Source: Phycisphaerae bacterium
GTDB lineage: Bacteria; Planctomycetota; Phycisphaerae; Phycisphaerales; Phycisphaeraceae
Length of the DNA: 64,000 bases
Assembly (NCBI GenBank): GCA_030425705.1
Contig: JAUHZU010000002.1
Coordinates: forward strand, 558,001-622,000
Direction of reading: 5' to 3'
Within the stretch, counting starts at the first letter, position 1, and the number at the start of each line of letters is the position of its first letter. Made by a program: the position numbers and the translations under genes. A model generated the notes under the pieces. The model did not search any database, was not told the origin of the DNA, and saw only the letters and a program-made list of their open reading frames with translations. Positions 1 to 64,000 of the stretch are shown here, in pieces.

Positions 1-315
1 CGGCTGTACGACCGCGGGCTGTTCTTCGCCAAGCCCGGCGACACGGTTTACGAGGGGCAGATCGTCGGCGAGCACTGCAAGGACAACGACATCACCGTCA
101 ACGTCGTCATCAACAAGAAGCACAGCAACGTCCGCGCGGCCGGCAGCGACGACGCCACCCGCGTCAAGCCCGCGCGGGAGCTGTCGCTCGAAGCGATGCT
201 CGAATACATCGAGGAAGACGAGCTGGTCGAGGCGACGCCCAAGTCGCTGCGGATGCGCAAGAAGGAGCTGCGAGAATCGATGCGCCGCCGGGAGACCCGC
301 GCCGCCAAGGCGTAG
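1..315 (+). CDS. typA: TypA/BipA translational GTPase, C-terminal fragment
   Basis: Only the last 104 codons are in the window; the gene begins before position 1. The translation carries the family's C-terminal pattern: IVGEHCKDNDITVNV, then SNVRAAGSDDATR, then LSLEAMLEYIEEDELVE and a basic tail ending RRRETRAAKA. TypA/BipA is a ribosome-associated GTPase of the elongation-factor class, linked to ribosome assembly and stress or low-temperature growth. The GTPase domain is outside the window and was not seen. The stop at 313-315 is 10 bp from the end of the convergent PHP gene. Confidence 0.93.
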   Translation, partial: RLYDRGLFFAKPGDTVYEGQIVGEHCKDNDITVNVVINKKHSNVRAAGSDDATRVKPARELSLEAMLEYIEEDELVEATPKSLRMRKKELRESMRRRETRAAKA

Positions 316-325
316 GCCGCCCGCG

Positions 326-1243
326 TTACGACGCGTACCGCGCGGCTGTCTGCGCGAGGGTGTCTGCCTGCTCGGCGGTGCAGTTGACCGAGCCGAGGGC
401 GACGTGTTTGCGCGTGCCGTGGTAGTCGCTGCCGCCGGTGGTGATGAGCCCGAATCGCCGGGCGTAGTCGGCGAAGCGTTCGGTGTCGGCCGGGGCGTGG
501 TCGCTGTGGCGTGTCTCGATGCCGTCCAGCCCCATGTCCGCGAGCCGGGCGACGGCGTGCTCCAGCAGGTCCCCGGGCAGGCGGAGCTGCACCGGGTGGG
601 CGAGGACGGCCGCGCCGCCCGCGGTATGGATCGCGTCGATCGCTTCCTCGGCCGAGAGCCGGTCCTTCCGCGTATGTGCCGCGCCGCCGAAGCCGATGTA
701 TTTCGCAAACGCCTCGTGGACCGAGCGGACGTATCCCTTGGCGATGAGCACCTGCGCGATGTGCGACCGGCCGACGATCACGCCCGTCGCATCGATCGCG
801 TCGTCATCGCCCCAGGCGTGCTCGGGGACGCCCGCCGCGTCCAGGACGTCTTCATAGGCGATCTTCACGCCCAGTGACTGCAGCTTGCGGACGACCTCCG
901 GGTTGCGCTTGGCGCGGGTGGCACGCAGCCGTTCGCCGAGCCCCGCGAGCCCCGCGTCGTCGTGCCGGACGTGGTAGCCGAGCAGGTGCAGCGTGCCGGT
1001 ACGCGGCGTGTCGTCGTCGGCCGAGGGCGCGACCGACCCCGGGTCGGCGGACAGCTCGATGCCCGGCACGAAGGTGACCCGCAGCCGCTTCGCCGCGGCC
1101 GCCGCCTCCGCGAGCCCGGCCGTCGTGTCGTGGTCGGTCAGCGCAAACCCCGAAAGCCCCGCGTCTTTCACCAGACGGGCGAGGTCCCCTGGGGCATCGG
1201 TCCCGTCCGATGCGGTCGAGTGCATGTGCAGGTCGTAGGCCAT
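326..1243 (-). CDS. PHP-domain phosphoesterase (RNase AM / TrpH-like)
   Basis: A 305-residue PHP-family metal-dependent phosphoesterase. The N-terminus has the first metal motif DLHMHSTASDGT (His6, His8), followed by ALTDHDTT; further metal ligands appear as AVLAHPVQL and GGSDYHG near the C-terminus. Family members act as 3',5'-nucleotide phosphatases or 5'-3' exoribonucleases on short RNAs. I start at the ATG complementing 1241-1243, directly before the PHP motif. The frame stays open to 1405, but that extension only reads through the inverted repeat upstream and looks non-coding. Substrate cannot be told from the sequence. Confidence 0.85.
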   Translation of the reverse strand: MAYDLHMHSTASDGTDAPGDLARLVKDAGLSGFALTDHDTTAGLAEAAAAAKRLRVTFVPGIELSADPGSVAPSADDDTPRTGTLHLLGYHVRHDDAGLAGLGERLRATRAKRNPEVVRKLQSLGVKIAYEDVLDAAGVPEHAWGDDDAIDATGVIVGRSHIAQVLIAKGYVRSVHEAFAKYIGFGGAAHTRKDRLSAEEAIDAIHTAGGAAVLAHPVQLRLPGDLLEHAVARLADMGLDGIETRHSDHAPADTERFADYARRFGLITTGGSDYHGTRKHVALGSVNCTAEQADTLAQTAARYAS

Positions 1244-1329
1244 ACGAGCGGAATGATAGCGGTGGGGCGGGGCGTGCGGCGCGTCGAAGTGAGCGGTGTC
1301 GTCGTCCGCTGCGCAGACGATGGTCGACG

Positions 1330-1414
1330 GCAGCGCCCCGCCGCGTGTGACGCGGCGGCTATCCGTGATGTGAATACAAGTGCTTGAGAATAGCCGCCGC
1401 GTCACACGCGGCGG
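1330..1414. repeat. REPIN-like inverted hairpin pair, copy 1
   Basis: Two 21-nt hairpin units in opposite orientation. The left unit (1338-1358) has a 9-bp stem CCGCCGCGT with loop GTG. The right unit (1394-1414) has the same stem with loop CAC, so the two units are also inverted copies of each other. Flanking GGCTAT/ATAGCC extends the match, and about 30 nt separate the arms. The element lies between cysC and the PHP gene. A near-identical pair is at 20411-20503. The architecture resembles REP doublets (REPINs). Confidence 0.75.
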
Positions 1415-1447
1415 GATGCCCCGATGGGGTCGTCTTGATGCGCACCG

Positions 1448-2059
1448 TTACACGATGCTGTTGTCCTTGAGCACCTTTATCAGCTCCGCGACGCTCTGTT
1501 CGACGGTGAATGCGTCCGTCCGCAGGTGCAGGTCGGGCGAGGTCGGGGCTTCGAACGGGTGTTCGTCACTCAGCCCGGTCATGTTCGTGATCTCGCCGGC
1601 GCGGGCTTTCTGGTAGAGCCCCTTGGGGTCGCGCTGTTCGAGGACCTCGATTGGGCAGTCCACGAAGATTTCGAGGAAGGGGAGGTCGGCGTCGGTGTGG
1701 ATCGCGCGGACTTTGTCGCGGGCGTCGCGGTAAGGCGAGACGAACGAGCAGAGGGTGATGCAGCCGGCGTCGGCGAAGAGACGGGCGACCTCGCCGATGC
1801 GGCGGATGTTCTCGTCGCGGTCTTCGGGGCTGAAGCCCAGGTTGCTGCACAGCCCGTGGCGGATGTTGTCGCCGTCCAGCCGGTAGCACAGCCGGCCCTG
1901 CTGGTGGAGGTGCTGTTCGAGCGCGACGGCGACGGTGGACTTGCCGCTGCCGGACATGCCGGTGAACCAGAGCGTCGCGCCGCGTTGGCCCAGCAGGGCG
2001 TTGCGGTCGTCGCGGGAGACGTGGCCGTGGTGCCAGGTGAGGTGGTCGGCTTTGGGCAT
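1448..2059 (-). CDS. cysC: Adenylylsulfate (APS) kinase
   Basis: A 203-residue APS kinase, which phosphorylates adenosine 5'-phosphosulfate with ATP to make PAPS, the donor for sulfate assimilation and sulfotransferases. It begins WHHGHVSRDDR, the usual CysC opening, then the P-loop GMSGSGKST, LDGDNIRHGL, the RRIGEVARLFADAG helix, and FVDCPIEVLEQRDPKGLY(QK)AR. Length and motifs are complete. No sulfate adenylyltransferase gene is adjacent, so it stands alone here. It sits behind the inverted-repeat element at 1330-1414 and is divergent from the conserved hypothetical at 2147. Confidence 0.95.
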   Translation of the reverse strand: MPKADHLTWHHGHVSRDDRNALLGQRGATLWFTGMSGSGKSTVAVALEQHLHQQGRLCYRLDGDNIRHGLCSNLGFSPEDRDENIRRIGEVARLFADAGCITLCSFVSPYRDARDKVRAIHTDADLPFLEIFVDCPIEVLEQRDPKGLYQKARAGEITNMTGLSDEHPFEAPTSPDLHLRTDAFTVEQSVAELIKVLKDNSIV

Positions 2060-2146
2060 GGGGGTTTCAGGATTGGGATCGTCGGGACGGCTCGGCCGAT
2101 GATCCTACAATATCGCCCCCGTGCGTATCGAAGCGAGGCCGAAACG

Positions 2147-2668
2147 ATGCCGTTGAATCTGCCCGAACCGTTGGACCAGGTGATCGCCCCGGTGTTCGCG
2201 GTCCTGCCGCTGCACCGCGCGATGCCCGCGCTGCTGCCCGTGCACCCCGCGGGCGCGGAGGCGACTGCCGCGGTGCAGGCGGTGGTCAGCCACCCCGCCC
2301 TCGCGCCGCACCTGGGGGTGCAGGCGGGGCTGTGGCTGTACGTGGACGAATTGGACAAGAGCCACGCCTGCAGCCAGGCGCTGCCGGGCCCGACGGGCAG
2401 CTACTGGCACGCGATCATGCACCGGCGGGAGGGCGACTTCCCCAACGCGAAGTACTGGTACCGCAAGGCCGGGGCCCACCCGGCGATGAACCGCATCGAC
2501 CTGGCGGGTGGCACGGCCGCGGGGTCGGACATGGCCGAGTACGACCCGGAGGCGTTTGTCGACCGGGTGGCCCGCGCCGACGCACGGCACGAGCCGGACT
2601 CGCCGGACCTGGTCGCGCTGCAGCACCATGAATGGCGGGTGCTGCTGGAGTGGTGCGCGGAGAACTAG
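2147..2668 (+). CDS. Conserved hypothetical protein
   Basis: A 173-residue soluble protein with no signal peptide or membrane helix. I recognise the segment SYWHAIMHRREGDFPNAKYW followed by YRKAGAHPA as resembling a conserved motif in uncharacterised bacterial proteins, but I know no function for it. The ATG at 2147 is chosen because the conserved-looking part follows and the upstream reading frame overlaps cysC in antisense. TACAAT at 2106-2111 could be a -10 element, without a clear -35. The next gene starts 40 bp downstream in the same direction. Confidence 0.7.
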   Translation: MPLNLPEPLDQVIAPVFAVLPLHRAMPALLPVHPAGAEATAAVQAVVSHPALAPHLGVQAGLWLYVDELDKSHACSQALPGPTGSYWHAIMHRREGDFPNAKYWYRKAGAHPAMNRIDLAGGTAAGSDMAEYDPEAFVDRVARADARHEPDSPDLVALQHHEWRVLLEWCAEN

Positions 2669-2708
2669 CCGCGATTCAGCGGCACACCGCGCCCGCTACA
2701 CTTGGCCT

Positions 2709-3995
2709 ATGACGAACCCCCGCTCTACCGCCCTGCCCGACGCCGCGACGCTGGACCAGCGTTTCCCCGCCGTCGCGCCCGAGCGGTGGACGCTCGACCC
2801 CGGCTGCACGTTCCTGAACCACGGCTCGTTCGGTGCGACGCCGCGCTCGGTGCTCGAACGCCAGCAGGACCTGCGGGCCGAGATGGAGCGGAACCCGCTG
2901 CGGTTCCTGCTCGACGCCGCGCCGCCGCTGATCGAGCGGTCGCGCGGGGTGGTCGCGGGGCTGATCGGCGCGGACCCATCGGACGTGGTGTTTGTGCGCA
3001 ACGCGACGGCCGGCGTAAACGCCGTGCTGCGCTCGCTGCATTTCGAGCCCGGCGACGAGGTCCTGTACCTGAGCCACGCGTACAACGCCTGCGCCAACGT
3101 CGTGCGTTTCGTCGCCGAGCGCTGGGGCGCGAAGGCGGTCGAGGTCGAGCTGCCCTGGCCGATCGACGACCCCGCGCAGGCGACCGAGGCGGTGCTCTCC
3201 GCGGTGACGGGTCGCACCAAGTTAGCGATGCTCGACCACGTGACGAGCGTGTCGGGCCTGGTGCTGCCGATCGCGGACATGGTCGCGGGCCTGAAAGCAC
3301 GCGGGGTCGAGACGCTGGTCGATGCCGCGCACGCCCCGGGCATGCTGCCGATCGACATGCAGCAGATCGGCGCGGCGTACTACACGGCCAACTGCCACAA
3401 GTGGCTCTGCGCCCCGAAGACCGCGGCGTTCCTCTACGTCCGCCCGGACATGCAGGACGGCATCGAGCCGGAGCTGATCAGCCACGGCTCGAACCACTAC
3501 GGCAAGGGCAAAGGCGACCTGCAGATGCGCTTCCACTGGCTGGGGACCAGCGACCCGACGCCGGTGATCTGTATCGCCGACGCGGTCGCCGTGCTGGAGT
3601 CGCTCTTGCCCGGTGGGCTGGACGCGCTGATGCACCGGAACCACGCGATGGCCGTTGGCCTCCGGCGCGTGGTGTGCGACGCCTGGGGGATCCAGCCGCC
3701 CTGCCCCGAGTCGATGCTCGGGTCGATGGCGACGCTGCCGCTGTTTGTCGGCCGGCCGCGCTGGGACGATTCCGACGCGGCGGAGAAGCAGAACGCCCTG
3801 ATGCACCGTGTGCAGCAGTCCCTGCGGGTGGAGGTGCCGATCGTGGACATCGCGCTCGGCGGGGGCGGCCCGGTCGTGATCCATACACGCTTCTCGTGCC
3901 AGGCCTACAACCACGGCGCACAGGTGTTGCCGTTCATCGAGGCCTTCGCCGACGTGGTGGACCCTACGGTGTTTGACGGACCAGCTCGCGGGTGA
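2709..3995 (+). CDS. Class V aminotransferase, isopenicillin-N epimerase-like
   Basis: A 428-residue PLP-dependent fold-type I enzyme. Visible features are FLNHGSFGATP at the N-terminus (typical of the isopenicillin N epimerase-like branch), FVRNATAGVNAVLRSL, LDHVTSVSGLVLPI, the LVDAAHAPGM aspartate motif, and NCHKWLCAPKT containing the PLP lysine. The substrate is unknown; epimerase, desulfurase or lyase chemistry are all possible. TACACT at 2697-2702 ends only 6 nt before the ATG, so a leaderless transcript is possible and there is no clear Shine-Dalgarno. The last 32 bases overlap the 3' end of dnaA on the opposite strand. Confidence 0.85.
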   Translation: MTNPRSTALPDAATLDQRFPAVAPERWTLDPGCTFLNHGSFGATPRSVLERQQDLRAEMERNPLRFLLDAAPPLIERSRGVVAGLIGADPSDVVFVRNATAGVNAVLRSLHFEPGDEVLYLSHAYNACANVVRFVAERWGAKAVEVELPWPIDDPAQATEAVLSAVTGRTKLAMLDHVTSVSGLVLPIADMVAGLKARGVETLVDAAHAPGMLPIDMQQIGAAYYTANCHKWLCAPKTAAFLYVRPDMQDGIEPELISHGSNHYGKGKGDLQMRFHWLGTSDPTPVICIADAVAVLESLLPGGLDALMHRNHAMAVGLRRVVCDAWGIQPPCPESMLGSMATLPLFVGRPRWDDSDAAEKQNALMHRVQQSLRVEVPIVDIALGGGGPVVIHTRFSCQAYNHGAQVLPFIEAFADVVDPTVFDGPARG

Positions 3996-5439
3996 GCGAC
4001 GCGACGAGCGTGGAGGGCGCGGTCTGCCCCGCGCCGCCGGGCAGCAGGAGCGGCGCATCGCCTACGAGCAGCTTGGTCATGCGCTGGCCCGCGGTGATGA
4101 CGGTGGAGTGGGTCTTGCGGCCCAGGTGCCGGGCGATCTCGGGGTAGCTCATGGGTGTGAGTTCGCGCGCGAGGTGGACGACCAGCGAGCGGGCGAGGAC
4201 GACCTGCTTGTTGCGCGACGGGCCGCCGAGCTGCGCGGGCTCGAGCAGCAGCCGGTCGCAGACCGCGCGGGTGATCGCGTCGAACTTCACGGGCCGGCGG
4301 ACGCGGGGCTGGGCCAGCTCGGGGAGCTGTTCCAGCAGGGCCCGGCCGACGGGCGTGAGCTTGCCGGGCGTCTTGCGCTCGGGCCGGTCGGTGAGGGTAG
4401 CCAGGGCGTGGAGCTTGGACAGCGCGCCCTCGATCTCCCGGACCGAGCCGTCGTAGCGGTCGGCGAGCTGGTCGATGACCGCCGGCTGGAGGAACAGCCC
4501 GCGCCGCCGGGCCAGCTCGGCGATGATGGCTTTCCGCGTCGCGGGGTCCGGCTCGATCAGCTCGACGACCAGCCCGCGCACGCAGCGCGACACCAGCGCA
4601 TCGCTGAACGCGGTGATCTGCCGCGGGTGGCTGTCGCTGGCAAGCACGACGCGGGCCCCGGCCAGGTCGTTCTCCTCGAAGCAGTGGAGGAATTCCTGCT
4701 GGGTCTTCTCCTTGCAGGCGAGGAACTGCACATCGTCGATCGCGAGCAGGTCCAGCCGGCGGATGCGTCGGCGGAAAGCGTCGAGCTTGCCGGCCCGGAC
4801 CGCGGTGATGTACTGGTTGGTGAACTGCTCGCCGGTGAGATAGACGACTTTCGCGTCCGGGTGCTGCGCGAGCGTGGCGTGGCAGATGCCCTGGAGCAGG
4901 TGGGTCTTGCCGACGCCGCAGGCCCCGTGGAGGAACAGCGGGTGGCCGGCGGTGGCGTCGGCAAGGTCGGCCAACCGTTGGGCGGCGGCGAGCGCGAGCT
5001 GGTTGCTCGGCCCGGCGATGAAGCGTTCCAGCCGGTGGCGGTAGGGCGACGCGCTGCGGGCGGCGGACGCGGCCCGGCGGGCCGGGGCGTGGGTCCGTGC
5101 CGCGGGCTGCGCGGGGGTCGGCACGCTTGCCGGCGCGTTCGCGGGTGCGTCGGCCTGCTCGGCGGGGGCGAAGCGGTCGGGGTGGACGCAGAGCTCGACG
5201 GCGACGTCGTTGCCGACGACCGTGCGGGCGGCGTGCTCCAGCTGCGGGCGGAAGTGCTTGCCGATCCAGTCGGCGGCGAAGCGGTTGGGGACCGAGACCC
5301 GGAGGGTGTCGCGGTCCTGCTCGAACGAGAAGCGTGCGGACCGGTCGAACCACATGGCGTACTTCTGGGGCCCGAGGTCGTGTTCGACACGGCTGGCGAC
5401 GCGCGCAGCGATAGCATTCACCTGCAGGGTTGTCGTCAA
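3964..5439 (-). CDS. dnaA: Chromosomal replication initiator DnaA
   Basis: DnaA binds 9-mer boxes at oriC and opens the duplex. From the chosen start it is 491 residues. Domain I begins QVNAIAARVASRVEHDLGP; an Ala/Pro-rich linker spans about residues 92-130. The AAA+ domain has Walker A GACGVGKTH (172-180) and LLAIDDVQF. The C-terminal DNA-binding domain has MSYPEIARHLGRKTHSTV, the DnaA signature. I choose the TTG complementing 5437-5439, because AGGAG lies about 7 nt upstream and the conserved domain starts there. The same frame runs on to 5655 but that part looks non-conserved. The 3' end overlaps the aminotransferase gene by 32 bp. Confidence 0.93.
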   Translation of the reverse strand: MTTTLQVNAIAARVASRVEHDLGPQKYAMWFDRSARFSFEQDRDTLRVSVPNRFAADWIGKHFRPQLEHAARTVVGNDVAVELCVHPDRFAPAEQADAPANAPASVPTPAQPAARTHAPARRAASAARSASPYRHRLERFIAGPSNQLALAAAQRLADLADATAGHPLFLHGACGVGKTHLLQGICHATLAQHPDAKVVYLTGEQFTNQYITAVRAGKLDAFRRRIRRLDLLAIDDVQFLACKEKTQQEFLHCFEENDLAGARVVLASDSHPRQITAFSDALVSRCVRGLVVELIEPDPATRKAIIAELARRRGLFLQPAVIDQLADRYDGSVREIEGALSKLHALATLTDRPERKTPGKLTPVGRALLEQLPELAQPRVRRPVKFDAITRAVCDRLLLEPAQLGGPSRNKQVVLARSLVVHLARELTPMSYPEIARHLGRKTHSTVITAGQRMTKLLVGDAPLLLPGGAGQTAPSTLVASLTRELVRQTP

Positions 5440-5653
5440 GGGTCTCCTCGCTTGCCGGAGCGGCACGGCCGGGCGAACGGCCGGGGGTGGAACAGGGTGG
5501 GCCGGCGAACGAAACAGGCCGGCCGGTTGAGACGGGTCCTTCCCACGGTGCCGCAGGTCTGCCGTTGCCGTCGCGTCGTGTGCCCGGTAGCGCTGGGGCG
5601 ACGTGTTGGCGTGGGCCGGTGTGCGGGTCGGCGCGTCCGTGTCCGACATATAC

Positions 5654-5681
5654 AAGATAGGGAGTCTTGCGCACCGTTCAA
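5654..5681 (-). promoter_or_regulatory. Candidate sigma70-type promoter for dnaA
   Basis: On the minus strand, TTGAAC (complement of 5676-5681) and TATCTT (complement of 5654-5659) are 16 bp apart and point at dnaA. This would give a leader of about 200 nt before the TTG start. Pattern match only. Confidence 0.35.
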
Positions 5682-5689
5682 GCTGCGCA

Positions 5690-6000
5690 GCGCGTGCTTG
5701 TCGGCGCGCGCGGTGTCGAATCGTGATTTTTCAAGCCGTTATGCGCGAAAAACTTTTTTACAGACCGCTTGCGCGGCGGTGTGGAAACAGGAGAAGCTGT
5801 GGAAAAGAAATACACTGCAAAACAGGGGGAAAACGGGCGCAGCCCCGTAGCGTTGTATCGCGTTTCGCGTGTAAGTCCCGCGCCGAGTGGGCGCTTATGT
5901 GTGCCAAACGGTTCGACGTTCCGCACACGATCAACGCGCGACGCGTTGTCAAGGCTGTGAGGCCTAGCGCGTAAGTGGTAGGCGCGCGGTGTACCTCACG
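5690..6000. other. Non-coding region upstream of dnaA, candidate replication origin or DnaA autoregulatory region
   Basis: No convincing gene lies between dnaA and the GNAT gene. The stretch is visibly less G+C-rich than its surroundings. It includes an A/T run at 5747-5760. TGTGGAAAA at 5798-5806 fits the relaxed DnaA-box consensus on the minus strand, and TGTGGAAAC at 5780-5788 is one base off and 18 bp away. Only two good boxes were found, so this may be autoregulation of dnaA rather than oriC. Confidence 0.35.
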
Positions 6001-6012
6001 TCGGGCGTGAAG

Positions 6013-6999
6013 TCATCCCTGTGTGTCGCACGGAAGGATGAACGCCGCCTTGCGCGCTGTCGCGCGGAAGCCCAGCCCCTGGTAGAGGCGCACCGCCGGC
6101 TCGTTGCGGTCGTCCACCGCCAGGTACAGCCGCCCGCCGCCGCGACGCGTGGTCTCGGACAGCGCGTAGGCCATGAGCTGCCCGCCGATGCCGCGCCCGC
6201 GGTAGGGCTTGCTCACGCCCAGGTAGACCACCTCGTGCGCGGCTCCCTGGTGCGATTCGGCCAGAAGAAGCACCGCGACCGGCGCGTCCTGCTCATCAAA
6301 AAACGCGTGCCACAGCGCCGGGCGGTACTTCCCCGTCGCCCGGTGGCCGGCCACGACCTGCTCGATCGGCCGGAGCCCCAGCAGCCCCGGGCAGTCGCGC
6401 GTGTCCTCGTAGCTGGCCTCGATCGCGGCGCAGAAGCGGTCGTGGTGGTCCTCCAGGCCGCGCCAGACGGTGACGGGTACCCGGCCCAGCGACGCGGGCA
6501 GCACGATCCGGTGGTGTCGGCGGTCGGTCGGGCACTGCATGTAGACCAGCTTCGCCAGCCGCTGAAGGCCGGCCCGCTCCAGGACCTGGGCTTCGAGCAC
6601 CTGCCCGGTATCCAGGAGGGCCTGCACCACGCGCACGCCTGCGAGGGCCGGGGCCGAGCAGGCCGCGCGGATCAGGCGGACGGCGACAGCGTGGTCCAGC
6701 CAGCCCGCCGCGGAGCCGGGGAACAGCATCGCCGTCGCCCCGGCGTTGGGCACGATCAGCGCGGCCGCGAGGATCCGGCCGGCCGGCCCGCCCTGGCAGG
6801 CGGCCCAGACCTGGCGGGTGTCCAGCTTCTGGTCGGCGGCAAACCGCTCGAAGTGGGCGACCGCCGGGTCGTCCTCGCGGGGCCGGCCGGTGAGGAGCTG
6901 GGCGAGGGCCGCCCGCCGGCGATCAGCGGGGGCCGGGCCGAGGTACAGCCCGTGGTCGTCGGCACCGGGGGGCTCGGGCAGGTTGGTCAGCGTGGCCAT
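6013..6999 (-). CDS. GNAT-family N-acetyltransferase
   Basis: A 328-residue protein with a clear C-terminal GNAT domain: VVYLGVSKPYRGRGIGGQL is the acetyl-CoA pyrophosphate-binding motif A (R/Q-x-x-G-x-G/A type), followed by RLYLAVDDRNEPAVRLYQGLGF, the motif B region. The N-terminal half, with AGRILAAALIVP and a segment predicted as mixed alpha/beta, may be a degenerate second GNAT domain, as in tandem-GNAT enzymes; this is inference. The acceptor substrate is unknown. It runs away from the candidate origin region and is divergent from the secreted protein at 7218. Confidence 0.8.
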   Translation of the reverse strand: MATLTNLPEPPGADDHGLYLGPAPADRRRAALAQLLTGRPREDDPAVAHFERFAADQKLDTRQVWAACQGGPAGRILAAALIVPNAGATAMLFPGSAAGWLDHAVAVRLIRAACSAPALAGVRVVQALLDTGQVLEAQVLERAGLQRLAKLVYMQCPTDRRHHRIVLPASLGRVPVTVWRGLEDHHDRFCAAIEASYEDTRDCPGLLGLRPIEQVVAGHRATGKYRPALWHAFFDEQDAPVAVLLLAESHQGAAHEVVYLGVSKPYRGRGIGGQLMAYALSETTRRGGGRLYLAVDDRNEPAVRLYQGLGFRATARKAAFILPCDTQG

Positions 7000-7126
7000 C
7001 GGGCGTTTCCAGGGGCGGGCGGGCGTTGAACGCTGTTTTATCGGCGGGGCCGGCCGGGCGGGCTGGGCCGGGCCTCAGCGGGGCGGTCGGCCATCCACGG
7101 GCTGTACCCAAGCCGGTGAACAGCGA

Positions 7127-7154
7127 TTGACCCCCAGCCCACCGATCGTACAAT
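7127..7154 (+). promoter_or_regulatory. Candidate sigma70-type promoter
   Basis: TTGACC (7127-7132), a 16-bp spacer and TACAAT (7149-7154) lie 64 bp upstream of the ATG at 7218. This is one of the best -35/-10 matches in the window and has the right orientation for the secreted hypothetical protein. Confidence 0.6.
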
Positions 7155-7217
7155 GGACCGTCTGCGAAGCAAGGCCTAGCCCTGCCCCAGCAACCCTCAC
7201 CCCCTACCGAGGTGCAG

Positions 7218-7946
7218 ATGAAGCGTTTTTTCCTCGCGTTGTTGTGCGCCGCCGGCGTGGCCCTGATGTCTCCCGGCCCGCTGTCGGCACAGGATGAACC
7301 CGGTTCGGCCGTGCCCGAGCCCGAACTGGTCACCTCCTCCTGGATGCTGACCTTCACCTACGACACCCCGCGCACCATCGCCGTCGAGATGGGCGATGGC
7401 ACGGTCCGCTGGTACTGGTACATGACCTACGAGGTCCTGAACGATCCGCGCATCGAGAACAACCACCGCGACCCGATCCTCTTCGTCCCCGAGATCATCA
7501 TCGCCGACGACCGCGGCGACATCAGCTACGCCAACCGCGGGATCAACGCCCGGGTCTTCCCCGCGATCAAGCGGGCCGTCGACAACGACCTGCTGCTCTC
7601 CCCCGCGCAGGTCTCGGGCAACATCCTGCCCGGCGAAGACTTCATCCGCGAAGGCGTCGCTATCTGGCCCGTCTCCGAGGACGACGTCGACGAGTTCACT
7701 ATCTTCTTCGGCGGGCTCTACGGCGAAACCGCGCACCTGCCCCACCCCGTCACCGGCGAGCCGATGACCCGCGCCGTCAAGGACCCCCGCACCGGCGAGC
7801 CCGTCCTCGACCACAACGGCGACCCCGTCACCCGGCCGATCCTCCTCCGACGCACCCGCATGCTGCACTTCGCAACGCCGGGCACCGATGTCAACCCGCA
7901 ACGCCAGACCATCCGCCTCATCGAAGACGAAGACGTGATGCGCTGA
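7218..7946 (+). CDS. Secreted hypothetical protein
   Basis: A 242-residue protein with a typical signal peptide: MKRFFLALLCAAGVALMSPG, then LSAQ with likely cleavage after Ala. The mature part has no family I recognise. It is acidic, rich in Asp/Glu/Arg, and contains YWYMTYEVLND followed by a run of beta-like segments and a short PxTGEP repeat near residues 180-200 (PVTGEPMTRAV, then RTGEPVLDHNGDPVTRP). The ATG at 7218 has GAGG about 5 nt upstream; a GTG two codons earlier is the alternative. It has its own candidate promoter and a strong terminator, so it is probably monocistronic. Confidence 0.75.
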   Translation: MKRFFLALLCAAGVALMSPGPLSAQDEPGSAVPEPELVTSSWMLTFTYDTPRTIAVEMGDGTVRWYWYMTYEVLNDPRIENNHRDPILFVPEIIIADDRGDISYANRGINARVFPAIKRAVDNDLLLSPAQVSGNILPGEDFIREGVAIWPVSEDDVDEFTIFFGGLYGETAHLPHPVTGEPMTRAVKDPRTGEPVLDHNGDPVTRPILLRRTRMLHFATPGTDVNPQRQTIRLIEDEDVMR

Positions 7947-7975
7947 TCACGCGGTAAACCGCGAGCGAAACACTG

Positions 7976-8010
7976 CACGGCCGTCCCTCGGGGCGGCCGT
8001 GTTTTCGTTT
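7976..8010 (+). terminator. Rho-independent terminator
   Basis: CACGGCCG pairs with CGGCCGTG around a short loop, followed by TTTTCGTTT. It sits 30 bp after the stop of the secreted hypothetical gene and before the convergent moxR gene. Confidence 0.8.
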
Positions 8011-8032
8011 GGCTTCCGCCAGTTCCGAGCAG

Positions 8033-9043
8033 CTATTCGTAGCGTGACGGCTCGACGGACTGCAGCACCGCGTCAACGATCTCCGAAGCGCCCAGCCCCT
8101 CGCCCGCCGCGGCGTAGTTGGTCAGCACGCGGTGACGCAGCACCGGCGCGGCGACCTTCCGGAGGTGCTCGACCGTGGGCGTCGGCTCGCCCGCCATCGC
8201 GGCGACGGCCTTCGCGCTGTGGATCAGCGCTTGCCCGGCCCGCGGGCCCGCGCCCCAGCCCACGTACTCCTTCACCATCGCCGGCGCGCCCGGGTCGTCC
8301 GGCCGGGTCGCACGCGCAAGCCGCACCGCGAAGTCCACGGCGTGCCCGCTCACCGGCATCCGCCACACCGCATCCGCGAAGCGCAGCAGCGTCGCGCGGT
8401 CCAGCACAGGCTCGACACGCTCCGCCGCCGCTGTGATGCGCGGCGTCTCTGCGACAATCGCGATCTCCTCATCCAGCGTCGGGTAGCCGACCTCCAACGC
8501 GAACATGAACCGGTCGAGCTGCGCCTCGGGCAAAGGGTACGTCCCCTCCTGCTCGATCGGGTTCTGGGTTGCGATGACGACGAACGGCTCGTCGAGCGGC
8601 ATCGTCTTGCCCGCGGCCGTGACTTGGTGCTCGGCCATGGCTTCGAGCAGCGCGCTCTGGGTCTTCGGCGGGGTGCGGTTGATCTCGTCGGCCAGCACGA
8701 GCTGCGCGAACACCGGGCCGGGCACGAACCGCAGGTGCCGCTCGCCCCGTTCATCCTCCTGGATCAGCTCCGTGCCGAGGATGTCGCTGGGCATCATGTC
8801 CGGGGTGAACTGGATACGGCTGAACCGCAGCCCGACCGCCTGCGCGAGCGTCCGCACCAGCAGCGTCTTGGCCAGCCCGGGCACGCCGATGATGAGCACG
8901 TGCCCCCGGCAGAGCAGGGCCGTCAGCAGCAGGTCGACGGTGTCCGGCTGGCCGACGATCACCGTGCCCAGCGCCGCGCGGAGTTGGCCCATCGCGTCGC
9001 CGATCGCGTCGAAGTCGGCCAGTCCCGCCTGCGTCTCGCTCAT
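8033..9043 (-). CDS. MoxR-family AAA+ ATPase
   Basis: A 336-residue MoxR-type AAA+ ATPase; these act as chaperone-like regulators, often with VWA-domain or DUF58 proteins. Walker A is GVPGLAKT (residues 53-60), Walker B/DExx is LVLADEINRTPPKTQSALLEAM, sensor 1 is VIATQNPIEQEGTYPLPEAQLDRF, and the C-terminal lid follows. Length is normal for the family. The usual partners (DUF58, transglutaminase, VWA proteins) are not next to it in this window, so its client is unknown. Confidence 0.92.
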   Translation of the reverse strand: MSETQAGLADFDAIGDAMGQLRAALGTVIVGQPDTVDLLLTALLCRGHVLIIGVPGLAKTLLVRTLAQAVGLRFSRIQFTPDMMPSDILGTELIQEDERGERHLRFVPGPVFAQLVLADEINRTPPKTQSALLEAMAEHQVTAAGKTMPLDEPFVVIATQNPIEQEGTYPLPEAQLDRFMFALEVGYPTLDEEIAIVAETPRITAAAERVEPVLDRATLLRFADAVWRMPVSGHAVDFAVRLARATRPDDPGAPAMVKEYVGWGAGPRAGQALIHSAKAVAAMAGEPTPTVEHLRKVAAPVLRHRVLTNYAAAGEGLGASEIVDAVLQSVEPSRYE

Positions 9044-9173
9044 GCCCGAGAGTGTAGCCGGTGCCGGGCGGTGGCTGCAGGCGTGGTGCAGCGGGTTTTT
9101 GCTTCGCGGCGGGGCCCTCGTGGGTTAGCATGGGGCGGTGGGGCCCCCGCGTAGTGGTGGCTGGAGCGACACG

Positions 9174-9542
9174 ATGCAGATCGAGATTGCCGGCCATCAG
9201 CCGGGCTTCAAGGCCTGGGCAGTGATGTCGTCGCTTGGGCTCGCTGTCTTGTGTTGTTGTGCCGGGGCAAGCGTGATGCTTGGGGAAGAGTTGATTCAGG
9301 AGTTCGACACCGACCTCCCCAGAGGACTCCGGGTAGGCATCCGATATGGTCTCACAGCGATCGCTGTCGCGTGGTGCGGATACATGATGTTGTTGGCCAT
9401 TGCTGCTAGCCGAGAACGAAGATCACCATGGCTTTGCTGTGTGCTGGTAGCTTGGGTTTTCCTGTTGGGTAGCTATATGGGTTGGGTGACCCTGAGTCTG
9501 ATTTCAATGTTCTTCCGCGCCACACTTAGTGGTGTCGTGTAG
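9174..9542 (+). CDS. Small multi-pass membrane protein, unknown
   Basis: A 122-residue protein with three predicted membrane segments: AWAVMSSLGLAVLCCCAG, then LTAIAVAWCGYMMLLAIA, then CCVLVAWVFLLGSYMGW with a hydrophobic tail. I do not recognise a family. Six cysteines are concentrated in the membrane segments. Base composition from about 9240 onward is lower in G+C than neighbouring genes, which suggests relaxed or acquired DNA. The ATG at 9174 is preferred over an in-frame GTG at 9138 because the hydrophilic start MQIEIAGHQPG follows; there is no strong Shine-Dalgarno. Confidence 0.5.
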   Translation: MQIEIAGHQPGFKAWAVMSSLGLAVLCCCAGASVMLGEELIQEFDTDLPRGLRVGIRYGLTAIAVAWCGYMMLLAIAASRERRSPWLCCVLVAWVFLLGSYMGWVTLSLISMFFRATLSGVV

Positions 9543-9797
9543 AACGGGTACCGATCACGATGCACTCTCATGAAGCCCAAGGCCTCCGAGCGATCAATAT
9601 GTCGCCAATTTATCAACGATCTATACACATTATTGGACGTTATTGAAGGATTCTTCATGGAACGTCCGATCACGCTTTATAGTAATCGTTCAGCTGCTCA
9701 TCTTATCTAATCTCTTTATTTTCAGTGGTTCATGATCGTTTTGACGTTTTGGGCTCAGGCCGGCTTGCGGATTGTGTCGCGAATAGGATCAGATGTG
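9543..9797. other. Low-G+C intergenic spacer
   Basis: About 255 bp of AT-rich sequence for this genome. I see no credible gene here; the short minus-strand frame at 9473-9673 overlaps the membrane gene and has no supporting features. No terminator is evident after 9542. Confidence 0.5.
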
Positions 9798-9826
9798 TTG
9801 CATCGTGGGGGAGTGTGTCGTATAGT
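9798..9826 (+). promoter_or_regulatory. Candidate promoter of mraZ
   Basis: TTGCAT (9798-9803), an exact 17-bp spacer and TATAGT (9821-9826). Predicted start of transcription is near 9833, just ahead of the AGAGG ribosome-binding site at about 9838-9842. Confidence 0.6.
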
Positions 9827-9852
9827 CCGTCCCAGCAGAGGGACGCATCTCC

Positions 9853-10341
9853 TTGGTCTTCACCGGCACCTACGAACATGCGATTGATGCCAAATGCCGA
9901 ATCGCCATCCCGTCGGACATCCGACGCATGCTCCAGCGGGAGCAAGGGGGCGACGACGCGGGGCCGGTGGTGCTGTACGCCGTGCTCGGCGGGGCCGAGA
10001 CGATCTGCCTCTACACCGAGGCGGGCTACCGGCGGCTCTCCGAGGAGCTGCGGGGCTCGGGGCTGGACCCCGAGGAGCTGCTCGCCTACGAGGACTTGTT
10101 TTACGCGATGTCCCGGCCGGTCGAGCTGGATAAAGCCGGCCGCGTCCGCCTGCCCGATCACCTGCTGGAGCGGACGGGCTTGTCGGGGGATGTCGCGCTT
10201 ACCGGTGCCGGAGACCACATGAAGATCCGGGACAAGGTGGCCTGGCAGGCGCGGTTGGATGCCGTGCTGACGCAGACGCCGGGCGTGTTGGTGAACCCGA
10301 GGTTGTTGACAGGCCGGCGCAAGGATCGTGCCGGAGACTAA
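9853..10341 (+). CDS. mraZ: MraZ-type transcriptional regulator (SpoVT-AbrB fold)
   Basis: A 162-residue protein with two AbrB-like repeats: FTGTYEHAIDAKCRIAIPSDIR at the start (the MraZ N-terminal signature) and the second repeat ELDKAGRVRLPDHLLE with VALTGAGDHMKI. MraZ normally sits first in the dcw cell-division cluster, represses it, and binds repeated TGGG boxes in the promoter. Translation most likely starts at the TTG at 9853, with AGAGG upstream. No rsmH, ftsI or mur gene follows; the next 0.8 kb is non-coding. It is thus detached from the cluster, or regulates targets elsewhere. Confidence 0.85.
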   Translation: MVFTGTYEHAIDAKCRIAIPSDIRRMLQREQGGDDAGPVVLYAVLGGAETICLYTEAGYRRLSEELRGSGLDPEELLAYEDLFYAMSRPVELDKAGRVRLPDHLLERTGLSGDVALTGAGDHMKIRDKVAWQARLDAVLTQTPGVLVNPRLLTGRRKDRAGD

Positions 10342-10620
10342 GCGACGGATCGCAGGAATCAGGGGCCGGGCGCTTGGACGTGCCGGCCCGAGACAACGCG
10401 GCGGGTGGGGTTGGCGAAGACCCTCCCGCCGCACCAGAAGACCAGCGGAGGCCGAACGGATTCGATCGGCCCGAGCGTAGGCGGCCCGAAAGACGGCTGT
10501 CGGGACCACGGACGGTGCCGGCGGCGAGTCAGACTGAGTCATCAGTGATCGGACGCTCACGCCTCGACCACCCCAGTCAACGTCGCCTGTGCGACGGCCA
10601 CTCCGCTGGCGGGTAGCGCA
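10342..10620 (+). ncRNA. Structured non-coding stretch, candidate small RNA or mraZ 3' leader
   Basis: G+C-rich sequence with consecutive strong hairpins: GGGCCGG/CCGGCCC (10363-10389), a 13-14 bp stem (10398-10411 with 10420-10432), and GGCCGA/TCGGCC (10450-10471). It ends at the hairpin at 10625. I compared it by eye with RNase P, tmRNA and SRP RNA conserved cores and found no match. The short plus-strand frame at 10374-10616 shows no recognisable protein. Confidence 0.35.
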
Positions 10621-10624
10621 TTGT

Positions 10625-10662
10625 AGCCCCCCACGTCCTTCCAAGGACACGGGGGGCTGCTG
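10625..10662 (+). terminator. Terminator-like hairpin
   Basis: AGCCCCCCACGTCC pairs with GGACACGGGGGGCT (two central mismatches) around TTCCAA, followed by the weak T-rich tail GCTGCTTTA. Probably ends the mraZ/ncRNA transcript. Confidence 0.6.
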
Positions 10663-10962
10663 CTTTATCGGGCACCGGTGACATTCCGCTGGCTTTGCGG
10701 GAGGGTTGCCTGTAAAAATAGGGTGGAATTTTTGGCAGCCCGACCGGCGTTACGCCGATAGGACGCGCGTCAGGCAAGGAGGTCTGGCCGGCCGGATGTG
10801 GATAAATCCGACCGAAACCCCGCATGGATGTGAACTTAGGTAAGATTAGGTTGATCCCGGTTCATGCCCGGCCCGTTCGGCCCGGCCCGCAAACGACACG
10901 ACGAGCCACGGACGGCCTAGAATCCTGATGACCGATTCGCTGAAACCGTCTTTTCTCCTCCG
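10663..10962. other. Non-coding spacer, second candidate sRNA region
   Basis: About 300 bp with no recognisable gene on either strand. It includes an exact DnaA-box-type 9-mer, TGTGGATAA, near 10798, and leads to an intrinsic terminator at 10963-11002 on the plus strand although no plus-strand gene precedes it. That is compatible with a small RNA, but no known family was recognised. Confidence 0.3.
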
Positions 10963-11002
10963 CCACGCCCCGTAGGTTCCGTCTGCGAGGCGTGGTTTTT
11001 TT
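10963..11002 (+). terminator. Rho-independent terminator
   Basis: CCACGCC (10963-10969) pairs with GGCGTGG (10989-10995) around a 19-nt loop, followed by seven T residues. It has no obvious upstream coding sequence. Confidence 0.65.
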
Positions 11003-11137
11003 AACGACATCGCCCGTGTCGGCCAACGTGTTCCGGGATTCCCCTGCTCCGGCGGAAGTCTTATACCCTGATCGTTATCATTGTAATTTCGGGCCCCGTG
11101 CGGGGTCGTTGTATCTACATCTACCGACGGAGCCGAG

Positions 11138-12106
11138 ATGACACCACCTTCGACGACTTCCCGCGTGAGCCGGCGGCACTTCCTGGCGGCGGGCGCGGCG
11201 GGTGCCGCGACCGCGGGCGCGCTGTTCCAAACGAAGGAAGCAGGCGCGCAGCAGAGCGCGGCTTCCGCCATCGTGCGACCGCCCGAGGGCAAGCGGCTGC
11301 TGCTGTCGTGCAAGCTGACGATGATCACCAAGCAGGCCAACGGCCGTGACCTCTCGCTGGCCGAGCGCTTGACGCTGGCGGGTGAGGCGGGGTTTGACGG
11401 CGTGGACCTGGACGAGGCCGGCTCGATCTCAGCGGACCAGGCGCGCGAGGCCGTAGCACAGTCCGGCGTCTTCGTACACAACGCGATCAACCACGCGCAC
11501 TGGCAGCAGCGCTTCACCAGCGCCAACGAGGCCGAGCGGGCGCAGGCGCTCGCGAACCTGGAGCACTGTCTCCGCGTGTCGCACGCGGCGGGGGGCAGCG
11601 GCGTGCTGCTCGTGCCCGGCGGTGGCGGCGACGGATCGGAGGACGCGATCGTCGAGCGGAGCATCGAGTGGATCAGCCGGGCGCTGCCCTTGGCCGCGTC
11701 GCTGGGCCAGCGCATCCTGTTCGAGAACGTGTGGAACCGGATGTTCTACGACCACGATGCGCCGCCCGAGCAGGGGGCCGAGCGCTGGGCCGCGTATGTC
11801 GACGCGTTCAACAGCCCGTGGGTCGGGATGTATCACGACCTGGGGAACCACTGGAAGTACGGCAACCCGGCCGACTGGGTCCGCACGTTCGGCCACCGCG
11901 CCGTGAAGTTCGACATGAAGGGCTTCAACCGCGCCACCAACAGCTGGGCGGAGATCGGCGAGGGCGACCTGCCCTGGGGCGAGGTCCGCGAGGCGCTCGA
12001 TGACATCAACTTCCACGGCTGGCTGACCGCGGAGGTCGGCGGCGGGGGCGTGGACCGGCTGACGGTGGTACGGCAGCAGATGGAGCGTGTGCTCGGGCTG
12101 GCCTGA
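11138..12106 (+). CDS. Tat-exported sugar phosphate isomerase/epimerase-like protein
   Basis: A 322-residue TIM-barrel protein of the xylose isomerase-like / hydroxypyruvate isomerase family. A twin-arginine signal SRRHFLAAGAAGAA precedes the mature part; the barrel shows LAGEAGFDGVDLDE, GVLLVPGGGG, ILFENVWNRMF, GMYHDLGNHW and WLTAEVGGGG, including the usual acidic and His metal-site residues. It probably isomerises or epimerises a sugar in the periplasm; the substrate is unknown. It is followed 95 bp later by a Tat-exported Gfo/Idh/MocA oxidoreductase in the same orientation, a pairing repeated in mirror image at 13689-16148. Confidence 0.85.
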   Translation: MTPPSTTSRVSRRHFLAAGAAGAATAGALFQTKEAGAQQSAASAIVRPPEGKRLLLSCKLTMITKQANGRDLSLAERLTLAGEAGFDGVDLDEAGSISADQAREAVAQSGVFVHNAINHAHWQQRFTSANEAERAQALANLEHCLRVSHAAGGSGVLLVPGGGGDGSEDAIVERSIEWISRALPLAASLGQRILFENVWNRMFYDHDAPPEQGAERWAAYVDAFNSPWVGMYHDLGNHWKYGNPADWVRTFGHRAVKFDMKGFNRATNSWAEIGEGDLPWGEVREALDDINFHGWLTAEVGGGGVDRLTVVRQQMERVLGLA

Positions 12107-12201
12107 CCGGATCGGGCCGGACGGATTCAGATAGACTACGTGTTTGGGTGGATTTGATTCGAAGGTGGAACTAACCCCCTGTTATGGAAGGATCGACGAC
12201 G

Positions 12202-13575
12202 ATGACTGACGGAAACGAACAGCAGCCCAAGCCGACCGGGGTGACCCGGCGCGACTTTGTGAAGAAGGGCGCGGTCGGGCTCGGCGCTGCCGCCGCCGCG
12301 ACGAACATCAACCTCATCTCCCGCGCCGCGTACGCGCAGGGGGGTGGCACGACGCTGGGCCTGGGCATCGTCGGCTCGGGCGGCCGGGGCACCGGCGCGA
12401 TCTTCAACCACCTCACCGCCGCGAAGGAACTGGGCATCGATGTGCAGCTCCGTGCGATGGGCGACGTCGCCGAGGACCGCCTCTCGGGCGCGCTGTCCAA
12501 CCTTAAGCAGAACTGGGGCGCACAGATCGACGTGCCCGCGAACCGCCAGTTCGTCGGCATGGACGCGTACCAGGGCGTCTGCGCCGCGGACGAGGTCGAC
12601 ATCGTCATCCAGACCACCCCGCCCGGCCTGCGTTACCTGACCCTCGCCGAGGCAGTAAAGAACGGCAAGCACAGCTTCGTTGAGAAGCCCGTGTGTATCG
12701 ACTCGGACACCTATAAGAGCGTCCTCGCCTCCGGCGGTGTTGCGAACAACAAAGACCTGGCGATCGTCACCGGCACGCAGTACCGCCGCGAGACCTCCTA
12801 CGCCGACGCCATCACCCAGCTCAACGAAGGCATCATCGGCGACGTCACCGCCGCCTACGCCTACTACTGCGCCGGCACGCTCTGGCACCGCGGGCGTGGC
12901 CCGGCCGATGCGCCGTGGAGCGAAATGGAGTACCAGATGCGCAACTGGCTGTACTTCACCTGGCTGTCGGGCGACCTCATCGCCGAGCAGTCGGTCCACA
13001 ACCTCGACGCGATCAACTGGGCCATGGGCGGCCCCCCCGCTCGCTGCTTCGGCTCGGGCGGACGCATCGCACGCACCGCCGCGGACTACGGCAACATCTA
13101 CGACCACTTCTCCATCAACTACGAGTACGCCAACGGCGTGCAGTGCTCCTTCATGGGCCGGCAGTACCCCGGCTGCGACAACCGCGTCGAGAACCGGTTC
13201 GTCGGCACCGAAGGCACGCTCGATATCCAGCCCAACCCCGGCCGGACCCGCTGGATCGCCCGCACCCACGACGGCGAGACCATCGATATCAACCGCGGCA
13301 CCGACGGCAACAACCAGCCGTACGTCGAGGAGCACAAGGCGCTGCTCGAATCGATCCTCAATAACGACCCGATCCAGGAGATCCAGGAGTGTGCCGACTC
13401 CTCGCTCACCGCGGTCATGGGCCGGGAGTCCGCGTACACCGGCAAGTTCGTGACGTTCCAGGAGATGGCCGGCGGCGACCAGCGGCGCCGCCCCGCCGAG
13501 CCGTTCGTGCCCGGCCCGGTCAACCAGGAAGACCGCTACAAGGTCGTCCCGATCCCCGGCACCTTCGCCGGCTAA
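12202..13575 (+). CDS. Tat-exported Gfo/Idh/MocA-family oxidoreductase
   Basis: A 457-residue NAD(P)-dependent sugar oxidoreductase with a Tat signal (VTRRDFVKKGAVGLGAAAAA, cleavage near AYAQ). The Rossmann motif is GLGIVGSGGRGTGA, and the family EKP motif appears as HSFVEKPVCID. A C-terminal alpha/beta domain follows, including YFTWLSGDLIAEQSVHNLDAINW. Exported members resemble glucose-fructose oxidoreductase, which keeps its cofactor bound. The ATG at 12202 is favoured because GGAAGGA lies about 9 nt upstream; an in-frame ATG at 12184 is the alternative. It is paralogous to the protein at 14781. Confidence 0.9.
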   Translation: MTDGNEQQPKPTGVTRRDFVKKGAVGLGAAAAATNINLISRAAYAQGGGTTLGLGIVGSGGRGTGAIFNHLTAAKELGIDVQLRAMGDVAEDRLSGALSNLKQNWGAQIDVPANRQFVGMDAYQGVCAADEVDIVIQTTPPGLRYLTLAEAVKNGKHSFVEKPVCIDSDTYKSVLASGGVANNKDLAIVTGTQYRRETSYADAITQLNEGIIGDVTAAYAYYCAGTLWHRGRGPADAPWSEMEYQMRNWLYFTWLSGDLIAEQSVHNLDAINWAMGGPPARCFGSGGRIARTAADYGNIYDHFSINYEYANGVQCSFMGRQYPGCDNRVENRFVGTEGTLDIQPNPGRTRWIARTHDGETIDINRGTDGNNQPYVEEHKALLESILNNDPIQEIQECADSSLTAVMGRESAYTGKFVTFQEMAGGDQRRRPAEPFVPGPVNQEDRYKVVPIPGTFAG

Positions 13576-13601
13576 TCCCCAGCGAGACGCAAGCCAAAGC
13601 A

Positions 13602-13636
13602 ACACCCGCGCTCTTTGGAGCGCGGGTGTTTTTCGT
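13602..13636 (+). terminator. Rho-independent terminator
   Basis: ACCCGCGCTC pairs perfectly with GAGCGCGGGT around TTTG and is followed by GTTTTTCG. It ends the isomerase-oxidoreductase unit at 11138-13575. Confidence 0.9.
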
Positions 13637-13688
13637 TCTCGCGTGGTTGTGTCGCCTGCGTGTAGGTTCGCAAGCGGGACAGCCGTGC

Positions 13689-14624
13689 TTACTCGAAGCT
13701 GTCGACCTCGCGGTAGGCGTCGATGACGGCCCGTTCGCCTTCCCGGCCGCCTCGGCTGTTGCCGTGTTCCATGCCGACGACGCCCTGGTAGCCCTTGCGG
13801 TGCAGATGGCGGAACACGTTCTTGTAGTTGATCTCGCCGGTGGTCGGCTCGTTACGGCCGGGGTTGTCGCCGACCTGGATGTAGGCGATCTCGTCCCAGG
13901 CGTGGTCGATGTTGGGGATCAGGTTGCCCTCGCTGATCTGCTGGTGGTACAGGTCGTCGAGGATCTTGCACGACGGCGAGCCGACGCCCTTGCAGATCAG
14001 GTACGTCTGCGGGACCTTGGAGAGGAACAGGCCCGGGTGGTCGCGCCACCAGTTCAGCGGCTCGAGCACCATGACCAGCCCGGCCGGCTCGCAGACCTCG
14101 CACATGGCGCGGAGGTTGGTGATGCAGTTGGCCATCTGGTAGTCGAACTCGACACGCTGCGTGCAGTTGCCGGGGATCACGGTGCACCACTTAGCGCCGC
14201 AGCGTTCGGCGACCTGCACCATGTTCGACATGTGGTTGCGCAGGCCGTCCTGGAACTCGTTGGAGGTGTTCAGCAGGAACTCGTCCCGGCCGAAGCCGTT
14301 GTACCCGACGAAGACGCCCATGGTCATGCCCAGCTCCCGCATCGCGTCGCCGCAGCGCTGCTGGTCTTCGGCGCTGCGGCCGGCCATGCCGTTGTCTTCC
14401 CAGGCGGTGAAGCCCTCTTCCCGTGCGAACCGGAGCTGGTCGACCAGATCGTCGCCCGCGTGGTGGCGGAACATGCCGAAGTGCGGGCCGTACTTGAGCT
14501 TGAAGTCCCCGGCGTTGGCGGCGTTGTCCTGCTTGGCGGCGCGGGCAGCGGCGTTGGCCCCGCCGACCGCGGTGAGGGAGGCCGCGGCCGCGGCGCTGGT
14601 GGCGATGAACTCTCGGCGTTTCAT
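13689..14624 (-). CDS. Tat-exported TIM-barrel isomerase/epimerase-like protein
   Basis: A 311-residue xylose isomerase-like TIM-barrel protein, hydroxypyruvate isomerase branch. The Tat signal is MKRREFIATSAAAAASLTAV. The barrel includes LRFAREEGFTAWEDN, MVLEPLNWW, PNIDHAWDEIAYIQVGDNPGRNEPTTG and GVVGMEHG, with the Glu, Asp and His residues expected to bind a divalent metal. It is downstream of the exported oxidoreductase at 14781 on the same strand, so the two are likely cotranscribed and act on the same periplasmic sugar; the substrate is unknown. Confidence 0.87.
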   Translation of the reverse strand: MKRREFIATSAAAAASLTAVGGANAAARAAKQDNAANAGDFKLKYGPHFGMFRHHAGDDLVDQLRFAREEGFTAWEDNGMAGRSAEDQQRCGDAMRELGMTMGVFVGYNGFGRDEFLLNTSNEFQDGLRNHMSNMVQVAERCGAKWCTVIPGNCTQRVEFDYQMANCITNLRAMCEVCEPAGLVMVLEPLNWWRDHPGLFLSKVPQTYLICKGVGSPSCKILDDLYHQQISEGNLIPNIDHAWDEIAYIQVGDNPGRNEPTTGEINYKNVFRHLHRKGYQGVVGMEHGNSRGGREGERAVIDAYREVDSFE

Positions 14625-14718
14625 GGTGGGCTCCTGGGAGAAGTGTGGGCTTGGATTGTAACGCGGCGACGTGCGCCGGTTGTCGCGGACGCCGAACGCG
14701 CAAAGCCGTGAGCGTCCA

Positions 14719-14758
14719 GAAAAAACGGGCCCACGCCGGCGTACCGGCGCGGACCCGC
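14719..14758 (-). terminator. Rho-independent terminator (minus strand)
   Basis: Read on the minus strand, CGGGTCCGCGCCGG pairs with CCGGCGTGGGCCCG and is followed by TTTTTT. It lies just after the oxidoreductase gene at 14781, so the isomerase gene beyond it may need read-through or its own promoter. Confidence 0.7.
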
Positions 14759-14780
14759 TTGGAGGAACGGGGTCGGCGGG

Positions 14781-16148
14781 TCAGGGCATCTGGTACGCGC
14801 CGGGGATGTAGACCGGCGGGGTCGCGACGTCGGGGTTGTCGATGTGGTCCTGCGTCAGCCCGCTGGTGTAGCAGCCGGGGGCCTCGCCGGGGCCAAGCTT
14901 CAATGTCGAGTCGTTGAGTGCCCAGTTGTAGTCGATGTTCTTGCCCGAGTAGGCGGCCTCGCGGGCGATGATCGCGGTGAGCGTGGTCTGCGCGATGCGG
15001 TGGGCCTCGTTGAGCGGTTCGCCGGCTCGGAAGGAAGCGACGAGGTCGGCGTGCTCCTGGACGTACGGGTCGCGTCCGCCGGAGAACTGGGCGACGCGTT
15101 CGCCGTCGAGGTCGACCAGAGTGCTGGTCCCGCCCATGCGGGCGTAGCCGTTGGTACCGATGATCTCTTCGCCGACGTAGTTGTCGCAGCCGGGGATCTG
15201 CCGGCAGTGCGAGTTAATCATCCGGCCGAACCCGGGCATCATGATCTGCAGGGAGAAGTGGTCGTTGCCGTGGCCCCACTCCTCGCCGGTGCGTTGCTGG
15301 CGTCCGCCGTTGCCGTAGGCCTTCTGCGGGGCCTGGTCCTGGAAGGCCCAGAGCGCGACGTCGATGTTGTGGACGTGCTGCTCGACGATGTGGTCGCCCG
15401 ACAGCCAGGTGAAGTACAGCCAGTTGCGGAGCTGCCAGTCGAGGTTGGACCAGTCGGGTTGCCGGCCGCGGTTCCAGAGCCCGCCCTGGTTCCAGAAGAC
15501 CTGCGCACCGATGACCTCGCCGATCGCACCGTCGTGGATCGCGGCCATCGCGTCGACGTAGCCCTTCTGGTGACGGCGCTGCGTGCCGCAGACCATGCCC
15601 AGGCCCTTCTCGGTGGCGATGTCGCCGGCCTCCATGATGGTCCGGCAGCCGGCGGGGTCGACGGCGACGGGCTTCTCGAAGAAGACGTGCTTGCCTGCGT
15701 CGACCGCGGCCTTGACCATCTGCGGGCGGAAGTAGGGCGGGGTGGCGAAGATACACAGGTCCACGTCGGCGTTGATGACCTGCTGGTACGCGTCCCAGCC
15801 GGTGAACTTGCGGTTGCCGACCTGGAACCCCTCGCCGAGGTTCTGCTGGAGGTTGTTGGCGCTGCCGTTGAGCCGGTCGCCGTAGAGGTCGCCCATGGCG
15901 TGGAGGACGACGCCCGAGGAAGCGGCGATGGCGTTGTGGGCCGCACCGGTGCCCCGACCGCCGCAGCCGACCAGCCCGACACGGACGGTATCCTCGCCCT
16001 GGGCGTAGGCGCTGGAGCCGATGCCGGTGGACGCGAGGGCCGCGGTGATGCCCGCGGCGGTGGTGCCCTTGATGAAGGTCCGGCGGGTCGTGCCGGTGGC
16101 CGGCTCCGTGTCCGCGGGGGTGGGCTCGGTCGTGGGTCGATCGGTCAT
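14781..16148 (-). CDS. Tat-exported Gfo/Idh/MocA-family oxidoreductase
   Basis: A 455-residue paralogue of the protein at 12202. The Tat signal is TTRRTFIKGTTAAGITAALA with cleavage near SAYAQ. The Rossmann motif is VGLVGCGGRGTGA, the EKP motif is HVFFEKPVAVDPAG, and the substrate-domain segment is NWLYFTWLSGDHIVEQHVHNIDVALW, closely parallel to the paralogue. It probably catalyses redox interconversion of a periplasmic sugar with tightly held NAD(P). An MFS transporter lies upstream on the same strand and a TIM-barrel isomerase downstream, which fits a carbohydrate uptake and conversion module. Confidence 0.9.
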   Translation of the reverse strand: MTDRPTTEPTPADTEPATGTTRRTFIKGTTAAGITAALASTGIGSSAYAQGEDTVRVGLVGCGGRGTGAAHNAIAASSGVVLHAMGDLYGDRLNGSANNLQQNLGEGFQVGNRKFTGWDAYQQVINADVDLCIFATPPYFRPQMVKAAVDAGKHVFFEKPVAVDPAGCRTIMEAGDIATEKGLGMVCGTQRRHQKGYVDAMAAIHDGAIGEVIGAQVFWNQGGLWNRGRQPDWSNLDWQLRNWLYFTWLSGDHIVEQHVHNIDVALWAFQDQAPQKAYGNGGRQQRTGEEWGHGNDHFSLQIMMPGFGRMINSHCRQIPGCDNYVGEEIIGTNGYARMGGTSTLVDLDGERVAQFSGGRDPYVQEHADLVASFRAGEPLNEAHRIAQTTLTAIIAREAAYSGKNIDYNWALNDSTLKLGPGEAPGCYTSGLTQDHIDNPDVATPPVYIPGAYQMP

Positions 16149-16328
16149 GGGGCTTCCTCGTGTGTGACAGTGCGAAAGACAGGCCGTGCAGCCGATAGAG
16201 CGTAACCCAAGCCCGTAGCGGTCGCTAGCCGTGCCTGATTAACGTCGCCGGGGCGGTGATTCTTACAGCGTGTTTTGCAAGTGCGGCGTGTTTGCGGCGG
16301 CGGGAGTGAATCCGACGTGTGATGTAAC

Positions 16329-16353
16329 AAGCCCCGCCGGTGGGGCGGGGCTT
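16329..16353. terminator. Hairpin, possible terminator
   Basis: AAGCCCCGCC pairs with GGCGGGGCTT. It lies 29 bp beyond the stop of the minus-strand transporter gene; the T-rich tail on that strand is weak (TTGTTAC). Confidence 0.45.
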
Positions 16354-16381
16354 GTCGACTCTGTCGGTGATAACAGGCGGG

Positions 16382-17821
16382 TCAGACCAGATCGTCGGAC
16401 ATGCCTGCCTCGGCAACATCCGCCTCATCGACGTCCCCGCGGTCGACCTTGTCCCAGAAGCCCAGGGCAAAGATCACCAGGATCACCGCGGCCATCCCGG
16501 CCGGGAAGAACCAGTAGTCCTTCCAGTCCGCCATCGCCTTGGCAACAAGGTCCATGTTGATCCCGTCGGGGTAGCCCTTGCCGAACATGCCGAGCATGGT
16601 CTCCATAAAGGTCGGGGCCTCCTGCTCGCCCTTGAGCGCGGTGATGTGGTCGATCAGCGGCTGGTGGTTCGCAGGGCCTTTACCGATATCGCCGAAGTGG
16701 TTGGGAAGGGCGATGTTGGTAAACGGGAAGGTTCCGCTGAAGGCCATGCGGAAGCCGAAGAACATGCCGATGCCCTGCGTGAGGAAGACCAGCAGCCCTT
16801 GGGCCTGTCCGCGCACATCCTTGGGCGAGCGCTTGTCGGTATAGATAAAGCCGGTGACGAAGAAGAAGTCGTAGCAGATGCCGTGAAGGGCGATGGCGAT
16901 CAGCAGCATCCACATGACCTGGTCGGGGGCCCCCATCGCGAATAGAGCGTACCGTAAGACCCAGCAGCCCATCCCGATCATGAGCATGACCTTGACACCC
17001 AGCTTCCGGAAAAAGAACGGGATCAGGAGCATGAAGAAGATTTCGGACATCTGCCCGAGTGTCATCGCGGCCCCGGCCTGCTTGAACCCAGCCGCGCCGA
17101 GGTAGGCCGAGGTCTGGCCGTAGTAGTACGCCAGCGGGATACAGATCAGCGTCGAGCAGACCGCGAACACCAGGAAGGGCGGGTGCTTGAGCAGCTTGAA
17201 CGCATCGACCATCAGCAGCGAGCCGATATCCAGCGGTTTGTTCTTTGCAGGCGGGGGAGTGTTCGGCAAAGTGAAGGAGTATGCGCCCAGAGCTAAGCTA
17301 CTGACCGCGCCGAGCCAGAAGATATTCAGCGAGTCCGACCAACCCACGGCACCGAGTCCCAGTCCTGCGGCGATCCAGCCGATCGTGCCCCAGACCCGTG
17401 CGGCCGGGAACTTATCCTGCGGCAGGTGCGTGAAGGTGATGGTGTTGCCCAGCCCGAGCGTCGGCATGTAGCAGAGCATGTACGCGATCATGAGCCAGAC
17501 GATCAACCCACCGTTGTCGGCACCGTTCTTGGACAGCACCGCGATGCCGCACATGATGCCGCCGCCGATCAGCATCAAGACCCCCATGACCCGTTCCGAG
17601 GAGAACAGCCGGTCGGCGATCAGACCGAGGAATAGAGGGGCGATGATCGCGGCAATCGGGGCGCTCTCATAGGCACCGCCGATGAAGTCACCAAGACCAT
17701 TTGCTCCCATCGCGAGGGCCAGCGTCGCGAACCACGCACCCCATGCGAAGAACTGCAGGAACATCATGACCGAGATGCGGATCAACGCGTTGGTATGTGA
17801 GGGGGAGGCCGAGTCTGACAT
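16382..17821 (-). CDS. MFS transporter, nucleoside:H+ symporter (NHS) type
   Basis: A 479-residue protein with about 12 hydrophobic segments. The start IRISVMMFLQFFAWGAWFAT and the SAPIAAIIAPLFLGLIADRLF segment are characteristic of the NHS family (NupG/XapB-like). The loop PAARVWGTIGWIAAG and the C-terminal segment DFFFVTGFIYTDKRSP also fit. Family members import nucleosides by proton symport, but planctomycete members commonly sit near sugar oxidoreductases, so a sugar or sugar-like substrate is also possible. The ATG at 17821 precedes the first helix; the frame is open upstream to 17923 without conserved features. Confidence 0.85.
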   Translation of the reverse strand: MSDSASPSHTNALIRISVMMFLQFFAWGAWFATLALAMGANGLGDFIGGAYESAPIAAIIAPLFLGLIADRLFSSERVMGVLMLIGGGIMCGIAVLSKNGADNGGLIVWLMIAYMLCYMPTLGLGNTITFTHLPQDKFPAARVWGTIGWIAAGLGLGAVGWSDSLNIFWLGAVSSLALGAYSFTLPNTPPPAKNKPLDIGSLLMVDAFKLLKHPPFLVFAVCSTLICIPLAYYYGQTSAYLGAAGFKQAGAAMTLGQMSEIFFMLLIPFFFRKLGVKVMLMIGMGCWVLRYALFAMGAPDQVMWMLLIAIALHGICYDFFFVTGFIYTDKRSPKDVRGQAQGLLVFLTQGIGMFFGFRMAFSGTFPFTNIALPNHFGDIGKGPANHQPLIDHITALKGEQEAPTFMETMLGMFGKGYPDGINMDLVAKAMADWKDYWFFPAGMAAVILVIFALGFWDKVDRGDVDEADVAEAGMSDDLV

Positions 17822-17965
17822 TAAGGGTCTCCACGTTGTGAGAGGTCCAACAGGCGGGCAGCCCGTGTGAGCGCAAGGCAAGAATATAGCTTGCGACGCT
17901 TGACTCTGCCGGTGGGCGGGCATAGCACGCGTGATCGGGCGGGGCGTGTTCGTTCAGGCAAACCC

Positions 17966-19738
17966 CTAGTCCAGCCGTTCGACCTCGACGAAGAATGCGG
18001 GGCGGGTGCCGCCGTCGGGGTGTTCGAGCCGGGCGCGCAGCTCGGCCCGGCCGGCGGCGGCGATGTTCACTTCCACCACCGCGGTGCGGGCCTGCGGGTC
18101 GGCGTCGGCGGACGTGGTCTGGCCGTCGAGTGAGAGGGTGGCGCGGGTCGCGCCCGTTGGGCCGCCGTGCTCGGCGGGGAACCGGCGGAGCGTGAAGCGG
18201 TACCGCCCGGGCCGGGCGATGTCGACGAGGAAGAAGCCCTCAGCCTGCGCGTTGTTCTTCGCGTGGTTCTGGTGCCAGGGGGCACCGTCGTGTCCAGGCT
18301 CGTCGTGGTGCAGGTCGTGGGTGGTGAGCAGCGTCGGGTTCGCGGCCTCGTCGCCGAGGATGTACGCGACGTCCGGCAGGTTGGCGGTCAGGTCTTCCCA
18401 CCACGCCTCGTACACCTGCCGGTGCAGTTCGACAAGCTCGGGTTGGTCGGCCGCGATATTGTTGCGCTGGCCGGGGTCTTCCTGCATGTCGTAGAGCTCC
18501 CGGCCGTTGACAAGCCGATACCGCTCGGAGAGCACGGCGGGGCGTCGCCCGTGGGCGGGCCGCTCGATGCGTTGGCTCTGCACGACGACGTAGCGGTTGC
18601 CGCGTGGGTGGGTCGAGGCGGCCTCGCGCCGCAGTACCGGGGCGAGACTCGTGCCGTCGAACCCCGCGATCACGCCATCACCTGCGCGCACGCCGCACAG
18701 GTCCAGCAGCGTCGGCATCAGATCGAAATGCGCGGTCAGCGCCCCGATGTCACGCGCCGTCGCCGCATCTCCGCCGATCCCGCCCGCGGGCCAGCGGATA
18801 AAGCACGGCACGCGGTGCCCGCCGTCGTAATTGCTCCCCTTGTACCCGCGCATCCCCGCGTTGTACGCCCCTTCGCCCGTGCCGGTGCGCGGGGCGGCGG
18901 TCGAGCCGTTGTCGGTCATAAAGATGACGATCGTGTTGCTCGCCAGGCCCTGGTCGTCGAGGTAGGCCATGAGCCGGCCGAGGTTGTCGTCGATACACGT
19001 GATCATCCCGTAGAACGCAGCGTGCGTGCCCTCAAGGCCCAGGTCCTCGTACATCTGGACATACCGCTCGGGCGCGAAGAACGGGCCGTGCGGCGCGTTG
19101 GTCGGGAGGTAGCAGAAAAACGGCGCGTCGCTGTCTTTCTGTTCTTCGATCCACGCGGTGGCCTGCTCGAACCAGACGTCGGTGCAGTAGCCGGGGTACT
19201 GCCGCCAGCCGTCGGTGTGGGAGCGGTAGTGGTCGTCGAAGTAGTCGTTGCCCCAGTAGTCGGGGAGGTTGCCCAGTCCGCCGCCGCCGTGGGTGAGGAC
19301 GGTGGAAAAGCCCTGGTCCTCGGGCCGGCAGGGGTAGGCGTCGCCCAGGTGCCACTTGCCGAACATGCCGGTCTCGTAACCCGCGTCGCGCAGGGCCTCG
19401 GCGAGCGTGACCTCGTCGGGGTCGAGCATGGACCGGCCCTGGATCGTATGCCACACGCCGGTGCGCATCGCGTAGCGTCCGGTGAGCAGCGCCGCGCGCG
19501 TCGGCGAGCAGGTCGGGTCGACGTGGAAATCGGTCAGCCGGACGGACTGCGCGTGCAGCGCATCCATGTGGGGGGTCTGGATGACCGTGTTCCCGTGTGC
19601 CCCGAGGTCGCCGTAGCCCTGGTCGTCGGTCACGATGAGGATCACGTTCGGCCGGTCGTCGGCCACGGCCGGCGACGCGGCGCAGCCGACCAGGAGGCAC
19701 ACGAGCAGGGCCGGCAGCAGCAGGACGGTGGGTTTCAT
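17966..19738 (-). CDS. Sulfatase (formylglycine-dependent), lipoprotein
   Basis: A 590-residue type I sulfatase. The N-terminus is a lipoprotein signal with lipobox LVGC (Cys19), so it is probably anchored in the envelope. The catalytic core has NVILIVTDDQGYGDLG (metal Asp pair), the formylglycine motif Cys77-Ser-Pro-Thr-Arg81, GKWHLG, and FMTDNGSTAAPRTGTGEG. After about residue 470 a C-terminal beta-rich domain is present (FFLVDIARPGRYRFTLRRFP), possibly carbohydrate-binding. It needs a formylglycine-generating enzyme, not seen here. Likely removes sulfate esters from polysaccharides. Start chosen at ATG 19738, directly before the signal sequence. Confidence 0.92.
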   Translation of the reverse strand: MKPTVLLLPALLVCLLVGCAASPAVADDRPNVILIVTDDQGYGDLGAHGNTVIQTPHMDALHAQSVRLTDFHVDPTCSPTRAALLTGRYAMRTGVWHTIQGRSMLDPDEVTLAEALRDAGYETGMFGKWHLGDAYPCRPEDQGFSTVLTHGGGGLGNLPDYWGNDYFDDHYRSHTDGWRQYPGYCTDVWFEQATAWIEEQKDSDAPFFCYLPTNAPHGPFFAPERYVQMYEDLGLEGTHAAFYGMITCIDDNLGRLMAYLDDQGLASNTIVIFMTDNGSTAAPRTGTGEGAYNAGMRGYKGSNYDGGHRVPCFIRWPAGGIGGDAATARDIGALTAHFDLMPTLLDLCGVRAGDGVIAGFDGTSLAPVLRREAASTHPRGNRYVVVQSQRIERPAHGRRPAVLSERYRLVNGRELYDMQEDPGQRNNIAADQPELVELHRQVYEAWWEDLTANLPDVAYILGDEAANPTLLTTHDLHHDEPGHDGAPWHQNHAKNNAQAEGFFLVDIARPGRYRFTLRRFPAEHGGPTGATRATLSLDGQTTSADADPQARTAVVEVNIAAAGRAELRARLEHPDGGTRPAFFVEVERLD

Positions 19739-19827
19739 GGCGTTCCCGAAGAAGGGGTTGAAAAGGGCCTGCTCCGCGTTTCGATGTCGCCCGGCCATCA
19801 GGTAGAATAAGGCTTAGGATACGCCCC

Positions 19828-20382
19828 ATGACCACGACCGCCACCGCCAAGCTCGCGCCGCTATTGGCCTATCTGGACTCGCTCACCACCGAGCGGGCGG
19901 ACGTGCAGCGGCTGGCCGAGGCGCTCGACCGGCTGGACGGGCTGTCGGCCGACGACCTGCGGGAGTACGCGGTCTTCGACGACCACGACTACCGCCGCAA
20001 CCTCGTCGTCGAGGGGCCGATGTACGAGGTGCTGCTGCTGTGCTGGAAGTCCGGCCAGCGGAGCCCGATCCACGACCACGCCCACTCGGTCTGCGGCGTC
20101 AAAGTCCTCGAAGGCAAACTGACAGAGGTCCGCTACCGCGAGACCCCCTGCGGCCAGGTCGTGGCGAAGGACTGCCGGGAGATGCAGCTCGGCGGGATCT
20201 GCGCCTCGGTGGACCACGACATCCACGAGATCAGCAACCTCGAGGCCGAGGGCGAAGACCTCATCACGATGCACATCTACTCCCCGCCGCTGCGCGAGAT
20301 GGCGATGTACGACCCGGCCAAGCCCGGCGCGATGACCTACCGCCCGGTGAACTTCGAATTCCACGGTGGCAGCGGGATCTGA
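19828..20382 (+). CDS. Cysteine dioxygenase (type I)
   Basis: A 184-residue cupin that oxidises L-cysteine to cysteine sulfinate using non-haem iron. The iron ligands are visible as IHDHAHS (His82, His84) and DHDIHEISN (His134). CGVKVLEGKLTEV follows the first motif, as in bacterial CDO, with a Cys at 89. The downstream convergent genes are a TSUP permease and a cysteine desulfurase-like enzyme, so the neighbourhood suits cysteine sulfur catabolism. TAGAAT at 19803-19808 is a candidate -10 element. Confidence 0.9.
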   Translation: MTTTATAKLAPLLAYLDSLTTERADVQRLAEALDRLDGLSADDLREYAVFDDHDYRRNLVVEGPMYEVLLLCWKSGQRSPIHDHAHSVCGVKVLEGKLTEVRYRETPCGQVVAKDCREMQLGGICASVDHDIHEISNLEAEGEDLITMHIYSPPLREMAMYDPAKPGAMTYRPVNFEFHGGSGI

Positions 20383-20410
20383 GGCGGTCTCCGCTTCGGT
20401 ACGATCGTTG

Positions 20411-20503
20411 GCAGCGCCCCGCCGCGTGTGACGCGGCGGCTATCTTGAACCGTTCGTATTGCTTGTCGGAATAGCCGCCGCGTCACACGCGGCGGGGCGC
20501 TGC
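20411..20503. repeat. REPIN-like inverted hairpin pair, copy 2
   Basis: Perfect 33-nt inverted repeats (20411-20443 and 20471-20503) separated by 27 nt. Each arm contains a self-complementary hairpin with stem CCGCCGCGT and a 3-nt loop (20419-20439 and 20475-20495). The left arm equals the left arm of the element at 1330 over its whole length, GCAGCGCC through CTATC. It lies in the convergent gap between the cysteine dioxygenase and TSUP genes. Confidence 0.8.
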
Positions 20504-20567
20504 TATGGGCCTGCTACTTGAGGTGGGTATCGAACGCGGACGCGCTCTACCCACCCTGCGACCGGGG

Positions 20568-21380
20568 TCACCCTACCAGCATCTTGACGCACGCGACGAC
20601 CAGCAGCACGGTGAACACGACCCGCACGTAGACCACGGGCAGCTTGTGCGTCAGGTGTGCGCCCGCGTAGCTCGCGGCGATGGCGGTGCTCGCCAGCACG
20701 GCCGCGACGAGCAGGGCCGTGGGGGCATCGACCGGCAGGCCGCCCTGCGGCGGGTGGTGCAGCGCTTCGAGCCCGATGAGCTTGCGTGCCGCGCCGACCG
20801 GCGCGGTCAGGCACATCACCGTCGAGCTGACCGCTACGCTGTTGCGCAGCGGCAGGTGGCAGAAGCGGTGGATCAGGGCGACCGCGATCACCCCGCCGCC
20901 GATGCCCAAGAGACCCGCCGCCCCCCCCACGGTGACGCCGATCAGCGTGCAGCGCACCCAGTCCGCGTGCGTCGGTCCGTCGCCCTCTTCGATGGCACCG
21001 GCCTTGCGGTGGTCCATGAGCTTGCGCGCGTTGATGAACACCGCGTACAGCAGGAACACGCCGAAGACACGCTCCAGCACGTCGCTGGGAAGCCGGTCGC
21101 TGAGCATCACGCCGAAGACGATCGCGACCAGCGCCCCGGGCAGCATCCGGCCGGCGACATCGAAGCGGATCGCCCGCTTCTTGTAGTGCTTGATGAAAGC
21201 GGGCACGGCGACGACGACGTTGACGCACATCGCCGCGGCCTGCGCGAGGTGGTAGTCCGCGCCGAGCCCGACGTTGATCACCGGGATCATCACGACACTG
21301 CCGCCGATCCCCAGCAGCCCGGCAAGCAGCCCCGCGACCAGACCCGTCACGATCAGGATGGCAACCGCAAACGACGTCAA
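20568..21380 (-). CDS. TSUP/TauE-SafE family sulfite/organosulfur permease
   Basis: A 270-residue integral membrane protein with the two internally repeated TSUP motifs: LVAGLLAGLLGIGGSVVMIPV near the N-terminus and VGGAAGLLGIGGGVIAVAL in the second half. Family members move sulfite, sulfoacetate or related anions across the inner membrane. The start is uncertain: TTG at 21378-21380 precedes the first helix, with no good Shine-Dalgarno, and the open frame to 21596 overlaps the upstream gene. It follows the desulfurase-like gene by 61 bp on the same strand; with cysteine dioxygenase opposite, export of sulfite from cysteine breakdown is a reasonable inference. Confidence 0.82.
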   Translation of the reverse strand: MTSFAVAILIVTGLVAGLLAGLLGIGGSVVMIPVINVGLGADYHLAQAAAMCVNVVVAVPAFIKHYKKRAIRFDVAGRMLPGALVAIVFGVMLSDRLPSDVLERVFGVFLLYAVFINARKLMDHRKAGAIEEGDGPTHADWVRCTLIGVTVGGAAGLLGIGGGVIAVALIHRFCHLPLRNSVAVSSTVMCLTAPVGAARKLIGLEALHHPPQGGLPVDAPTALLVAAVLASTAIAASYAGAHLTHKLPVVYVRVVFTVLLVVACVKMLVG

Positions 21381-21441
21381 GCGGGCAGTGTAGCGATGTT
21401 TAGCTGCCGCCCAACGGGCGTCGGCTAAACAAACATCTGAA

Positions 21442-22596
21442 CTACACCCCCACCGCCTCCATCGCCTTGAGGTGTTCGAGCACGCGGTCGACCTCGTCCT
21501 CGGTGTTGAAGTAGCCGAAGCCGAAGCGGATGGTGCCCGGCCCCGGGAGCGTGCCGATGGTCTCGTGGGCGAGGGGTGAGCAGTGGTACCCGGCACGGGT
21601 GGCGACCTCGTGCTTTTCGGAGAGGTATGCGGCGACCTGCTTGGGGTCGCGCTCGCCGAAGTTGCAGGAGACGACGGCGACCTTCTGCTCGCAGTCGGTC
21701 GTGCCGTAGACCCGGGCGTCGGGCACGTCGGCGAGCCCGTCGATGAAGCGCTTCGTGAGCGCCATCTCGTGTCGGCGGACCTTCGCGACGCCGTTCTCCG
21801 CGAGCCACTCCACGCCGGCCGCGAGCCCCGCGATGCCGATGGCGTTGTGCGTGCCCACCTCGAACTCGCTGGGCATCTTGCCGGACATCGGGTGCCGGCC
21901 CGAGTCCTTGCCTGTCCCGCCGACCGCGAAGGGCGCGAGGCGGAAGCCCTCCTTGACGTACAGCCCGCCGATGCCCGTCGGGCCGTACATCCCCTTGTGC
22001 CCGGCGAAGACCATCAGCTCGGGGTCCAGGTCGCGGACCTTGAAGTCGATGATGCCCGCCGACTGCGCGGCGTCGAGCAGCAGCGGTGTCTCGTAGCGTT
22101 TGCACAGCGCGCCGAGCGCCTCGTAGGGCAGGATCTCGCCGGTCACGTTCGCGGCCATCGTACAGATCACTACGCGGATATTGCCCTGCTTGAGCTTGTC
22201 CTCGATGAAGCCCAGGTCCAGCGGCTCGCCGACCTTGTACGGCGCGACGTGGAAGGAGATGTCACGCCGCTCGGCGACGAGGCGGATGGCGCGGGACGAG
22301 GCGTGGTGCTCCAGCCCGGAGATGATCGCCGCGTCGCCGTGCTGCCAATCCAGCCCCTGGATCGCGGCGTTGGTGGCATAGGTGCAGCCGGGCATCATGG
22401 CGAAGCGCGACGGGTTGTCGATGCCCAGGAACCCGGCGATGGTCGCGCGGGCCTGCTCCATCGCGTTGGCGGTGTCCGCGCCCTCGGCCGAGTGGGTCCG
22501 GCTCGGGCTGGACATGGTCCGCACGGCGTCGTCGATCGCCTTGCACACCGGCTCGGGCTTGGGCCAGGTCGTCGCGGCGTTGTTCAGGTAGATCAC
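21442..22596 (-). CDS. Cysteine desulfurase-like class V aminotransferase
   Basis: A 384-residue PLP enzyme of the class V group. It opens IYLNNAATTWPKPE, has HHASSRAI, the LLLDAAQSAGIIDF aspartate motif, FAGHKGMYGPTGIGG (PLP lysine), and the C-terminal RAGYHCSPLAHETIG carrying the likely catalytic cysteine. These match the cysteine desulfurase family rather than plain aminotransferases. The GTG at 22596 is chosen because GGAGG lies about 6 nt upstream and the conserved sequence begins immediately. It may supply or catabolise cysteine sulfur together with the adjacent TSUP and dioxygenase genes. Confidence 0.87.
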   Translation of the reverse strand: MIYLNNAATTWPKPEPVCKAIDDAVRTMSSPSRTHSAEGADTANAMEQARATIAGFLGIDNPSRFAMMPGCTYATNAAIQGLDWQHGDAAIISGLEHHASSRAIRLVAERRDISFHVAPYKVGEPLDLGFIEDKLKQGNIRVVICTMAANVTGEILPYEALGALCKRYETPLLLDAAQSAGIIDFKVRDLDPELMVFAGHKGMYGPTGIGGLYVKEGFRLAPFAVGGTGKDSGRHPMSGKMPSEFEVGTHNAIGIAGLAAGVEWLAENGVAKVRRHEMALTKRFIDGLADVPDARVYGTTDCEQKVAVVSCNFGERDPKQVAAYLSEKHEVATRAGYHCSPLAHETIGTLPGPGTIRFGFGYFNTEDEVDRVLEHLKAMEAVGV

Positions 22597-22730
22597 GCGG
22601 GTCCTCCAGCCCCCGCGCCCGGCCAACTCCGCCCGGCAGAGGGGGGCGGCTATCTTAGCAACGGGCACGGGATGCACCTAATGCTGCCACGGATATTGTG
22701 AGTGTGCCGTGTCATTTGTAACATTTAGGT

Positions 22731-23423
22731 GTGAAAACGATGAGTCTCCGCGAGTATGAGGCCCTCACGGCCGGCACGACCACCTACTCGGCCGACCGTC
22801 ACGGCCCGAAAGTCCTGGGGCTCGGGGGCGGCCGGTGCCTCAAGCTCTTCCGCCGCAAACGGCTGCTGTCCAGCTCGGCCTTGATCCCCTACGCCAAGCG
22901 GTTCGCCGTCGCCGCCGAGCGGCTGGCCCAGCGCGGCATCCGGTGTGTCCGCGTCCGGCAAGTGGCCCGGGTGCCCGCGATCCACCGGCACCTGGTGGAG
23001 TACGACTACCTCGCGGGCGAAACGCTTCGCGCCGAGCTGGTCGCCGCGATGGACCAGCCCGGCCAACTGGGGGACCTGATGGGCCGGCACGCCGCGTTCA
23101 TCGCCGAGCTGCACCGCCAGCGCGTCTACTTCCGTGCGGTGCACTTCAACAACGTCATCGTCTGCCCCGACGGCGAGCTGGGGCTGATCGACATCTCCGA
23201 GGCCCACGTCGGCCGGCTTGCGCTGACCCCCGCCAAGCGGGCTCGCAACTTCCGGCCGATGGTCAAGTACGACGAGGACCGCGCGGCGCTGCTGGCCTAC
23301 GGCGTCGAGCGCTTCCTCGCCGACTACCTCGCCGCCGCGTCGCTCCCGCCCCGCGCCGAGCGCCGGTTCCGCCGGGCGCTGGCGCGCATCGACCCGCTGC
23401 TTGCCGGTACGATGGCCCGCTGA
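22731..23423 (+). CDS. WaaP/Kdo kinase-like protein
   Basis: A 230-residue protein with a eukaryotic-kinase-like fold of the lipopolysaccharide (WaaP/Kdo/InaA) kinase type. The catalytic region reads YFRAVHFNNVIVCPDGELGLIDISEA: an HxxN loop and a D-I-S motif replacing DFG. The N-terminal lobe has the glycine-rich LGLGGGRCLKLFRRKRLLS segment. Related enzymes phosphorylate LPS core sugars, but the true substrate is not known here. Start is GTG at 22731 or ATG at 22740. The sensor kinase gene begins 70 bp downstream in the same direction. Confidence 0.7.
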   Translation: MKTMSLREYEALTAGTTTYSADRHGPKVLGLGGGRCLKLFRRKRLLSSSALIPYAKRFAVAAERLAQRGIRCVRVRQVARVPAIHRHLVEYDYLAGETLRAELVAAMDQPGQLGDLMGRHAAFIAELHRQRVYFRAVHFNNVIVCPDGELGLIDISEAHVGRLALTPAKRARNFRPMVKYDEDRAALLAYGVERFLADYLAAASLPPRAERRFRRALARIDPLLAGTMAR

Positions 23424-23493
23424 GCCGTGCCGCCCGGGAGTTGGTCAGCCGTGCCGGTTGGGGCCCGATCCGGCGGGATGGAGAGGCGGACCG

Positions 23494-25791
23494 ATGGCCC
23501 GATTCGGCAAGCAACGGAGTCTCTTGGGCCGGCTGGGGCTGTCGATCCTGACCGGCGGGCTGGTCCTGATCCTCGCGGTGGTCTGCTGCCAGATCCTCCG
23601 TGCCCAGGAAGAACAAGCGCTGGAACGCGCCGTCCAGGAGTACGCCAACCAGACCGCGCTGCAGATCGAGGGGCTCACCCAGTCCCACCTGCTGGCCTAC
23701 GAACGCCTCGCGTCGCGCTGGATGTTCGCCGGCGAGCAGGACGAAGACGACTGGCGTGCCGACGCGGTGGAGTACCGCGCGGACCTGCCGGAGGTCCGAG
23801 CGATCGAATGGGTGGACACCTCGGCCAGGGTGCGCTGGATCGAGCCACTCGAAGGCAACGAGCAGGTCCTCGGGGTCGAGCTGAACCTGGACGGCCGGCG
23901 TGCCGAGGCCCTTGCCCGGGCGGAGTCCAGCGGCGGCCTCGCGATGACGCGCAGCGTCGAATTGATCCAGGGCGGCCAGGGGGTCCTTGTCTTCATCCCC
24001 CTGGTGCTGGACGACGCGCCGGCCGGCTTCATGGTGTTTGTCATCTGCCCCGAGTCGCTGTTGAGGGAGGTCCTGGTCCCGCTGGACGACCGCTATGTGC
24101 TCACTGTCCTGGATGGCAACGATGCCCTCTTTCAGCACGGCGAGGACGGGCTACAACCGACCGGCGTGGCCCAACTCCGACTGGGCGGTGTGCCTTGGCG
24201 GCTGGAGGTCCGTCCGCGTGAAGCCCTGGTCGACCTGTACCACACCAACACACCATTCGCGGTGCTCATCGGCGGGGTCCTGCTGAGTGTGGCGCTGGCC
24301 GTGCTGATGTACCTGCGGATCACCGCCAAGCGATCCCGCGACGAGCTTCGCAAGCAGGCCGCCGAACAGCAGGCGATCTTCGACCTGCTCCCCGCGATGA
24401 TCTGGCACAAGGACACGAACAACAACATCCTCCGAGCCAACAAGGCCGCGGCCGCGAGCGTCGGTCGGACACCCGAAGAACTTGCGGGCCAGCCCACCTC
24501 GAAGTTCTACAAAGAAGGCAGCACGACCTTCGCCTACGAGGACCGCAAGATTATCGAGACCGGCGAGCCGATGCCCGGCACGGTCCGGCCGGTGGAGACC
24601 CCGGCCGGGCTCCGCGACATCCACATCGAGAAGCTGCCGGTCTTCGACAGCCGGGGCCAGGTCAGCGGCATCATCGTGGTCGCCACGGACATCACCCGGA
24701 TCAACGAGGCCGAGGCCGAGGCCCGCAGCGCGACCGAGTGGTTCCGCGCGTTCATGCAGAACGACCCGCAGATGAAGTGGGTGCTGGATACCGCGGGCCG
24801 GTTCGTCTACGTCAACCCGGCGTACGAGCGCGCGATGGGGGTGACGGTCGAGCAGTGCCGGGGCCGGCTGCCCATCGAGGTCCTCCCCGACCAGACCAAG
24901 GCGTTTATTAAGCTGGCCGAGGACGTGGAGTGGGCCCGCCCGACCCTGGGCCACCCGGTGCAGAACGAGGTGGACCTGCCCCTGAAGGACCGGGTCTCGC
25001 CGCTGCTGATCACGCACTTCCTGTTCCACGGCGTGGGGGGCGAGGTGCTCGAGGGCGGCAGCGTGCTGGACCTCAGCGATGTCAAGCAGGCCGAGTCGCT
25101 GCTGGAGCTGCGCAACAAGGACCTGCGGACGATGCTGTACGTCATCTCGCACGACCTGCGCGAGCCGCTGCGGGCGATCCGCAACTTCTCGGACATCCTG
25201 AAGGACGACTACGCAGACGCGCTGGACGAACGCGGGCGGGACATGCTGACGCGGGTCGCCAACGGGGCGCAGCGGCTGGACCGGCTGCTGTCGGATGTGT
25301 TGATGCTCTCGCGGGCCCAGCGGGCCGGGGCCGTCCAGGACCGGATCGACATGGACGAGGTGGTAGCGGACGTGCTGCAAGAACTCCGCCAGGTGATCGA
25401 GCGCTCGGGTGGCTCGGTGCGTGTGCTCGGCAAGCTGCCGGTGCTGAAGGGTGAGCGGCTCTGGCTCCGCCAGGCGGTCTACAACCTGGTGGCGAACGCC
25501 CTGAAGTTCACGCGCCCCGACGCGCCGCCGGACGTGGAGATCGCCGCCTATGTCCCCGGGCCGGGCGAGCACGCGGCAGGGCTGGTCGTGCGTGACCGGG
25601 GGCCGGGGGTCGAGCCGGACCAGCGGGAGGCCATCTTTGAGCTGTTCCAGCGCGGGGTCGGCCGCGAGGTCCCCGGGACGGGTGCCGGCCTGGCGATCGT
25701 CGCACGGATCGCGGAGCGTTACGGCGGGAGCGCGTGGGTCCGCGGCCGACCGGGCGGTGGTTCGGAGTTTATCCTGACAATTAGCCCTTAG
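23494..25791 (+). CDS. CHASE-PAS sensor histidine kinase
   Basis: A 765-residue hybrid-free membrane histidine kinase. A first helix (about residues 13-35) and a second (about 254-275) flank an extracytoplasmic CHASE-type sensor with VRAIEWVDTSARVRWIEP and LGVELNLDGRRAEAL. Two PAS domains follow (one beginning IFDLLPAMIWHKDTNNNILRAN, one WVLDTAGRFVYVNPAYERAMG), then HisKA with the phospho-accepting His553 in ISHDLREPLRAI, and HATPase_c with LVANALKF, VRDRGPGV and GTGAGLAI. The ATG at 23494 has GAGAGG upstream. The next two genes are response regulators, its likely partners. Confidence 0.9.
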   Translation: MARFGKQRSLLGRLGLSILTGGLVLILAVVCCQILRAQEEQALERAVQEYANQTALQIEGLTQSHLLAYERLASRWMFAGEQDEDDWRADAVEYRADLPEVRAIEWVDTSARVRWIEPLEGNEQVLGVELNLDGRRAEALARAESSGGLAMTRSVELIQGGQGVLVFIPLVLDDAPAGFMVFVICPESLLREVLVPLDDRYVLTVLDGNDALFQHGEDGLQPTGVAQLRLGGVPWRLEVRPREALVDLYHTNTPFAVLIGGVLLSVALAVLMYLRITAKRSRDELRKQAAEQQAIFDLLPAMIWHKDTNNNILRANKAAAASVGRTPEELAGQPTSKFYKEGSTTFAYEDRKIIETGEPMPGTVRPVETPAGLRDIHIEKLPVFDSRGQVSGIIVVATDITRINEAEAEARSATEWFRAFMQNDPQMKWVLDTAGRFVYVNPAYERAMGVTVEQCRGRLPIEVLPDQTKAFIKLAEDVEWARPTLGHPVQNEVDLPLKDRVSPLLITHFLFHGVGGEVLEGGSVLDLSDVKQAESLLELRNKDLRTMLYVISHDLREPLRAIRNFSDILKDDYADALDERGRDMLTRVANGAQRLDRLLSDVLMLSRAQRAGAVQDRIDMDEVVADVLQELRQVIERSGGSVRVLGKLPVLKGERLWLRQAVYNLVANALKFTRPDAPPDVEIAAYVPGPGEHAAGLVVRDRGPGVEPDQREAIFELFQRGVGREVPGTGAGLAIVARIAERYGGSAWVRGRPGGGSEFILTISP

Positions 25792-25836
25792 AGGGGATAG
25801 TTCACCCCGGGGACCGCTTCCATACTTGCGGGTTCT

Positions 25837-26265
25837 ATGGCTCATCCGACTCCCCCCCTCAGAGTCCTGCTCGTTGATGACAACGAGGACGACACGCTGC
25901 TGATCCGCGAGGCATTCCGCGCGGCCAAGCGTGCGAACGAGGTATGGACCGCGCGTGACGGGCTGGAAGCGATCGCGTTCCTGACCCGTGCCGGCGAGCA
26001 CGCCGACAAGCCCCGGCCCGATGTCGTCCTGCTGGACCTGAACATGCCCCGGCTCAACGGCTTCGGCGTGCTGGAGGCGCTGCGAGACCAGCCGGACCTC
26101 GCGGGCCTGCCGATCGTGATGATGTCCACCAGCGACCACAAGGACGAGGTCGATCAGGCCCTCGCCCTGGGCGCGCGCGAGTACCTGCAGAAACCGATCG
26201 GCTTCGACCGGCTGTGCGAGATGGCGGCCGCGATCCTGGACCGCTGGGGTTGCCCGGACGGCTGA
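25837..26265 (+). CDS. Single-domain response regulator (Rcp1-like)
   Basis: A 142-residue stand-alone receiver domain: VLLVDDNEDDTLLIREAF acidic pocket, phospho-acceptor Asp67 in VVLLDLNMPRLNG, the switch residue segment VMMSTSDHKDEVD, and the YLQKPIGF lysine loop. The DNEDD pattern and the insert after helix 2 are typical of Rcp1-like regulators that relay phosphate from phytochrome-type or PAS histidine kinases. It begins 46 bp after the histidine kinase gene and is very likely its target. It has no output domain. Confidence 0.92.
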   Translation: MAHPTPPLRVLLVDDNEDDTLLIREAFRAAKRANEVWTARDGLEAIAFLTRAGEHADKPRPDVVLLDLNMPRLNGFGVLEALRDQPDLAGLPIVMMSTSDHKDEVDQALALGAREYLQKPIGFDRLCEMAAAILDRWGCPDG

Positions 26266-26312
26266 GTCCGCCTCGGTACGCCGTTTCGGGGTCTCCGGAA
26301 CGTTCCCGCCGC

Positions 26313-26339
26313 TTGACTCTTCCCTATTGTGGTTACAAT
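26313..26339 (+). promoter_or_regulatory. Candidate promoter of the LuxR-type regulator
   Basis: TTGACT (26313-26318), a 15-bp spacer and TACAAT (26334-26339). Its position would exclude the in-frame GTG at 26329 and the ATG at 26338 as starts and supports the ATG at 26368. Confidence 0.45.
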
Positions 26340-26367
26340 GGGTATGGCAGCTCCGGAGCGGAACCCC

Positions 26368-27000
26368 ATGCCCGATCTCTCCACGACCATCTCGGTGCTG
26401 GTCATCGATGACAATGAGGACGACATTCGTCTGCTGGATGAGTGGCTGACCCGTCTGGACGACTGGCAGGTCACATTTCATTCGCTGCTGGATCCCGGTC
26501 AGGCCGTCGAAACGGTTCGCCAATCGCGTCCCGGCCTGGTGTTTTTAGACTACCGAATGGGGGTAAAGACCGGGCTGGAGGTCCTTCGGGACATGCGTTC
26601 GGCCAAGCTGTTTCTTCCGGTCATCGTGCTGACCGGGGAGGGGGACGAGTACATCGCTTCGGAGATCACACAGGCCGGGGCGGACGCGTACCTGGTGAAG
26701 GACGACCTGAAGACCGCGCGCCTTCCGGACACGATGCGCCGGGTGATGGAGCAGGCCCGCGCGTCGGCCCCGCAGCGTGAAGAGCAGGCGCAGACGCTGG
26801 AACGGCTGGAATTGCTGACGCCGCGCGAACGCGAGGTGCTCGACGAGCTGGTCGCCGGGCTGACCAACAAGGAGGTCGCGGCGAAGCTGCACCGCTCGGT
26901 CGAGACGATCAAGGTCCACCGTGCCCACATCATGGCCAAGATCCAGGCCGAGTCGACCGCCGACCTGGTCCGTCGTGTGATGACCGCCCGGCTGGGGTAA
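26368..27000 (+). CDS. NarL/LuxR-family response regulator
   Basis: A 210-residue two-domain regulator. The receiver starts VLVIDDNEDDIRLLDEWL, with Asp61 in LVFLDYRMG and VLTGEGDEYIA, AYLVKDD. The C-terminal LuxR helix-turn-helix is LTPREREVLDELVAGLTNKEVA with SVETIKVHRAHIM. The ATG at 26368 has GGAG about 9 nt upstream; two earlier in-frame starts overlap a promoter-like sequence. It is probably a transcriptional output of the sensor kinase at 23494, though the separate promoter means it could also answer to another kinase. Confidence 0.92.
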   Translation: MPDLSTTISVLVIDDNEDDIRLLDEWLTRLDDWQVTFHSLLDPGQAVETVRQSRPGLVFLDYRMGVKTGLEVLRDMRSAKLFLPVIVLTGEGDEYIASEITQAGADAYLVKDDLKTARLPDTMRRVMEQARASAPQREEQAQTLERLELLTPREREVLDELVAGLTNKEVAAKLHRSVETIKVHRAHIMAKIQAESTADLVRRVMTARLG

Positions 27001-27028
27001 ACTCAGTTCAGACCACACCGCCCGCCCG

Positions 27029-27061
27029 CCGCCGCGTGATACGATGCGGCGGTTGTTTTTT
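27029..27061 (+). terminator. Rho-independent terminator
   Basis: CCGCCGC (27029-27035) pairs with GCGGCGG (27046-27052), followed by TTGTTTTTT. It ends the two-component gene group. Confidence 0.85.
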
Positions 27062-27086
27062 GACCAATGCCACCCGAGGAAAAACG

Positions 27087-28604
27087 ATGCGTTACCCCGC
27101 CTGCATCCTGTCGGCCTGCCTGCTGCTCACCCCGGCCTGGGGGCACCCCGACCACGGCAGTGATTTGCCGAATGATGTCTCGCTGCTGCTGCAACGCGGC
27201 GTCGCCGAGCGCGCGGTCACCGGCTGGGGGGCACACGCCTACGCCACCGTGCCCGGCTGGTGCCAGCCGCCCGAGGGCGAGTACCTGGGCGCGACACACG
27301 GCAGCATCGCCGTCGACGCCGATGGCCTGATCTACGCCTCGCTCGACTCGGGCACCTTCGGCATCGCCGTGTATCACCCCGACGGCACGTTCGCCCGCGG
27401 CATGGGCGAGGGCTATGTCGGCACCCACCACCTGACCTATGTCGAGGAAGACGGCACCGGCTACCTCTACGGCGCGCACCTCGCGGGCAAGCGAGTCTTC
27501 AAGATGACGCTCGACGGCGAGGTGCTCTGGACGCTCGGCTGCCCGATGGACTCGGGCAAGTACAGCGACCCGAACCAATACAACCCTACCGCCGTCGCCG
27601 TCGGGCCTGATGGCCGGGTGTATGTCGTCGACGGCTACGGGCAGAACTGGGTCCATGTCTACGATGCGGAGCAGAACTACGTCGCCTCCTTCGGCGGCCG
27701 CGGCGCGGGGGACGGCCAGTTCCAGACGTGCCACGGGATCGCCGTCGACCCGCGCGGCGACGAGCCGACCCTGCTGGTCTGCGACCGCGAGAGCCGTCGG
27801 CTGCAGCGATTCACGATGGATGGCGATTTCGTGGGGGTGACGACCACGGGGCTGTACCGGCCCTGCGCCGTGTCGTTCCATGGCGAGTTCGTCGCTGTGG
27901 CGGAGCTCGCGGGGCGGGTGGTGATCCTGGACGGCAACGACCAGCCGGTCAGCGTGCTGGGCGACAACCCGGTGGACAGCCGGCGGGCCAACTTCGGCGT
28001 CGAGCCGGCGGTCTGGGAAGAGGCGGTCTTCAACGCGCCGCACGGGCTGACGTTTGACCAAGACGGCAACCTGCTGGTGATGGAGTGGAACCGCTGGGGC
28101 CGGATCACGTTCCTGGAGCACCTGCCCGAGTCCGAAGCGCCCGAGGCCCCGGCCGTCGATACCTTCGCCGCCGACCCGGAGACCTACGGCCAGTGGATCA
28201 GCCGGGACGCCACGGTCACGATCAGCACGACCTCGGAGTGGGACACGCCCGGCCAGCACGGGCAGCTCGTCCAGGCCAACCGCCCCGAGTTCGCTCCGGG
28301 GTACGCGTTCCACACCGCCGAGCAGGCGCACCCGTGGGTGCAGCTGGACCTGGGCGAAGAACGGGCGGTCACGGCGGTCAGCGTCTGGAACCGTGCGGAG
28401 GTCGCCGAGCGGGCAGACGGGCTGGAGCTGCAGGTCTCGTCGGATGGGGTGCATTGGGATTCCGCGACGGAGGCCTTGGGGACGGCCGGGCTATGGGAGC
28501 TGGCGTTGCCCGCGGGCATTGAAGCCCGCTACCTCCGTCTGAGGGTCGCCCACGACACGCCGACCTTCCTCCACCTCCGGTACATCCGGGTGTACGGCGA
28601 GTAG
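27087..28604 (+). CDS. Secreted beta-propeller (NHL-type) protein with C-terminal discoidin-like domain
   Basis: A 505-residue exported protein: signal peptide MRYPACILSACLLLTPAWG, then NHL-like repeats such as GSIAVDADGLIYASLDSG, AVAVGPDGRVYVVDGYG, GIAVDPRGDEPTLLVCDRE and GLTFDQDGNLLVMEWN that form a propeller of about six blades. Residues from about 370 form an F5/8 type C (discoidin)-like domain: WVQLDLGEERAVTAVSVWNR and ARYLRLRVAHDTPTFLHLRYIRVY. Such domains usually bind carbohydrate or surfaces. GAGGAAAAACG precedes the ATG. The enzyme activity, if any, is unknown. Confidence 0.82.
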   Translation: MRYPACILSACLLLTPAWGHPDHGSDLPNDVSLLLQRGVAERAVTGWGAHAYATVPGWCQPPEGEYLGATHGSIAVDADGLIYASLDSGTFGIAVYHPDGTFARGMGEGYVGTHHLTYVEEDGTGYLYGAHLAGKRVFKMTLDGEVLWTLGCPMDSGKYSDPNQYNPTAVAVGPDGRVYVVDGYGQNWVHVYDAEQNYVASFGGRGAGDGQFQTCHGIAVDPRGDEPTLLVCDRESRRLQRFTMDGDFVGVTTTGLYRPCAVSFHGEFVAVAELAGRVVILDGNDQPVSVLGDNPVDSRRANFGVEPAVWEEAVFNAPHGLTFDQDGNLLVMEWNRWGRITFLEHLPESEAPEAPAVDTFAADPETYGQWISRDATVTISTTSEWDTPGQHGQLVQANRPEFAPGYAFHTAEQAHPWVQLDLGEERAVTAVSVWNRAEVAERADGLELQVSSDGVHWDSATEALGTAGLWELALPAGIEARYLRLRVAHDTPTFLHLRYIRVYGE

Positions 28605-28775
28605 GGGGCGTTCACTCGCTTTCAGCGGCCCCGAATCCTAAACTTCTATAACCCCGCGGTTGGGGTGTAATGGCGTGTCCCGCGGGGCGTCGCGCTGTTA
28701 TCCCGTCCATGGGGCCGATAGAGCTGTTGCGCCCGTGTTTTCGTGCCATCTCGCCGTTCTTCCGATGACCCATCC

Positions 28776-31319
28776 ATGACCGATCGATCCCCCCGCTGGC
28801 ACCCGATGCTTGACGACGCCCCGAAGGGCCGGCCGAAGTGGCTGGTGCCGACGGCGCTGGGCGGCGCGTTTGTGGGCGCGGTTGTGGGTCTGGCGGTGCT
28901 CGGCTCTGCGCCCGATGCCGAGGGCCGGTCGCGCACCGTCGTGATCGATGCCACGGCCAAGGGTGCGGCCTATCACGGCGCTGCGGCGGGCGAGGTGCTC
29001 CGGCCCCGGCAGGGCGATCCCGCGGGCGATGCGCTCGCGGCCGAGTTGGAGCGTCGTCTGGCCGAGGACGTCGAGCCGCTGCTTGAACAGTTCTGCTACT
29101 CGTGCCACGGCAACGGGAAGGACAAGGGCGGTGTCGCGCTCGATGGCGTGAACAACATCGCCGAGGTCCTGGAGATGGCCGACGACTGGGCCTACGTCCG
29201 CGACGTGCTCAACGACCGCCTGATGCCGCCGGAGGACCAGCCGCAGCCGACCCAGCACCAGATCCTGACGATTAACCAGTGGATCGACGATGCGTTGGAG
29301 TACTACCCCGACGACGCCGAGCCGGACCCGGGCTGGTACACGATCCACCGCCTGAACAAGAGCGAGTACCGCAACACGCTGCGCGACCTGCTGGGGATCG
29401 ACCCGGCCGAGCTGGATGTTGCCGCGGGGCTCCCGCCGGACGACACGGGCTACGGCTTTGACAACAACGCGGACGTGCTGTCGATGTCGCCGCTGCAGGT
29501 CGAGAAGTACCTTGAGGCCGCGGAGCGAGCGATCGGGCACGCGATCGGCAGCCCGGTCGTGGTCAGCGAGGAGCCGCAGCGGCTGCGCAACCTCACGAAG
29601 GAAGGCGGCGGCAGCGAGCTCGACCGCGGCGGGTTCTACCTGTATTCGCACGGCACGATCCGCGGGGCGCACCAGTTCCCGGCCGATGGCGAGTACGTGA
29701 TCCACCTGGAGGCCTGGGGCGACCAGGGCGGCGACGAGCCCGCGAAGGCCGAGGTCCGCGTGGACGGCCGGCGGGTCGCGGTGGTCGATGTGCCGGCCGT
29801 GCGGCGCGAGCCCGGGTCCTACGAGGTCCCGATCGAGGTCGACGCGGGCCGGCACCGGATCGAGGTTGTGTTTATCAACGACTACTACGTCGAGAACCAG
29901 GCCGACCGCAACCTCGCGGTCGAGTGGATCGGCGTCGCGGGCCCGCTGAATGTCGACACGTCGCGCTCCGCCGCGTACGACGCGATCTTCTTTGTGACAC
30001 CCAACGCGACCGACAACGGCGAGCGGATCGAGGGCGCGCCCGGCCGACGCCGGCTGACCGAGTCGCAGGCCGCGCGGCAGGTCATCGAGCGGTTCGCCAC
30101 CCGTGCGTTCCGCCGGCCCGTCCGGCGGGACGAGTCCGTCGCGCTGCTGCAGCTGTACCGCGAGTCGCGCGAGTACGGCGACTCCTACGAAGACGCGGTG
30201 AAGCTCGCGCTGACCGCGGCGCTGGTCTCGCCCAACTTCCTGTACCGCGCGGTCGAGCACGCCGACCGGAACGACCCCGCCTCCATCCACCGCCTGAGCG
30301 ACTACGAGCTGGCCAGCCGGCTGTCGTACTTCCTTTGGTCAAGCATGCCTGACGACCGGCTGCTGGACCTCGCGGAGCGCGGCGAGTTGAGCGAGGACCG
30401 GACGCTGCGTGACGAGGTCGCACGCATGCTGGCCGACCCGCGGTCGGACGCCTTTGTCGAGAACTTCGCCGGCCAGTGGCTGCTGCTCCGCAACCTCGAA
30501 CGGATGGAGATGGACCCCGATCAGTTCGCGGTCTTTGACAGCGAGCTGCTGGGTGCGATGCGTCGCGAGGCGGAGCTGTACTTCGCCGACGTGTTGCGCG
30601 CCGGGCGGGACGTGCGGGCGTTTGTGTCCAGCGATTACACGTTCCTGAACCAGCGGCTGGCCGAGCACTACGGCATCGCGGGGGTGCGGGGCGACAGCTT
30701 CCGCCGGGTCGAGCTGCCGGCCGGCTCGCCGCGGGGCGGGGTGCTGACGATGGCGGCGGTCCTGACCGTAACGAGTAACCCGACACGGACCAGCCCGGTG
30801 AAGCGGGGGCAGTATGTGCTGGACCAGTTGTTGGGCACGCCGCCGCCGCCGCCGCCGCCGGACATCCCGCCGCTGGAGCAGGCGGAGGTCGCGGCGGGCG
30901 CGTCGTTGCGTGAGCAGCTCGCCGCGCACGTGGCCGACCCCAACTGCGCGGTGTGCCACCGCCGGCTGGACCCGCTGGGGCTGGCGATGGAGAACTTCGA
31001 TGCGATCGGCCGGTGGCGCGACCGCGAGGGCGGGCACGTCATCGATGCGTCGGGCGAGCTGCCCGGGGGCGTCGCGTTTGACGGCCCGACCGAGCTGAAG
31101 CGGATTTTGCTGGACCGTGATGCCCAGTTCGTCGAGAATCTATCCAAGACGCTGCTGATGTATGCGCTCGGGCGCGGGCTCGAGCCGTTTGACCGCCCGA
31201 CCGTCCGCCAACTCACCGACGCCGCCGACCAGCACGGCGGGCAGATGTCGGCCATTATCGAGGCGATCGTGCTCAGCGACGCGTTCCGTTCCTGCAGAGG
31301 CAGAGAGACCCAACCATGA
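28776..31319 (+). CDS. DUF1592/DUF1588-type c-haem protein (planctomycete)
   Basis: An 847-residue protein of the DUF1587-DUF1592-DUF1588-DUF1585 architecture. A membrane segment (about residues 23-44) is followed by the haem motif CYSCH (107-111). Then come a DUF1587-like region (HRLNKSEYRNTLRDLLG), a carbohydrate-binding-like insert (about 285-390), and the DUF1592/1588 core with YELASRLSYFLWSSMPDD. A proline run (LLGTPPPPPPPDIPP) precedes the second haem motif CAVCHRRLDPLGLAMENFD, and a DUF1585-like end follows. It is thought to act in periplasmic oxidation, but no reaction is established. It overlaps the DUF1552 gene by 4 bp (ATGA), so they are translationally coupled. Confidence 0.9.
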   Translation: MTDRSPRWHPMLDDAPKGRPKWLVPTALGGAFVGAVVGLAVLGSAPDAEGRSRTVVIDATAKGAAYHGAAAGEVLRPRQGDPAGDALAAELERRLAEDVEPLLEQFCYSCHGNGKDKGGVALDGVNNIAEVLEMADDWAYVRDVLNDRLMPPEDQPQPTQHQILTINQWIDDALEYYPDDAEPDPGWYTIHRLNKSEYRNTLRDLLGIDPAELDVAAGLPPDDTGYGFDNNADVLSMSPLQVEKYLEAAERAIGHAIGSPVVVSEEPQRLRNLTKEGGGSELDRGGFYLYSHGTIRGAHQFPADGEYVIHLEAWGDQGGDEPAKAEVRVDGRRVAVVDVPAVRREPGSYEVPIEVDAGRHRIEVVFINDYYVENQADRNLAVEWIGVAGPLNVDTSRSAAYDAIFFVTPNATDNGERIEGAPGRRRLTESQAARQVIERFATRAFRRPVRRDESVALLQLYRESREYGDSYEDAVKLALTAALVSPNFLYRAVEHADRNDPASIHRLSDYELASRLSYFLWSSMPDDRLLDLAERGELSEDRTLRDEVARMLADPRSDAFVENFAGQWLLLRNLERMEMDPDQFAVFDSELLGAMRREAELYFADVLRAGRDVRAFVSSDYTFLNQRLAEHYGIAGVRGDSFRRVELPAGSPRGGVLTMAAVLTVTSNPTRTSPVKRGQYVLDQLLGTPPPPPPPDIPPLEQAEVAAGASLREQLAAHVADPNCAVCHRRLDPLGLAMENFDAIGRWRDREGGHVIDASGELPGGVAFDGPTELKRILLDRDAQFVENLSKTLLMYALGRGLEPFDRPTVRQLTDAADQHGGQMSAIIEAIVLSDAFRSCRGRETQP

Positions 31320-32740
31320 CACGACCTGCAAAAAACGACCCCGGGCACGGCTTCTCCATCGGCGGACGCGGCGGCGTCTCCCGCCGCGCGATGCTCAAGG
31401 GCATGGGTGTGGCGATGGCGCTGCCCTGGCTCGAAGCCATGGCGCCCGGCACGATGGGCAAGGCCCTGGCGCAGTCGGCCGGCGGCGCGGCGACCTCGGC
31501 CGGGGGCGTGCCGCTGCGCATGGCGATGATCTTCGCGCCCAACGGCGTGAACTACGACCACTGGTCCCCGTCCGGTGAGGGCCGACGCTACGAACTGTCG
31601 CCCACCCTCCGCCCGCTTGAGGCCGTCCGCGAGCACGTCAACGTCATGACCGGGCTCACCCTCGACAAGGCCCGCGCCAACGGCGACGGCCCCGGCGACC
31701 ACGCCCGCTCCTCCGCGACCTTCCTCACCGGGGCCCAGGCCCGCAAGACCAACGGCAACGACATCCGCATCGGCATCAGCGTCGACCAGTTCGCCGCCCA
31801 GCAGGTCGGGCAGAACACCCGCCTGCCCTCGCTGGAGATCGGCTGCGAGTCCGGCCGGCCCGCGGGCAACTGCGACTCGGGCTACTCCTGCGCCTACGTG
31901 TCCAACGTGTCCTGGCACGACGAAGACACGCCCGTGCCGAAGATGATCGACCCCGCCGCCGTCTTCGAACGCATGTTCGGCGACGTGGACCAGGCGCGCG
32001 AGGACGGCCTCCGCCAGCGCCAGCAGCGCCGCCGCGGCAGCGTGCTCGACTATGTGCAGTCGGACACCGCCCGCCTCGAACGGCGTCTGGGTACGGCCGA
32101 CCAGCGCAAGCTCGACGAGTTCCAGACCTCCATCCGTGAGATCGAACGCCGTATCGAGCTGGCGCAGAACACCGACGCCGCCCCCGTCCCGCCCGATGGG
32201 TTCCAGCCGCCCGCGGGCATCCCCCGGCAGGTCGGCGAACACATCGACCTCATGTACGACATGATGCACCTGGCGTTCCAGATGGACATCACCCGCATCA
32301 GCACGTTTATGCTCGGCGTCGGCGGCAGCAACCGCTCGTTCCCCGAGATCGGTGTCAACGAAGGCCACCACCACCTCTCGCACCACCGCAACAACGGCGA
32401 CATGGTCGAGAAGATCCGCCGGATCGACCGGTTCTACGTCGAGCACTTCGCCAAGTTTGTGCAGAAAATGGCCGAGACCCGGGAAGGCGACGGCTCCCTG
32501 CTGGACCACTGCATGCTGCTCTACGGCAGCGGCATCTCCGACGGCAACCGACACAACCACCACGACCTGCCCATCGTCCTCGCGGGCGGGGCGGGCGGCA
32601 CGATCGACACCGGCCGGCTGGTGTCTTACCGTCGCGACACGCCGATGTGCAACCTGTACATGTCGATGCTCGACCGCATGGGCTGCGACGTGGCGGAGTT
32701 CGGTGACGCGACGGGGCGGCTGCCGGGGCTGACGGCCTAG
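31316..32740 (+). CDS. DUF1552 Tat-exported protein
   Basis: A 474-residue DUF1552 protein with a Tat signal (SRRAMLKGMGVAMALPWLEAM). The family's features are visible: MAMIFAPNGVNYDHWSP near the N-terminus, HARSSATFLTGA, ISVDQFAAQQVG, LEIGCESG and, near the end, HHHLSHHRNN and LYGSGISDGNRHNHHDLPI. It is related to the DUF1501/alkaline-phosphatase-like superfamily, but no enzyme reaction is proven. The start overlaps the stop of the DUF1592 gene. The pairing is characteristic of planctomycetes and related phyla. Confidence 0.92.
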   Translation: MTRPAKNDPGHGFSIGGRGGVSRRAMLKGMGVAMALPWLEAMAPGTMGKALAQSAGGAATSAGGVPLRMAMIFAPNGVNYDHWSPSGEGRRYELSPTLRPLEAVREHVNVMTGLTLDKARANGDGPGDHARSSATFLTGAQARKTNGNDIRIGISVDQFAAQQVGQNTRLPSLEIGCESGRPAGNCDSGYSCAYVSNVSWHDEDTPVPKMIDPAAVFERMFGDVDQAREDGLRQRQQRRRGSVLDYVQSDTARLERRLGTADQRKLDEFQTSIREIERRIELAQNTDAAPVPPDGFQPPAGIPRQVGEHIDLMYDMMHLAFQMDITRISTFMLGVGGSNRSFPEIGVNEGHHHLSHHRNNGDMVEKIRRIDRFYVEHFAKFVQKMAETREGDGSLLDHCMLLYGSGISDGNRHNHHDLPIVLAGGAGGTIDTGRLVSYRRDTPMCNLYMSMLDRMGCDVAEFGDATGRLPGLTA

Positions 32741-32902
32741 TTGAAATCGACCAGCGATTCGGCGCAATCCGACCAGCGGCGCGTGTTTTCTGACCAGCCC
32801 CGGGCGGTAAGTGCCGGCGTAATCCCGGGCGTGGCCTTGGCGTCCGTGGGGAGGCGGTACCTTGTGCGTCGCCCGGTTTTCCATCCAAGAGGACCCTCCA
32901 CC

Positions 32903-35785
32903 ATGCCTGACTGTCTGCTCCGGCGCGTGTGCGCCCTGGCCGTTTGTGCCGTTGTCTCGACGACCCTGCTGGCCGTGCCTGCCCAGGCGCAGCAGCGCTA
33001 CGAGCTCGCGGAGGGCGAGACCGTCGGCGTGATGGGCAACGCCTTTGCCGAGCACCTGGCCCGCAGCGGCTACTTCGAGGCGCTGGTGCAGGCGGCCCAC
33101 CCCGAGGCCCGCGTCACCGTGCGCTCGGTCCCGTGGTCGGGCGACGAGGTCGGCCAGCGCATCCGCGAGATGAACGTGCCCACCGCCGAGCAGCGCCTCG
33201 AGCAGTACGGTGCAGACGTCGTCGTGATGTTCTTTGGCATGAGCGAATCGTTCAGCGGCAGCGATGGGCTCGAAGCGTTTGAGCGGCAACTCACGGCACA
33301 CCTCGACGACTACCTCGGCCGACAGTTCAACGGCGAGAGCGCCCCGCGTCTGGTCCTGGTCTCCCCGATCGCGCACGAGGACCTGGGCGCACCGCTGCCG
33401 ACCGGCGACGTGGTCACGGCACACAACGCGGACCTGCGGGCGTACACCGGCGTGATGCGCCGCGTGGCCGAGGCGAAGGGTGTGCGGTTTGTGGACCTGC
33501 TCGAGCCGTCGCTGGCGCTCTACGCCGAGCACGACGCGGCGCTGACCAGCAACGGCATCCACCCCAACGAGCTGGGCTGCTTCTACTTCGCCAAGGCGAT
33601 CGGTGAGCAGCTGGGCTGGATGGAAGGCGCGGCCGGCGACGCGGGGGCCGCGGACACGCTGCGTGCGCTGGCGTTCGACAAGTTCTACCACGAGCGCCTG
33701 CACTACGCGGCGACGAACACCGAGTACGTCTGGGGCCGGCGGGCCGATCCGTTTGGCGTGATCAACTTCCCCGAGGAGATGGCGCAGCTCGAGACGATGG
33801 TCGCCGTGCGGCAGCAGGCGATGTGGGACATGGACAAGCCCAGCCCCGCGCAGTTGTTCGCCGACGCCCCGACCGGCCCGGCCGTGTGGGAGCACACCCC
33901 GACCTCACGCGATTTTCCCGAGGACACGTGGACCCCGACCCCGGTGGAGCTGATCGACCGCGGCGGCTCGATCGGCGGCGAGATTCAGAGCCCCGACGCC
34001 TTCCTGGAGACCTTCACCCTCGCCGACGGCTACGTCGCCGAGTGTTTCGCCTCGGAACAGGACTTTCCGGAGCTGGCCTGCCCGCTGGCGCTGACCTTCG
34101 ACGACCGCGGCCGGCTGTGGGTCCTGGTCTCCCCGACCTACCCGCATGTCCTGCCCGGCGAACGGCCCGACTGTAAGCTGCTGATCCTCGAAGACACCGA
34201 CGGTGACGGCAAGGCCGACGGCATGACCGTCTTCGCCCGGTACCTGGACATCCCCACCGGCTTCGCGATCGACGGCGACGGCGTGGTGTACGTTGGCCAG
34301 GCGCCCTACCTCTTCAAGCTCACCGACACCGACGGCGACTCCGTCGCGGACCGGAAGGAAACGATCTACACCGGCTTCGGCATGCCCGACTCGCACCACA
34401 CGATCAGCGCGTTCGTGTGGGAGCCCGGCGGCACGATCCTGATGCACGAGGGGGTCTTCACCCGCACCAACGTCGAAACGCCGTATGGCACGATGCGCAC
34501 CCGCGATGCCGCCGTCTGGCGCTTCGACCCCCGCACCCTCGAGCTGACACCCATCGCCCACACCGGCCACCCCAACCCCTGGGGACACACCATCGACCAG
34601 TACGGCCACGGCATCATGATGGACACCTCGGGCACCCATCAGTTCAACTTCGCTCACCTGATCTCGCCCTATGTGTACCCCCACAAGCCCGGCAAGCCCG
34701 CCCCCGTGGTCTCCCGCGGTCGCCCGACCTCCGGCAGCGAGATCATCTACAGCCGGCACTTCCCCGAGGATGTCCAGGGCTCCTACCTGTCCAACAACGT
34801 CATCGGGTTCCACGGCACGTTCTGGGACCGGCTGAACTTCGATGGTAGCGCGCACTCGGGCTACACCTCCGAACGCATGCCCCAAGACCTGATCCAGAGC
34901 AGCGACTCGAACTTCCGCCCCGTCGGCTGCGAGCTCGCGCCCGACGGCACGCTGTACATCATCGACTGGTGCAACCCGCTGATCGGGCATATGCAGTTCT
35001 CCGTGCGGGACCCGCGACGGGACCACACGCACGGCCGGGTCTGGCGCATCCGCCACGCCGAGCGCCCGCTCGTGGACGCCCCCGACGTGGCCGGCGCCGA
35101 CGGTGAAGCGTTGCTGGAGCTATTGAAGACCTACGAGCAGAACGCGCGCGACCGTGCCCGCCGACGCCTGCAGCGCGGCGACCCGGCCGTCGTTCTGCCG
35201 ATGCTCGATGCCTGGCTCGAAGACCTCGACGAGGACGCGGCGGACTACGGCCGGCTGATGCTCGAAGGGCTCTGGATCCACCAGGCGCACGGCAGCATCA
35301 ACGTCGACCTGCTGGAAGAAGTGCTGGACCTCGACGACGCCGCGGCCGTCGCGGGCGGGGTGCGCGTGCTGCGGTACTGGCTGCAGCTGGGCCACATCGC
35401 CGACCGTGACGCGGACCGGCGGATCCGCCGTCTGACCGACCACGAGGACATGCGGGTGCGGCTGGAACTGGTGATGGCCTGCGCGTACCTGGCGGACGCC
35501 GACGACGCGAAGGACTACGTCTCGGAGATCGCGGAGATGCCGATGGATCAGGGCCTGCAGATCGCCCTGCAGGAGACGCTGCGTTACCTCGACAGCCGGC
35601 CCGACCCGGCCGGGGCGCAGCAGGGCAACGCCGGCGAGGCCGAGGGGAACAACATCGCCCGGCTGCTGGAGCTCAAGGGCATGCCCGTGGAGGCGCTTGC
35701 GCAGCAGGACCTCACCGACACGACGGTCGCCGCGGCGGTGCTGGAGCGTGAAGACGCCCCTTTTCCCTACGCCGGCAAGCGCTGA
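32903..35785 (+). CDS. SGNH-hydrolase plus PVC-type membrane-bound dehydrogenase protein, N-terminal part
   Basis: A 960-residue secreted protein. After the signal peptide (ending PAQAQQ) an SGNH/GDSL-like domain runs to about residue 300: GETVGVMGNAFAEHL, VVVMFFGMSESF, SNGIHPNELG. A PVC-type dehydrogenase beta-propeller follows (LALTFDDRGRLWVLVSPTYP, FAIDGDGVVYVGQ, NPWGHTIDQYGHGI, LAPDGTLYIIDWCNPLIGH), then HEAT-like helices. Related proteins usually continue into a cytochrome c domain. Here the frame stops at 35783-35785 and the cytochrome part lies in the -1 frame downstream, so this may be one gene split by a real or programmed frameshift. AGAGGACC precedes the ATG at 32903. Confidence 0.85.
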   Translation: MPDCLLRRVCALAVCAVVSTTLLAVPAQAQQRYELAEGETVGVMGNAFAEHLARSGYFEALVQAAHPEARVTVRSVPWSGDEVGQRIREMNVPTAEQRLEQYGADVVVMFFGMSESFSGSDGLEAFERQLTAHLDDYLGRQFNGESAPRLVLVSPIAHEDLGAPLPTGDVVTAHNADLRAYTGVMRRVAEAKGVRFVDLLEPSLALYAEHDAALTSNGIHPNELGCFYFAKAIGEQLGWMEGAAGDAGAADTLRALAFDKFYHERLHYAATNTEYVWGRRADPFGVINFPEEMAQLETMVAVRQQAMWDMDKPSPAQLFADAPTGPAVWEHTPTSRDFPEDTWTPTPVELIDRGGSIGGEIQSPDAFLETFTLADGYVAECFASEQDFPELACPLALTFDDRGRLWVLVSPTYPHVLPGERPDCKLLILEDTDGDGKADGMTVFARYLDIPTGFAIDGDGVVYVGQAPYLFKLTDTDGDSVADRKETIYTGFGMPDSHHTISAFVWEPGGTILMHEGVFTRTNVETPYGTMRTRDAAVWRFDPRTLELTPIAHTGHPNPWGHTIDQYGHGIMMDTSGTHQFNFAHLISPYVYPHKPGKPAPVVSRGRPTSGSEIIYSRHFPEDVQGSYLSNNVIGFHGTFWDRLNFDGSAHSGYTSERMPQDLIQSSDSNFRPVGCELAPDGTLYIIDWCNPLIGHMQFSVRDPRRDHTHGRVWRIRHAERPLVDAPDVAGADGEALLELLKTYEQNARDRARRRLQRGDPAVVLPMLDAWLEDLDEDAADYGRLMLEGLWIHQAHGSINVDLLEEVLDLDDAAAVAGGVRVLRYWLQLGHIADRDADRRIRRLTDHEDMRVRLELVMACAYLADADDAKDYVSEIAEMPMDQGLQIALQETLRYLDSRPDPAGAQQGNAGEAEGNNIARLLELKGMPVEALAQQDLTDTTVAAAVLEREDAPFPYAGKR

Positions 35786-35799
35786 CCGCGCTCGCCGGC
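35758..35799 (+). promoter_or_regulatory. Candidate programmed -1 ribosomal frameshift site
   Basis: In the frame of the upstream gene the codons read GCC-CCT-TTT, forming the slippery heptamer C-CCT-TTT at 35758-35764. After a 6-nt spacer comes a hairpin: GCCGGC (35771-35776) pairs with GCCGGC (35794-35799), extended by AGCG/CGCT (35778-35781 with 35789-35792). The zero-frame TGA (35783-35785) sits in the loop. A -1 slip joins the upstream protein to the downstream cytochrome frame. An indel in the C4T4 run (mutation or sequencing error) is the competing explanation. Confidence 0.45.
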
Positions 35800-35838
35800 G
35801 AAGACCCCGCAGCGCAGGCGCGGCAGCTCATCGCCTCG

Positions 35839-36909
35839 TTGCGCGGGGCCCGGTTCGAGGTCGAGCGGGCCGCCCGCTCGCTCGGCGAGTTGCTGCTGTC
35901 GCTGGACGCGGCGGGGCTCCCCGCGATCGAAGCCGACCTGGTTTCGCTGCTGGATGATCCGATGCCGGCGAAGCGGGCGCTGGCGACCGCCGGGCTGGTG
36001 CGGGCGGGCCGGCCTCTGAAGGAACTCGCCGAGCGCGACCGCGACGCGCTGCTGTCCGCGGTGTCCGCGATGTCGGCCGAACAGCTCCCCGCCAGCGCGG
36101 TGACGGACCTGATGGCGATGGTCGATGACGGGACGGTTGACACGACCACGGGCGTGCTCGAGGCGGCGCGCCTCGCGACCGACCGCGAGGCGCTGTTTGT
36201 CTGGCTCGCGGCGAAGGTCGACCCGGCACGGGGGCTGGGCTTCGACCAGTGGGGCGATGCCCACCGACGCGCGATGGCCGCGCTGCAGGGCATGCACACC
36301 GTCGACCGCGCCGACTGGCCGGCGGGCTACCGCGAGTATTACCTTGATCCCCCGGCCGAGGAGGTCTACCTGCGTGGCGAGGCGCTGTACCACGTCGAAG
36401 AAGGCGGATGCATCAAGTGCCACGGGCCCGACGGGCGCGGGGCCGAGGGCTTCCCGCCGCTGGCCGACTCGCCCTGGGTGATGGGCGATCCGCGTCGGGC
36501 CGCGACGATCGTCGAGCACGGGCTCACCGGCGAGATCGTCATGCACGATGGCCGGCGCTTCCATTCGACCATGGACCCGCTGCGGCAGGGCGCGAATCTG
36601 TCGGGCGCCGACGTCGCGGCGATCCTGACCTACATCCGCCGGAGCTGGGGCAACTTCGGTCCGGTCGTGACGTACGAGGACATCAAGACCCTGCCCAGCC
36701 CGTCGGAGGGCGGCGTGTGGAAGGTCGACGAGGTGCTGATGCACTTCCCGCTGGCGTACGACCGGCTGCTGCCGGGCGGGGACGCCCCGCGTCGGCCGGG
36801 CGTCGCGGGCTGGCACGCGCCGCGCGGGGGGTTGGCCGTACTGCTTGGCGTCGTGCTGCTGTTCAACGTGCTGTTTGCGGGGATGACCTACCTCGCCAAC
36901 CGCCGCTGA
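35839..36909 (+). CDS. HEAT plus cytochrome c domain protein with C-terminal membrane anchor (-1 frame continuation)
   Basis: From the first possible start (TTG 35839) 356 residues; the frame is open back to 35752 with protein-like sequence RRQALTALAGEDPAAQARQL, so translation probably enters from the upstream gene. HEAT-like helices are followed by a class I c-type haem domain ([21 protein letters not shown], Cys191/Cys194/His195 from that [26 protein letters not shown] with the possible Met ligand). A final membrane helix [19 protein letters not shown] is followed by ANRR. No Shine-Dalgarno precedes the TTG. Likely the electron-accepting end of the dehydrogenase at 32903, anchored in the membrane. 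Confidence 0.8.
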
Positions 36910-36929
36910 CCGGCACCCTTTCCAATAGA

Positions 36930-37769
36930 ATGCGCGAGATGTCGGCCAACGAGAACAACGAACTGCCGCGCGACCCCGGCGGGCTTGCCCCCGCGTTGCT
37001 GTTTGATCTGTCCGGCCGGGTCGCGGTTGTGATCGGTGGGACGGGGGTGCTTTGCGGACGCATGGCCGAGGGCCTGGCGGCGGCGGGGGCCGCGGTCGTC
37101 CTGGTCGGCCGAGACGGCGCGAAGGCCCAATCCACGATCCAAGCCATCGCCGCAGCCGGCGGCAGTGCCTCATTCATCGCCTGCGACGCGACCGACCATC
37201 ACGCCATCGAGGCGTTGCGCGACGGGGTCCTGCGGGAGCACGGGCGGGCCGACATCCTGGTCAACGGCGCGGGCGTCAACGCGGCGACGCCGTTCCTCGA
37301 GGTCCCCGAGGACGAGCTGGACCGGCTGATCGCGGTGAACCTCAAGTCGGTCTTCCTCGCGTGCCAGGTGTTCGGCGGGTACTTCGTCGAACGGGCCGGG
37401 GCGGGGGGCACGGGGGCAAGCATCATCAACCTCGGCTCCGCGTCGGGCCTGACCCCGCTGTCGCGGGTGTTCAGCTACTCGCTGACCAAGGCGGCGGTGC
37501 ACAACCTCAGCAAAAACCTCGCGCGTGAGTGGGCGTCGCTCGGCGTGCGGGTCAATGTGCTGGTCCCCGGCTTCCTTCCGGCTGAACAGAACCGCAAGGT
37601 GCTGACCCCCGAACGCGTCGCATCCATCCTCTCGCACACCCCGATGGGCCGGTTCGGCGAGCCGGACGAATTGATCGGCGCGACGCTGCTGCTCGCCTCG
37701 GATGCCGGCCGGTTCATGACCGGGCACGAGCTGGTCGTCGACGGCGGCTTCAGCGCGATGACGATCTAG
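36930..37769 (+). CDS. SDR-family oxidoreductase, probable mannonate (fructuronate) oxidoreductase
   Basis: A 279-residue short-chain dehydrogenase. Visible motifs are [20 protein letters not shown] (cofactor), [10 protein letters not shown] (NAG), [22 protein letters not shown] (Ser, Tyr, Lys triad) and the C-terminal [17 protein letters not shown]. Because the next genes are glucuronate isomerase, gluconokinase and a LarA-type epimerase, I infer reduction of D-fructuronate to D-mannonate. The start is either ATG 36930 or ATG 36939; TAGAAT at 36926-36931 would favour 36939 as a near-leaderless start. There is no clear Shine-Dalgarno. Confidence 0.85.
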
Positions 37770-37799
37770 CACAGCTGCCTATGCGCCCGAATCTCACTC

Positions 37800-39251
37800 A
37801 TGGCCTACCTCGACGACAACTGGCTGCTCGGCAACAACCTAGCGCGGCGGCTCTGGCACGAGGTCGCCCGCCCGCTGCCGATCCTCGACTACCACAACCA
37901 CCTCTCGCCCCGCGAGATCCTTGAGGATGAGCCGCCGCCGTCGCTCGCGCACCTCTGGCTGGCGCACGACCACTACAAGTGGCGGGCGATGCGTTGGTGC
38001 GGTGTCGACGAGGCCCGCATCACGGGCAGCGCCGAGCCGGTCGAGAAGTTCCGCGCGTACGCCCGGGTGATGCCCGAGTTGGTTGGCTCGCCGCTGTACG
38101 ACTGGACGCACCTGGAGCTGCGTCGGGTCTTCGGCATCGACCTACTGCTCAGCGCCGCGACCGCCGACGAGGTCTGGCAGGAGGCGCAGTCGCAGATGCC
38201 CCGGCACCGCCCGCGTGCGCTGCTCGAGCGGTTCAACGTCGCGCTGGTCGGCACGACCGACGACCCGGCCGTGCCGCTGGACGACCACCGCCGGCTCGAC
38301 GCGGCCTGGCGCTCGGGCGATCTGACGCCGCGCATCGTCCCGACGTTCCGCCCCGATAAGGCCCATTCAGGGGACGACCCGGCGGCGTTTGCGGCGTGGT
38401 GCGACCGGCTTGCGTCGGTCTCTGGTGCAGAGGTGGCGGGCTTGGACGGGCTGCTCACCGCGTTGGCGTCTGCCCGGCAGGCGTTTGTCGCGCTCGGCGC
38501 ACGCGCGAGCGACCACGCGCTCGTCGCGCTGCCGGACTGCGCCCCGGATCGCGGGCTTGCGGACCGCGCGGTGCAGCGGTTGTTGGCCGGCGAGTCCGTG
38601 ACGCCGGCGCAGCAGGACGCGTTGGCGCTCGAGGTGCTCCGTGCCTCGGCATATGGGAACGCCGAAGACGGCTGGGCGATGCAGCTACACCTGGGGCCGC
38701 TGCGGAATGTGTCGCCTTCGCTCCTCGGGTCCGTCGGGCCGGACGCGGGCGCGGACGTGATGGGTGATGCGCCGCAGGCAGCGGGGCTCGCCCGGTTCCT
38801 GGGGGGTCTGGATGCCGAGGGCCGACTGCCGCGTACGGTGCTGTACAACCTGAACCCATCGGATAACGCGGCCTTAGCGACGCTGGCCGGGGCGTTCCAG
38901 GGCGGGGGCTTGCGGGGGCGGGTGCAGTGGGGCGCGGCGTGGTGGTTTAACGATTCGGTGCCGGGCATGCGCACGCAGCTGCGCGATCTCGCGTCCATCG
39001 GCGCGCTCGGCCCGTTCATCGGCATGCTCACCGACTCGCGGTCGCTGCTGTCGTTCTCGCGTCACGAGATGTTCCGCCGTCTGCTGTGCGGGTTCGTTGC
39101 CGAGCTGGCCGGGGCGGGCGAGGCACCGGACGACTTCGAGCTGCTGTCGGCGCTGGTCCGCGGCATCGCTTTTGACAACGCGGCGGCGTACTTTGGCTTC
39201 GAGCTGGACCCCGCGTCTGCCGCGCCGGCCGAGGCCGGGGGCACGGCATGA
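37800..39251 (+). CDS. uxaC: Glucuronate isomerase
   Basis: A 483-residue uronate isomerase of the amidohydrolase superfamily. It interconverts D-glucuronate and D-fructuronate, and often D-galacturonate and D-tagaturonate. The N-terminus has the family segment PILDYHNHLSPREI (His32, His34), then WLAHDHYKWRAMRWCGV. Further on come VVGTTDDPAVPLDDHR-like (here LVGTTDDPAVPLDDH), WAMQLHLGPLRN and MLTDSRSLLSFSRHEMFRRLLCG. Length is standard. It overlaps gluconokinase by 4 bp (ATGA), fixing it within the sugar-acid operon. Confidence 0.95.
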   Translation: MAYLDDNWLLGNNLARRLWHEVARPLPILDYHNHLSPREILEDEPPPSLAHLWLAHDHYKWRAMRWCGVDEARITGSAEPVEKFRAYARVMPELVGSPLYDWTHLELRRVFGIDLLLSAATADEVWQEAQSQMPRHRPRALLERFNVALVGTTDDPAVPLDDHRRLDAAWRSGDLTPRIVPTFRPDKAHSGDDPAAFAAWCDRLASVSGAEVAGLDGLLTALASARQAFVALGARASDHALVALPDCAPDRGLADRAVQRLLAGESVTPAQQDALALEVLRASAYGNAEDGWAMQLHLGPLRNVSPSLLGSVGPDAGADVMGDAPQAAGLARFLGGLDAEGRLPRTVLYNLNPSDNAALATLAGAFQGGGLRGRVQWGAAWWFNDSVPGMRTQLRDLASIGALGPFIGMLTDSRSLLSFSRHEMFRRLLCGFVAELAGAGEAPDDFELLSALVRGIAFDNAAAYFGFELDPASAAPAEAGGTA

Positions 39252-39748
39252 GCGGGCCGCTCCGCCTGGTGGTAATGGGGGTGTCCGGCTGTGGGAAGTC
39301 GCACATCGGGGCACGGCTGGCCGAGCGCTTGGACGCGGTCTTTCTGGATGGCGACGACTACCACCCGGCCGAGAACGTGGCGAAGATGGCGGCGGGCCGA
39401 CCGCTGGACGATGCGGACCGTGGGCCCTGGCTCGACCGTCTCGCACGGGAGCTGGCGTCGCGCGGGCGGGTGGTCCTGGCGTGTTCGGCGCTCAAGCGTC
39501 GGTACCGCGACGTGCTGCGGTCGGCCGAGGGGACGCGGTTTGTGTTCCTGGACGGCGGGGCCGAGCTGATCCGCTCGCGCGTCGAGACCCGCACGGGCCA
39601 CTTCATGCCGTCCGGGCTCCTGCGCAGCCAGTTCGATACGCTCGAGCGGCCGGGCGACGATGAGCCGGACGTACTCCGTGTGGCGATCGACACCGCGCCC
39701 GAGCGCGTGGTCGAGCAGGCGCTGTGCGCCCTGGGGGTGTCATGCTGA
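39248..39748 (+). CDS. gntK: Gluconokinase
   Basis: A 166-residue thermoresistant-type gluconokinase that phosphorylates D-gluconate to 6-phosphogluconate. The P-loop is GVSGCGKS (residues 11-18), then FLDGDDYHPAENVAKMAAGRPLDDADRGPWL, ACSALKRRYRDVLR and GHFMPSGLLRSQFDTLE, all hallmarks of GntK. It overlaps uxaC upstream (4 bp) and the epimerase downstream (7 bp). A gluconate kinase inside a glucuronate operon without mannonate dehydratase or KDG kinase is the key hint for an epimerase route. Confidence 0.95.
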   Translation: MSGPLRLVVMGVSGCGKSHIGARLAERLDAVFLDGDDYHPAENVAKMAAGRPLDDADRGPWLDRLARELASRGRVVLACSALKRRYRDVLRSAEGTRFVFLDGGAELIRSRVETRTGHFMPSGLLRSQFDTLERPGDDEPDVLRVAIDTAPERVVEQALCALGVSC

Positions 39749-41067
39749 TCGAGACGGGCGGCGTGGATGCGGTGATCTCGCCGACGCAGTTGGATGCGCA
39801 CGTCGATGGGCTGGTCGAGCAGTGCGTGCTGGAGCGTGGGCTGCGGCGGGTGCTGCTGGTCCCGCCGGACCACACGCGTCTGCACAGCCAGGCGGGGCGG
39901 ATCACCGCGCGGTTCTACCGCCGGCTCGCCGACGCCGGAGTGGAGGTCGCGGTGATGCCCGCGCTCGGCACGCACGCGCCGATGACGCCCGCCCAGTGCG
40001 ACCTCCTTTTCGGCCGGGGCGCGATCCCGTACGACGCGGTCCGGCCGCACCGCTGGCGCGACGACCTGATCACGCTCGGCGAGCTGTCCGCCGACGAGGT
40101 GGCGCACTTTTCCGATGGGCGTTACGCGCAGCCGCTGCCGGTGATGGTCAACCAGGTGCTGCTGGAGGGCTGGGACCTGGTCGTCTCGCCGGGGCAGGTC
40201 GTCCCGCACGAGGTGATCGGGCTGGCGAACTACACGAAGAACCTGATGATCGGCCTGGGCGGGCGGGACCTGATCCACCGCAGCCACTTCCTGGGCGCGG
40301 TGTGCGGGATGGAGTCGGCGATGGGGCGGGTCGACACGCCGGTGCGTGTGGCGCTGGACCGCGCGTTCGATCGTTTCCTGGCACCGCGGGTCGAGGCGTT
40401 GTTTGTGCTGACGGTGGTGCAGGACACGGCCGAGGGCGTGGTGCAGCGCGGTCTTTTCGCGGGTGTCGGTGGGCCGGACGCGACTGGCGGTGCCGCGTTC
40501 CGCGCGTCGGGTGCGCTGGCGCGGGCGGTGAACGTGCAGTGCGTGGACGAGCCGATCGCGCGTTGTGCCTGCTGGCTCGACCCCGAGGAGTTCCACAGCA
40601 CCTGGCTGGGGAACAAGGCGGTGTACCGCACCCGAATGGCGATGGCCGACGGCGGGGAGCTGCTTGTGCTCGCGCCGGGGGTGCGCAGCTTCGGCGAAGA
40701 CCCGGCGATCGACACGCTCATCCGCCGGCACGGCTACCGCGGCACACCCGCGACCCTCGCCGCGCTCGAGACCGACCCGGACCTGGCCGACAACCTCGCC
40801 GCCGCGGCGCACCTGATCCACGGCTCGAGCGAGGGCCGCTTCACGGTCGTCTACTGCACCGACCCGTCCGCCGGCGGCCTGCCGCGCGAGGCCGTGGAGT
40901 CTGCCGGTTACACTTGGCGTCCGCTGCACGAGACGATGCGGGCGCTGGGCATCGACGCGGGCACCCCGGACGGCGCGCGGCGCGCCGCCGACGGTGGGCC
41001 CCTGACGTTTATCCGCAACCCCGCGCTCGGGCTCTGGTCCTTGCGGTCGACATGGGAGCTGGCATGA
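39742..41067 (+). CDS. LarA-family nickel-dependent epimerase, probable mannonate/gluconate 2-epimerase
   Basis: A 441-residue LarA-superfamily protein. The N-terminal motif VPPDHTRLHS (Asp43-His-Thr-Arg46) and ALGTHAPMT (His78) match the LarA catalytic and cofactor regions. VSPGQVVPHEVIGLANYTKN gives the second His and the Lys expected to hold the nickel-pincer cofactor. LarA relatives racemise or epimerise alpha-hydroxy acids, and gluconate 2-epimerases are known within the superfamily. Lying between GntK and a permease, with overlapping reading frames, it most likely converts D-mannonate to D-gluconate. Maturation proteins (LarB, LarC, LarE) must be encoded elsewhere. Confidence 0.8.
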   Translation: MLIETGGVDAVISPTQLDAHVDGLVEQCVLERGLRRVLLVPPDHTRLHSQAGRITARFYRRLADAGVEVAVMPALGTHAPMTPAQCDLLFGRGAIPYDAVRPHRWRDDLITLGELSADEVAHFSDGRYAQPLPVMVNQVLLEGWDLVVSPGQVVPHEVIGLANYTKNLMIGLGGRDLIHRSHFLGAVCGMESAMGRVDTPVRVALDRAFDRFLAPRVEALFVLTVVQDTAEGVVQRGLFAGVGGPDATGGAAFRASGALARAVNVQCVDEPIARCACWLDPEEFHSTWLGNKAVYRTRMAMADGGELLVLAPGVRSFGEDPAIDTLIRRHGYRGTPATLAALETDPDLADNLAAAAHLIHGSSEGRFTVVYCTDPSAGGLPREAVESAGYTWRPLHETMRALGIDAGTPDGARRAADGGPLTFIRNPALGLWSLRSTWELA

Positions 41068-42758
41068 CCGACACGACGGAACCGACGACCCACGAACGTG
41101 GGCCCGACCTGCTCGCGCTGTCCGAACAGCAGACCGGCGCGGCGAAGTGGTGGACCTACTTCCGCCTGTCGGGTCCGGGCTTCCTGCAGAGCGCGTGCAC
41201 GATCGGCGGGGGGACGCTGGGCGCGTGTTTGTTCCTCGGCTCGTTCGCGGGGCTGTCGGCGTTGTGGGTTCAGCCGGTCGCAATGCTGCTGGGGTTTTGC
41301 GTGCTGTTGATGATCAGCCACGTCGCGCTCAGCGGCGGGGGCAACCCCTTCAAGATGATCAACCGCCACGTCAGCCCCGTGCTCGGCTGGGGCTGGCTCG
41401 TCGCGACCGTCGCCGCCAACATGGTCTGGGGCCTGCCGCAGTACAACCTCGGCACCGAGGCGTTGACGCAGATGGTGCTGCCCGGCCTGCTGGGCCCCGG
41501 CGCGTCGGCCGGCGGGGACGACGGGCAGATGGGCAAGGTCATCGCCACCGGCATCATGGCCGGCTGCGCGGTGGGCATCATCCTTACCCAGCTCCGCGGC
41601 GGTAGGGGCGGCCGGCTCTTTGACCGGCTGATCCAGCTCGTCGTCGCGGGCATCGTCCTGTGCTTCGGCGTGGTCGTGGTCAAGCTGATCGTGGACGGCG
41701 GGCTGCCCCTCGGCGGGATGCTCGCGGGCCTCGTGCCCGACCCGTCGTTGCTGTTCGAGCCGGCCGAGGGCTACCGCGGCATGCTCGCCGCCAGCGCCGC
41801 CGACGAGTTCTGGTCTCAGCGCATCACCACCGCGCAGCGCAACACCGCGCTCGCCGCGATCAGCGCCGCGGTCGGCATCAACATGACCTTCCTCATGCCC
41901 TACGCCCTGATCGCCCGCGGCTGGGGCCGTAAGCAGCGCGGGCTCGCGCGGTTCGACCTGGTGGTCGGCCTGCTCCTGCCCTTTATCCTCGTCAGTGGGT
42001 TCGTCGTCGCCGCCGCCGCGTCCACCCTGCACGGCGAGAAGAACATCGACCCCGACCTCGTGGGATGGCGCTTCAGCGCCCCGGCCGAGGACGCCCCCGC
42101 CGGGCTCAAGGCCTACCGCGGCAACCTCGAGGCCTACGCCGCCAAGCACATCGCGGGCTGGGACGCCGCAGACGCGGAAGCACGAGACGGGCTCCTCGAC
42201 ACCGTGCCGGAGCCAGAACGCAAGCTCGCGGCCTCGACGATCAAGCACAACACCGCCGCGCTCGCCGCCACGATCCAGACGCTGTTCGCGGGCAAGACCG
42301 GCACATTCCTGTTCGGGCTCGGCGTTTTCTTTATCGCGCTGTCGACCGTGCTGATCCATATGCTGATCAATGGCTACGCGATGGAGGCGGGCTTCGGCAT
42401 GCCTCGGGCCGTCGGGAGTCTGCTCCCGCTCGTCGCGATCGCAGGTCCGTTCTTCTGGGGCGAGCTGAGCGCGTACCTGGTCATCCCCACCAGTCTCATC
42501 GGGCTCATGCTCCTGCCCGTTGCGCTCTGGGGTTTCCTGTTCCTGGGCAGCCAGCGCCGCATGGGCAGCGACCGTTTCGGCCCGGGCATGCTCGGCGTCG
42601 GGCTGGCCGTGACCGTGGTGTACACCGTGCTCTCGGGTTGGGCGGCGTACGGCAAGGTCGGCTGGTGGGGGCCGGCGTTGATCGCGGGGGTCGGCCTCGC
42701 GGCGCTGCTGACCAGCCCGCTGGTGCTGAAACGACCCGGGCCCGACCCCACCCACTGA
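41064..42758 (+). CDS. Nramp-like permease lacking canonical metal-binding motifs
   Basis: A 564-residue multi-pass protein of the Nramp/APC type. The start RLSGPGFLQSACTIGGGTLGA aligns with the Nramp first helix (GPG followed by the site normally DPGN), but DPGN is replaced by GGGT (residues 48-51). In helix 6 the canonical MPH is MPY (278-280, NMTFLMPYALIARGW). A long loop of about 90 residues (from LHGEKN) separates two helices. Because both metal motifs are lost, a different substrate is likely, perhaps a uronate or aldonate. It overlaps the epimerase by 4 bp, so it belongs to the operon. Confidence 0.75.
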   Translation: MTDTTEPTTHERGPDLLALSEQQTGAAKWWTYFRLSGPGFLQSACTIGGGTLGACLFLGSFAGLSALWVQPVAMLLGFCVLLMISHVALSGGGNPFKMINRHVSPVLGWGWLVATVAANMVWGLPQYNLGTEALTQMVLPGLLGPGASAGGDDGQMGKVIATGIMAGCAVGIILTQLRGGRGGRLFDRLIQLVVAGIVLCFGVVVVKLIVDGGLPLGGMLAGLVPDPSLLFEPAEGYRGMLAASAADEFWSQRITTAQRNTALAAISAAVGINMTFLMPYALIARGWGRKQRGLARFDLVVGLLLPFILVSGFVVAAAASTLHGEKNIDPDLVGWRFSAPAEDAPAGLKAYRGNLEAYAAKHIAGWDAADAEARDGLLDTVPEPERKLAASTIKHNTAALAATIQTLFAGKTGTFLFGLGVFFIALSTVLIHMLINGYAMEAGFGMPRAVGSLLPLVAIAGPFFWGELSAYLVIPTSLIGLMLLPVALWGFLFLGSQRRMGSDRFGPGMLGVGLAVTVVYTVLSGWAAYGKVGWWGPALIAGVGLAALLTSPLVLKRPGPDPTH

Positions 42759-42783
42759 TCCCCTGTTTGCGGTAACGACCCCG

Positions 42784-43641
42784 ATGACAACGCTCTCCGG
42801 TTTCTGTGACGAGGCCTCGCCCGACCCGGCGGTGCAGATCGACGTGGCCCGCCGCGCCGGGCTGTCGCACCTGGACGTGCGGATGGTCGGCGAGACGAAC
42901 ATCGCGGACCTCCCGGCCGAGGACTGCGCCCCGTTCGCAATAGCGATCGCCGAGGCGGGCCTGTCCGTCGGCTGCCTGGGCTCGGCGATCGGGAAGACCG
43001 ACCTCGCCGACGAATTCGCGATCGACCGGCGTCGCTTGGAGCGCATCGCCGGGCACGCGGACGTGCTGGGCTGCCGCCGGGTGCGGGTGTTCTCCTCGTT
43101 CAACCGCGGCGGGCTGGACGCGGACGCCTGGCGGAATGGCGCGTTGGACCGCCTGTCCCAGCTTAAAGCCGGCGCAGCCCGGCTCGGGCTGGTGCTGCTG
43201 GTCGAGAACGAGCGGCACCTCTACGGCGATCGGCTCGCGGCGATGCAAGACATCGCCGAGCAACTGGCCGAGCCGGGCGTGCTCGAACTGATCTTCGACT
43301 TCGACAACTTCAACCAGTCGGGCGACGACGTGTTCGCGAACTGGCAAGCGCTGCGTCGGCACGTGACGTGCTTCCACCTCAAGGACTCGACGCACGAGAA
43401 GGTACACGTCCCGCTGGGGGAGGGCGCGGGGCAGGCACGCGAGGTCCTGGCCGATGCGGCGGCCGCGGGCTGGTCGGGGCTGCTCTCGCTGGAGCCGCAC
43501 CTCGCGCACTCGACCGCGGTGATCGCGACCGGCCCGAGCGGCACGGCCGCGATGCAGGACCGCGACCCGGTCGACGCGTTCCTGCACGGCGCGAAGACCG
43601 CGCAGGCACTGCTCAACGACCTGAAGATCGAATACCGCTGA
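42784..43641 (+). CDS. TIM-barrel sugar phosphate isomerase/epimerase
   Basis: A 285-residue xylose isomerase-like TIM-barrel protein without a signal peptide, so cytoplasmic. Metal and catalytic segments are SGFCDEASPDPAVQI at the start, LLVENERHLYGD (Glu), LIFDFDNFNQSGDD (Asp), CFHLKDSTHEK (His) and GLLSLEPHLAHS (Glu). It follows the Nramp-like gene by 25 bp and precedes an oxidoreductase by 31 bp, suggesting the same transcript. Substrate unknown; the context suggests a sugar acid or keto sugar. Confidence 0.85.
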   Translation: MTTLSGFCDEASPDPAVQIDVARRAGLSHLDVRMVGETNIADLPAEDCAPFAIAIAEAGLSVGCLGSAIGKTDLADEFAIDRRRLERIAGHADVLGCRRVRVFSSFNRGGLDADAWRNGALDRLSQLKAGAARLGLVLLVENERHLYGDRLAAMQDIAEQLAEPGVLELIFDFDNFNQSGDDVFANWQALRRHVTCFHLKDSTHEKVHVPLGEGAGQAREVLADAAAAGWSGLLSLEPHLAHSTAVIATGPSGTAAMQDRDPVDAFLHGAKTAQALLNDLKIEYR

Positions 43642-43672
43642 GCCGGCCAACGGTCCGCGACGGGAAGGAAGC

Positions 43673-44773
43673 ATGACGTACAAGATCGCGATCGCCGGGG
43701 CGGGGGGCATCGCCGCGTTTCACGCCGCGGCGGTGGCGGACCTGCCCAACGCGGAACTGGTCGGCGCGAGCGCGCGTACCCCCGGCCGGGCCGAGGCGTT
43801 CTGTGCCGAGCACGGCGGCAGGGGCTACACCGACCTCGTGGCGCTGCTCGACACCGAGCGGCCCGATGTGCTCTGTGTGACCACGCCCAGCGGCGCGCAC
43901 CTGGAGCCCGTGCAACTCGCGGCCGAGCGCGGTGTCCACGTGTTCTGCGAGAAGCCGATCGAGGTGACGCACGAACGCATCGATGCGCTGCTGCGGGCCT
44001 GCGACCGCGGCGGGGTCCGGCTGGGTGCCGTGTTCCAGCAGCGCCTCTCGCCGCTGATGCAGACGCTGTTCGACGCGGCGGCGGCGGGGCGGTTTGGCGA
44101 GCGGCCGCTGATCCAGGCGACCGTGCCATGGTGGCGCGACGACGCGTACTACGGCCCGGGCCGCTGGCAGGGGACGCGGCGGTTCGATGGCGGCGGCGCA
44201 CTGATGAACCAGTCGATCCACGCGCTGGACCTGGTCATGTGGCTCGCCGGCGCGACGATGCAGGGGCTCGGCCCCGGCGATAACCCGGTCGCGCGCGTCG
44301 GCGCCCTGGCCGGTGTGCAGGGCCACCCCGACGGCCTGCTTGAGGTCGAGGACACCTGCCTGATCAACCTCGCCCTGCGCGATGGTCGGGCGGCGCAGGT
44401 CTTCGCGACCACCGCGATGTATCCCGGGGGGCTCCGGCGGTTCCTGATCGGAGGCGAGGGCGGCACCGCCGAAGTGCTGGAGGACCAACTTGTCGCCTGG
44501 TCCTTCCGCGACGAACAGCCCGATGATGCCGCGATCCGCCAACGCTTCGGCCGCGACACGGCGCACGGCGGCGGCGCTAGCGACCCCTTCGCCCTCTCCC
44601 ACGCGAACCACACCGCCAACCTCTCGGCCTTCCTCGCCGCGCTGGACACCAACGCCGAGCCCGCCCTCAACGGCACCGTGGCCCGGCAGGCGGTCGATAC
44701 CATCCTCGCCTGCTACGCCAGCGCCGAACAGGGCGGCGCACCGGTCGCTGTGCGCGGCGGCGGGCTGGCGTAA
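43673..44773 (+). CDS. Gfo/Idh/MocA-family oxidoreductase (cytoplasmic)
   Basis: A 366-residue NAD(P)-dependent oxidoreductase: Rossmann motif IAGAGGIAAFHAAAV, LCVTTPSGAH, the EKP motif VFCEKPIEVTHERI, and the substrate-domain segment GGALMNQSIHALDLVMWLAG with the conserved Lys/Asp/His-type catalytic site (here NQSIHALD). There is no export signal, unlike the paralogues at 12202 and 14781. GGAAGGAAGC gives a strong ribosome-binding site. Together with the TIM-barrel gene upstream it forms a third isomerase-oxidoreductase pair in the window, at the end of the sugar-acid operon. Confidence 0.88.
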   Translation: MTYKIAIAGAGGIAAFHAAAVADLPNAELVGASARTPGRAEAFCAEHGGRGYTDLVALLDTERPDVLCVTTPSGAHLEPVQLAAERGVHVFCEKPIEVTHERIDALLRACDRGGVRLGAVFQQRLSPLMQTLFDAAAAGRFGERPLIQATVPWWRDDAYYGPGRWQGTRRFDGGGALMNQSIHALDLVMWLAGATMQGLGPGDNPVARVGALAGVQGHPDGLLEVEDTCLINLALRDGRAAQVFATTAMYPGGLRRFLIGGEGGTAEVLEDQLVAWSFRDEQPDDAAIRQRFGRDTAHGGGASDPFALSHANHTANLSAFLAALDTNAEPALNGTVARQAVDTILACYASAEQGGAPVAVRGGGLA

Positions 44774-44860
44774 CCCGCTCGCTGCCAAGCCGCGCAACAT
44801 GGCAAGCAACCGATCCGTGGCCGGTGTTCCAGCGCACGCACCGTCGTCACGCTGCCACGC

Positions 44861-45805
44861 TTACGCGTCGGCCGGCTTCACCGCGAACACCTTCACCGAT
44901 GCGGCGTAGCGGTTGACGTCGTAGCGCTCGAACAGCTCGGCCAGGTCGGTGTGCATCGGTTTGCGGACCGGGGTGTCTGCGGCGGAACCCGCGGGCTCGC
45001 AGCACAATGGGCCGCAGCACGGCGCGTCATCGCTCTGCCCGACCGTCAGGCCCGGCCGCGGGTCCAGGCCCGGGGCCGGGCTGCAGCAGCCGGCCTGCCC
45101 GTCGACTTCCGCATAGGCGGTGAGGTCGGTGTGTGTGTCGACCACCGCGACGTCCCTGAACCCGGCCGCGCGCAGCCCCGCCTCGAACGCGTCGATCCGG
45201 ATCGCCCCGGCGATACACCCGACCAGCGCCGCGACGCTGTGTGCCAGCGCTTCGGGCAACTCTTCCTTTAAGGCGATGTCCGACACCGCCACCCGGCCGC
45301 CGGGCCTGAGCACACGGAACATCTCCGCGAACACGCGCTGCTTGTCTTCGGCCAGGTTGATCACGCAGTTGGAGATCACCACGTCCACCGAGCGGTCCGC
45401 GAGCGGCAGCGCGTCGATCTGGCCGAGCCGGAACTCGGCGTTGGTGTAGGGCTGGCCGTCGGCGCCTTGGGCGGCGTTGCGGCGGGCCAGGTCGATCATG
45501 TCCGGGGTCATGTCGATGCCGATGGCTCTGCCGGCCGGCCCGACCTTCTTTGCGGCGAGGAAGACATCCAGCCCGCCGCCGGAGCCCAGGTCCACGACGA
45601 CCTCGCCTTTCTTGAGATTGGCCAGCGCGATCGGGTTGCCGCACGACAGGCCCATGTTGGCCTGCGCGGGGATCGAGGCGAGTTCCTCGGCCGAGTAGCC
45701 GAAGGCCTTGGCGACGGCAGCGACGCCGGCGTCGTCGGTGGAGAGCCCGCTGCGGGCGGTCTGCCCGTACTTCTCGCGGATGATGGCGGTGGTGTCGGGT
45801 TGCAT
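44861..45805 (-). CDS. arsM: Arsenite S-adenosylmethionine methyltransferase
   Basis: A 314-residue ArsM. The SAM-binding motif is [15 protein letters not shown] (about residues 70-84). Conserved arsenic-binding cysteines are at NMGLSCGNP (Cys55) and ISNCVINL (Cys147). The C-terminal region is cysteine-rich, with CC and CCGPLCC clusters that might bind As(III) or resemble a metallochaperone tail. It methylates As(III) to volatile or exportable species. It is the last gene of the minus-strand ars operon, 31 bp after arsJ. The ATG at 45805 precedes the family N-terminus; the upstream frame is not conserved. Confidence 0.92.
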
Positions 45806-45836
45806 CGAGTCGCTCCTGAAAACAAGGGGTGAACGG

Positions 45837-47138
45837 TTAGCGGGGCCCGGGGGCCGGTGCGGGGGAACGGGCCGAGGCATCGGCGCGGCCCAACGGCGCG
45901 ACGGCGGCGACGGCGACCGCGATCATCACGGCCGAGCACCAGAGCGTGGCCTCCAGCCCGCCGAGCAGGTAGACGAGCCCGGACAGCAGCGTGCCCAGGA
46001 GTCGACCGCAGGCGTTGGCCATGTAGTAGAACCCGACGTTGAGCGCGACCTGGTCGTGGTCGGTCAGCGCGAGGATGAGGTACGAGTGGACCGAGGAGTT
46101 GATGGCAAACACGATGCCGAAGAGCCCGAGCCCGACAAGCACCGCGGCCGCCGCGGGGAGCCCGGCGTAGAGCGCGACGGCGATGGCCACGGGGAGCACC
46201 GCGAGCACCGCGCCCCACTGCACGGCTGACCGCGCCGCGGCGGTCGGCCCGGCCTTGCGGATCAGGCGCGGGGCCGACGCCTGCACGACGCCGTACGCGA
46301 TCACCCAGCCGGCCATGAACCCGCCGATGCCCGCAAAGCCCCAGCCCAGCACCTCGTACAGGAACACCGGCAGCGCAACGACAAACCACACGTCCCGCGA
46401 CGCGAAGAGGAACACCCGCGCCAGCGAGAGCAGATTGATCTCCCGCGACTTGGAGAACAGGTGCCGGAACCGGACCTTCGCCTTGGACCGGCCGAAGTCG
46501 CCTTCGAGCAGGAGTATCGAGGCGACCAGCACCGCCGCGAGTGCCCCGGCCATGAGCCACAGCCCGCCGGCGAACCCGAGCGTGCCCAGCAGCAGCCCGC
46601 CGAGGAAGAAGCCCACACCCTTGAGCGCGTTCTTCGAGCCGGTGAGGAGCGCGACCCACTTGAACAACGCCGACTCGGCGTCGGCGGGGACGACCAGCTT
46701 GACGGCGCTCTTGCTGCTCATCTTCGTCAGGTCCTTGGCGACGCCCGAGAGCGCCTGCGCGAGCATGACGTACGCGATTGAGGCCCACGCGACCCAGCCG
46801 GGCTGGACGGCCGAGAGCATCAGCAGCGCCGCGACCTGGACACCGAGCCCCAGGAACAGCGTCAGCTTGAGGCCGAAGCGCGCCCCGACCCAGCCGCCCG
46901 CGAGGTTCGTGACGACGCCGCAGCATTCGTAGAGCAGGAACAGGAACGCCAGCTGCAGCGGGCTGTAGCCCAACTCGTGGAAGTGCAGCAGTACGAGCAT
47001 CCGCAGCGCACCGTCGGTGAGCGTGAATCCCCAGTACGCGGCGGTTACCAGCGCGTAGCGGCGCAGGTCTACCCGCCCGTCCGACATTGGCGGGTCCGGC
47101 TCAGTTTCGGCACTGGTCACGGGTGGCAGGCCGGTCAC
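45837..47138 (-). CDS. arsJ: ArsJ organoarsenical MFS efflux permease
   Basis: A 433-residue MFS protein with about 12 hydrophobic segments. [26 protein letters not shown] and [26 protein letters not shown] are recognisable ArsJ sequence. ArsJ exports 1-arseno-3-phosphoglycerate, which is made by the partner GAPDH from arsenate. I choose the GTG at 47138: GGGAGG lies about 7 nt upstream and the GTG overlaps the TGA of the GAPDH gene (GTGA), a coupled arrangement. An ATG 17 codons later (47087) is the alternative. Confidence 0.92.
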
Positions 47139-48172
47139 GCGGACGCCTCCCGAGCGGTCGGTGCGAGCGAGGCGGCAACCTTGTCGGTCAGCTCCATCAG
47201 CCGGTTGGCGTAGCCGACCTCGTTGTCGTACCACGCCAACACCTTGACCAGCGAGCCGTCGACCACCATGGTGGACGGGGCATCGACGATGCCCGAGCGG
47301 GTGTCGTTGACGTAGTCGGCGGAGACGAGCGGCCGCGTCTCGTAGCCGAGGATGCCATCGAGCGGCTTGCTGGACGCGGCGGTCTCGAAGAAGGCGTTGA
47401 CCTCGTCAGCGTCGGTATCGCGCTCGACCTCAAACACGGCGTCGGTCAGCGAGGCATTGAGCAGCGGCACGCGGACGGCCACGCCGTTGAGCCGGCCCAG
47501 CAGTTCGGGGTAGATCATGCCGATCGCCGTGGCCGAGCCCGTCGACGTGGGGATCAGGGAGTTGAGGGCCGAGCGTGCCCGGCGGAGGTCCTTGTGCGGC
47601 GCGTCGACGATGACCTGCGTGTTTGTTACGTCGTGCAGCGTGGTGATCGCGCCGTGGCGGATGCCGAGGTTTTCGTGGATCACCTTGACGACGGGGGCGA
47701 GGCAGTTGGTCGTGCACGACGCCGCGGTGACCAGGTGGTGCTCGGCCGGGTCGTACAGCCCGTCGTTGCAGCCCATCACGATGTTCAGGTCCGCGTCCTT
47801 GACCGGGGCGGACACGACCACCTTTTTCACCCCCCCGTCGAAGTAGGGCTGCAGCGCGGCGCGGGTCCTGAACTGGCCGGAGCACTCGACAACGACCTCG
47901 ACCCCGAAGTCCGCCCAGGGGACCTCGGCCGGGCTGGTTGCTTCGCTGAAGCCCACGCGTCGGTCATCGATGCGTAGCGCGTCGTGGTCATGGCCGACCT
48001 CGTGGCCCCACCGCCCGTGCACGGTGTCGAACATCAATAGGTGGGCGGCGGTCTCCGGCCCGCCTTTGACCTCGTTGATGTGCGCGATCTCCAGGCGCGG
48101 CCCGCCCCAGGCCGCGCGCAGGCCCAGCCGGCCCATCCGTCCAAACCCGTTGATCCCGATGCGTGTCGCCAT
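47135..48172 (-). CDS. ArsJ-associated glyceraldehyde-3-phosphate dehydrogenase
   Basis: A 345-residue GAPDH. It has the NAD motif [15 protein letters not shown], the catalytic Cys in [16 protein letters not shown]-type segment [14 protein letters not shown], and the C-terminal [12 protein letters not shown]. In ars operons this enzyme uses arsenate in place of phosphate to form 1-arseno-3-phosphoglycerate for export by ArsJ, which follows with a 4-bp overlap. AAGGAG precedes the ATG. Because the chromosome will also need a housekeeping GAPDH, this copy is probably dedicated to arsenic. Confidence 0.93.
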
Positions 48173-48185
48173 GACGGCTCCTTGA

Positions 48186-48208
48186 ATATTCGGTTAGGCA
48201 TATATGCC
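48186..48208 (-). promoter_or_regulatory. Candidate ArsR operator between arsR and the GAPDH gene
   Basis: The 14-mer ATATTCGGTTAGGC (48186-48199) matches ATATTCGTTTAGGC upstream of arsR (48588-48601) except at one base. It overlaps the perfect palindrome GGCATATATGCC (48197-48208). A second ArsR-controlled site inside the operon is likely. Confidence 0.5.
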
Positions 48209-48220
48209 GGAGCAAAAAAA

Positions 48221-48589
48221 TCAGCAGCACGCGCCGCCGCCACAGCGGCCGGCGGACCGCGCGAGGCGTTCACGGTCCGCACGCAGCTCGGCGTCTTCCG
48301 CCTCGCAGGACCGCAGGCACTCGAGCAGTTTCTTATGCACCGCGCCCTCGGCCCGGCTCAGGCGGTAATGGACCCACTGCCCGTCCCGCCGCGTCCGGAC
48401 CAGACCGCTCCGACGCAGGTACGCCAGGTGCCGGGACACCTTGGCCTGCGGCACGCCGAGCACCTCCATGATGTCGCAGACGCACAGCTCCTTGCGGCCG
48501 CGCAGCAGGTTCAGGATCCGCAGGCGGGTCGGGTCGGAGAACGCCTTGAACAGGGCGTCGGTGCGGGATGGGGCGGCGGCCGCTTTCAT
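48221..48589 (-). CDS. arsR: ArsR-family metalloregulatory repressor
   Basis: A 122-residue winged-helix repressor. The As(III)-binding motif is ELCVCDIMEVLG (Cys36, Cys38) on the recognition-helix side, followed by AKVSRHLAYLRRSGLVRTRRDGQWVHY, the DNA-binding region. The C-terminus GRCGGGACC has four more cysteines and may add metal ligands. It leads the operon arsR-gapdh-arsJ-arsM on the minus strand. No arsC or arsB gene is present, consistent with arsenate export as an ester rather than reduction first. Confidence 0.93.
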   Translation of the reverse strand: MKAAAAPSRTDALFKAFSDPTRLRILNLLRGRKELCVCDIMEVLGVPQAKVSRHLAYLRRSGLVRTRRDGQWVHYRLSRAEGAVHKKLLECLRSCEAEDAELRADRERLARSAGRCGGGACC

Positions 48590-48630
48590 ATTCGTTTAGG
48601 CGATTATAGTGGCCCGGGGCGACGTGTCTA
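48588..48630 (-). promoter_or_regulatory. ars operon promoter and operator
   Basis: On the minus strand a perfect -10 TATAAT (complement of 48603-48608) is 16 bp from TAGACA (complement of 48625-48630). The repeated 14-mer ATATTCGTTTAGGC (48588-48601) lies just downstream, next to the arsR start, where bound ArsR would block transcription. Confidence 0.55.
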
Positions 48631-48656
48631 CTTGATGCCGAGAAAAAGACCAGGCG

Positions 48657-48993
48657 GTGGATCGGGTTGAGCCAACAAGAAACGCCGCAAACGCGGCGTG
48701 TGGGGAAGCTCCCCCACACGCACCCGCGACAAACCGCTTAACAGTGGAGGTAGGTGCATGGTACTTCAAGCACTTACGTCAGTCGCGGACCATCCTAACT
48801 CTACCCTGGCAAGGCGTAAAATCGGTCCCGAAGCCAGCCTCGAAGCCCCAAGTGTTAAGGGGTAATCCAAAGGCCCGTGCCCGCCAACTCCAGGCGATGC
48901 TCGACACCGGCGAAGTGAGGAATAGGGCCGAACTGGCCCCGGCGTCTTGGGCTCAGCCGGGCGAGGATCACGCAGATCTTAAAAGCTCAATAG
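48657..48993 (+). pseudogene. Broken HTH protein of recombinase-associated type
   Basis: The frame encodes GNPKARARQLQAMLDTGEVR followed by NRAELA, then is disrupted. Removing one C from the CCCC at 48937-48940 restores RRLGLSRARITQILKAQ and a stop at 48991-48993, an unmistakable helix-turn-helix of the small proteins often found beside large serine recombinases. The upstream part contains LPWQGVKSVPK and has no certain start. Two adjacent hairpins occur near its 5' end (48681-48697 and 48699-48720). It is either a pseudogene or a homopolymer sequencing error. Confidence 0.6.
48705..48715 (+). repeat. Left copy of an 11-bp direct repeat flanking the island
   Basis: GAAGCTCCCCC at 48705-48715 is repeated exactly at 52303-52313, where it overlaps the 3' end of tRNA-Asn. 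The left copy lies inside a hairpin with GTGTGGGG and CCCCACAC arms. It could be an attachment core, but 11 bp is short enough to be chance. Confidence 0.3.
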
Positions 48994-49015
48994 CTTCTGC
49001 GTTTCGTCAGGATTC

Positions 49016-49885
49016 CTATTCACGAAAGATTTCGCCTAATGCGTCGATGAATGGGCTAAGCTGATTGTCATCCTGCCAGAGTGCGTGGTTTCGCATGGCC
49101 AGGGTCCCATCAGAAGTTGGCTTCATAAAGTCTTGCAAGGCTACCTCGCGGCAGGATTGGACCTGGGCATCCTCGTGGTACTCCGCAATCTTGTTTTTTG
49201 CTTCAACCAGCTTATCCCGGGTGAGCATTGCCACGATCCTGAAGATATCCAGGGCGTGGTGCCGCCCGAGTTCTTTCCGCGGATCGTTTTTCCGGTCCCG
49301 ATAGGCGGTTAGTTTCATCAGCAGATAGGTGAAGCTGTGGGGCATGCGTACCTCGATTGACGCATTGCTGCCGTCTGAGCGCTTGCCGTCTACGAGGACG
49401 GAGGGCCCCGGTTTTTGTAGATCCATCGCTCCGTCAGTCGGGTGAGCGTGTAGTTTGTTCTTCTTCGTTGACTTTGGTCGAGCACGACGATCATCTGCTC
49501 TGATCGCCGGGTCAGCCTTTAAGGCATCAAGCTGAGCGGTCAGGAGGTCGACTTTTACGGCCTGGCCGGAATCCAGCGGCAGACTGAACTGCAGGTACTC
49601 CGATCCCGGTACCACCGTGTATCCGAGCCTATCCAGTGCATCGCGCATGGCGTTCATGGCATCCGCGTCTCCCACCAGCTCGGCTGACAGCAGAACATCC
49701 AGATCCTGAGTAGTCCGGGGAGGTGGCCAGAGCTCGGCGGGTATAAGTGTCTGATTGCCGCTGGCGGCAAGGGCCTGCTGTTTCAGATAGAGGCCGTAGC
49801 CCCCGCCAAGTAGAAGCCGGGCCTTGCAGTCGCCCGCCTGCTCCCACAGATCCAGCAGTGCAGTCTTGAGGGGGTCATCAGCCAA
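49016..49885 (-). CDS. AbiEii-like nucleotidyltransferase toxin
   Basis: A 289-residue nucleotidyltransferase of the AbiEii/AbiGii type. The active-site pattern is RLLLGGGYGLYLKQ (residues 23-36) followed by TTQDLDVLL (Asp61 and Asp63, the DxD pair), with a basic C-terminal helical region (RMPHSFTYLLMKLTAYRDRK). In AbiE systems the NTase is a toxin, some members modifying tRNA acceptor ends, and aborts phage infection. It overlaps the upstream regulator gene by 8 bp, as expected for a toxin-antitoxin pair. Composition is lower in G+C than the flanks. Confidence 0.75.
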   Translation of the reverse strand: MADDPLKTALLDLWEQAGDCKARLLLGGGYGLYLKQQALAASGNQTLIPAELWPPPRTTQDLDVLLSAELVGDADAMNAMRDALDRLGYTVVPGSEYLQFSLPLDSGQAVKVDLLTAQLDALKADPAIRADDRRARPKSTKKNKLHAHPTDGAMDLQKPGPSVLVDGKRSDGSNASIEVRMPHSFTYLLMKLTAYRDRKNDPRKELGRHHALDIFRIVAMLTRDKLVEAKNKIAEYHEDAQVQSCREVALQDFMKPTSDGTLAMRNHALWQDDNQLSPFIDALGEIFRE

Positions 49886-50942
49886 TCAAGAACTCCTCGC
49901 CGCGTATCAGTTTCTGGCGTATAGGCTCTGCCGCTTCACGGCTGCGTTTGTCACCGCTGGCCATTTCCAACCATGTCTGGATCGGCGACGCAACAAGTGT
50001 CTGCCTTGCATCGAAGAAGACCCGGCTATCTCTGGTCTGGATCAGCCGCAGGTTGGGGAAGGCACGTGTTTCATCTGCATTCGCCCCGATCTGGCGAAGC
50101 ACTTCCTCTACCGGATCCTCTGTGTACAGCTCGATGATCTGCTCCCCCTTGAAGACGGCATATCGCTCGGCTGAGTTCATCCCGGTCCGGACCAGGTCCT
50201 GTTGGCCCGCAACCTCTTTTACCCGGGAGCTGATTGCGTCAGTGGAAAGTTCGACCCTGCCGGTCCATGAGCCCTTCTTCTCGGGCGGGCTGTAGTTCTG
50301 CGTGAGCTGGTCCAGGAGTTTCTCCCGGTCAATTACTCTCACGGCAGGGCTACTCCCACGCTCGATGACCAGATCTTCCTTCATGCGCTTCAGGGCCTTG
50401 GACACCGTACTCATTGCCAGTTGTCCACCGCGCCTCTCAATGAGCTCGGCGATTTCACCGACAGATTCGAACTCGGCTTGCAGCAGCAATGCACGTGCAA
50501 CCAGCGAGCTGTCCCCTCGATATGCTGAACGCAGAGGCTTGCTGTCGGGGTAGAGGTTGGTGTTGCCGGTACGAAACACGCTGAACCGATCCGGCGCGAT
50601 CACGTACCCGTTGCCGCAGAGATCGATGCCGCTGACTTCCCGCGCCTCCAGTTCCATGAGCTTGTCTGCGGAGAGGTACGGCATCATGACCATGGGCTGG
50701 ACATCTCCCGACTCTTCAGCCAACCGCTTTGCCTGTTCGATCGCCATGGCCAGTGTCTGTGGCTTGGCATTGCCTTTGTACTCCACGACATAGCGGCACA
50801 CCCTCTCTCCCCAGCGGACATCAACCCTGGCATCCTCGGCCTGTGGGGTTTCCAGCGACACCACACTGATCTCCAGTGGTGGCAGCGTGACGCCACCTGA
50901 CAGGAGCAGTTCTTCGAAATCGGGGGTGTTCATTTTCCTCAT
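49878..50942 (-). CDS. AbiEi-like antitoxin/regulator with nuclease-like N-terminal domain
   Basis: A 354-residue protein upstream of and overlapping the AbiEii-like gene. Residues about 35-130 look like a restriction-endonuclease-type fold: RVDVRWGERVCRYVVEYKGN gives Asp41 and Glu54-x-Lys56, followed by QAKRLAEESGDVQPMVMMPY and SGIDLCGNGYVI. A winged HTH follows (VGEIAELIERRGGQLAMSTV, SKALKRMKEDLVIE), then a C-terminal domain. The HTH suits autoregulation at the palindromes upstream. ATG 50942 is chosen (GGAAAA upstream); ATG 50933 with AGGAAA is the alternative. The combination is not the standard short AbiEi. Confidence 0.65.
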   Translation of the reverse strand: MRKMNTPDFEELLLSGGVTLPPLEISVVSLETPQAEDARVDVRWGERVCRYVVEYKGNAKPQTLAMAIEQAKRLAEESGDVQPMVMMPYLSADKLMELEAREVSGIDLCGNGYVIAPDRFSVFRTGNTNLYPDSKPLRSAYRGDSSLVARALLLQAEFESVGEIAELIERRGGQLAMSTVSKALKRMKEDLVIERGSSPAVRVIDREKLLDQLTQNYSPPEKKGSWTGRVELSTDAISSRVKEVAGQQDLVRTGMNSAERYAVFKGEQIIELYTEDPVEEVLRQIGANADETRAFPNLRLIQTRDSRVFFDARQTLVASPIQTWLEMASGDKRSREAAEPIRQKLIRGEEFLIG

Positions 50943-50949
50943 ATCGACA

Positions 50950-51018
50950 TTTTCCGTACTCGGAAAAGCTAGTTTACAGGAAATTTTCCTATAATCAAGC
51001 GATTTCCGTCGCCGGAAA
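50950..51018 (-). promoter_or_regulatory. Operator cluster: three inverted repeats upstream of the AbiE-like pair
   Basis: TTTTCCG-TACT-CGGAAAA (50950-50967), AGGAAA-T-TTTCCT (50978-50990) and TTTCCG-TCGC-CGGAAA (51003-51018). All share TTTCC/GGAAA half-sites and lie in the only AT-rich stretch before the gene, so they are probably the autoregulatory sites of the HTH-containing antitoxin. They also face the divergent nuclease pseudogene at 51099. Confidence 0.6.
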
Positions 51019-51098
51019 AAATAGAAATGGGAAAATTTCAGAAAAGCAGGCGTTGATAGGCTTGAACCAGCACCTTGCCCTGGAGAATAGGGGAGCCG

Positions 51099-51715
51099 AT
51101 GCCGAAGTTGGATGAGTTGCTTGGAGCGTTTGACAGGGCATGGGCTGAGCAGGCACAGGACATGCCGGTCCACTACAGCAAGGGGCAGGACCAGAAGTCG
51201 ATCCGTGAGCTGGGGGCTTCGATGCTGGGGGAGTTTCAGACCAGCAAGTACGCCAGGCCTGTGGGACAGATCATCGGTTTAGAGGAGGGCTTCAAGACGC
51301 AACTACATCCCGACCTCCCCGACCTCGCCGGTCGAGTGGACATGATTACCTACGAGAGCGCAGCCAATGAGCTGCTGATCACTGATTTTAAGACCAGCCG
51401 CTCGTGCTGGGCTCCAAACCAGGCCCGAGATCAATCCACCCAACTGATGCTCTACGCCTCGGGGTGTGAGCCAATCGCCCGCGACCTTGGGCCAAGTTGG
51501 CCCTACGGTTCATCGTGGTAACCAAGACCAAGCACCCCAAGATCGAGGCGATCCGGATAGAAGTGGACCCGGCCCGAGTCGATCGCTATCGTCGGACCCT
51601 GCTAGCCGTTTTCCAGGCGATGCAGACGGGTATCGTCTACCCCTCGCCGAACCCCATGAATTGTGCAACCTGCGGGTTTCGACAGCGGTGTGCAGGGTGG
51701 CCGGAAGGGGGCTGA
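51099..51715 (+). pseudogene. PD-(D/E)XK (RecB/Cas4-like) nuclease, frameshifted
   Basis: The first part (from ATG 51099 with GGGAG upstream) encodes GRVDMITYESAANELLITDF followed by KTSRS, the D...DxK core of a PDDEXK nuclease, and DQSTQLMLYAS. Near 51489-51495 the frame shifts: adding one G to the GGG run joins it to LALRFIVVTKTKHPKI and a C-terminal cysteine cluster (CATCGFRQRC), typical of RecB/Cas4-like proteins with an iron-sulfur site. It ends at 51713-51715. As given it is broken by a single-base deletion; error in a homopolymer is possible. It is divergent from the AbiE-like pair. Confidence 0.65.
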
Positions 51716-51967
51716 TAAGGTCTTTCCCCTATCCCTGCGTCAAAAAAAGAAATCGCCCGTATGAGGGCGTGCGCGACGCACGAAGGACGTCAGCTGTGTA
51801 GCAAGCAACGAACCCACAGAGCCAAAAAAACAGCCCGATCCGGCCCATGAAGCACGAAGCTGCCAATACGCGCCACCCGCTGCTGGCATGCAGGAGCCGC
51901 GAGGAGCAGCGGATCTGTGATCTGGGGACAGTGGTGCATATCCTGGCATGTCAGTACGAGGACAAAC

Positions 51968-52231
51968 ATGACGGGGAAGAGGCTGCAGATGGTCAAGACT
52001 GATCAGCCCAGAAAAGTTCGGGTTGGATCGTATCTGCGGGTGTCCTCTGCTCGACAGGCATTGGAGGGGGATAGCCTTGAAGCACAGCGAAACATAGTCA
52101 ATGCTTACGTGGCCCAAAAGGAGGCCGTTGGCGAGTTGGAGGATGCCGATGTGCGGTTCTTCATTGAGCCTGGCAGGAGCGGGAAACCGGACCGATCTGT
52201 GGGCCATGGAGTGGTGCTCAGAGGTGCCTGA
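51968..52231 (+). pseudogene. Truncated large serine recombinase, N-terminal fragment
   Basis: The translation VRVGSYLRVSSARQALEGDS followed by LEAQRN is the resolvase/invertase catalytic start, with the nucleophilic Ser in YLRVSS, and DVRFFIEPGRSGK follows. A normal recombinase runs for several hundred more residues; here it ends after 87 codons at 52229-52231, right against the tRNA terminator. It is thus a relic of the element's integrase. Starts at ATG 51968 or 51989 are both possible. Confidence 0.75.
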
Positions 52232-52266
52232 CAAAAAAACAAGGGCCCGCCGAAGCGAGCCCTTTG
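52232..52266 (-). terminator. Terminator of tRNA-Asn (minus strand)
   Basis: On the minus strand AAGGGCTCGC pairs with GCGGGCCCTT around TTCG, followed by GTTTTTTT. It lies 40 bp downstream of the tRNA gene. Confidence 0.85.
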
Positions 52267-52302
52267 TTAAGGCCTGAGGCCCCGGTTCGTACCGGGTACC
52301 TT

Positions 52303-52313
52303 GAAGCTCCCCC
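52303..52313 (+). repeat. Right copy of the 11-bp direct repeat
   Basis: GAAGCTCCCCC, identical to 48705-48715; seven of its bases are the end of tRNA-Asn (acceptor stem and discriminator). See the left copy. Confidence 0.3.
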
Positions 52314-52379
52314 GGCTGGACTCGAACCAGCAACCTGCGGATTAACAGTCCGACGCTCTACCGATTGAGCTACAGGGGA
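52307..52379 (-). tRNA. tRNA-Asn (GTT)
   Basis: A complete 73-nt cloverleaf on the minus strand. The acceptor stem TCCCCTG pairs with CGGGGGA (one T-G pair), with discriminator G73. The D-arm is GCTCAATCGGTAGAGC, the anticodon loop is CTGTTAA with anticodon GTT, and the T-arm is GCTGGTTCGAGTCCAGC. CCA is not encoded. An intrinsic terminator follows. The island with broken mobile-element genes lies immediately on its 3' side, a common insertion position. Confidence 0.96.
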
Positions 52380-52475
52380 ATGGGTTTTTCCGAGCCGGAA
52401 AGTTTAGCACAAGCCCCGCCGATGGCAAGTCCCCACGGTCTCCAAGCCCCGCCGGGGTGGCCGTACATGGGGCCG

Positions 52476-53570
52476 CTAGTCCCGGAGGATGACCACGTCG
52501 CGGGGCTCTACGTGGAAGTGCACCTGCCCGTCGGCCGTGGCGTCGGCCGCGGCGGCGCGGGGGTTGAGCTCGATCGCCTTGATTGTCAGGTCGCCCAGCA
52601 GCAGGCGGTGCTGGGCCAGCGAGCCGAGGTAGATCATGCCCTGCCGCTTGGCGGTGAACGTGTTGGGCGGGATGCCCGGCGGGGGGTTGTCCGGGTCGAC
52701 GAGCTGGATCGTCTCCGGGCGGATCGAGCAGGTGACGGCCCCGCCCTGGGGCAGGTCGTCGGGGAACACGGCCGAGCGCACATCGCCGAAGGGCGTGGAC
52801 AGGACGATGTGGTCGTCCTCGGTGCCTTTGACCTCGGCGGGCAGGAAGTTGGTCTCGCCCAGGAAGTCGGCGACGAATCGCGAGTCGGGTCGGCGGTACA
52901 GCTCGGCGGGGGGGCCGGCCTGGCGGACCTTGCCGTCCTTGAGCACGGCGACGCGGTCGGCCATGCTCAGCGCCTCGTGCTGGTCGTGGGTGACGTAGAC
53001 GCCGGTGATGCCCGACTGCTTGCAGATGTCGCGGATGGACTGGCGCATCTCCAGGCGGAGCTTCGCGTCGAGGTTCGACAGCGGCTCGTCCAGGAGCAGG
53101 ACGGTCGGGCGGATCACCAATGCCCGCGCGAGCGCGACACGCTGCTGCTGCCCGCCGGAGAGCTGGTTGATCTTTCGGTCGGCGAGCGTGTCGAGCTGGA
53201 CGGAGGCGAGGGCCTCGTCGACGCGCTTTTTCATCTCCGCCTTGCCGACCTTTCGGACCTCGAGCCCGAAGCGGACGTTCTGGCGGACGGTCATGTGCGG
53301 CCAGAGGGCGTAGCCCTGGAAGACCATGCCGGTGTTGCGTTGGTTGGCGGGGGCGTGGGTGACGTCCTGCTCGCCGAAGTGGATGGTGCCCTGGGTCGGC
53401 TCGGTGAAGCCGGCGAGCATGCGGAGCAGCGTCGTCTTGCCGCAGCCGGACGGCCCGAGGAGGAAGAACAGGTCGCCGGCCGGGATATCCAGGTCGATCG
53501 CGTCGACGGCCACGGTGGGCCCGAAGTGCTTGCTGAGCTGGCGGATCGTGATCGGCGTCATGGGAGCCAT
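52476..53570 (-). CDS. ABC transporter ATP-binding protein (PotA/FbpC/MalK-like)
   Basis: A 364-residue ATPase: Walker A LLGPSGCGKTTLLRMLAGF, Q-loop MVFQGYALWPHMTV, signature NQLSGGQQQRVALARAL, Walker B VLLLDEPLSNLD and switch HDQHEALSMAD, then a C-terminal TOBE domain from about residue 280 (VTCSIRPETIQLV). It belongs to the group of importer ATPases for iron(III), polyamines, phosphonates or sugars. No permease or binding-protein gene is adjacent, so the substrate cannot be assigned. Start ATG 53570, or 53561 nine bases later. Confidence 0.92.
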   Translation of the reverse strand: MAPMTPITIRQLSKHFGPTVAVDAIDLDIPAGDLFFLLGPSGCGKTTLLRMLAGFTEPTQGTIHFGEQDVTHAPANQRNTGMVFQGYALWPHMTVRQNVRFGLEVRKVGKAEMKKRVDEALASVQLDTLADRKINQLSGGQQQRVALARALVIRPTVLLLDEPLSNLDAKLRLEMRQSIRDICKQSGITGVYVTHDQHEALSMADRVAVLKDGKVRQAGPPAELYRRPDSRFVADFLGETNFLPAEVKGTEDDHIVLSTPFGDVRSAVFPDDLPQGGAVTCSIRPETIQLVDPDNPPPGIPPNTFTAKRQGMIYLGSLAQHRLLLGDLTIKAIELNPRAAAADATADGQVHFHVEPRDVVILRD

Positions 53571-53628
53571 AGGGTATCGCGGGGCGTGGGGGGGTGCAGC
53601 CGCGCGACCGGTCGGCGTTCGGGGCCGG

Positions 53629-54297
53629 TTAGCGTTGTTTGCAGGCGATCACGTTTGCCATCCGCCCGGTCGTCGGCTGGCCGTGGTGCGTGACGTCGCG
53701 GCGGTGGGAGAAGAAGTCCTTGGCGTCGCGGTAGGTGCATCGGTCGGTGCGGTCGATCCCGCGTGCGCCCAGGGTTTTGAGCCGGTCGGCGGCGGCGGCG
53801 GGGAGGTCCACGTGCGGCCGGCTGTTGTGGGGCCGGCGGACGAACGCGGGGTCGAACCGGTCGGCGACGTCCGTACCGACCTCGAAGTGTGCGGCACTGA
53901 TCGCCGGGCCCACGGCCGCGAGCACCGGCGCACCGAGCGCCTGCACGGCGTTCTCCATCACGCCCGCCAGCAGCCCGCGCCAGCCCGTGTGGACCGCGGC
54001 GACCCGACGGCCGTCCAGCGTCGCAAGCAGGACCGGCACGCAGTCGGCGGTGATGACCCGCGTCACCTTCGCCGGGCTGTCGAGCACGACCGCGTCGGCC
54101 TCGCACCCGCCGTCGGGCGTGACCGCGCCGCCGTGGACCTGCTTGACGGTGACCCAGTCGTGCGCCGCCAGCCCGAGGCCGCTCACGATGGCGTCGCTGT
54201 CGCCGTGACGGGTGCCGAAGGCGTGCGGGACGCCGATCCCGCGCAGCAGCGGGGACTGGTAGACGACCGCGTTGTCGAGCTTCAGGCGTTCGAGCAT
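53629..54297 (-). CDS. pgeF: Peptidoglycan editing factor PgeF (multicopper-laccase-fold, YfiH family)
   Basis: A 222-residue protein of the YfiH/PgeF (laccase-domain) family. The metal-site motifs are WVTVKQVHGG (His), VITADCVPVLL (Cys) and VAAVHTGWRGLLAGV (His), with AVGPAISAAHFEV near the end. In other bacteria PgeF removes L-Ser mis-incorporated into peptidoglycan precursors; purine nucleosidase or polyphenol oxidase activities have also been reported for the fold. It lies between the ABC ATPase and the Hsp70 gene, all on the minus strand. Confidence 0.9.
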   Translation of the reverse strand: MLERLKLDNAVVYQSPLLRGIGVPHAFGTRHGDSDAIVSGLGLAAHDWVTVKQVHGGAVTPDGGCEADAVVLDSPAKVTRVITADCVPVLLATLDGRRVAAVHTGWRGLLAGVMENAVQALGAPVLAAVGPAISAAHFEVGTDVADRFDPAFVRRPHNSRPHVDLPAAAADRLKTLGARGIDRTDRCTYRDAKDFFSHRRDVTHHGQPTTGRMANVIACKQR

Positions 54298-54354
54298 GGG
54301 CTTATGGGCGTAGGACCGGTTCGGTGCAATGTAGTGCCAAAGCGTGCTGCGGTG

Positions 54355-56394
54355 CTAAGACGGGTTGCCCGCGCCCGTGTCGTCCCGCAGCGTCTGCGCG
54401 ATCGCGGTCTCGGCGAGCTGGATCGTCGCGTGGTCCATGTCGGTCATCGCCCGGTGGAACGCGTCGGCGTCGACCTGCGCATCGTCCGCGTCGATCAGGC
54501 CCTGCACCTTGGCGATGTGCTGGTTGATCTCGTCGCGGTAGTCGGGCTCGAGCTCGTCGCCGACGCGGTCGAGCTGCTTGCGGATGTTGCGGATATCCAG
54601 CTTCGCGTTGAGCCGCAGGTCGATGAGGCGGTGGCGCTGCATGTCGTCCTGGGCGTGGTCGAACGCGTCGCGTTCGATACGATCCACCTCGTCGCGGGTC
54701 AGGCCGTGGTTCGGGACGACCTGCGTGCGGGCGGACCGGCCGGAGCGCTGCTCGGTCGCGTGGACGGTGAGCACGCCGTTGGCGTCCACCAGGAACGTGA
54801 CCTCGACCTTGGGCAGGCCCGCGGGCATCGGCGGGATGCCGGTGAGCTCGAACCGGCCGAGCAGCCGGCAGTCCTGTACCAGCTCGCGCTCGCCCTGGTA
54901 GACGTTGATGGCGACCCTGGTCTGGCCCTCGGCATAAGTCGAGAACACCTCAGTCGCACGTGCGGGGATCGTGCTGTTGGCGGTGATGAGCTTCGCGACC
55001 GCGCCGCCCATCGTCTCGATCCCCAGCGACAGCGGGATGACGTCCAGCAGGAGCCCGCCCGCCGCCGCGCCGCCGACCCCCGCCAGCCGGGCCGCCTGCA
55101 CCGACGCGCCCAGCGCCACCACCTGCTCGGGGTCGAGGGCGGTGTACGGCACCCGGCCGAACAACCGCTCGACCGCCTGTCGCACCGCGGGGACCCGCGT
55201 CGACCCGCCGACCAGTACGACCCGGTCGATGTCGTTCACGCCCAGCCCCGCCGACCACAGCGCCGATCGGCAGGCGCTCAGCGTCCGCTCGACCCACGGC
55301 CCGATCATCCGGTCCAGCTCCTCACGCGTGACGACCCGCCGGTACACCCCCGGCTCGCCCAGGTCGATCTCGATCGTCGCCTCGCCGTCGGTCGACAGCC
55401 TGATCTTTGTCTGCTCGGCAAACGTGCGCAGCGCCTGTCGCGTCGACGGCGGGAAGTCCACGGCCGTGCCGAGTTGCTCGCCGATCTCGCGGGTAACCAG
55501 GTCGATGAGCATGCGGTCCACGTCGTCGCCGCCCAGGTGCGTGTCGCCGGCGGTGGCGAGGACCTGGTCCACCTGGCCCTGATCGGTCTGCTGCAGGCGG
55601 AGGATGGAGATGTCAAATGTCCCCCCGCCGAGGTCGTAGACGGCGATAGTCTGTGCGGAAGGCCGCGAGGGGCCGACGGCACCAGTGGATGAGGGGTTTG
55701 GGTCGGAAGTGCACGCGGCGGGGTTAAGTTTCGTGGAAAGCGAGACCGTGCCGGTGGGTGTCCGTCTCGCAACACTCGTCTCCGCGGCCCCATGTCCGTT
55801 TGGCATCTCTCCCTCCCCCAGCCCGTATGCCAACGCCGCGGCGGTCGGCTCGTTGACGATGCGCACAACCTCGAGCCCGGCGAGCCGGCCCGCGTCGCGC
55901 GTGGCCTGACGTTGTGCATCGTCGAAGTATGCCGGCACGGTCACGACCGCCCGCTTCACCCCCGTGCCCAGCGCGTGCTCCGCCCACCGCTTCAGCTCCG
56001 TCAGCACCATAGCGCTGACCGCCTGCGGGCTGACGACATGCCCGCCGACCCTCACCCGCGCGGTCGCCTGCTCGCCCTCGACGACCTCGTAAGGCAGGGC
56101 CCGGGCATCGTCGGCGACATCCGCCAGGCCCCGGCCCATAAGCCGCTTGACGCTGTGGACCGTGGAGGTGGGGTACTCGACGGCCGTGGCCCTCGCGACC
56201 GAGCCGATCGCCTCAGCCCGCCCGGTCGCCGGGTCCAGCCGGACGACCGAGGGCAGCGTGTGCTCGCCCTCGGGACCCGCGAGGATGCGCGGCCCCGCCG
56301 CGTCACAGTACGCGACCAGCGAGTTGGTCGTCCCCAGGTCAATCCCCACGATCGGGTCGGCGATGGTCGTCTCGGGCGTCGAGGCGTTTGTCAT
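54355..56394 (-). CDS. Hsp70-family chaperone (DnaK/HscA-like) with an inserted segment
   Basis: A 679-residue Hsp70. Phosphate and nucleotide motifs are [65 protein letters not shown] and [13 protein letters not shown]. The substrate-binding domain contains [14 protein letters not shown] and [15 protein letters not shown]. The length and sequence style fit the HscA or DnaK-paralogue branch. A segment of about 50 residues (196-248, rich in Ser, Thr, Pro and Gly) is inserted just before AVYDLGGG, where family members normally have only a few residues. No hscB or isc genes are adjacent, so a Fe-S role is not supported. Confidence 0.9.
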
Positions 56395-56554
56395 AGATCG
56401 TCAGTGTAGGCAGGATCCGCGGTGGGGTTTCAGGCCGGCCGCCGGGGCACGGGTCTTAGGGGCTCGGGTTCCGGTCACGTCGTATGACGGGGTAGGCGGT
56501 ATCATCGCACGTTGCTTTCGGCCAGACCCAAGCAACCAGACCCGAAACCCGAAC

Positions 56555-56959
56555 GTGCCCTTCGAGATCACCTACCAGACCGCCTTCGCCGCCGCGCACG
56601 CGATCCTCCTGCCCGACGGGTCGCTCGAGCCGGTGCACGGCCACAACTGGTCGGTCGCCGTGACCGTCGCCGCCCCCGAACTCGACGCGATCGAGACCGT
56701 CATGGACTTCCATGACCTGGAGCGGATCGTGCAGGGCATCACCGCAAGCTGGCACAACCGGGACCTCAACGACTGCCCGCCGTTCGCGGATGCCGGCCGC
56801 ACCGACCGGCACGGGCTCGCCATCAGCCCGACCGCCGAACGCGTCGCCGAGCACCTGGGCACCGCCGTCGCCGCGCAGCTCCCGGCGCACACCCGGCTGG
56901 TGGGCGTGACCGTCGGCGAAGCGCCCGGTTGCACCGCGACCTATCGCCCCGAGCGGTAG
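56555..56959 (+). CDS. 6-pyruvoyltetrahydropterin synthase/QueD family, PTPS-III-like
   Basis: A 134-residue T-fold protein. Zinc ligands are visible as AFAAAHAI and VHGHNWSVAV, and a later VMDFHDLERIV motif is typical. The catalytic Cys of QueD (Cys-x3-HGH) is absent; instead the sequence is LEPVHGH, that is Glu-x2-HGH, the pattern of PTPS-III proteins, which can replace dihydroneopterin aldolase in folate synthesis. Start GTG 56555 is the only reasonable one before the family N-terminus FEITYQTAFAAAH. It is divergent from the Hsp70 gene. A queuosine role (QueD) remains possible. Confidence 0.85.
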   Translation: MPFEITYQTAFAAAHAILLPDGSLEPVHGHNWSVAVTVAAPELDAIETVMDFHDLERIVQGITASWHNRDLNDCPPFADAGRTDRHGLAISPTAERVAEHLGTAVAAQLPAHTRLVGVTVGEAPGCTATYRPER

Positions 56960-57006
56960 CCGGTGATTTACATCCGTGTCGTTGTCAGCACAATGCCGGG
57001 CCGTTC

Positions 57007-57459
57007 TCAGGACTCGTGCATGTCGTTGCGGTACCCGCCGGGCAGCGGCTGGTCGTCGCTGTCGTCTTCCGGATCGGATGGGCCGCTATCGTCCGGCTTG
57101 TCGGGTTTGTCCGGCTTGCCGGCGTACCCGGTGCTGCCCTGGCTGGCCGAGGCGTCGTCGGCGGGCGCGGGCCCGGTCCGAGCGCTGCGGGAGAGGTTCG
57201 CGGTGTTGCGGTTCGTGTTGCGGCGGGCCTCGTTAACGGTCAGCGGTCGGCCGTTGAACTCCTGGCCGCTGAGCGCCTCGATGGCCTTGTTGGCGTCGGC
57301 CTGGTCCGGCATCTCGACAAAGCCGAATCCCCGCGGCCGACCCGTCTCGCGGTCGGTCACGAGCGAAGCGCGGTGGACCTCGCCGAAGGACCGGAACAAC
57401 TCTACCAGCTGGTCCTCGGTCGTATCGTACGGGAGGTTGCCGACGTAGATACTGATCAC
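57007..57459 (-). CDS. RRM-type RNA-binding protein
   Basis: A 150-residue protein with one RNA recognition motif at residues 2-80. RNP2 is IYVGNLPY and RNP1 is RGFGFVEM; DTTEDQLVELFRSFG and ALSGQEFNGRPLTVNEA complete the fold. The tail is acidic and disordered with short repeats (GKPDKPDKPDD). Small RRM proteins are common in cyanobacteria and planctomycetes; targets are unknown. GTG 57459 is favoured because AAGGA lies about 8 nt upstream; the longer frame starts at 57483. Confidence 0.9.
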   Translation of the reverse strand: MISIYVGNLPYDTTEDQLVELFRSFGEVHRASLVTDRETGRPRGFGFVEMPDQADANKAIEALSGQEFNGRPLTVNEARRNTNRNTANLSRSARTGPAPADDASASQGSTGYAGKPDKPDKPDDSGPSDPEDDSDDQPLPGGYRNDMHES

Positions 57460-57710
57460 GGTCGATTCCTTGTGCCGGAGCACGGGAGCCGCCGCGCGAG
57501 CGGAACTGCCGCTGACGCGGCCGGAAGCGAAATCTCGAGTGAGCCGTGAGTCCTGAATCTATCTCTAAACTAACCACCGCCCGGCCGGATTTCAAGCGGG
57601 GCGGGGTAGTAGGACGGATTTGATCCGAAAAAACCGGAACCGTTGCCATCCGATGACGAAGGCCGGCACGGGCGGGATATGATGAATCGCCGTATCGTTT
57701 TGAGCCCACC

Positions 57711-58697
57711 ATGCCCGACCCGCCCGCGAGCCCTGCCCCCGCCTCCTCGGTGCCCGACCCCGACGGGGCGAAGGCCCCGTGGGTCGCCGTCGCGTCCGTC
57801 GTGCTCGGGGTGGTGGGGGTGCTGACGAGCTTTGTGATCCTGCCGGGCGCCATCTGCGGGATCGCCGCGCTCGTTTTGGCTCACCGCGCCGCGGAGAAGA
57901 CCGGCCCGGACGCGGGTCGGCCCGGGCGCGGCCTAGCCATCACTGGCCGCGTGCTGGGGATCGCTGCGCTGGTGTTCTGCGCCGTGACAAGTGTATTTGT
58001 TCTGATCAAGGTGCTTTCTGTTCCACGTGACCGGGAGCACAGCAAGTTGCAGCAGTACACGTATCTCCGTGGAACACACGCGGGGATGATTGTGTTTGCA
58101 AACACAAACAAGGAGCACATGCCGGGGCTTGACAGTAAAGGACATGTTCTCGCGGACTCGGAATGGACCGGTTTCAGTGGGGATGGCGATACGATTCAGG
58201 CCCGCTATTGGATCTTGTTTGATGGCGACTTTATTGTCCCGGACTATGCAATCGCGCCACGCGAAACCGATCCACTTGTGACGGAGTACGACCCGGGGTT
58301 CGGTGAGATCGCGGCCCCGGTTCGGTGGGATGCCACGGTCAGTCATTATTCGTTCGCCATGCTCTCGATTGATGGCGAGCCCGGCAGCGCACCGGATGCG
58401 GATTACCGTGCCGAAGAATGGGCATACAGCTACAACAGCCAGGCGGTCGTCATGAGCGACCGCAACCTCGGCACGGATGCGACGGCTGGTGTGCAGAGCA
58501 ATTATGCCACGAAACCAGGCGAGTTCCGTGGAAGCGTCCTCTGGAACGACGGACATGTCACCTTTGAAGAGACCCACATCCTCGAAACCCGCTACGGCAG
58601 TGGGCCGGTCTACGTTGACGCGGACGGTGAACCGACAGACAACCTCTTCCTCCCTCAGGGCGACGACGACGCGTACCTCATCCACCGGGGCGACTGA
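57711..58697 (+). CDS. DUF4190-type membrane protein with a prepilin-like C-terminal region
   Basis: A 328-residue protein. The N-terminus has a DUF4190-like pair of hydrophobic segments (VVLGVVGVLTSFVILPGAIC and GRVLGIAALVFCAVTSVFVL) separated by a short basic-acidic loop. The rest is exported or exposed and resembles the C-terminal parts of planctomycete prepilin-like proteins: YWILFDGDFIVPD, NSQAVVMSDRN and VLWNDGHVTFEETH (a DG-type motif). Base composition from about 57990 to 58560 is lower in G+C than the first part, suggesting a mosaic gene. TATGAT near 57676 could be a -10 element. No function is assigned. Confidence 0.65.
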   Translation: MPDPPASPAPASSVPDPDGAKAPWVAVASVVLGVVGVLTSFVILPGAICGIAALVLAHRAAEKTGPDAGRPGRGLAITGRVLGIAALVFCAVTSVFVLIKVLSVPRDREHSKLQQYTYLRGTHAGMIVFANTNKEHMPGLDSKGHVLADSEWTGFSGDGDTIQARYWILFDGDFIVPDYAIAPRETDPLVTEYDPGFGEIAAPVRWDATVSHYSFAMLSIDGEPGSAPDADYRAEEWAYSYNSQAVVMSDRNLGTDATAGVQSNYATKPGEFRGSVLWNDGHVTFEETHILETRYGSGPVYVDADGEPTDNLFLPQGDDDAYLIHRGD

Positions 58698-58709
58698 GCC
58701 CGACGTCTT

Positions 58710-59648
58710 TTAGGCGTTGCGCTGCGACAGGCCGACCAGGAACTCCCACACCGTCAGCGCCGCCAGCCGGGCCGTCTGGTCGTCGCGGTCGAACGGCGGG
58801 CTCAGCTCCACCACGTCCATCGACCGCACCATCGGCGATCGGCCGGCCGCGTACGCCGCGTACAGCCACAGACGCTTGTCCAGCCCGCACGCGTTGGGCG
58901 CGCTCACGCCCGGGGCCTGCGACTGGTCCAGCGCATCCAGGTCGAACGTCGCCAGCACATCATCGGGCTGCTGGGTGTACAGCTTCGCCATCAGCTCAGC
59001 GGTCAGCTCGCTCCGCCAGTACACCTGCCCGCCGCGGTCCGCGACCCACTGCGCGTGACCGGGCGCGGTCGAGTGCGGGTTCAGCCCGGCCGCGGTGTAG
59101 CGCGAGCACCGCCCCGACGGGTGCTCGACCGCCTGGCGGAACGGCGAGCCGGAGTGCGGCTGGCCGTCTTCCAGCGCGCGGACGTCGGCGTGGGCGTCGA
59201 GGTTGACGATGCTGACCGCTTGCTCGGCCTGGGCGTAGCCGAGGAAGTGGCCGAAGGTTGTTTCGTGCCCACCGCCGAGGACGATGGGCGTGATGCGCTG
59301 GTCGAAAGCGAGCAGCTCGGCCACGGCTTCGCCGAGTGTCTGCTGGTCGGCCGCGACCTCGCCGGTGCACGCGACATCGCCGAGGTCGACGGTCGAGCGC
59401 AGGAGCTGTTCGAAGCGGTCTGCCGCGTTGCCGGGCGGCGTGAGGCGGTAGAGGTGGTGGCGGATGAGCGCGGGCCCGAGTGCCGCGCCGGGCCGTCCGC
59501 CGTTGCGTTCGACGCCGGCGTCGGAGGGGAACCCGAGGATCGCGACGCGGGTGGTGCCGCGCGGCTCGTCGCTCAGGAGGTGCCCCACGCGCACATCCCC
59601 CGCCCGGCGGCCCGGCATCGCGACGGTGGGGGGGAGCAGGTCAGGCAT
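58710..59648 (-). CDS. hutG: Arginase-family hydrolase, formimidoylglutamase
   Basis: A 312-residue ureohydrolase-fold enzyme. Metal motifs are IVLGGGHETTFGHF, SIVNLDAHADVRALEDG, and the last pair VLATFDLDALDQSQAPGVSAP. HutG hydrolyses N-formimidoyl-L-glutamate to glutamate and formamide, the last step of the pathway. It is the last of the hut genes on the minus strand and overlaps hutI by 8 bp. The family's variable N-terminal part (about 40 residues before VAILGFPSD) is present. Arginase or agmatinase activity is excluded mainly by context. Confidence 0.9.
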   Translation of the reverse strand: MPDLLPPTVAMPGRRAGDVRVGHLLSDEPRGTTRVAILGFPSDAGVERNGGRPGAALGPALIRHHLYRLTPPGNAADRFEQLLRSTVDLGDVACTGEVAADQQTLGEAVAELLAFDQRITPIVLGGGHETTFGHFLGYAQAEQAVSIVNLDAHADVRALEDGQPHSGSPFRQAVEHPSGRCSRYTAAGLNPHSTAPGHAQWVADRGGQVYWRSELTAELMAKLYTQQPDDVLATFDLDALDQSQAPGVSAPNACGLDKRLWLYAAYAAGRSPMVRSMDVVELSPPFDRDDQTARLAALTVWEFLVGLSQRNA

Positions 59649-60912
59649 CGCGACCCTCCCCTTCTTTCATGCCACGACTACGCAGCATCTGCTTGCCCGC
59701 GATGTACACGTCCCCGATGTAGGACGGTGCCATCTGTACGAACCACAACTCGACGCTTGGTATGAAGCAACGGATAAAGTCAGCCCGCATGCCGGGCTTC
59801 AGCGACCCGACCTGGCCGTCGAGCGCGAGGGCTTTCGCCGCATAAGTTGTGGCACCTTTCAGGGCCTCGCACGGCGTCATGTAGTTCATCATGCAGGCCA
59901 GTGACATCGACCACGGCAGGTAGTGGCACGGCGCGCTGCCGGGGTTGAAATCCGTCGCCACGGCGACAGGAACACCCGCATCAATGAACCGACGCGCATC
60001 CAGCGGTGGCTGGCGCAGCATCAGTGACGCCATCGGCAGCGTAACAGCGACCACACCGGCCTCAGCCATTGCCGCGATACCGTTGTCGCTGGTGTATTCG
60101 AGATGATCCGCCGAGACCGCACCGACCTCCGCCGCTAGTTCGGCACCGCCGCCGTCGCGCAACTGATCGACATGCAGCTTCGGTGTCAGGCCGTGGCGTA
60201 CACCACATTCAAGCACGCGCCTAGCTTCGTCGGGCGTAAACGCGCCTTGCTCCACAAAGACATCGTTGAATCGTGCCAGTCCTTCCTCGGCGACTCGTGG
60301 GACCAGTTCCTCGCAAAGCAGATCGAGGTAGCCGGTCCGGTTGCCCTTGAACTCCGGCGGCACCACGTGGGCCCCGAGCAGCGTCGCAACGATTCGGCCC
60401 GGCTGGTCCTCGGATTCGGCGAGCTGCTTGTACACACGAAGCAACTTCAACTCATCCGCGACCGTAAGCCCGTAGCCGCTCTTGCACTCAACGGTCGTGA
60501 CCCCGAAACAACGCATGAACCAGCGGTGGATGCTTGCGTGATCGAACAACTCATCCTCACTCGCCTCTCGCGTCTGCCCGACGGTCTTCATGATCCCGCC
60601 GCCTTGCTTGGCGATATCGAGATAGCTTGCACCCTTGCACCTCATGGCGAACTCGTCTTCGCGCCAACCGCCGAAAGCGAGGTGGGTGTGGCAATCGATC
60701 AGGCCGGGCATCACAATATAACCACCGGCGTTGTGGGCTTCGCCATCATCGAGCCCGTCGACCCCATCCGTTGGCAGGTCGGTTTCCTTCCCCACCCACG
60801 TGATCCTTTCGCCGTACCAGACGAGCGCGGCGTCATCGATCGGCTGCACATCCCCCTGCCCGCCCTCGTCCAGGCACTGGTAAAGCGTTCCGATGTTGCG
60901 CATTACGGGCAT
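59641..60912 (-). CDS. hutI: Imidazolonepropionase
   Basis: A 423-residue amidohydrolase with the HutI signature: VMPGLIDCHTHLAFGG (His pair), GGGIMKTVGQTREASEDELF, TTVECKSGYGLTVADELKLL, and LHVDQLRDGGGAELAAEVGAVSADHLEY with the His/Asp metal set. It hydrolyses 4-imidazolone-5-propanoate to N-formimidoylglutamate. Stop and start overlap the neighbouring genes: hutH by one base (TGATG) and hutG by 8 bp, so the four hut genes are almost certainly one transcript. ATG 60903 is an alternative start. Confidence 0.95.
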   Translation of the reverse strand: MPVMRNIGTLYQCLDEGGQGDVQPIDDAALVWYGERITWVGKETDLPTDGVDGLDDGEAHNAGGYIVMPGLIDCHTHLAFGGWREDEFAMRCKGASYLDIAKQGGGIMKTVGQTREASEDELFDHASIHRWFMRCFGVTTVECKSGYGLTVADELKLLRVYKQLAESEDQPGRIVATLLGAHVVPPEFKGNRTGYLDLLCEELVPRVAEEGLARFNDVFVEQGAFTPDEARRVLECGVRHGLTPKLHVDQLRDGGGAELAAEVGAVSADHLEYTSDNGIAAMAEAGVVAVTLPMASLMLRQPPLDARRFIDAGVPVAVATDFNPGSAPCHYLPWSMSLACMMNYMTPCEALKGATTYAAKALALDGQVGSLKPGMRADFIRCFIPSVELWFVQMAPSYIGDVYIAGKQMLRSRGMKEGEGRDA

Positions 60913-62417
60913 CAGCGCAGCTCCGTACCGGCGTCGGCCAGGGTGTCGATCACCACCGGCGTCTGCACCAGCGACAGCGCGCCCGCGAGGTCGTCGTGGA
61001 ACACGCCGTCCGCCTCGCGGTGGGGGATGCGCGAGCGGATGTATTCATGGGCCGTCACGACGCCACGCCCGGCCTTGAGCGGCAGGCGGTAGTCCAGCGC
61101 CTGCGCGGCCGTCATCATCTCGATCGCCAGGACGTGCTCGACGTTCTTGAGGACCTGCAGCAGCTTGAGCGCGCCGATCGAGCCCATGCTGACGTGGTCC
61201 TCCTGGCCCAGGCAGGTCGGGATCGAGTCCACGCTCGCGGGGTGGCAGAGCACCTTGTTCTCGCTGACCAGCGCGGCGGCGGTGTACTGCGGGATCATGA
61301 ACCCCGAGTTCACGCCGGTCTCTTTCATCAAGAGGCGCGGCAGCCCGTCGTGCCCGCCCAGCAGGAGGTAGCACCGGCGTTCGGAGATGCTCGCGAGTTC
61401 GGCCAAGGCGATCGCCGCGTAGTCGATGACGAGCGCGAGCGGCTGGCCGTGGAAGTTCCCGCCGGAGACGATCGCGCCGTCCCCGAACACCAGCGGGTTG
61501 TCCGTGACGCTGTTGATCTCGGTCTCGACAACGGCGCTGCCGTGGGCGAGGGCGTCGCGGGACGCGCCGTGGACCTGCGGGACGCAGCGGAGCGAGTAGG
61601 GGTCCTGCACCTTGCCGCAGTCGCGGTGGGACTCAAGTATCTCGCTGTCGATGAGTAGCTCGCGGATGTTGTGGGCGACCGCCGCGTGGCCGGGGTGCGG
61701 GCGGAGGTCGGCGATGCGCGGGTCGAAGGGCGCGACGCTGCCCTGGAGCGCTTCGAGCGACATCGCCGCGATGACGTCGGCCAACTTGACCAGGTGCAGC
61801 GCGCGGTGCAGCGCGAAGGCGCCGTGGGCGCTCATGAGCTGCGTGCCGTTGATGAGGGCGAGCCCGTCCTTGGCCTGCAGCGCGATGGGCTCGACGCCGC
61901 GCGACCGCAGGACGTCGCCGGCCGGCTGCGGCTGATCCTCTCCCTCGGCCCAGAGCTTGCCCTGCCCGAGGAGCGGCAGCGCGAGGTGCGCGAGCGGCGC
62001 GAGGTCGCCGGACGCGCCGACGCTGCCGCGCGACGGGATCATCGGGACCAGCCCCTGTTCGTCGAGCCAGAGCAGTCGCTCGAACGTCGTGCGTGAGACG
62101 CCCGAGAAGCCCTGCGCGAGGGCGTGGACCTTCAGCTTGAGCATGAGCGACGCGATCGCCCGGGGCAGCGGCTCGCCGACGCCGACCGCGTGGCTGAGGA
62201 TCAGGTTGCGCTGAAGCTCGGCGACCTGCGCATCGCTGATGCGCTGGTTGGCGAGCACGCCGAAGCCGGTGTTGATGCCGTAGTACGCCTTTCCGTCACC
62301 GAGCGCCCGCTCGACGACCGCGCGGGATGCATCGAGGCAGGACGCGTCGCGGCGCAACGCGCCGAGCCGGGCGTCGAGGTCGGCGTACAGGTTGGCGAGG
62401 GCGACGCGGCCGGTCAT
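60912..62417 (-). CDS. hutH: Histidine ammonia-lyase
   Basis: A 501-residue aromatic amino acid lyase. The MIO prosthetic group arises from Ala135-Ser136-Gly137 in [20 protein letters not shown]. Other family motifs are [63 protein letters not shown] and [15 protein letters not shown]. It removes ammonia from L-histidine to give urocanate, the first step of histidine use. It overlaps hutU by 4 bp and hutI by 1 bp. Length is normal. Confidence 0.97.
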
Positions 62418-64000
62418 CCGTTCACCATGGGCAGGTCGACGCCGCGCTGGTGGGCGGTATCGATGGCCAGGTCGTAGCCCGCGTCGGCGTGACGCGCGAC
62501 CCCCATGCCCGGGTCGGCGGTGAGCACGCGCTGCAGCCGCGCGTCGCCCGTGTCGGTCCCGTCGGCCACGCTGACCATGCCCGCGTGGATCGAGTAGCCG
62601 ATGCCGACTCCGCCGCCGTGGTGCAGCGAGACCCAGCTCGCGCCGCAGGCGGTGTTGATCAGCGCGTTGAGCAGCGGCCAGTCGGCGATCGCGTCCGAAC
62701 CGTCCTTCATCGCCTCGGTCTCCCGGTTGGGCGACGCGACCGAGCCGCAGTCCAGGTGGTCGCGCCCGATGACCAGCGGGGCCTTGACCTTGCCCTTCTT
62801 CACCAGCCAGTTGAACTTGAGCCCCATCTCCGCGCGCTCGCCGTACTCCAGCCAGCAGATGCGACAGGGCAGCCCCTGGAACTTCACTTTCTCGCGCGCT
62901 TTCTTGATCCAGCGGGCGAGGGCCTCGTTTTCGGGGAAGGTCTCCAGCACGGCGTCGTCGGTCACGGCGATGTCGCCGGGGTCGCCCGACAGCGCCGCCC
63001 AGCGGAACGGGCCCGAGCCCCGGCAGAACAGCGGGCGGATGAACGCGGGCACGAAGCCGGGGAAGTCGAACGCCTCCTTCATGCCGCGTCGGTCCGCGAC
63101 CTGCCCGCGCAGGTTGTTGCCGTAGTCGAACGTCACCGCGCCGTCCTTCTGGTAGGCGAGCATCGCACTGACGTGTTGTTGCATCGAGTCCAGCACGGCT
63201 TCGTCGTATTGCTGCGGGTCTTCCGCGCGGAACGTGTCGGCCTCGTCGAGCGTGTACCCCGCCGGGATGTAGCCGACGCGCAGGTCGTGCGCGCTGGTCT
63301 GGTCGGTCAGCACGTCGATCGTCACACCCCGCCGGTGCAGCTCGGGCAGCACCTCCGCGATGTTGCCGACCAGCCCGACGGACAGCGCTTCGCCGTTCGC
63401 CCGGGCCTGTTCGACCTGCCGGACCGCGTCGTCCAGGTCGTCGGTCATCACGTCACAGTAGCCGGTGTCCAGGCGTTTCTGGATGCGCGACGGGTCAACA
63501 TCGACGCCCAGGCACGCCGCGCCGTTCATCGTCGCCGCCAGCGGCTGGGCCCCGCCCATCCCCCCGAGCCCGCCGGTGACGACGAGCTTGCCCGTGAGCG
63601 ACCCGCCGAAGTGCTGCCGGGCGCACTCGGCGAAGGTCTCGTAGGTGCCCTGCAGGATGCCCTGCGTGCCGATGTAGATCCACGAGCCCGCGGTCATCTG
63701 GCCGTACATCGTGAGCCCGAGCGCTTCGAGCCGGCGGAACTCGTCCCAGTTGGCCCAGTTGGGGACGAGGTGCGAGTTCGCGATCAGGACGCGCGGCGCC
63801 TGGTCGTGGGTCTTGAACACCGCGACGGGCTTGCCGCTCTGGACGATCAGCGTCTCGTCGTTCTCGAGGCGTTGGAGCGTTTCGACGATCTTGTGATAAC
63901 ACGCCCAGTTCCGCGCCGCCTTCCCCGTCCCGCCGTACACCACCAGGTCCCCGGGCCGCTCGGCCACGTCGGGGTCGAGGTTGTTCATCAGCATCCGCAG
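62414..64000 (-). CDS. hutU: Urocanate hydratase, N-terminus beyond window
   Basis: Within the window 528 residues are read; the frame continues beyond 64000. The visible part begins [20 protein letters not shown], which in homologues lies about 30 residues from the N-terminus. NAD-binding and catalytic motifs are visible: [77 protein letters not shown] (catalytic Cys), [20 protein letters not shown] and [20 protein letters not shown]. It hydrates urocanate to imidazolonepropionate. It is the first gene of the run seen here. Confidence 0.97.

Follow-up and report, generated by a model that had tools for sequence, protein, structure and literature searches.

The window analyzed here is a 64,000-nt stretch of contig JAUHZU010000002.1 of a Phycisphaerae bacterium, whose genome (G000) comprises 4.1 Mb in 21 contigs. 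It contains a gene whose coding sequence passes from one reading frame into the -1 frame (Table 1). The zero-frame product has a signal-peptide-like start (judged by eye), followed by a GDSL/SGNH hydrolase-like domain, DUF7133 (TIGR02604) and the start of a HEAT-like helical repeat, the last of these seen in a weak structure model. Domain searches matched this product to a GDSL lipase-like domain and to DUF7133/TIGR02604, the N-terminal domain scoring 181 bits against a curated TIGR02604 cut-off of 122.2, and returned no match to a dehydrogenase family. The structure model of the zero-frame product had a pLDDT of 67, and its PDB matches were GDSL esterases and propeller proteins such as sialidases; naming a fold from this model was dropped as the model was too weak.

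The CxxCH haem motif of the PVC-type heme-binding family was not found in the zero frame downstream of the point where the family match begins and is present as CIKCH in the -1 frame, where a cytochrome c domain was also identified by a Pfam match. The structure model of the -1 part (pLDDT 88) matched the haem domain of Ralstonia nitrite reductase and Thermus cytochrome c552, with the C-terminal helix at residues 356-382. The reading of the window and the domain matches bore out the preliminary description of a 960-codon frame ending at a TGA with a cytochrome c domain in the -1 frame. At the junction the zero frame reads GAC GCC CCT TTT CCC TAC GCC GGC AAG CGC TGA. The -1 frame becomes open at 35752, only 12 nt upstream of the slip, and stays so up to its stop; its first start codon is TTG 35839, 25 codons past the slip, and no obvious Shine-Dalgarno sequence was seen by eye at this TTG, as had been remarked earlier. 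Since the -1 frame of the window opens so shortly before the slip and without a start codon, translation of the stretch between the slip and the next start must, on this reading of the frames, enter from the zero frame. In the structure models the slip position falls at a turn preceding a helix of the repeat, which would place the end of the short form close to a boundary between repeats.

Table 1. Features at the frame junction of the window, and the dnaX loci carrying an A10 run in the genus
Feature	Genome	Position	Strand	Remarks
Zero-frame CDS	G000 (window)	32903..35785	+	960 codons and TGA; sequence reading, domain matches, weak model
GGAG, possible Shine-Dalgarno-like stimulator	G000 (window)	35743..35746	+	11 nt upstream of the heptamer, by eye
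Slippery heptamer C_CCT_TTT	G000 (window)	35758..35764	+	in phase, in the short frame overlap; identical in G001
-1-frame continuation	G000 (window)	35764..36909	+	remainder of the HEAT-like repeat, then a class I cytochrome c domain with CIKCH and a hydrophobic helix at the C-terminus, ending at TGA 36907-36909
Spacer	G000 (window)	35765-35769		
Hairpin	G000 (window)	35770..35800	+	predicted fold; 7 bp = 35770-35776/35794-35800, 5 bp = 35778-35782/35788-35792, loop UGACC
Zero-frame stop TGA	G000 (window)	35783..35785	+	inside the hairpin loop; TAA at the equivalent spot in G001
dnaX locus with A10, L227	G000			
dnaX locus with A10, L235	G001			
dnaX locus with A10, L232	G002			
dnaX locus with A10, L224	G003			
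dnaX locus with A10, L230	G004			

The genus sample consisted of the genome of the window (G000) and genomes G001, G002, G003 and G004, amongst which the contig of G003 ends before the site. A -1 split at the same domain boundary was observed in all four genomes that cover it (G000, G001, G002 and G004), these four being related to each other, and each of the splits has an in-phase slippery sequence of the type X_XXY_YYZ within the overlap of the open reading frames. The nearest relative, G001, is identical to the window in the heptamer, the 5-nt spacer, the GGAG located 11 nt upstream and a stop 18 nt past the slip, and in its outer 7-bp stem one of the seven pairs is changed on both sides (compensatory, by eye). 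Rather than the in-frame fusion without heptamer or stem that had been named as possible counter-evidence, this close relative shares heptamer, stem and split. The conservation of heptamer and stem proposed for checking in relatives was seen in G001 but not in G002 and G004, which are split at A10 runs instead; their junctions read CAA AAA AAA AAG TGA and ACG AAA AAA AAA ATG, respectively, and precede the slip of the window by 20-21 codons, counted in each gene itself, or by up to ~30 columns of the alignment. A long A run occurs at the junction only in these two of the four genomes, the corresponding run being C4T4 in the window and C3T4 in G001 with no long A or T run in either. As read from these genomes, two different signals would serve at this one boundary within the genus.

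The in-phase C-CCT-TTT heptamer that had been claimed for the junction was confirmed at the position given in Table 1. A hairpin with the zero-frame stop in its loop was likewise recovered, but its dimensions differ from those first described (7 + 5 bp and a 5-nt spacer, not 6 + 4 bp and 6 nt). The predicted stability of the window hairpin was -26.4 kcal/mol; the z-score against shuffled sequences was -6.07 in the window, -4.14 in G001, -1.85 in G004 and -0.90 in G002. Amongst the 40-nt windows of the respective gene, the hairpin ranked 5 of 3964 (window), 12 of 3951 (G001), 18 of 3394 (G004) and 1674 of 4000 (G002) in stability, and the observed stability was reached by 22 of 2000 synonymous recodings of the window and 44 of 2000 of G001. 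A stimulatory structure 5-9 nt downstream of the slip is predicted for the window and G001, only weakly for G004 and not for G002. The GGAG upstream of the heptamer also falls within the codons for LER, residues that the window and G001 share; the anti-Shine-Dalgarno sequence GGATCACCTCCT has one occurrence in G000 and one in G001. In-phase C_CCT_TTT is rare in both genomes: the 114,305 codons sampled from G000 (a sample that excludes the window site) hold one instance, which belongs to a different gene, and the 94,980 sampled from G001 hold it solely at this junction. TTT and CCT are minority codons in G000, making up 0.21 and 0.09 of their sets. In a study in E. coli, C_CC.U_UU.U belongs to the efficient class H_HH.U_UU.Y and is among the motifs that shift by more than 0.10% without stimulators (PMC4066793); the slippage rules applied here are those of E. 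coli.

Both parts of the gene show selection at the codon level. Between G000 and G001, dN and dS were 0.12 and 0.52 for the zero part (dN/dS ~0.24) and 0.40 and 0.92 for the -1 part (dN/dS ~0.44); between G002 and G004 the values were 0.13 and 0.78 (dN/dS ~0.17) and 0.44 and 1.28 (dN/dS ~0.34), with dS in both comparisons high and approximate. Judged by these codon comparisons, the -1 part is under purifying selection. Its protein sequence is also conserved between G000 and G001 across the 24-25 codons that separate the slip from the next start codon. Decay of the -1 part was considered as a reason for its faster divergence and was rejected because the C-terminal part also diverges faster in six fused orthologues, where its identity is 0.35-0.46 versus 0.53-0.65. 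About 8 of the first 20 third positions past the slip differ between G000 and G001 (by eye), so that synonymous sites are not clearly protected.

To place the split in a wider context, the joined query was searched against 80 relatives and its own genome, and profile searches covered the family (51 genomes), the class (397) and the order (400), the class and order sets being samples of larger groups, with the best three candidates per genome scored. These searches recovered the orthologue in the five genus members, in G003 only as far as a contig end. The order search (E <= 1e-90) identified an orthologue outside the genus in seven genomes (G080, G432, G520, G558, G563, G574 and G692). All seven of these full-length orthologues run in a single frame with no stop and match nearly the whole profile; six were also read by tblastn as L044-L049, pairing being by open reading frame length and contig. 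An in-phase heptamer within 90 nt of the site was absent in five of the six fused orthologues examined, and the sixth (L048) has only GGGGGGC, 30 nt downstream of the site. L048, though fused, has a very stable hairpin at the site (lowest 0.3%). The family members outside the genus G022, G027 and G028 match the N-terminal part of the profile only. Amongst the best 80 of 217 confirmed loci of the wider relatives, no split was found outside the genus: 54 were fused, 15 had no CxxCH in the frame crossing the stop, six were cut by the end of the stretch, three were missed by the anchor motif (L044-L046, fused by tblastn), and the two that were split are those of G004 and G002. An initial search of relative contigs with the C-terminal part as query found no relative. 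Additionally, no -1 split was seen in the other DUF7133 genes of G000, G001, G002 and G004 (seven loci): CxxCH lies in the same frame in three (L195-L197), L202 (293 codons) is without CxxCH, and in L203-L205 the fetched sequence ends ahead of any CxxCH, leaving these three without a verdict.

The A10 runs of the genus were compared with those at the junctions. Perfect A10 places number one in G000, two in G001 (one of them an A13), three in G002, one in G003 and two in G004. In every one of the five genomes, one place is the dnaX site, reading GAA AAA AAA AAG CTA with a -1 stop 9-12 nt later; the open reading frames match the NCBIfam DNA polymerase III gamma/tau family, with TIGR02397 above its cut-off in four, the cut reading frame of G004 scoring below it. 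As judged from these sequences, the genus carries a classic-type tau/gamma dnaX recoding site. In none of the five assemblies is the frame broken by the dnaX run, which on that evidence is a built-in positive control that these assemblies keep an A10 in frame. Another A10 is exactly the junction described here, accounting for one of three places in G002 and one of two in G004; simple arithmetic puts the chance of such a run on the right strand within the ~30-nt overlap near 1 in 100,000 per genome, the figures for the two genomes not being independent as these are related. The third A10 of G002 (L225, C7:7490-7499, minus strand) lies near the end of a 184-codon open frame, and the A13 of G001 (L228, C1:209563-209575) is the longest A run shown among these genomes.

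Frame changes elsewhere in the assemblies were surveyed at two stringencies. A loose frame-transition scan covered 464 kb of G000, with 149 candidates, and 400 kb of G001, with 87, and gene borders and shadow frames are expected amongst these; 42 and 11 of them, respectively, were without a nearby start codon. Seven of the 42 lie in a single 20-kb stretch (L158, G000 C16:180001-200000), perhaps of disrupted genes. A stricter scan left eight candidates in the same length of G000 and five in that of G001, one of the latter being the G001 junction. The window junction was visible in it only as an antisense shadow, its own strand falling below thresholds, and the scan is therefore not very sensitive. 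Two other possible transitions that this codon-score scan flagged in the window, at 3977 and (minus strand) at about 331, may be gene boundaries. Amongst the other CCCCTTTT sites of G000, 10 of 24 lie in uninterrupted coding-like frames, and 14 were below the criterion and gave no verdict.

These data bear directly on the explanation that the split is a homopolymer sequencing or assembly error, the real gene being one base longer and fused. A -1 slip site always resembles a run that is one base too short, the loose scan gave more start-less candidates in G000 than in G001, and another -1 shift of frame occurs in the G001 gene close to its C-terminal membrane helix (L039, about 5350-5380), without a slippery heptamer, and is likely an indel or assembly error. 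Nevertheless, this explanation is extremely improbable, the least probable of those considered, given that the split recurs in four genomes, in two of which it sits at another run and codon, that heptamer and hairpin are common to the window and G001, that the dnaX run and the 10 uninterrupted sites stay in frame, and that the stricter scan yields so few candidates, the junction included in each genome. It is the same homopolymer indel that had been offered earlier as the sober alternative to a slip signal. Slippage by transcription alone is also highly unlikely. The A10 runs of G002 and G004 are long enough for it, and poly-A slippage is known to rescue an interrupted gene (PMC4256274), but the C4T4 and C3T4 runs of the window and G001 are too short by the lengths quoted in PMC3711429 (An with n>7, Tn with n>8).

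Gene fission, in which the cytochrome part is a separate gene translated through coupling, reinitiation or an overlapping start, is favoured by the GTG that overlaps the zero-frame TGA in G002 and by the GTG at codon +6 in G004. In G001, 696 nt of open -1 frame precede the slip and include a start codon 393 nt ahead of it, which on sequence alone leaves room for an overlapping start in that genome. Export is required of a c-type cytochrome, and no signal peptide was seen by eye at the candidate starts; in the window, moreover, the next start lies inside conserved sequence and the frame opens without one, and fission is accordingly rated very unlikely. The strongest rival is that a real frameshift became fixed in the genus and is tolerated through 'saviour' slippage, the short product being without function. 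Past the slip the short forms soon terminate, with unrelated tails, and long-lived tolerated frameshifts have been described for mitochondria (PMC5009743, whose abstract uses the word 'savior'). That two sister clades have different slip sites at this boundary, one of the clades with a hairpin, suggests upkeep instead, and we consider mere tolerance unlikely, though well ahead of the other alternatives. It is in any case contained within the reading that the gene is expressed by -1 recoding, from which it differs solely in whether the short form matters.

Altogether, expression of this gene by -1 recoding at these sites is very probable, the best reading being slippage of the ribosome at C_CCT_TTT and, at A10, of either the ribosome or the polymerase. 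Slippage in vivo, its efficiency and its programming, in the sense of a role for the short form, are what we infer from this evidence. Ribosomes that keep the zero frame would stop at TGA 35783 and release a secreted 960-residue protein with the hydrolase-like domain, DUF7133 and a truncated HEAT repeat, which would lack haem and anchor. In a fraction of ribosomes of the window species and G001, the hairpin 5 nt downstream would help two tRNAs to slip by -1 on C_CCT_TTT, and translation would then yield a full-length protein of about 1335 residues that adds the rest of the HEAT repeat, the cytochrome c domain and a membrane anchor. In the sister species G002 and G004, the A10 may be crossed by slippage of the ribosome (A_AAA_AAG / A_AAA_AAA) or of RNA polymerase. 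A short soluble protein and a long membrane-bound one are thus probably both products of this one gene. More tentatively, the genus may have evolved a translational switch at one boundary, with two unrelated slip signals, that sets the ratio of soluble enzyme to membrane cytochrome, in which case recoding would decide both the location of the protein and its electron acceptor.

Programmed -1 recoding as such has been described before; its probable use in this gene would be new. In the orfA/orfAB genes of IS elements and in gag-pol, a short zero-frame product and an extended -1 product are made by means of a heptamer and a downstream structure. The predicted arrangement is the same here, with motif rules taken from PMC4066793; unlike IS elements, this gene is not a mobile element by its domains, and no gene but this one, in a single genus, was found to be split. 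The dnaX tau/gamma system resembles this gene in its in-phase slippery run and two product lengths, and its A10 motif is common to the G002 and G004 junctions; its product is, however, a clamp loader rather than an exported electron-transfer protein, the heptamer of the window is C_CCT_TTT, and in the genus' own dnaX the long product comes from the zero frame, whereas here it would come from the -1 frame. Ribosomal and transcriptional versions of dnaX recoding are described in different species, one type needing recoding for the longer product, and dnaX is named with insertion sequences and prfB among the best known prokaryotic cases (both in PMC3711429). In E. coli copA, a cellular bacterial gene, it depends on the slip whether a small soluble or a membrane protein is made (PMC5009743); there slippage leads to the short soluble form, while here it would lead to the long membrane form. 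Citrobacter tssM is an interrupted gene giving two length variants by transcriptional frameshifting (PMC4256274) and resembles what A10 could do in G002 and G004, in contrast to the window and G001, which are without a long homopolymer. PVC-type heme-binding CxxCH proteins (TIGR02604/DUF7133) are of the same domain family, with full-length orthologues outside the genus in one frame and those of the genus in two.

By titles and abstracts, no report that this gene family, or any cellular gene of a planctomycete, undergoes frameshifting was found in the open-licence literature, nor was the term 'PVC-type heme-binding' found in the literature of that kind that was searched; PMC3711429 mentions 'Planctomycetes' once, in a table. 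If true, the present case would be one of recoding in a planctomycete electron-transfer protein that is exported, where sister clades carry two alternative slip signals at the same boundary and fused relatives can serve for comparison, and it illustrates how a recoded gene could be mistaken for a broken one.

Upstream of the gene, DUF1592-type and DUF1552 proteins are encoded in the window and in G001, and these genes were not found in the fetched stretches of G002, G003, G004 or the six fused relatives. Downstream sugar-acid genes were not found in two G001 stretches around the gene. In the window, they form a cluster (36939-41067) encoding a mannonate-oxidoreductase-like SDR, a glucuronate isomerase (UxaC), a gluconokinase and a nickel-dependent LarA-like hexonate epimerase, which suggests, from gene content, that functions of sugar-acid breakdown are encoded near the gene.
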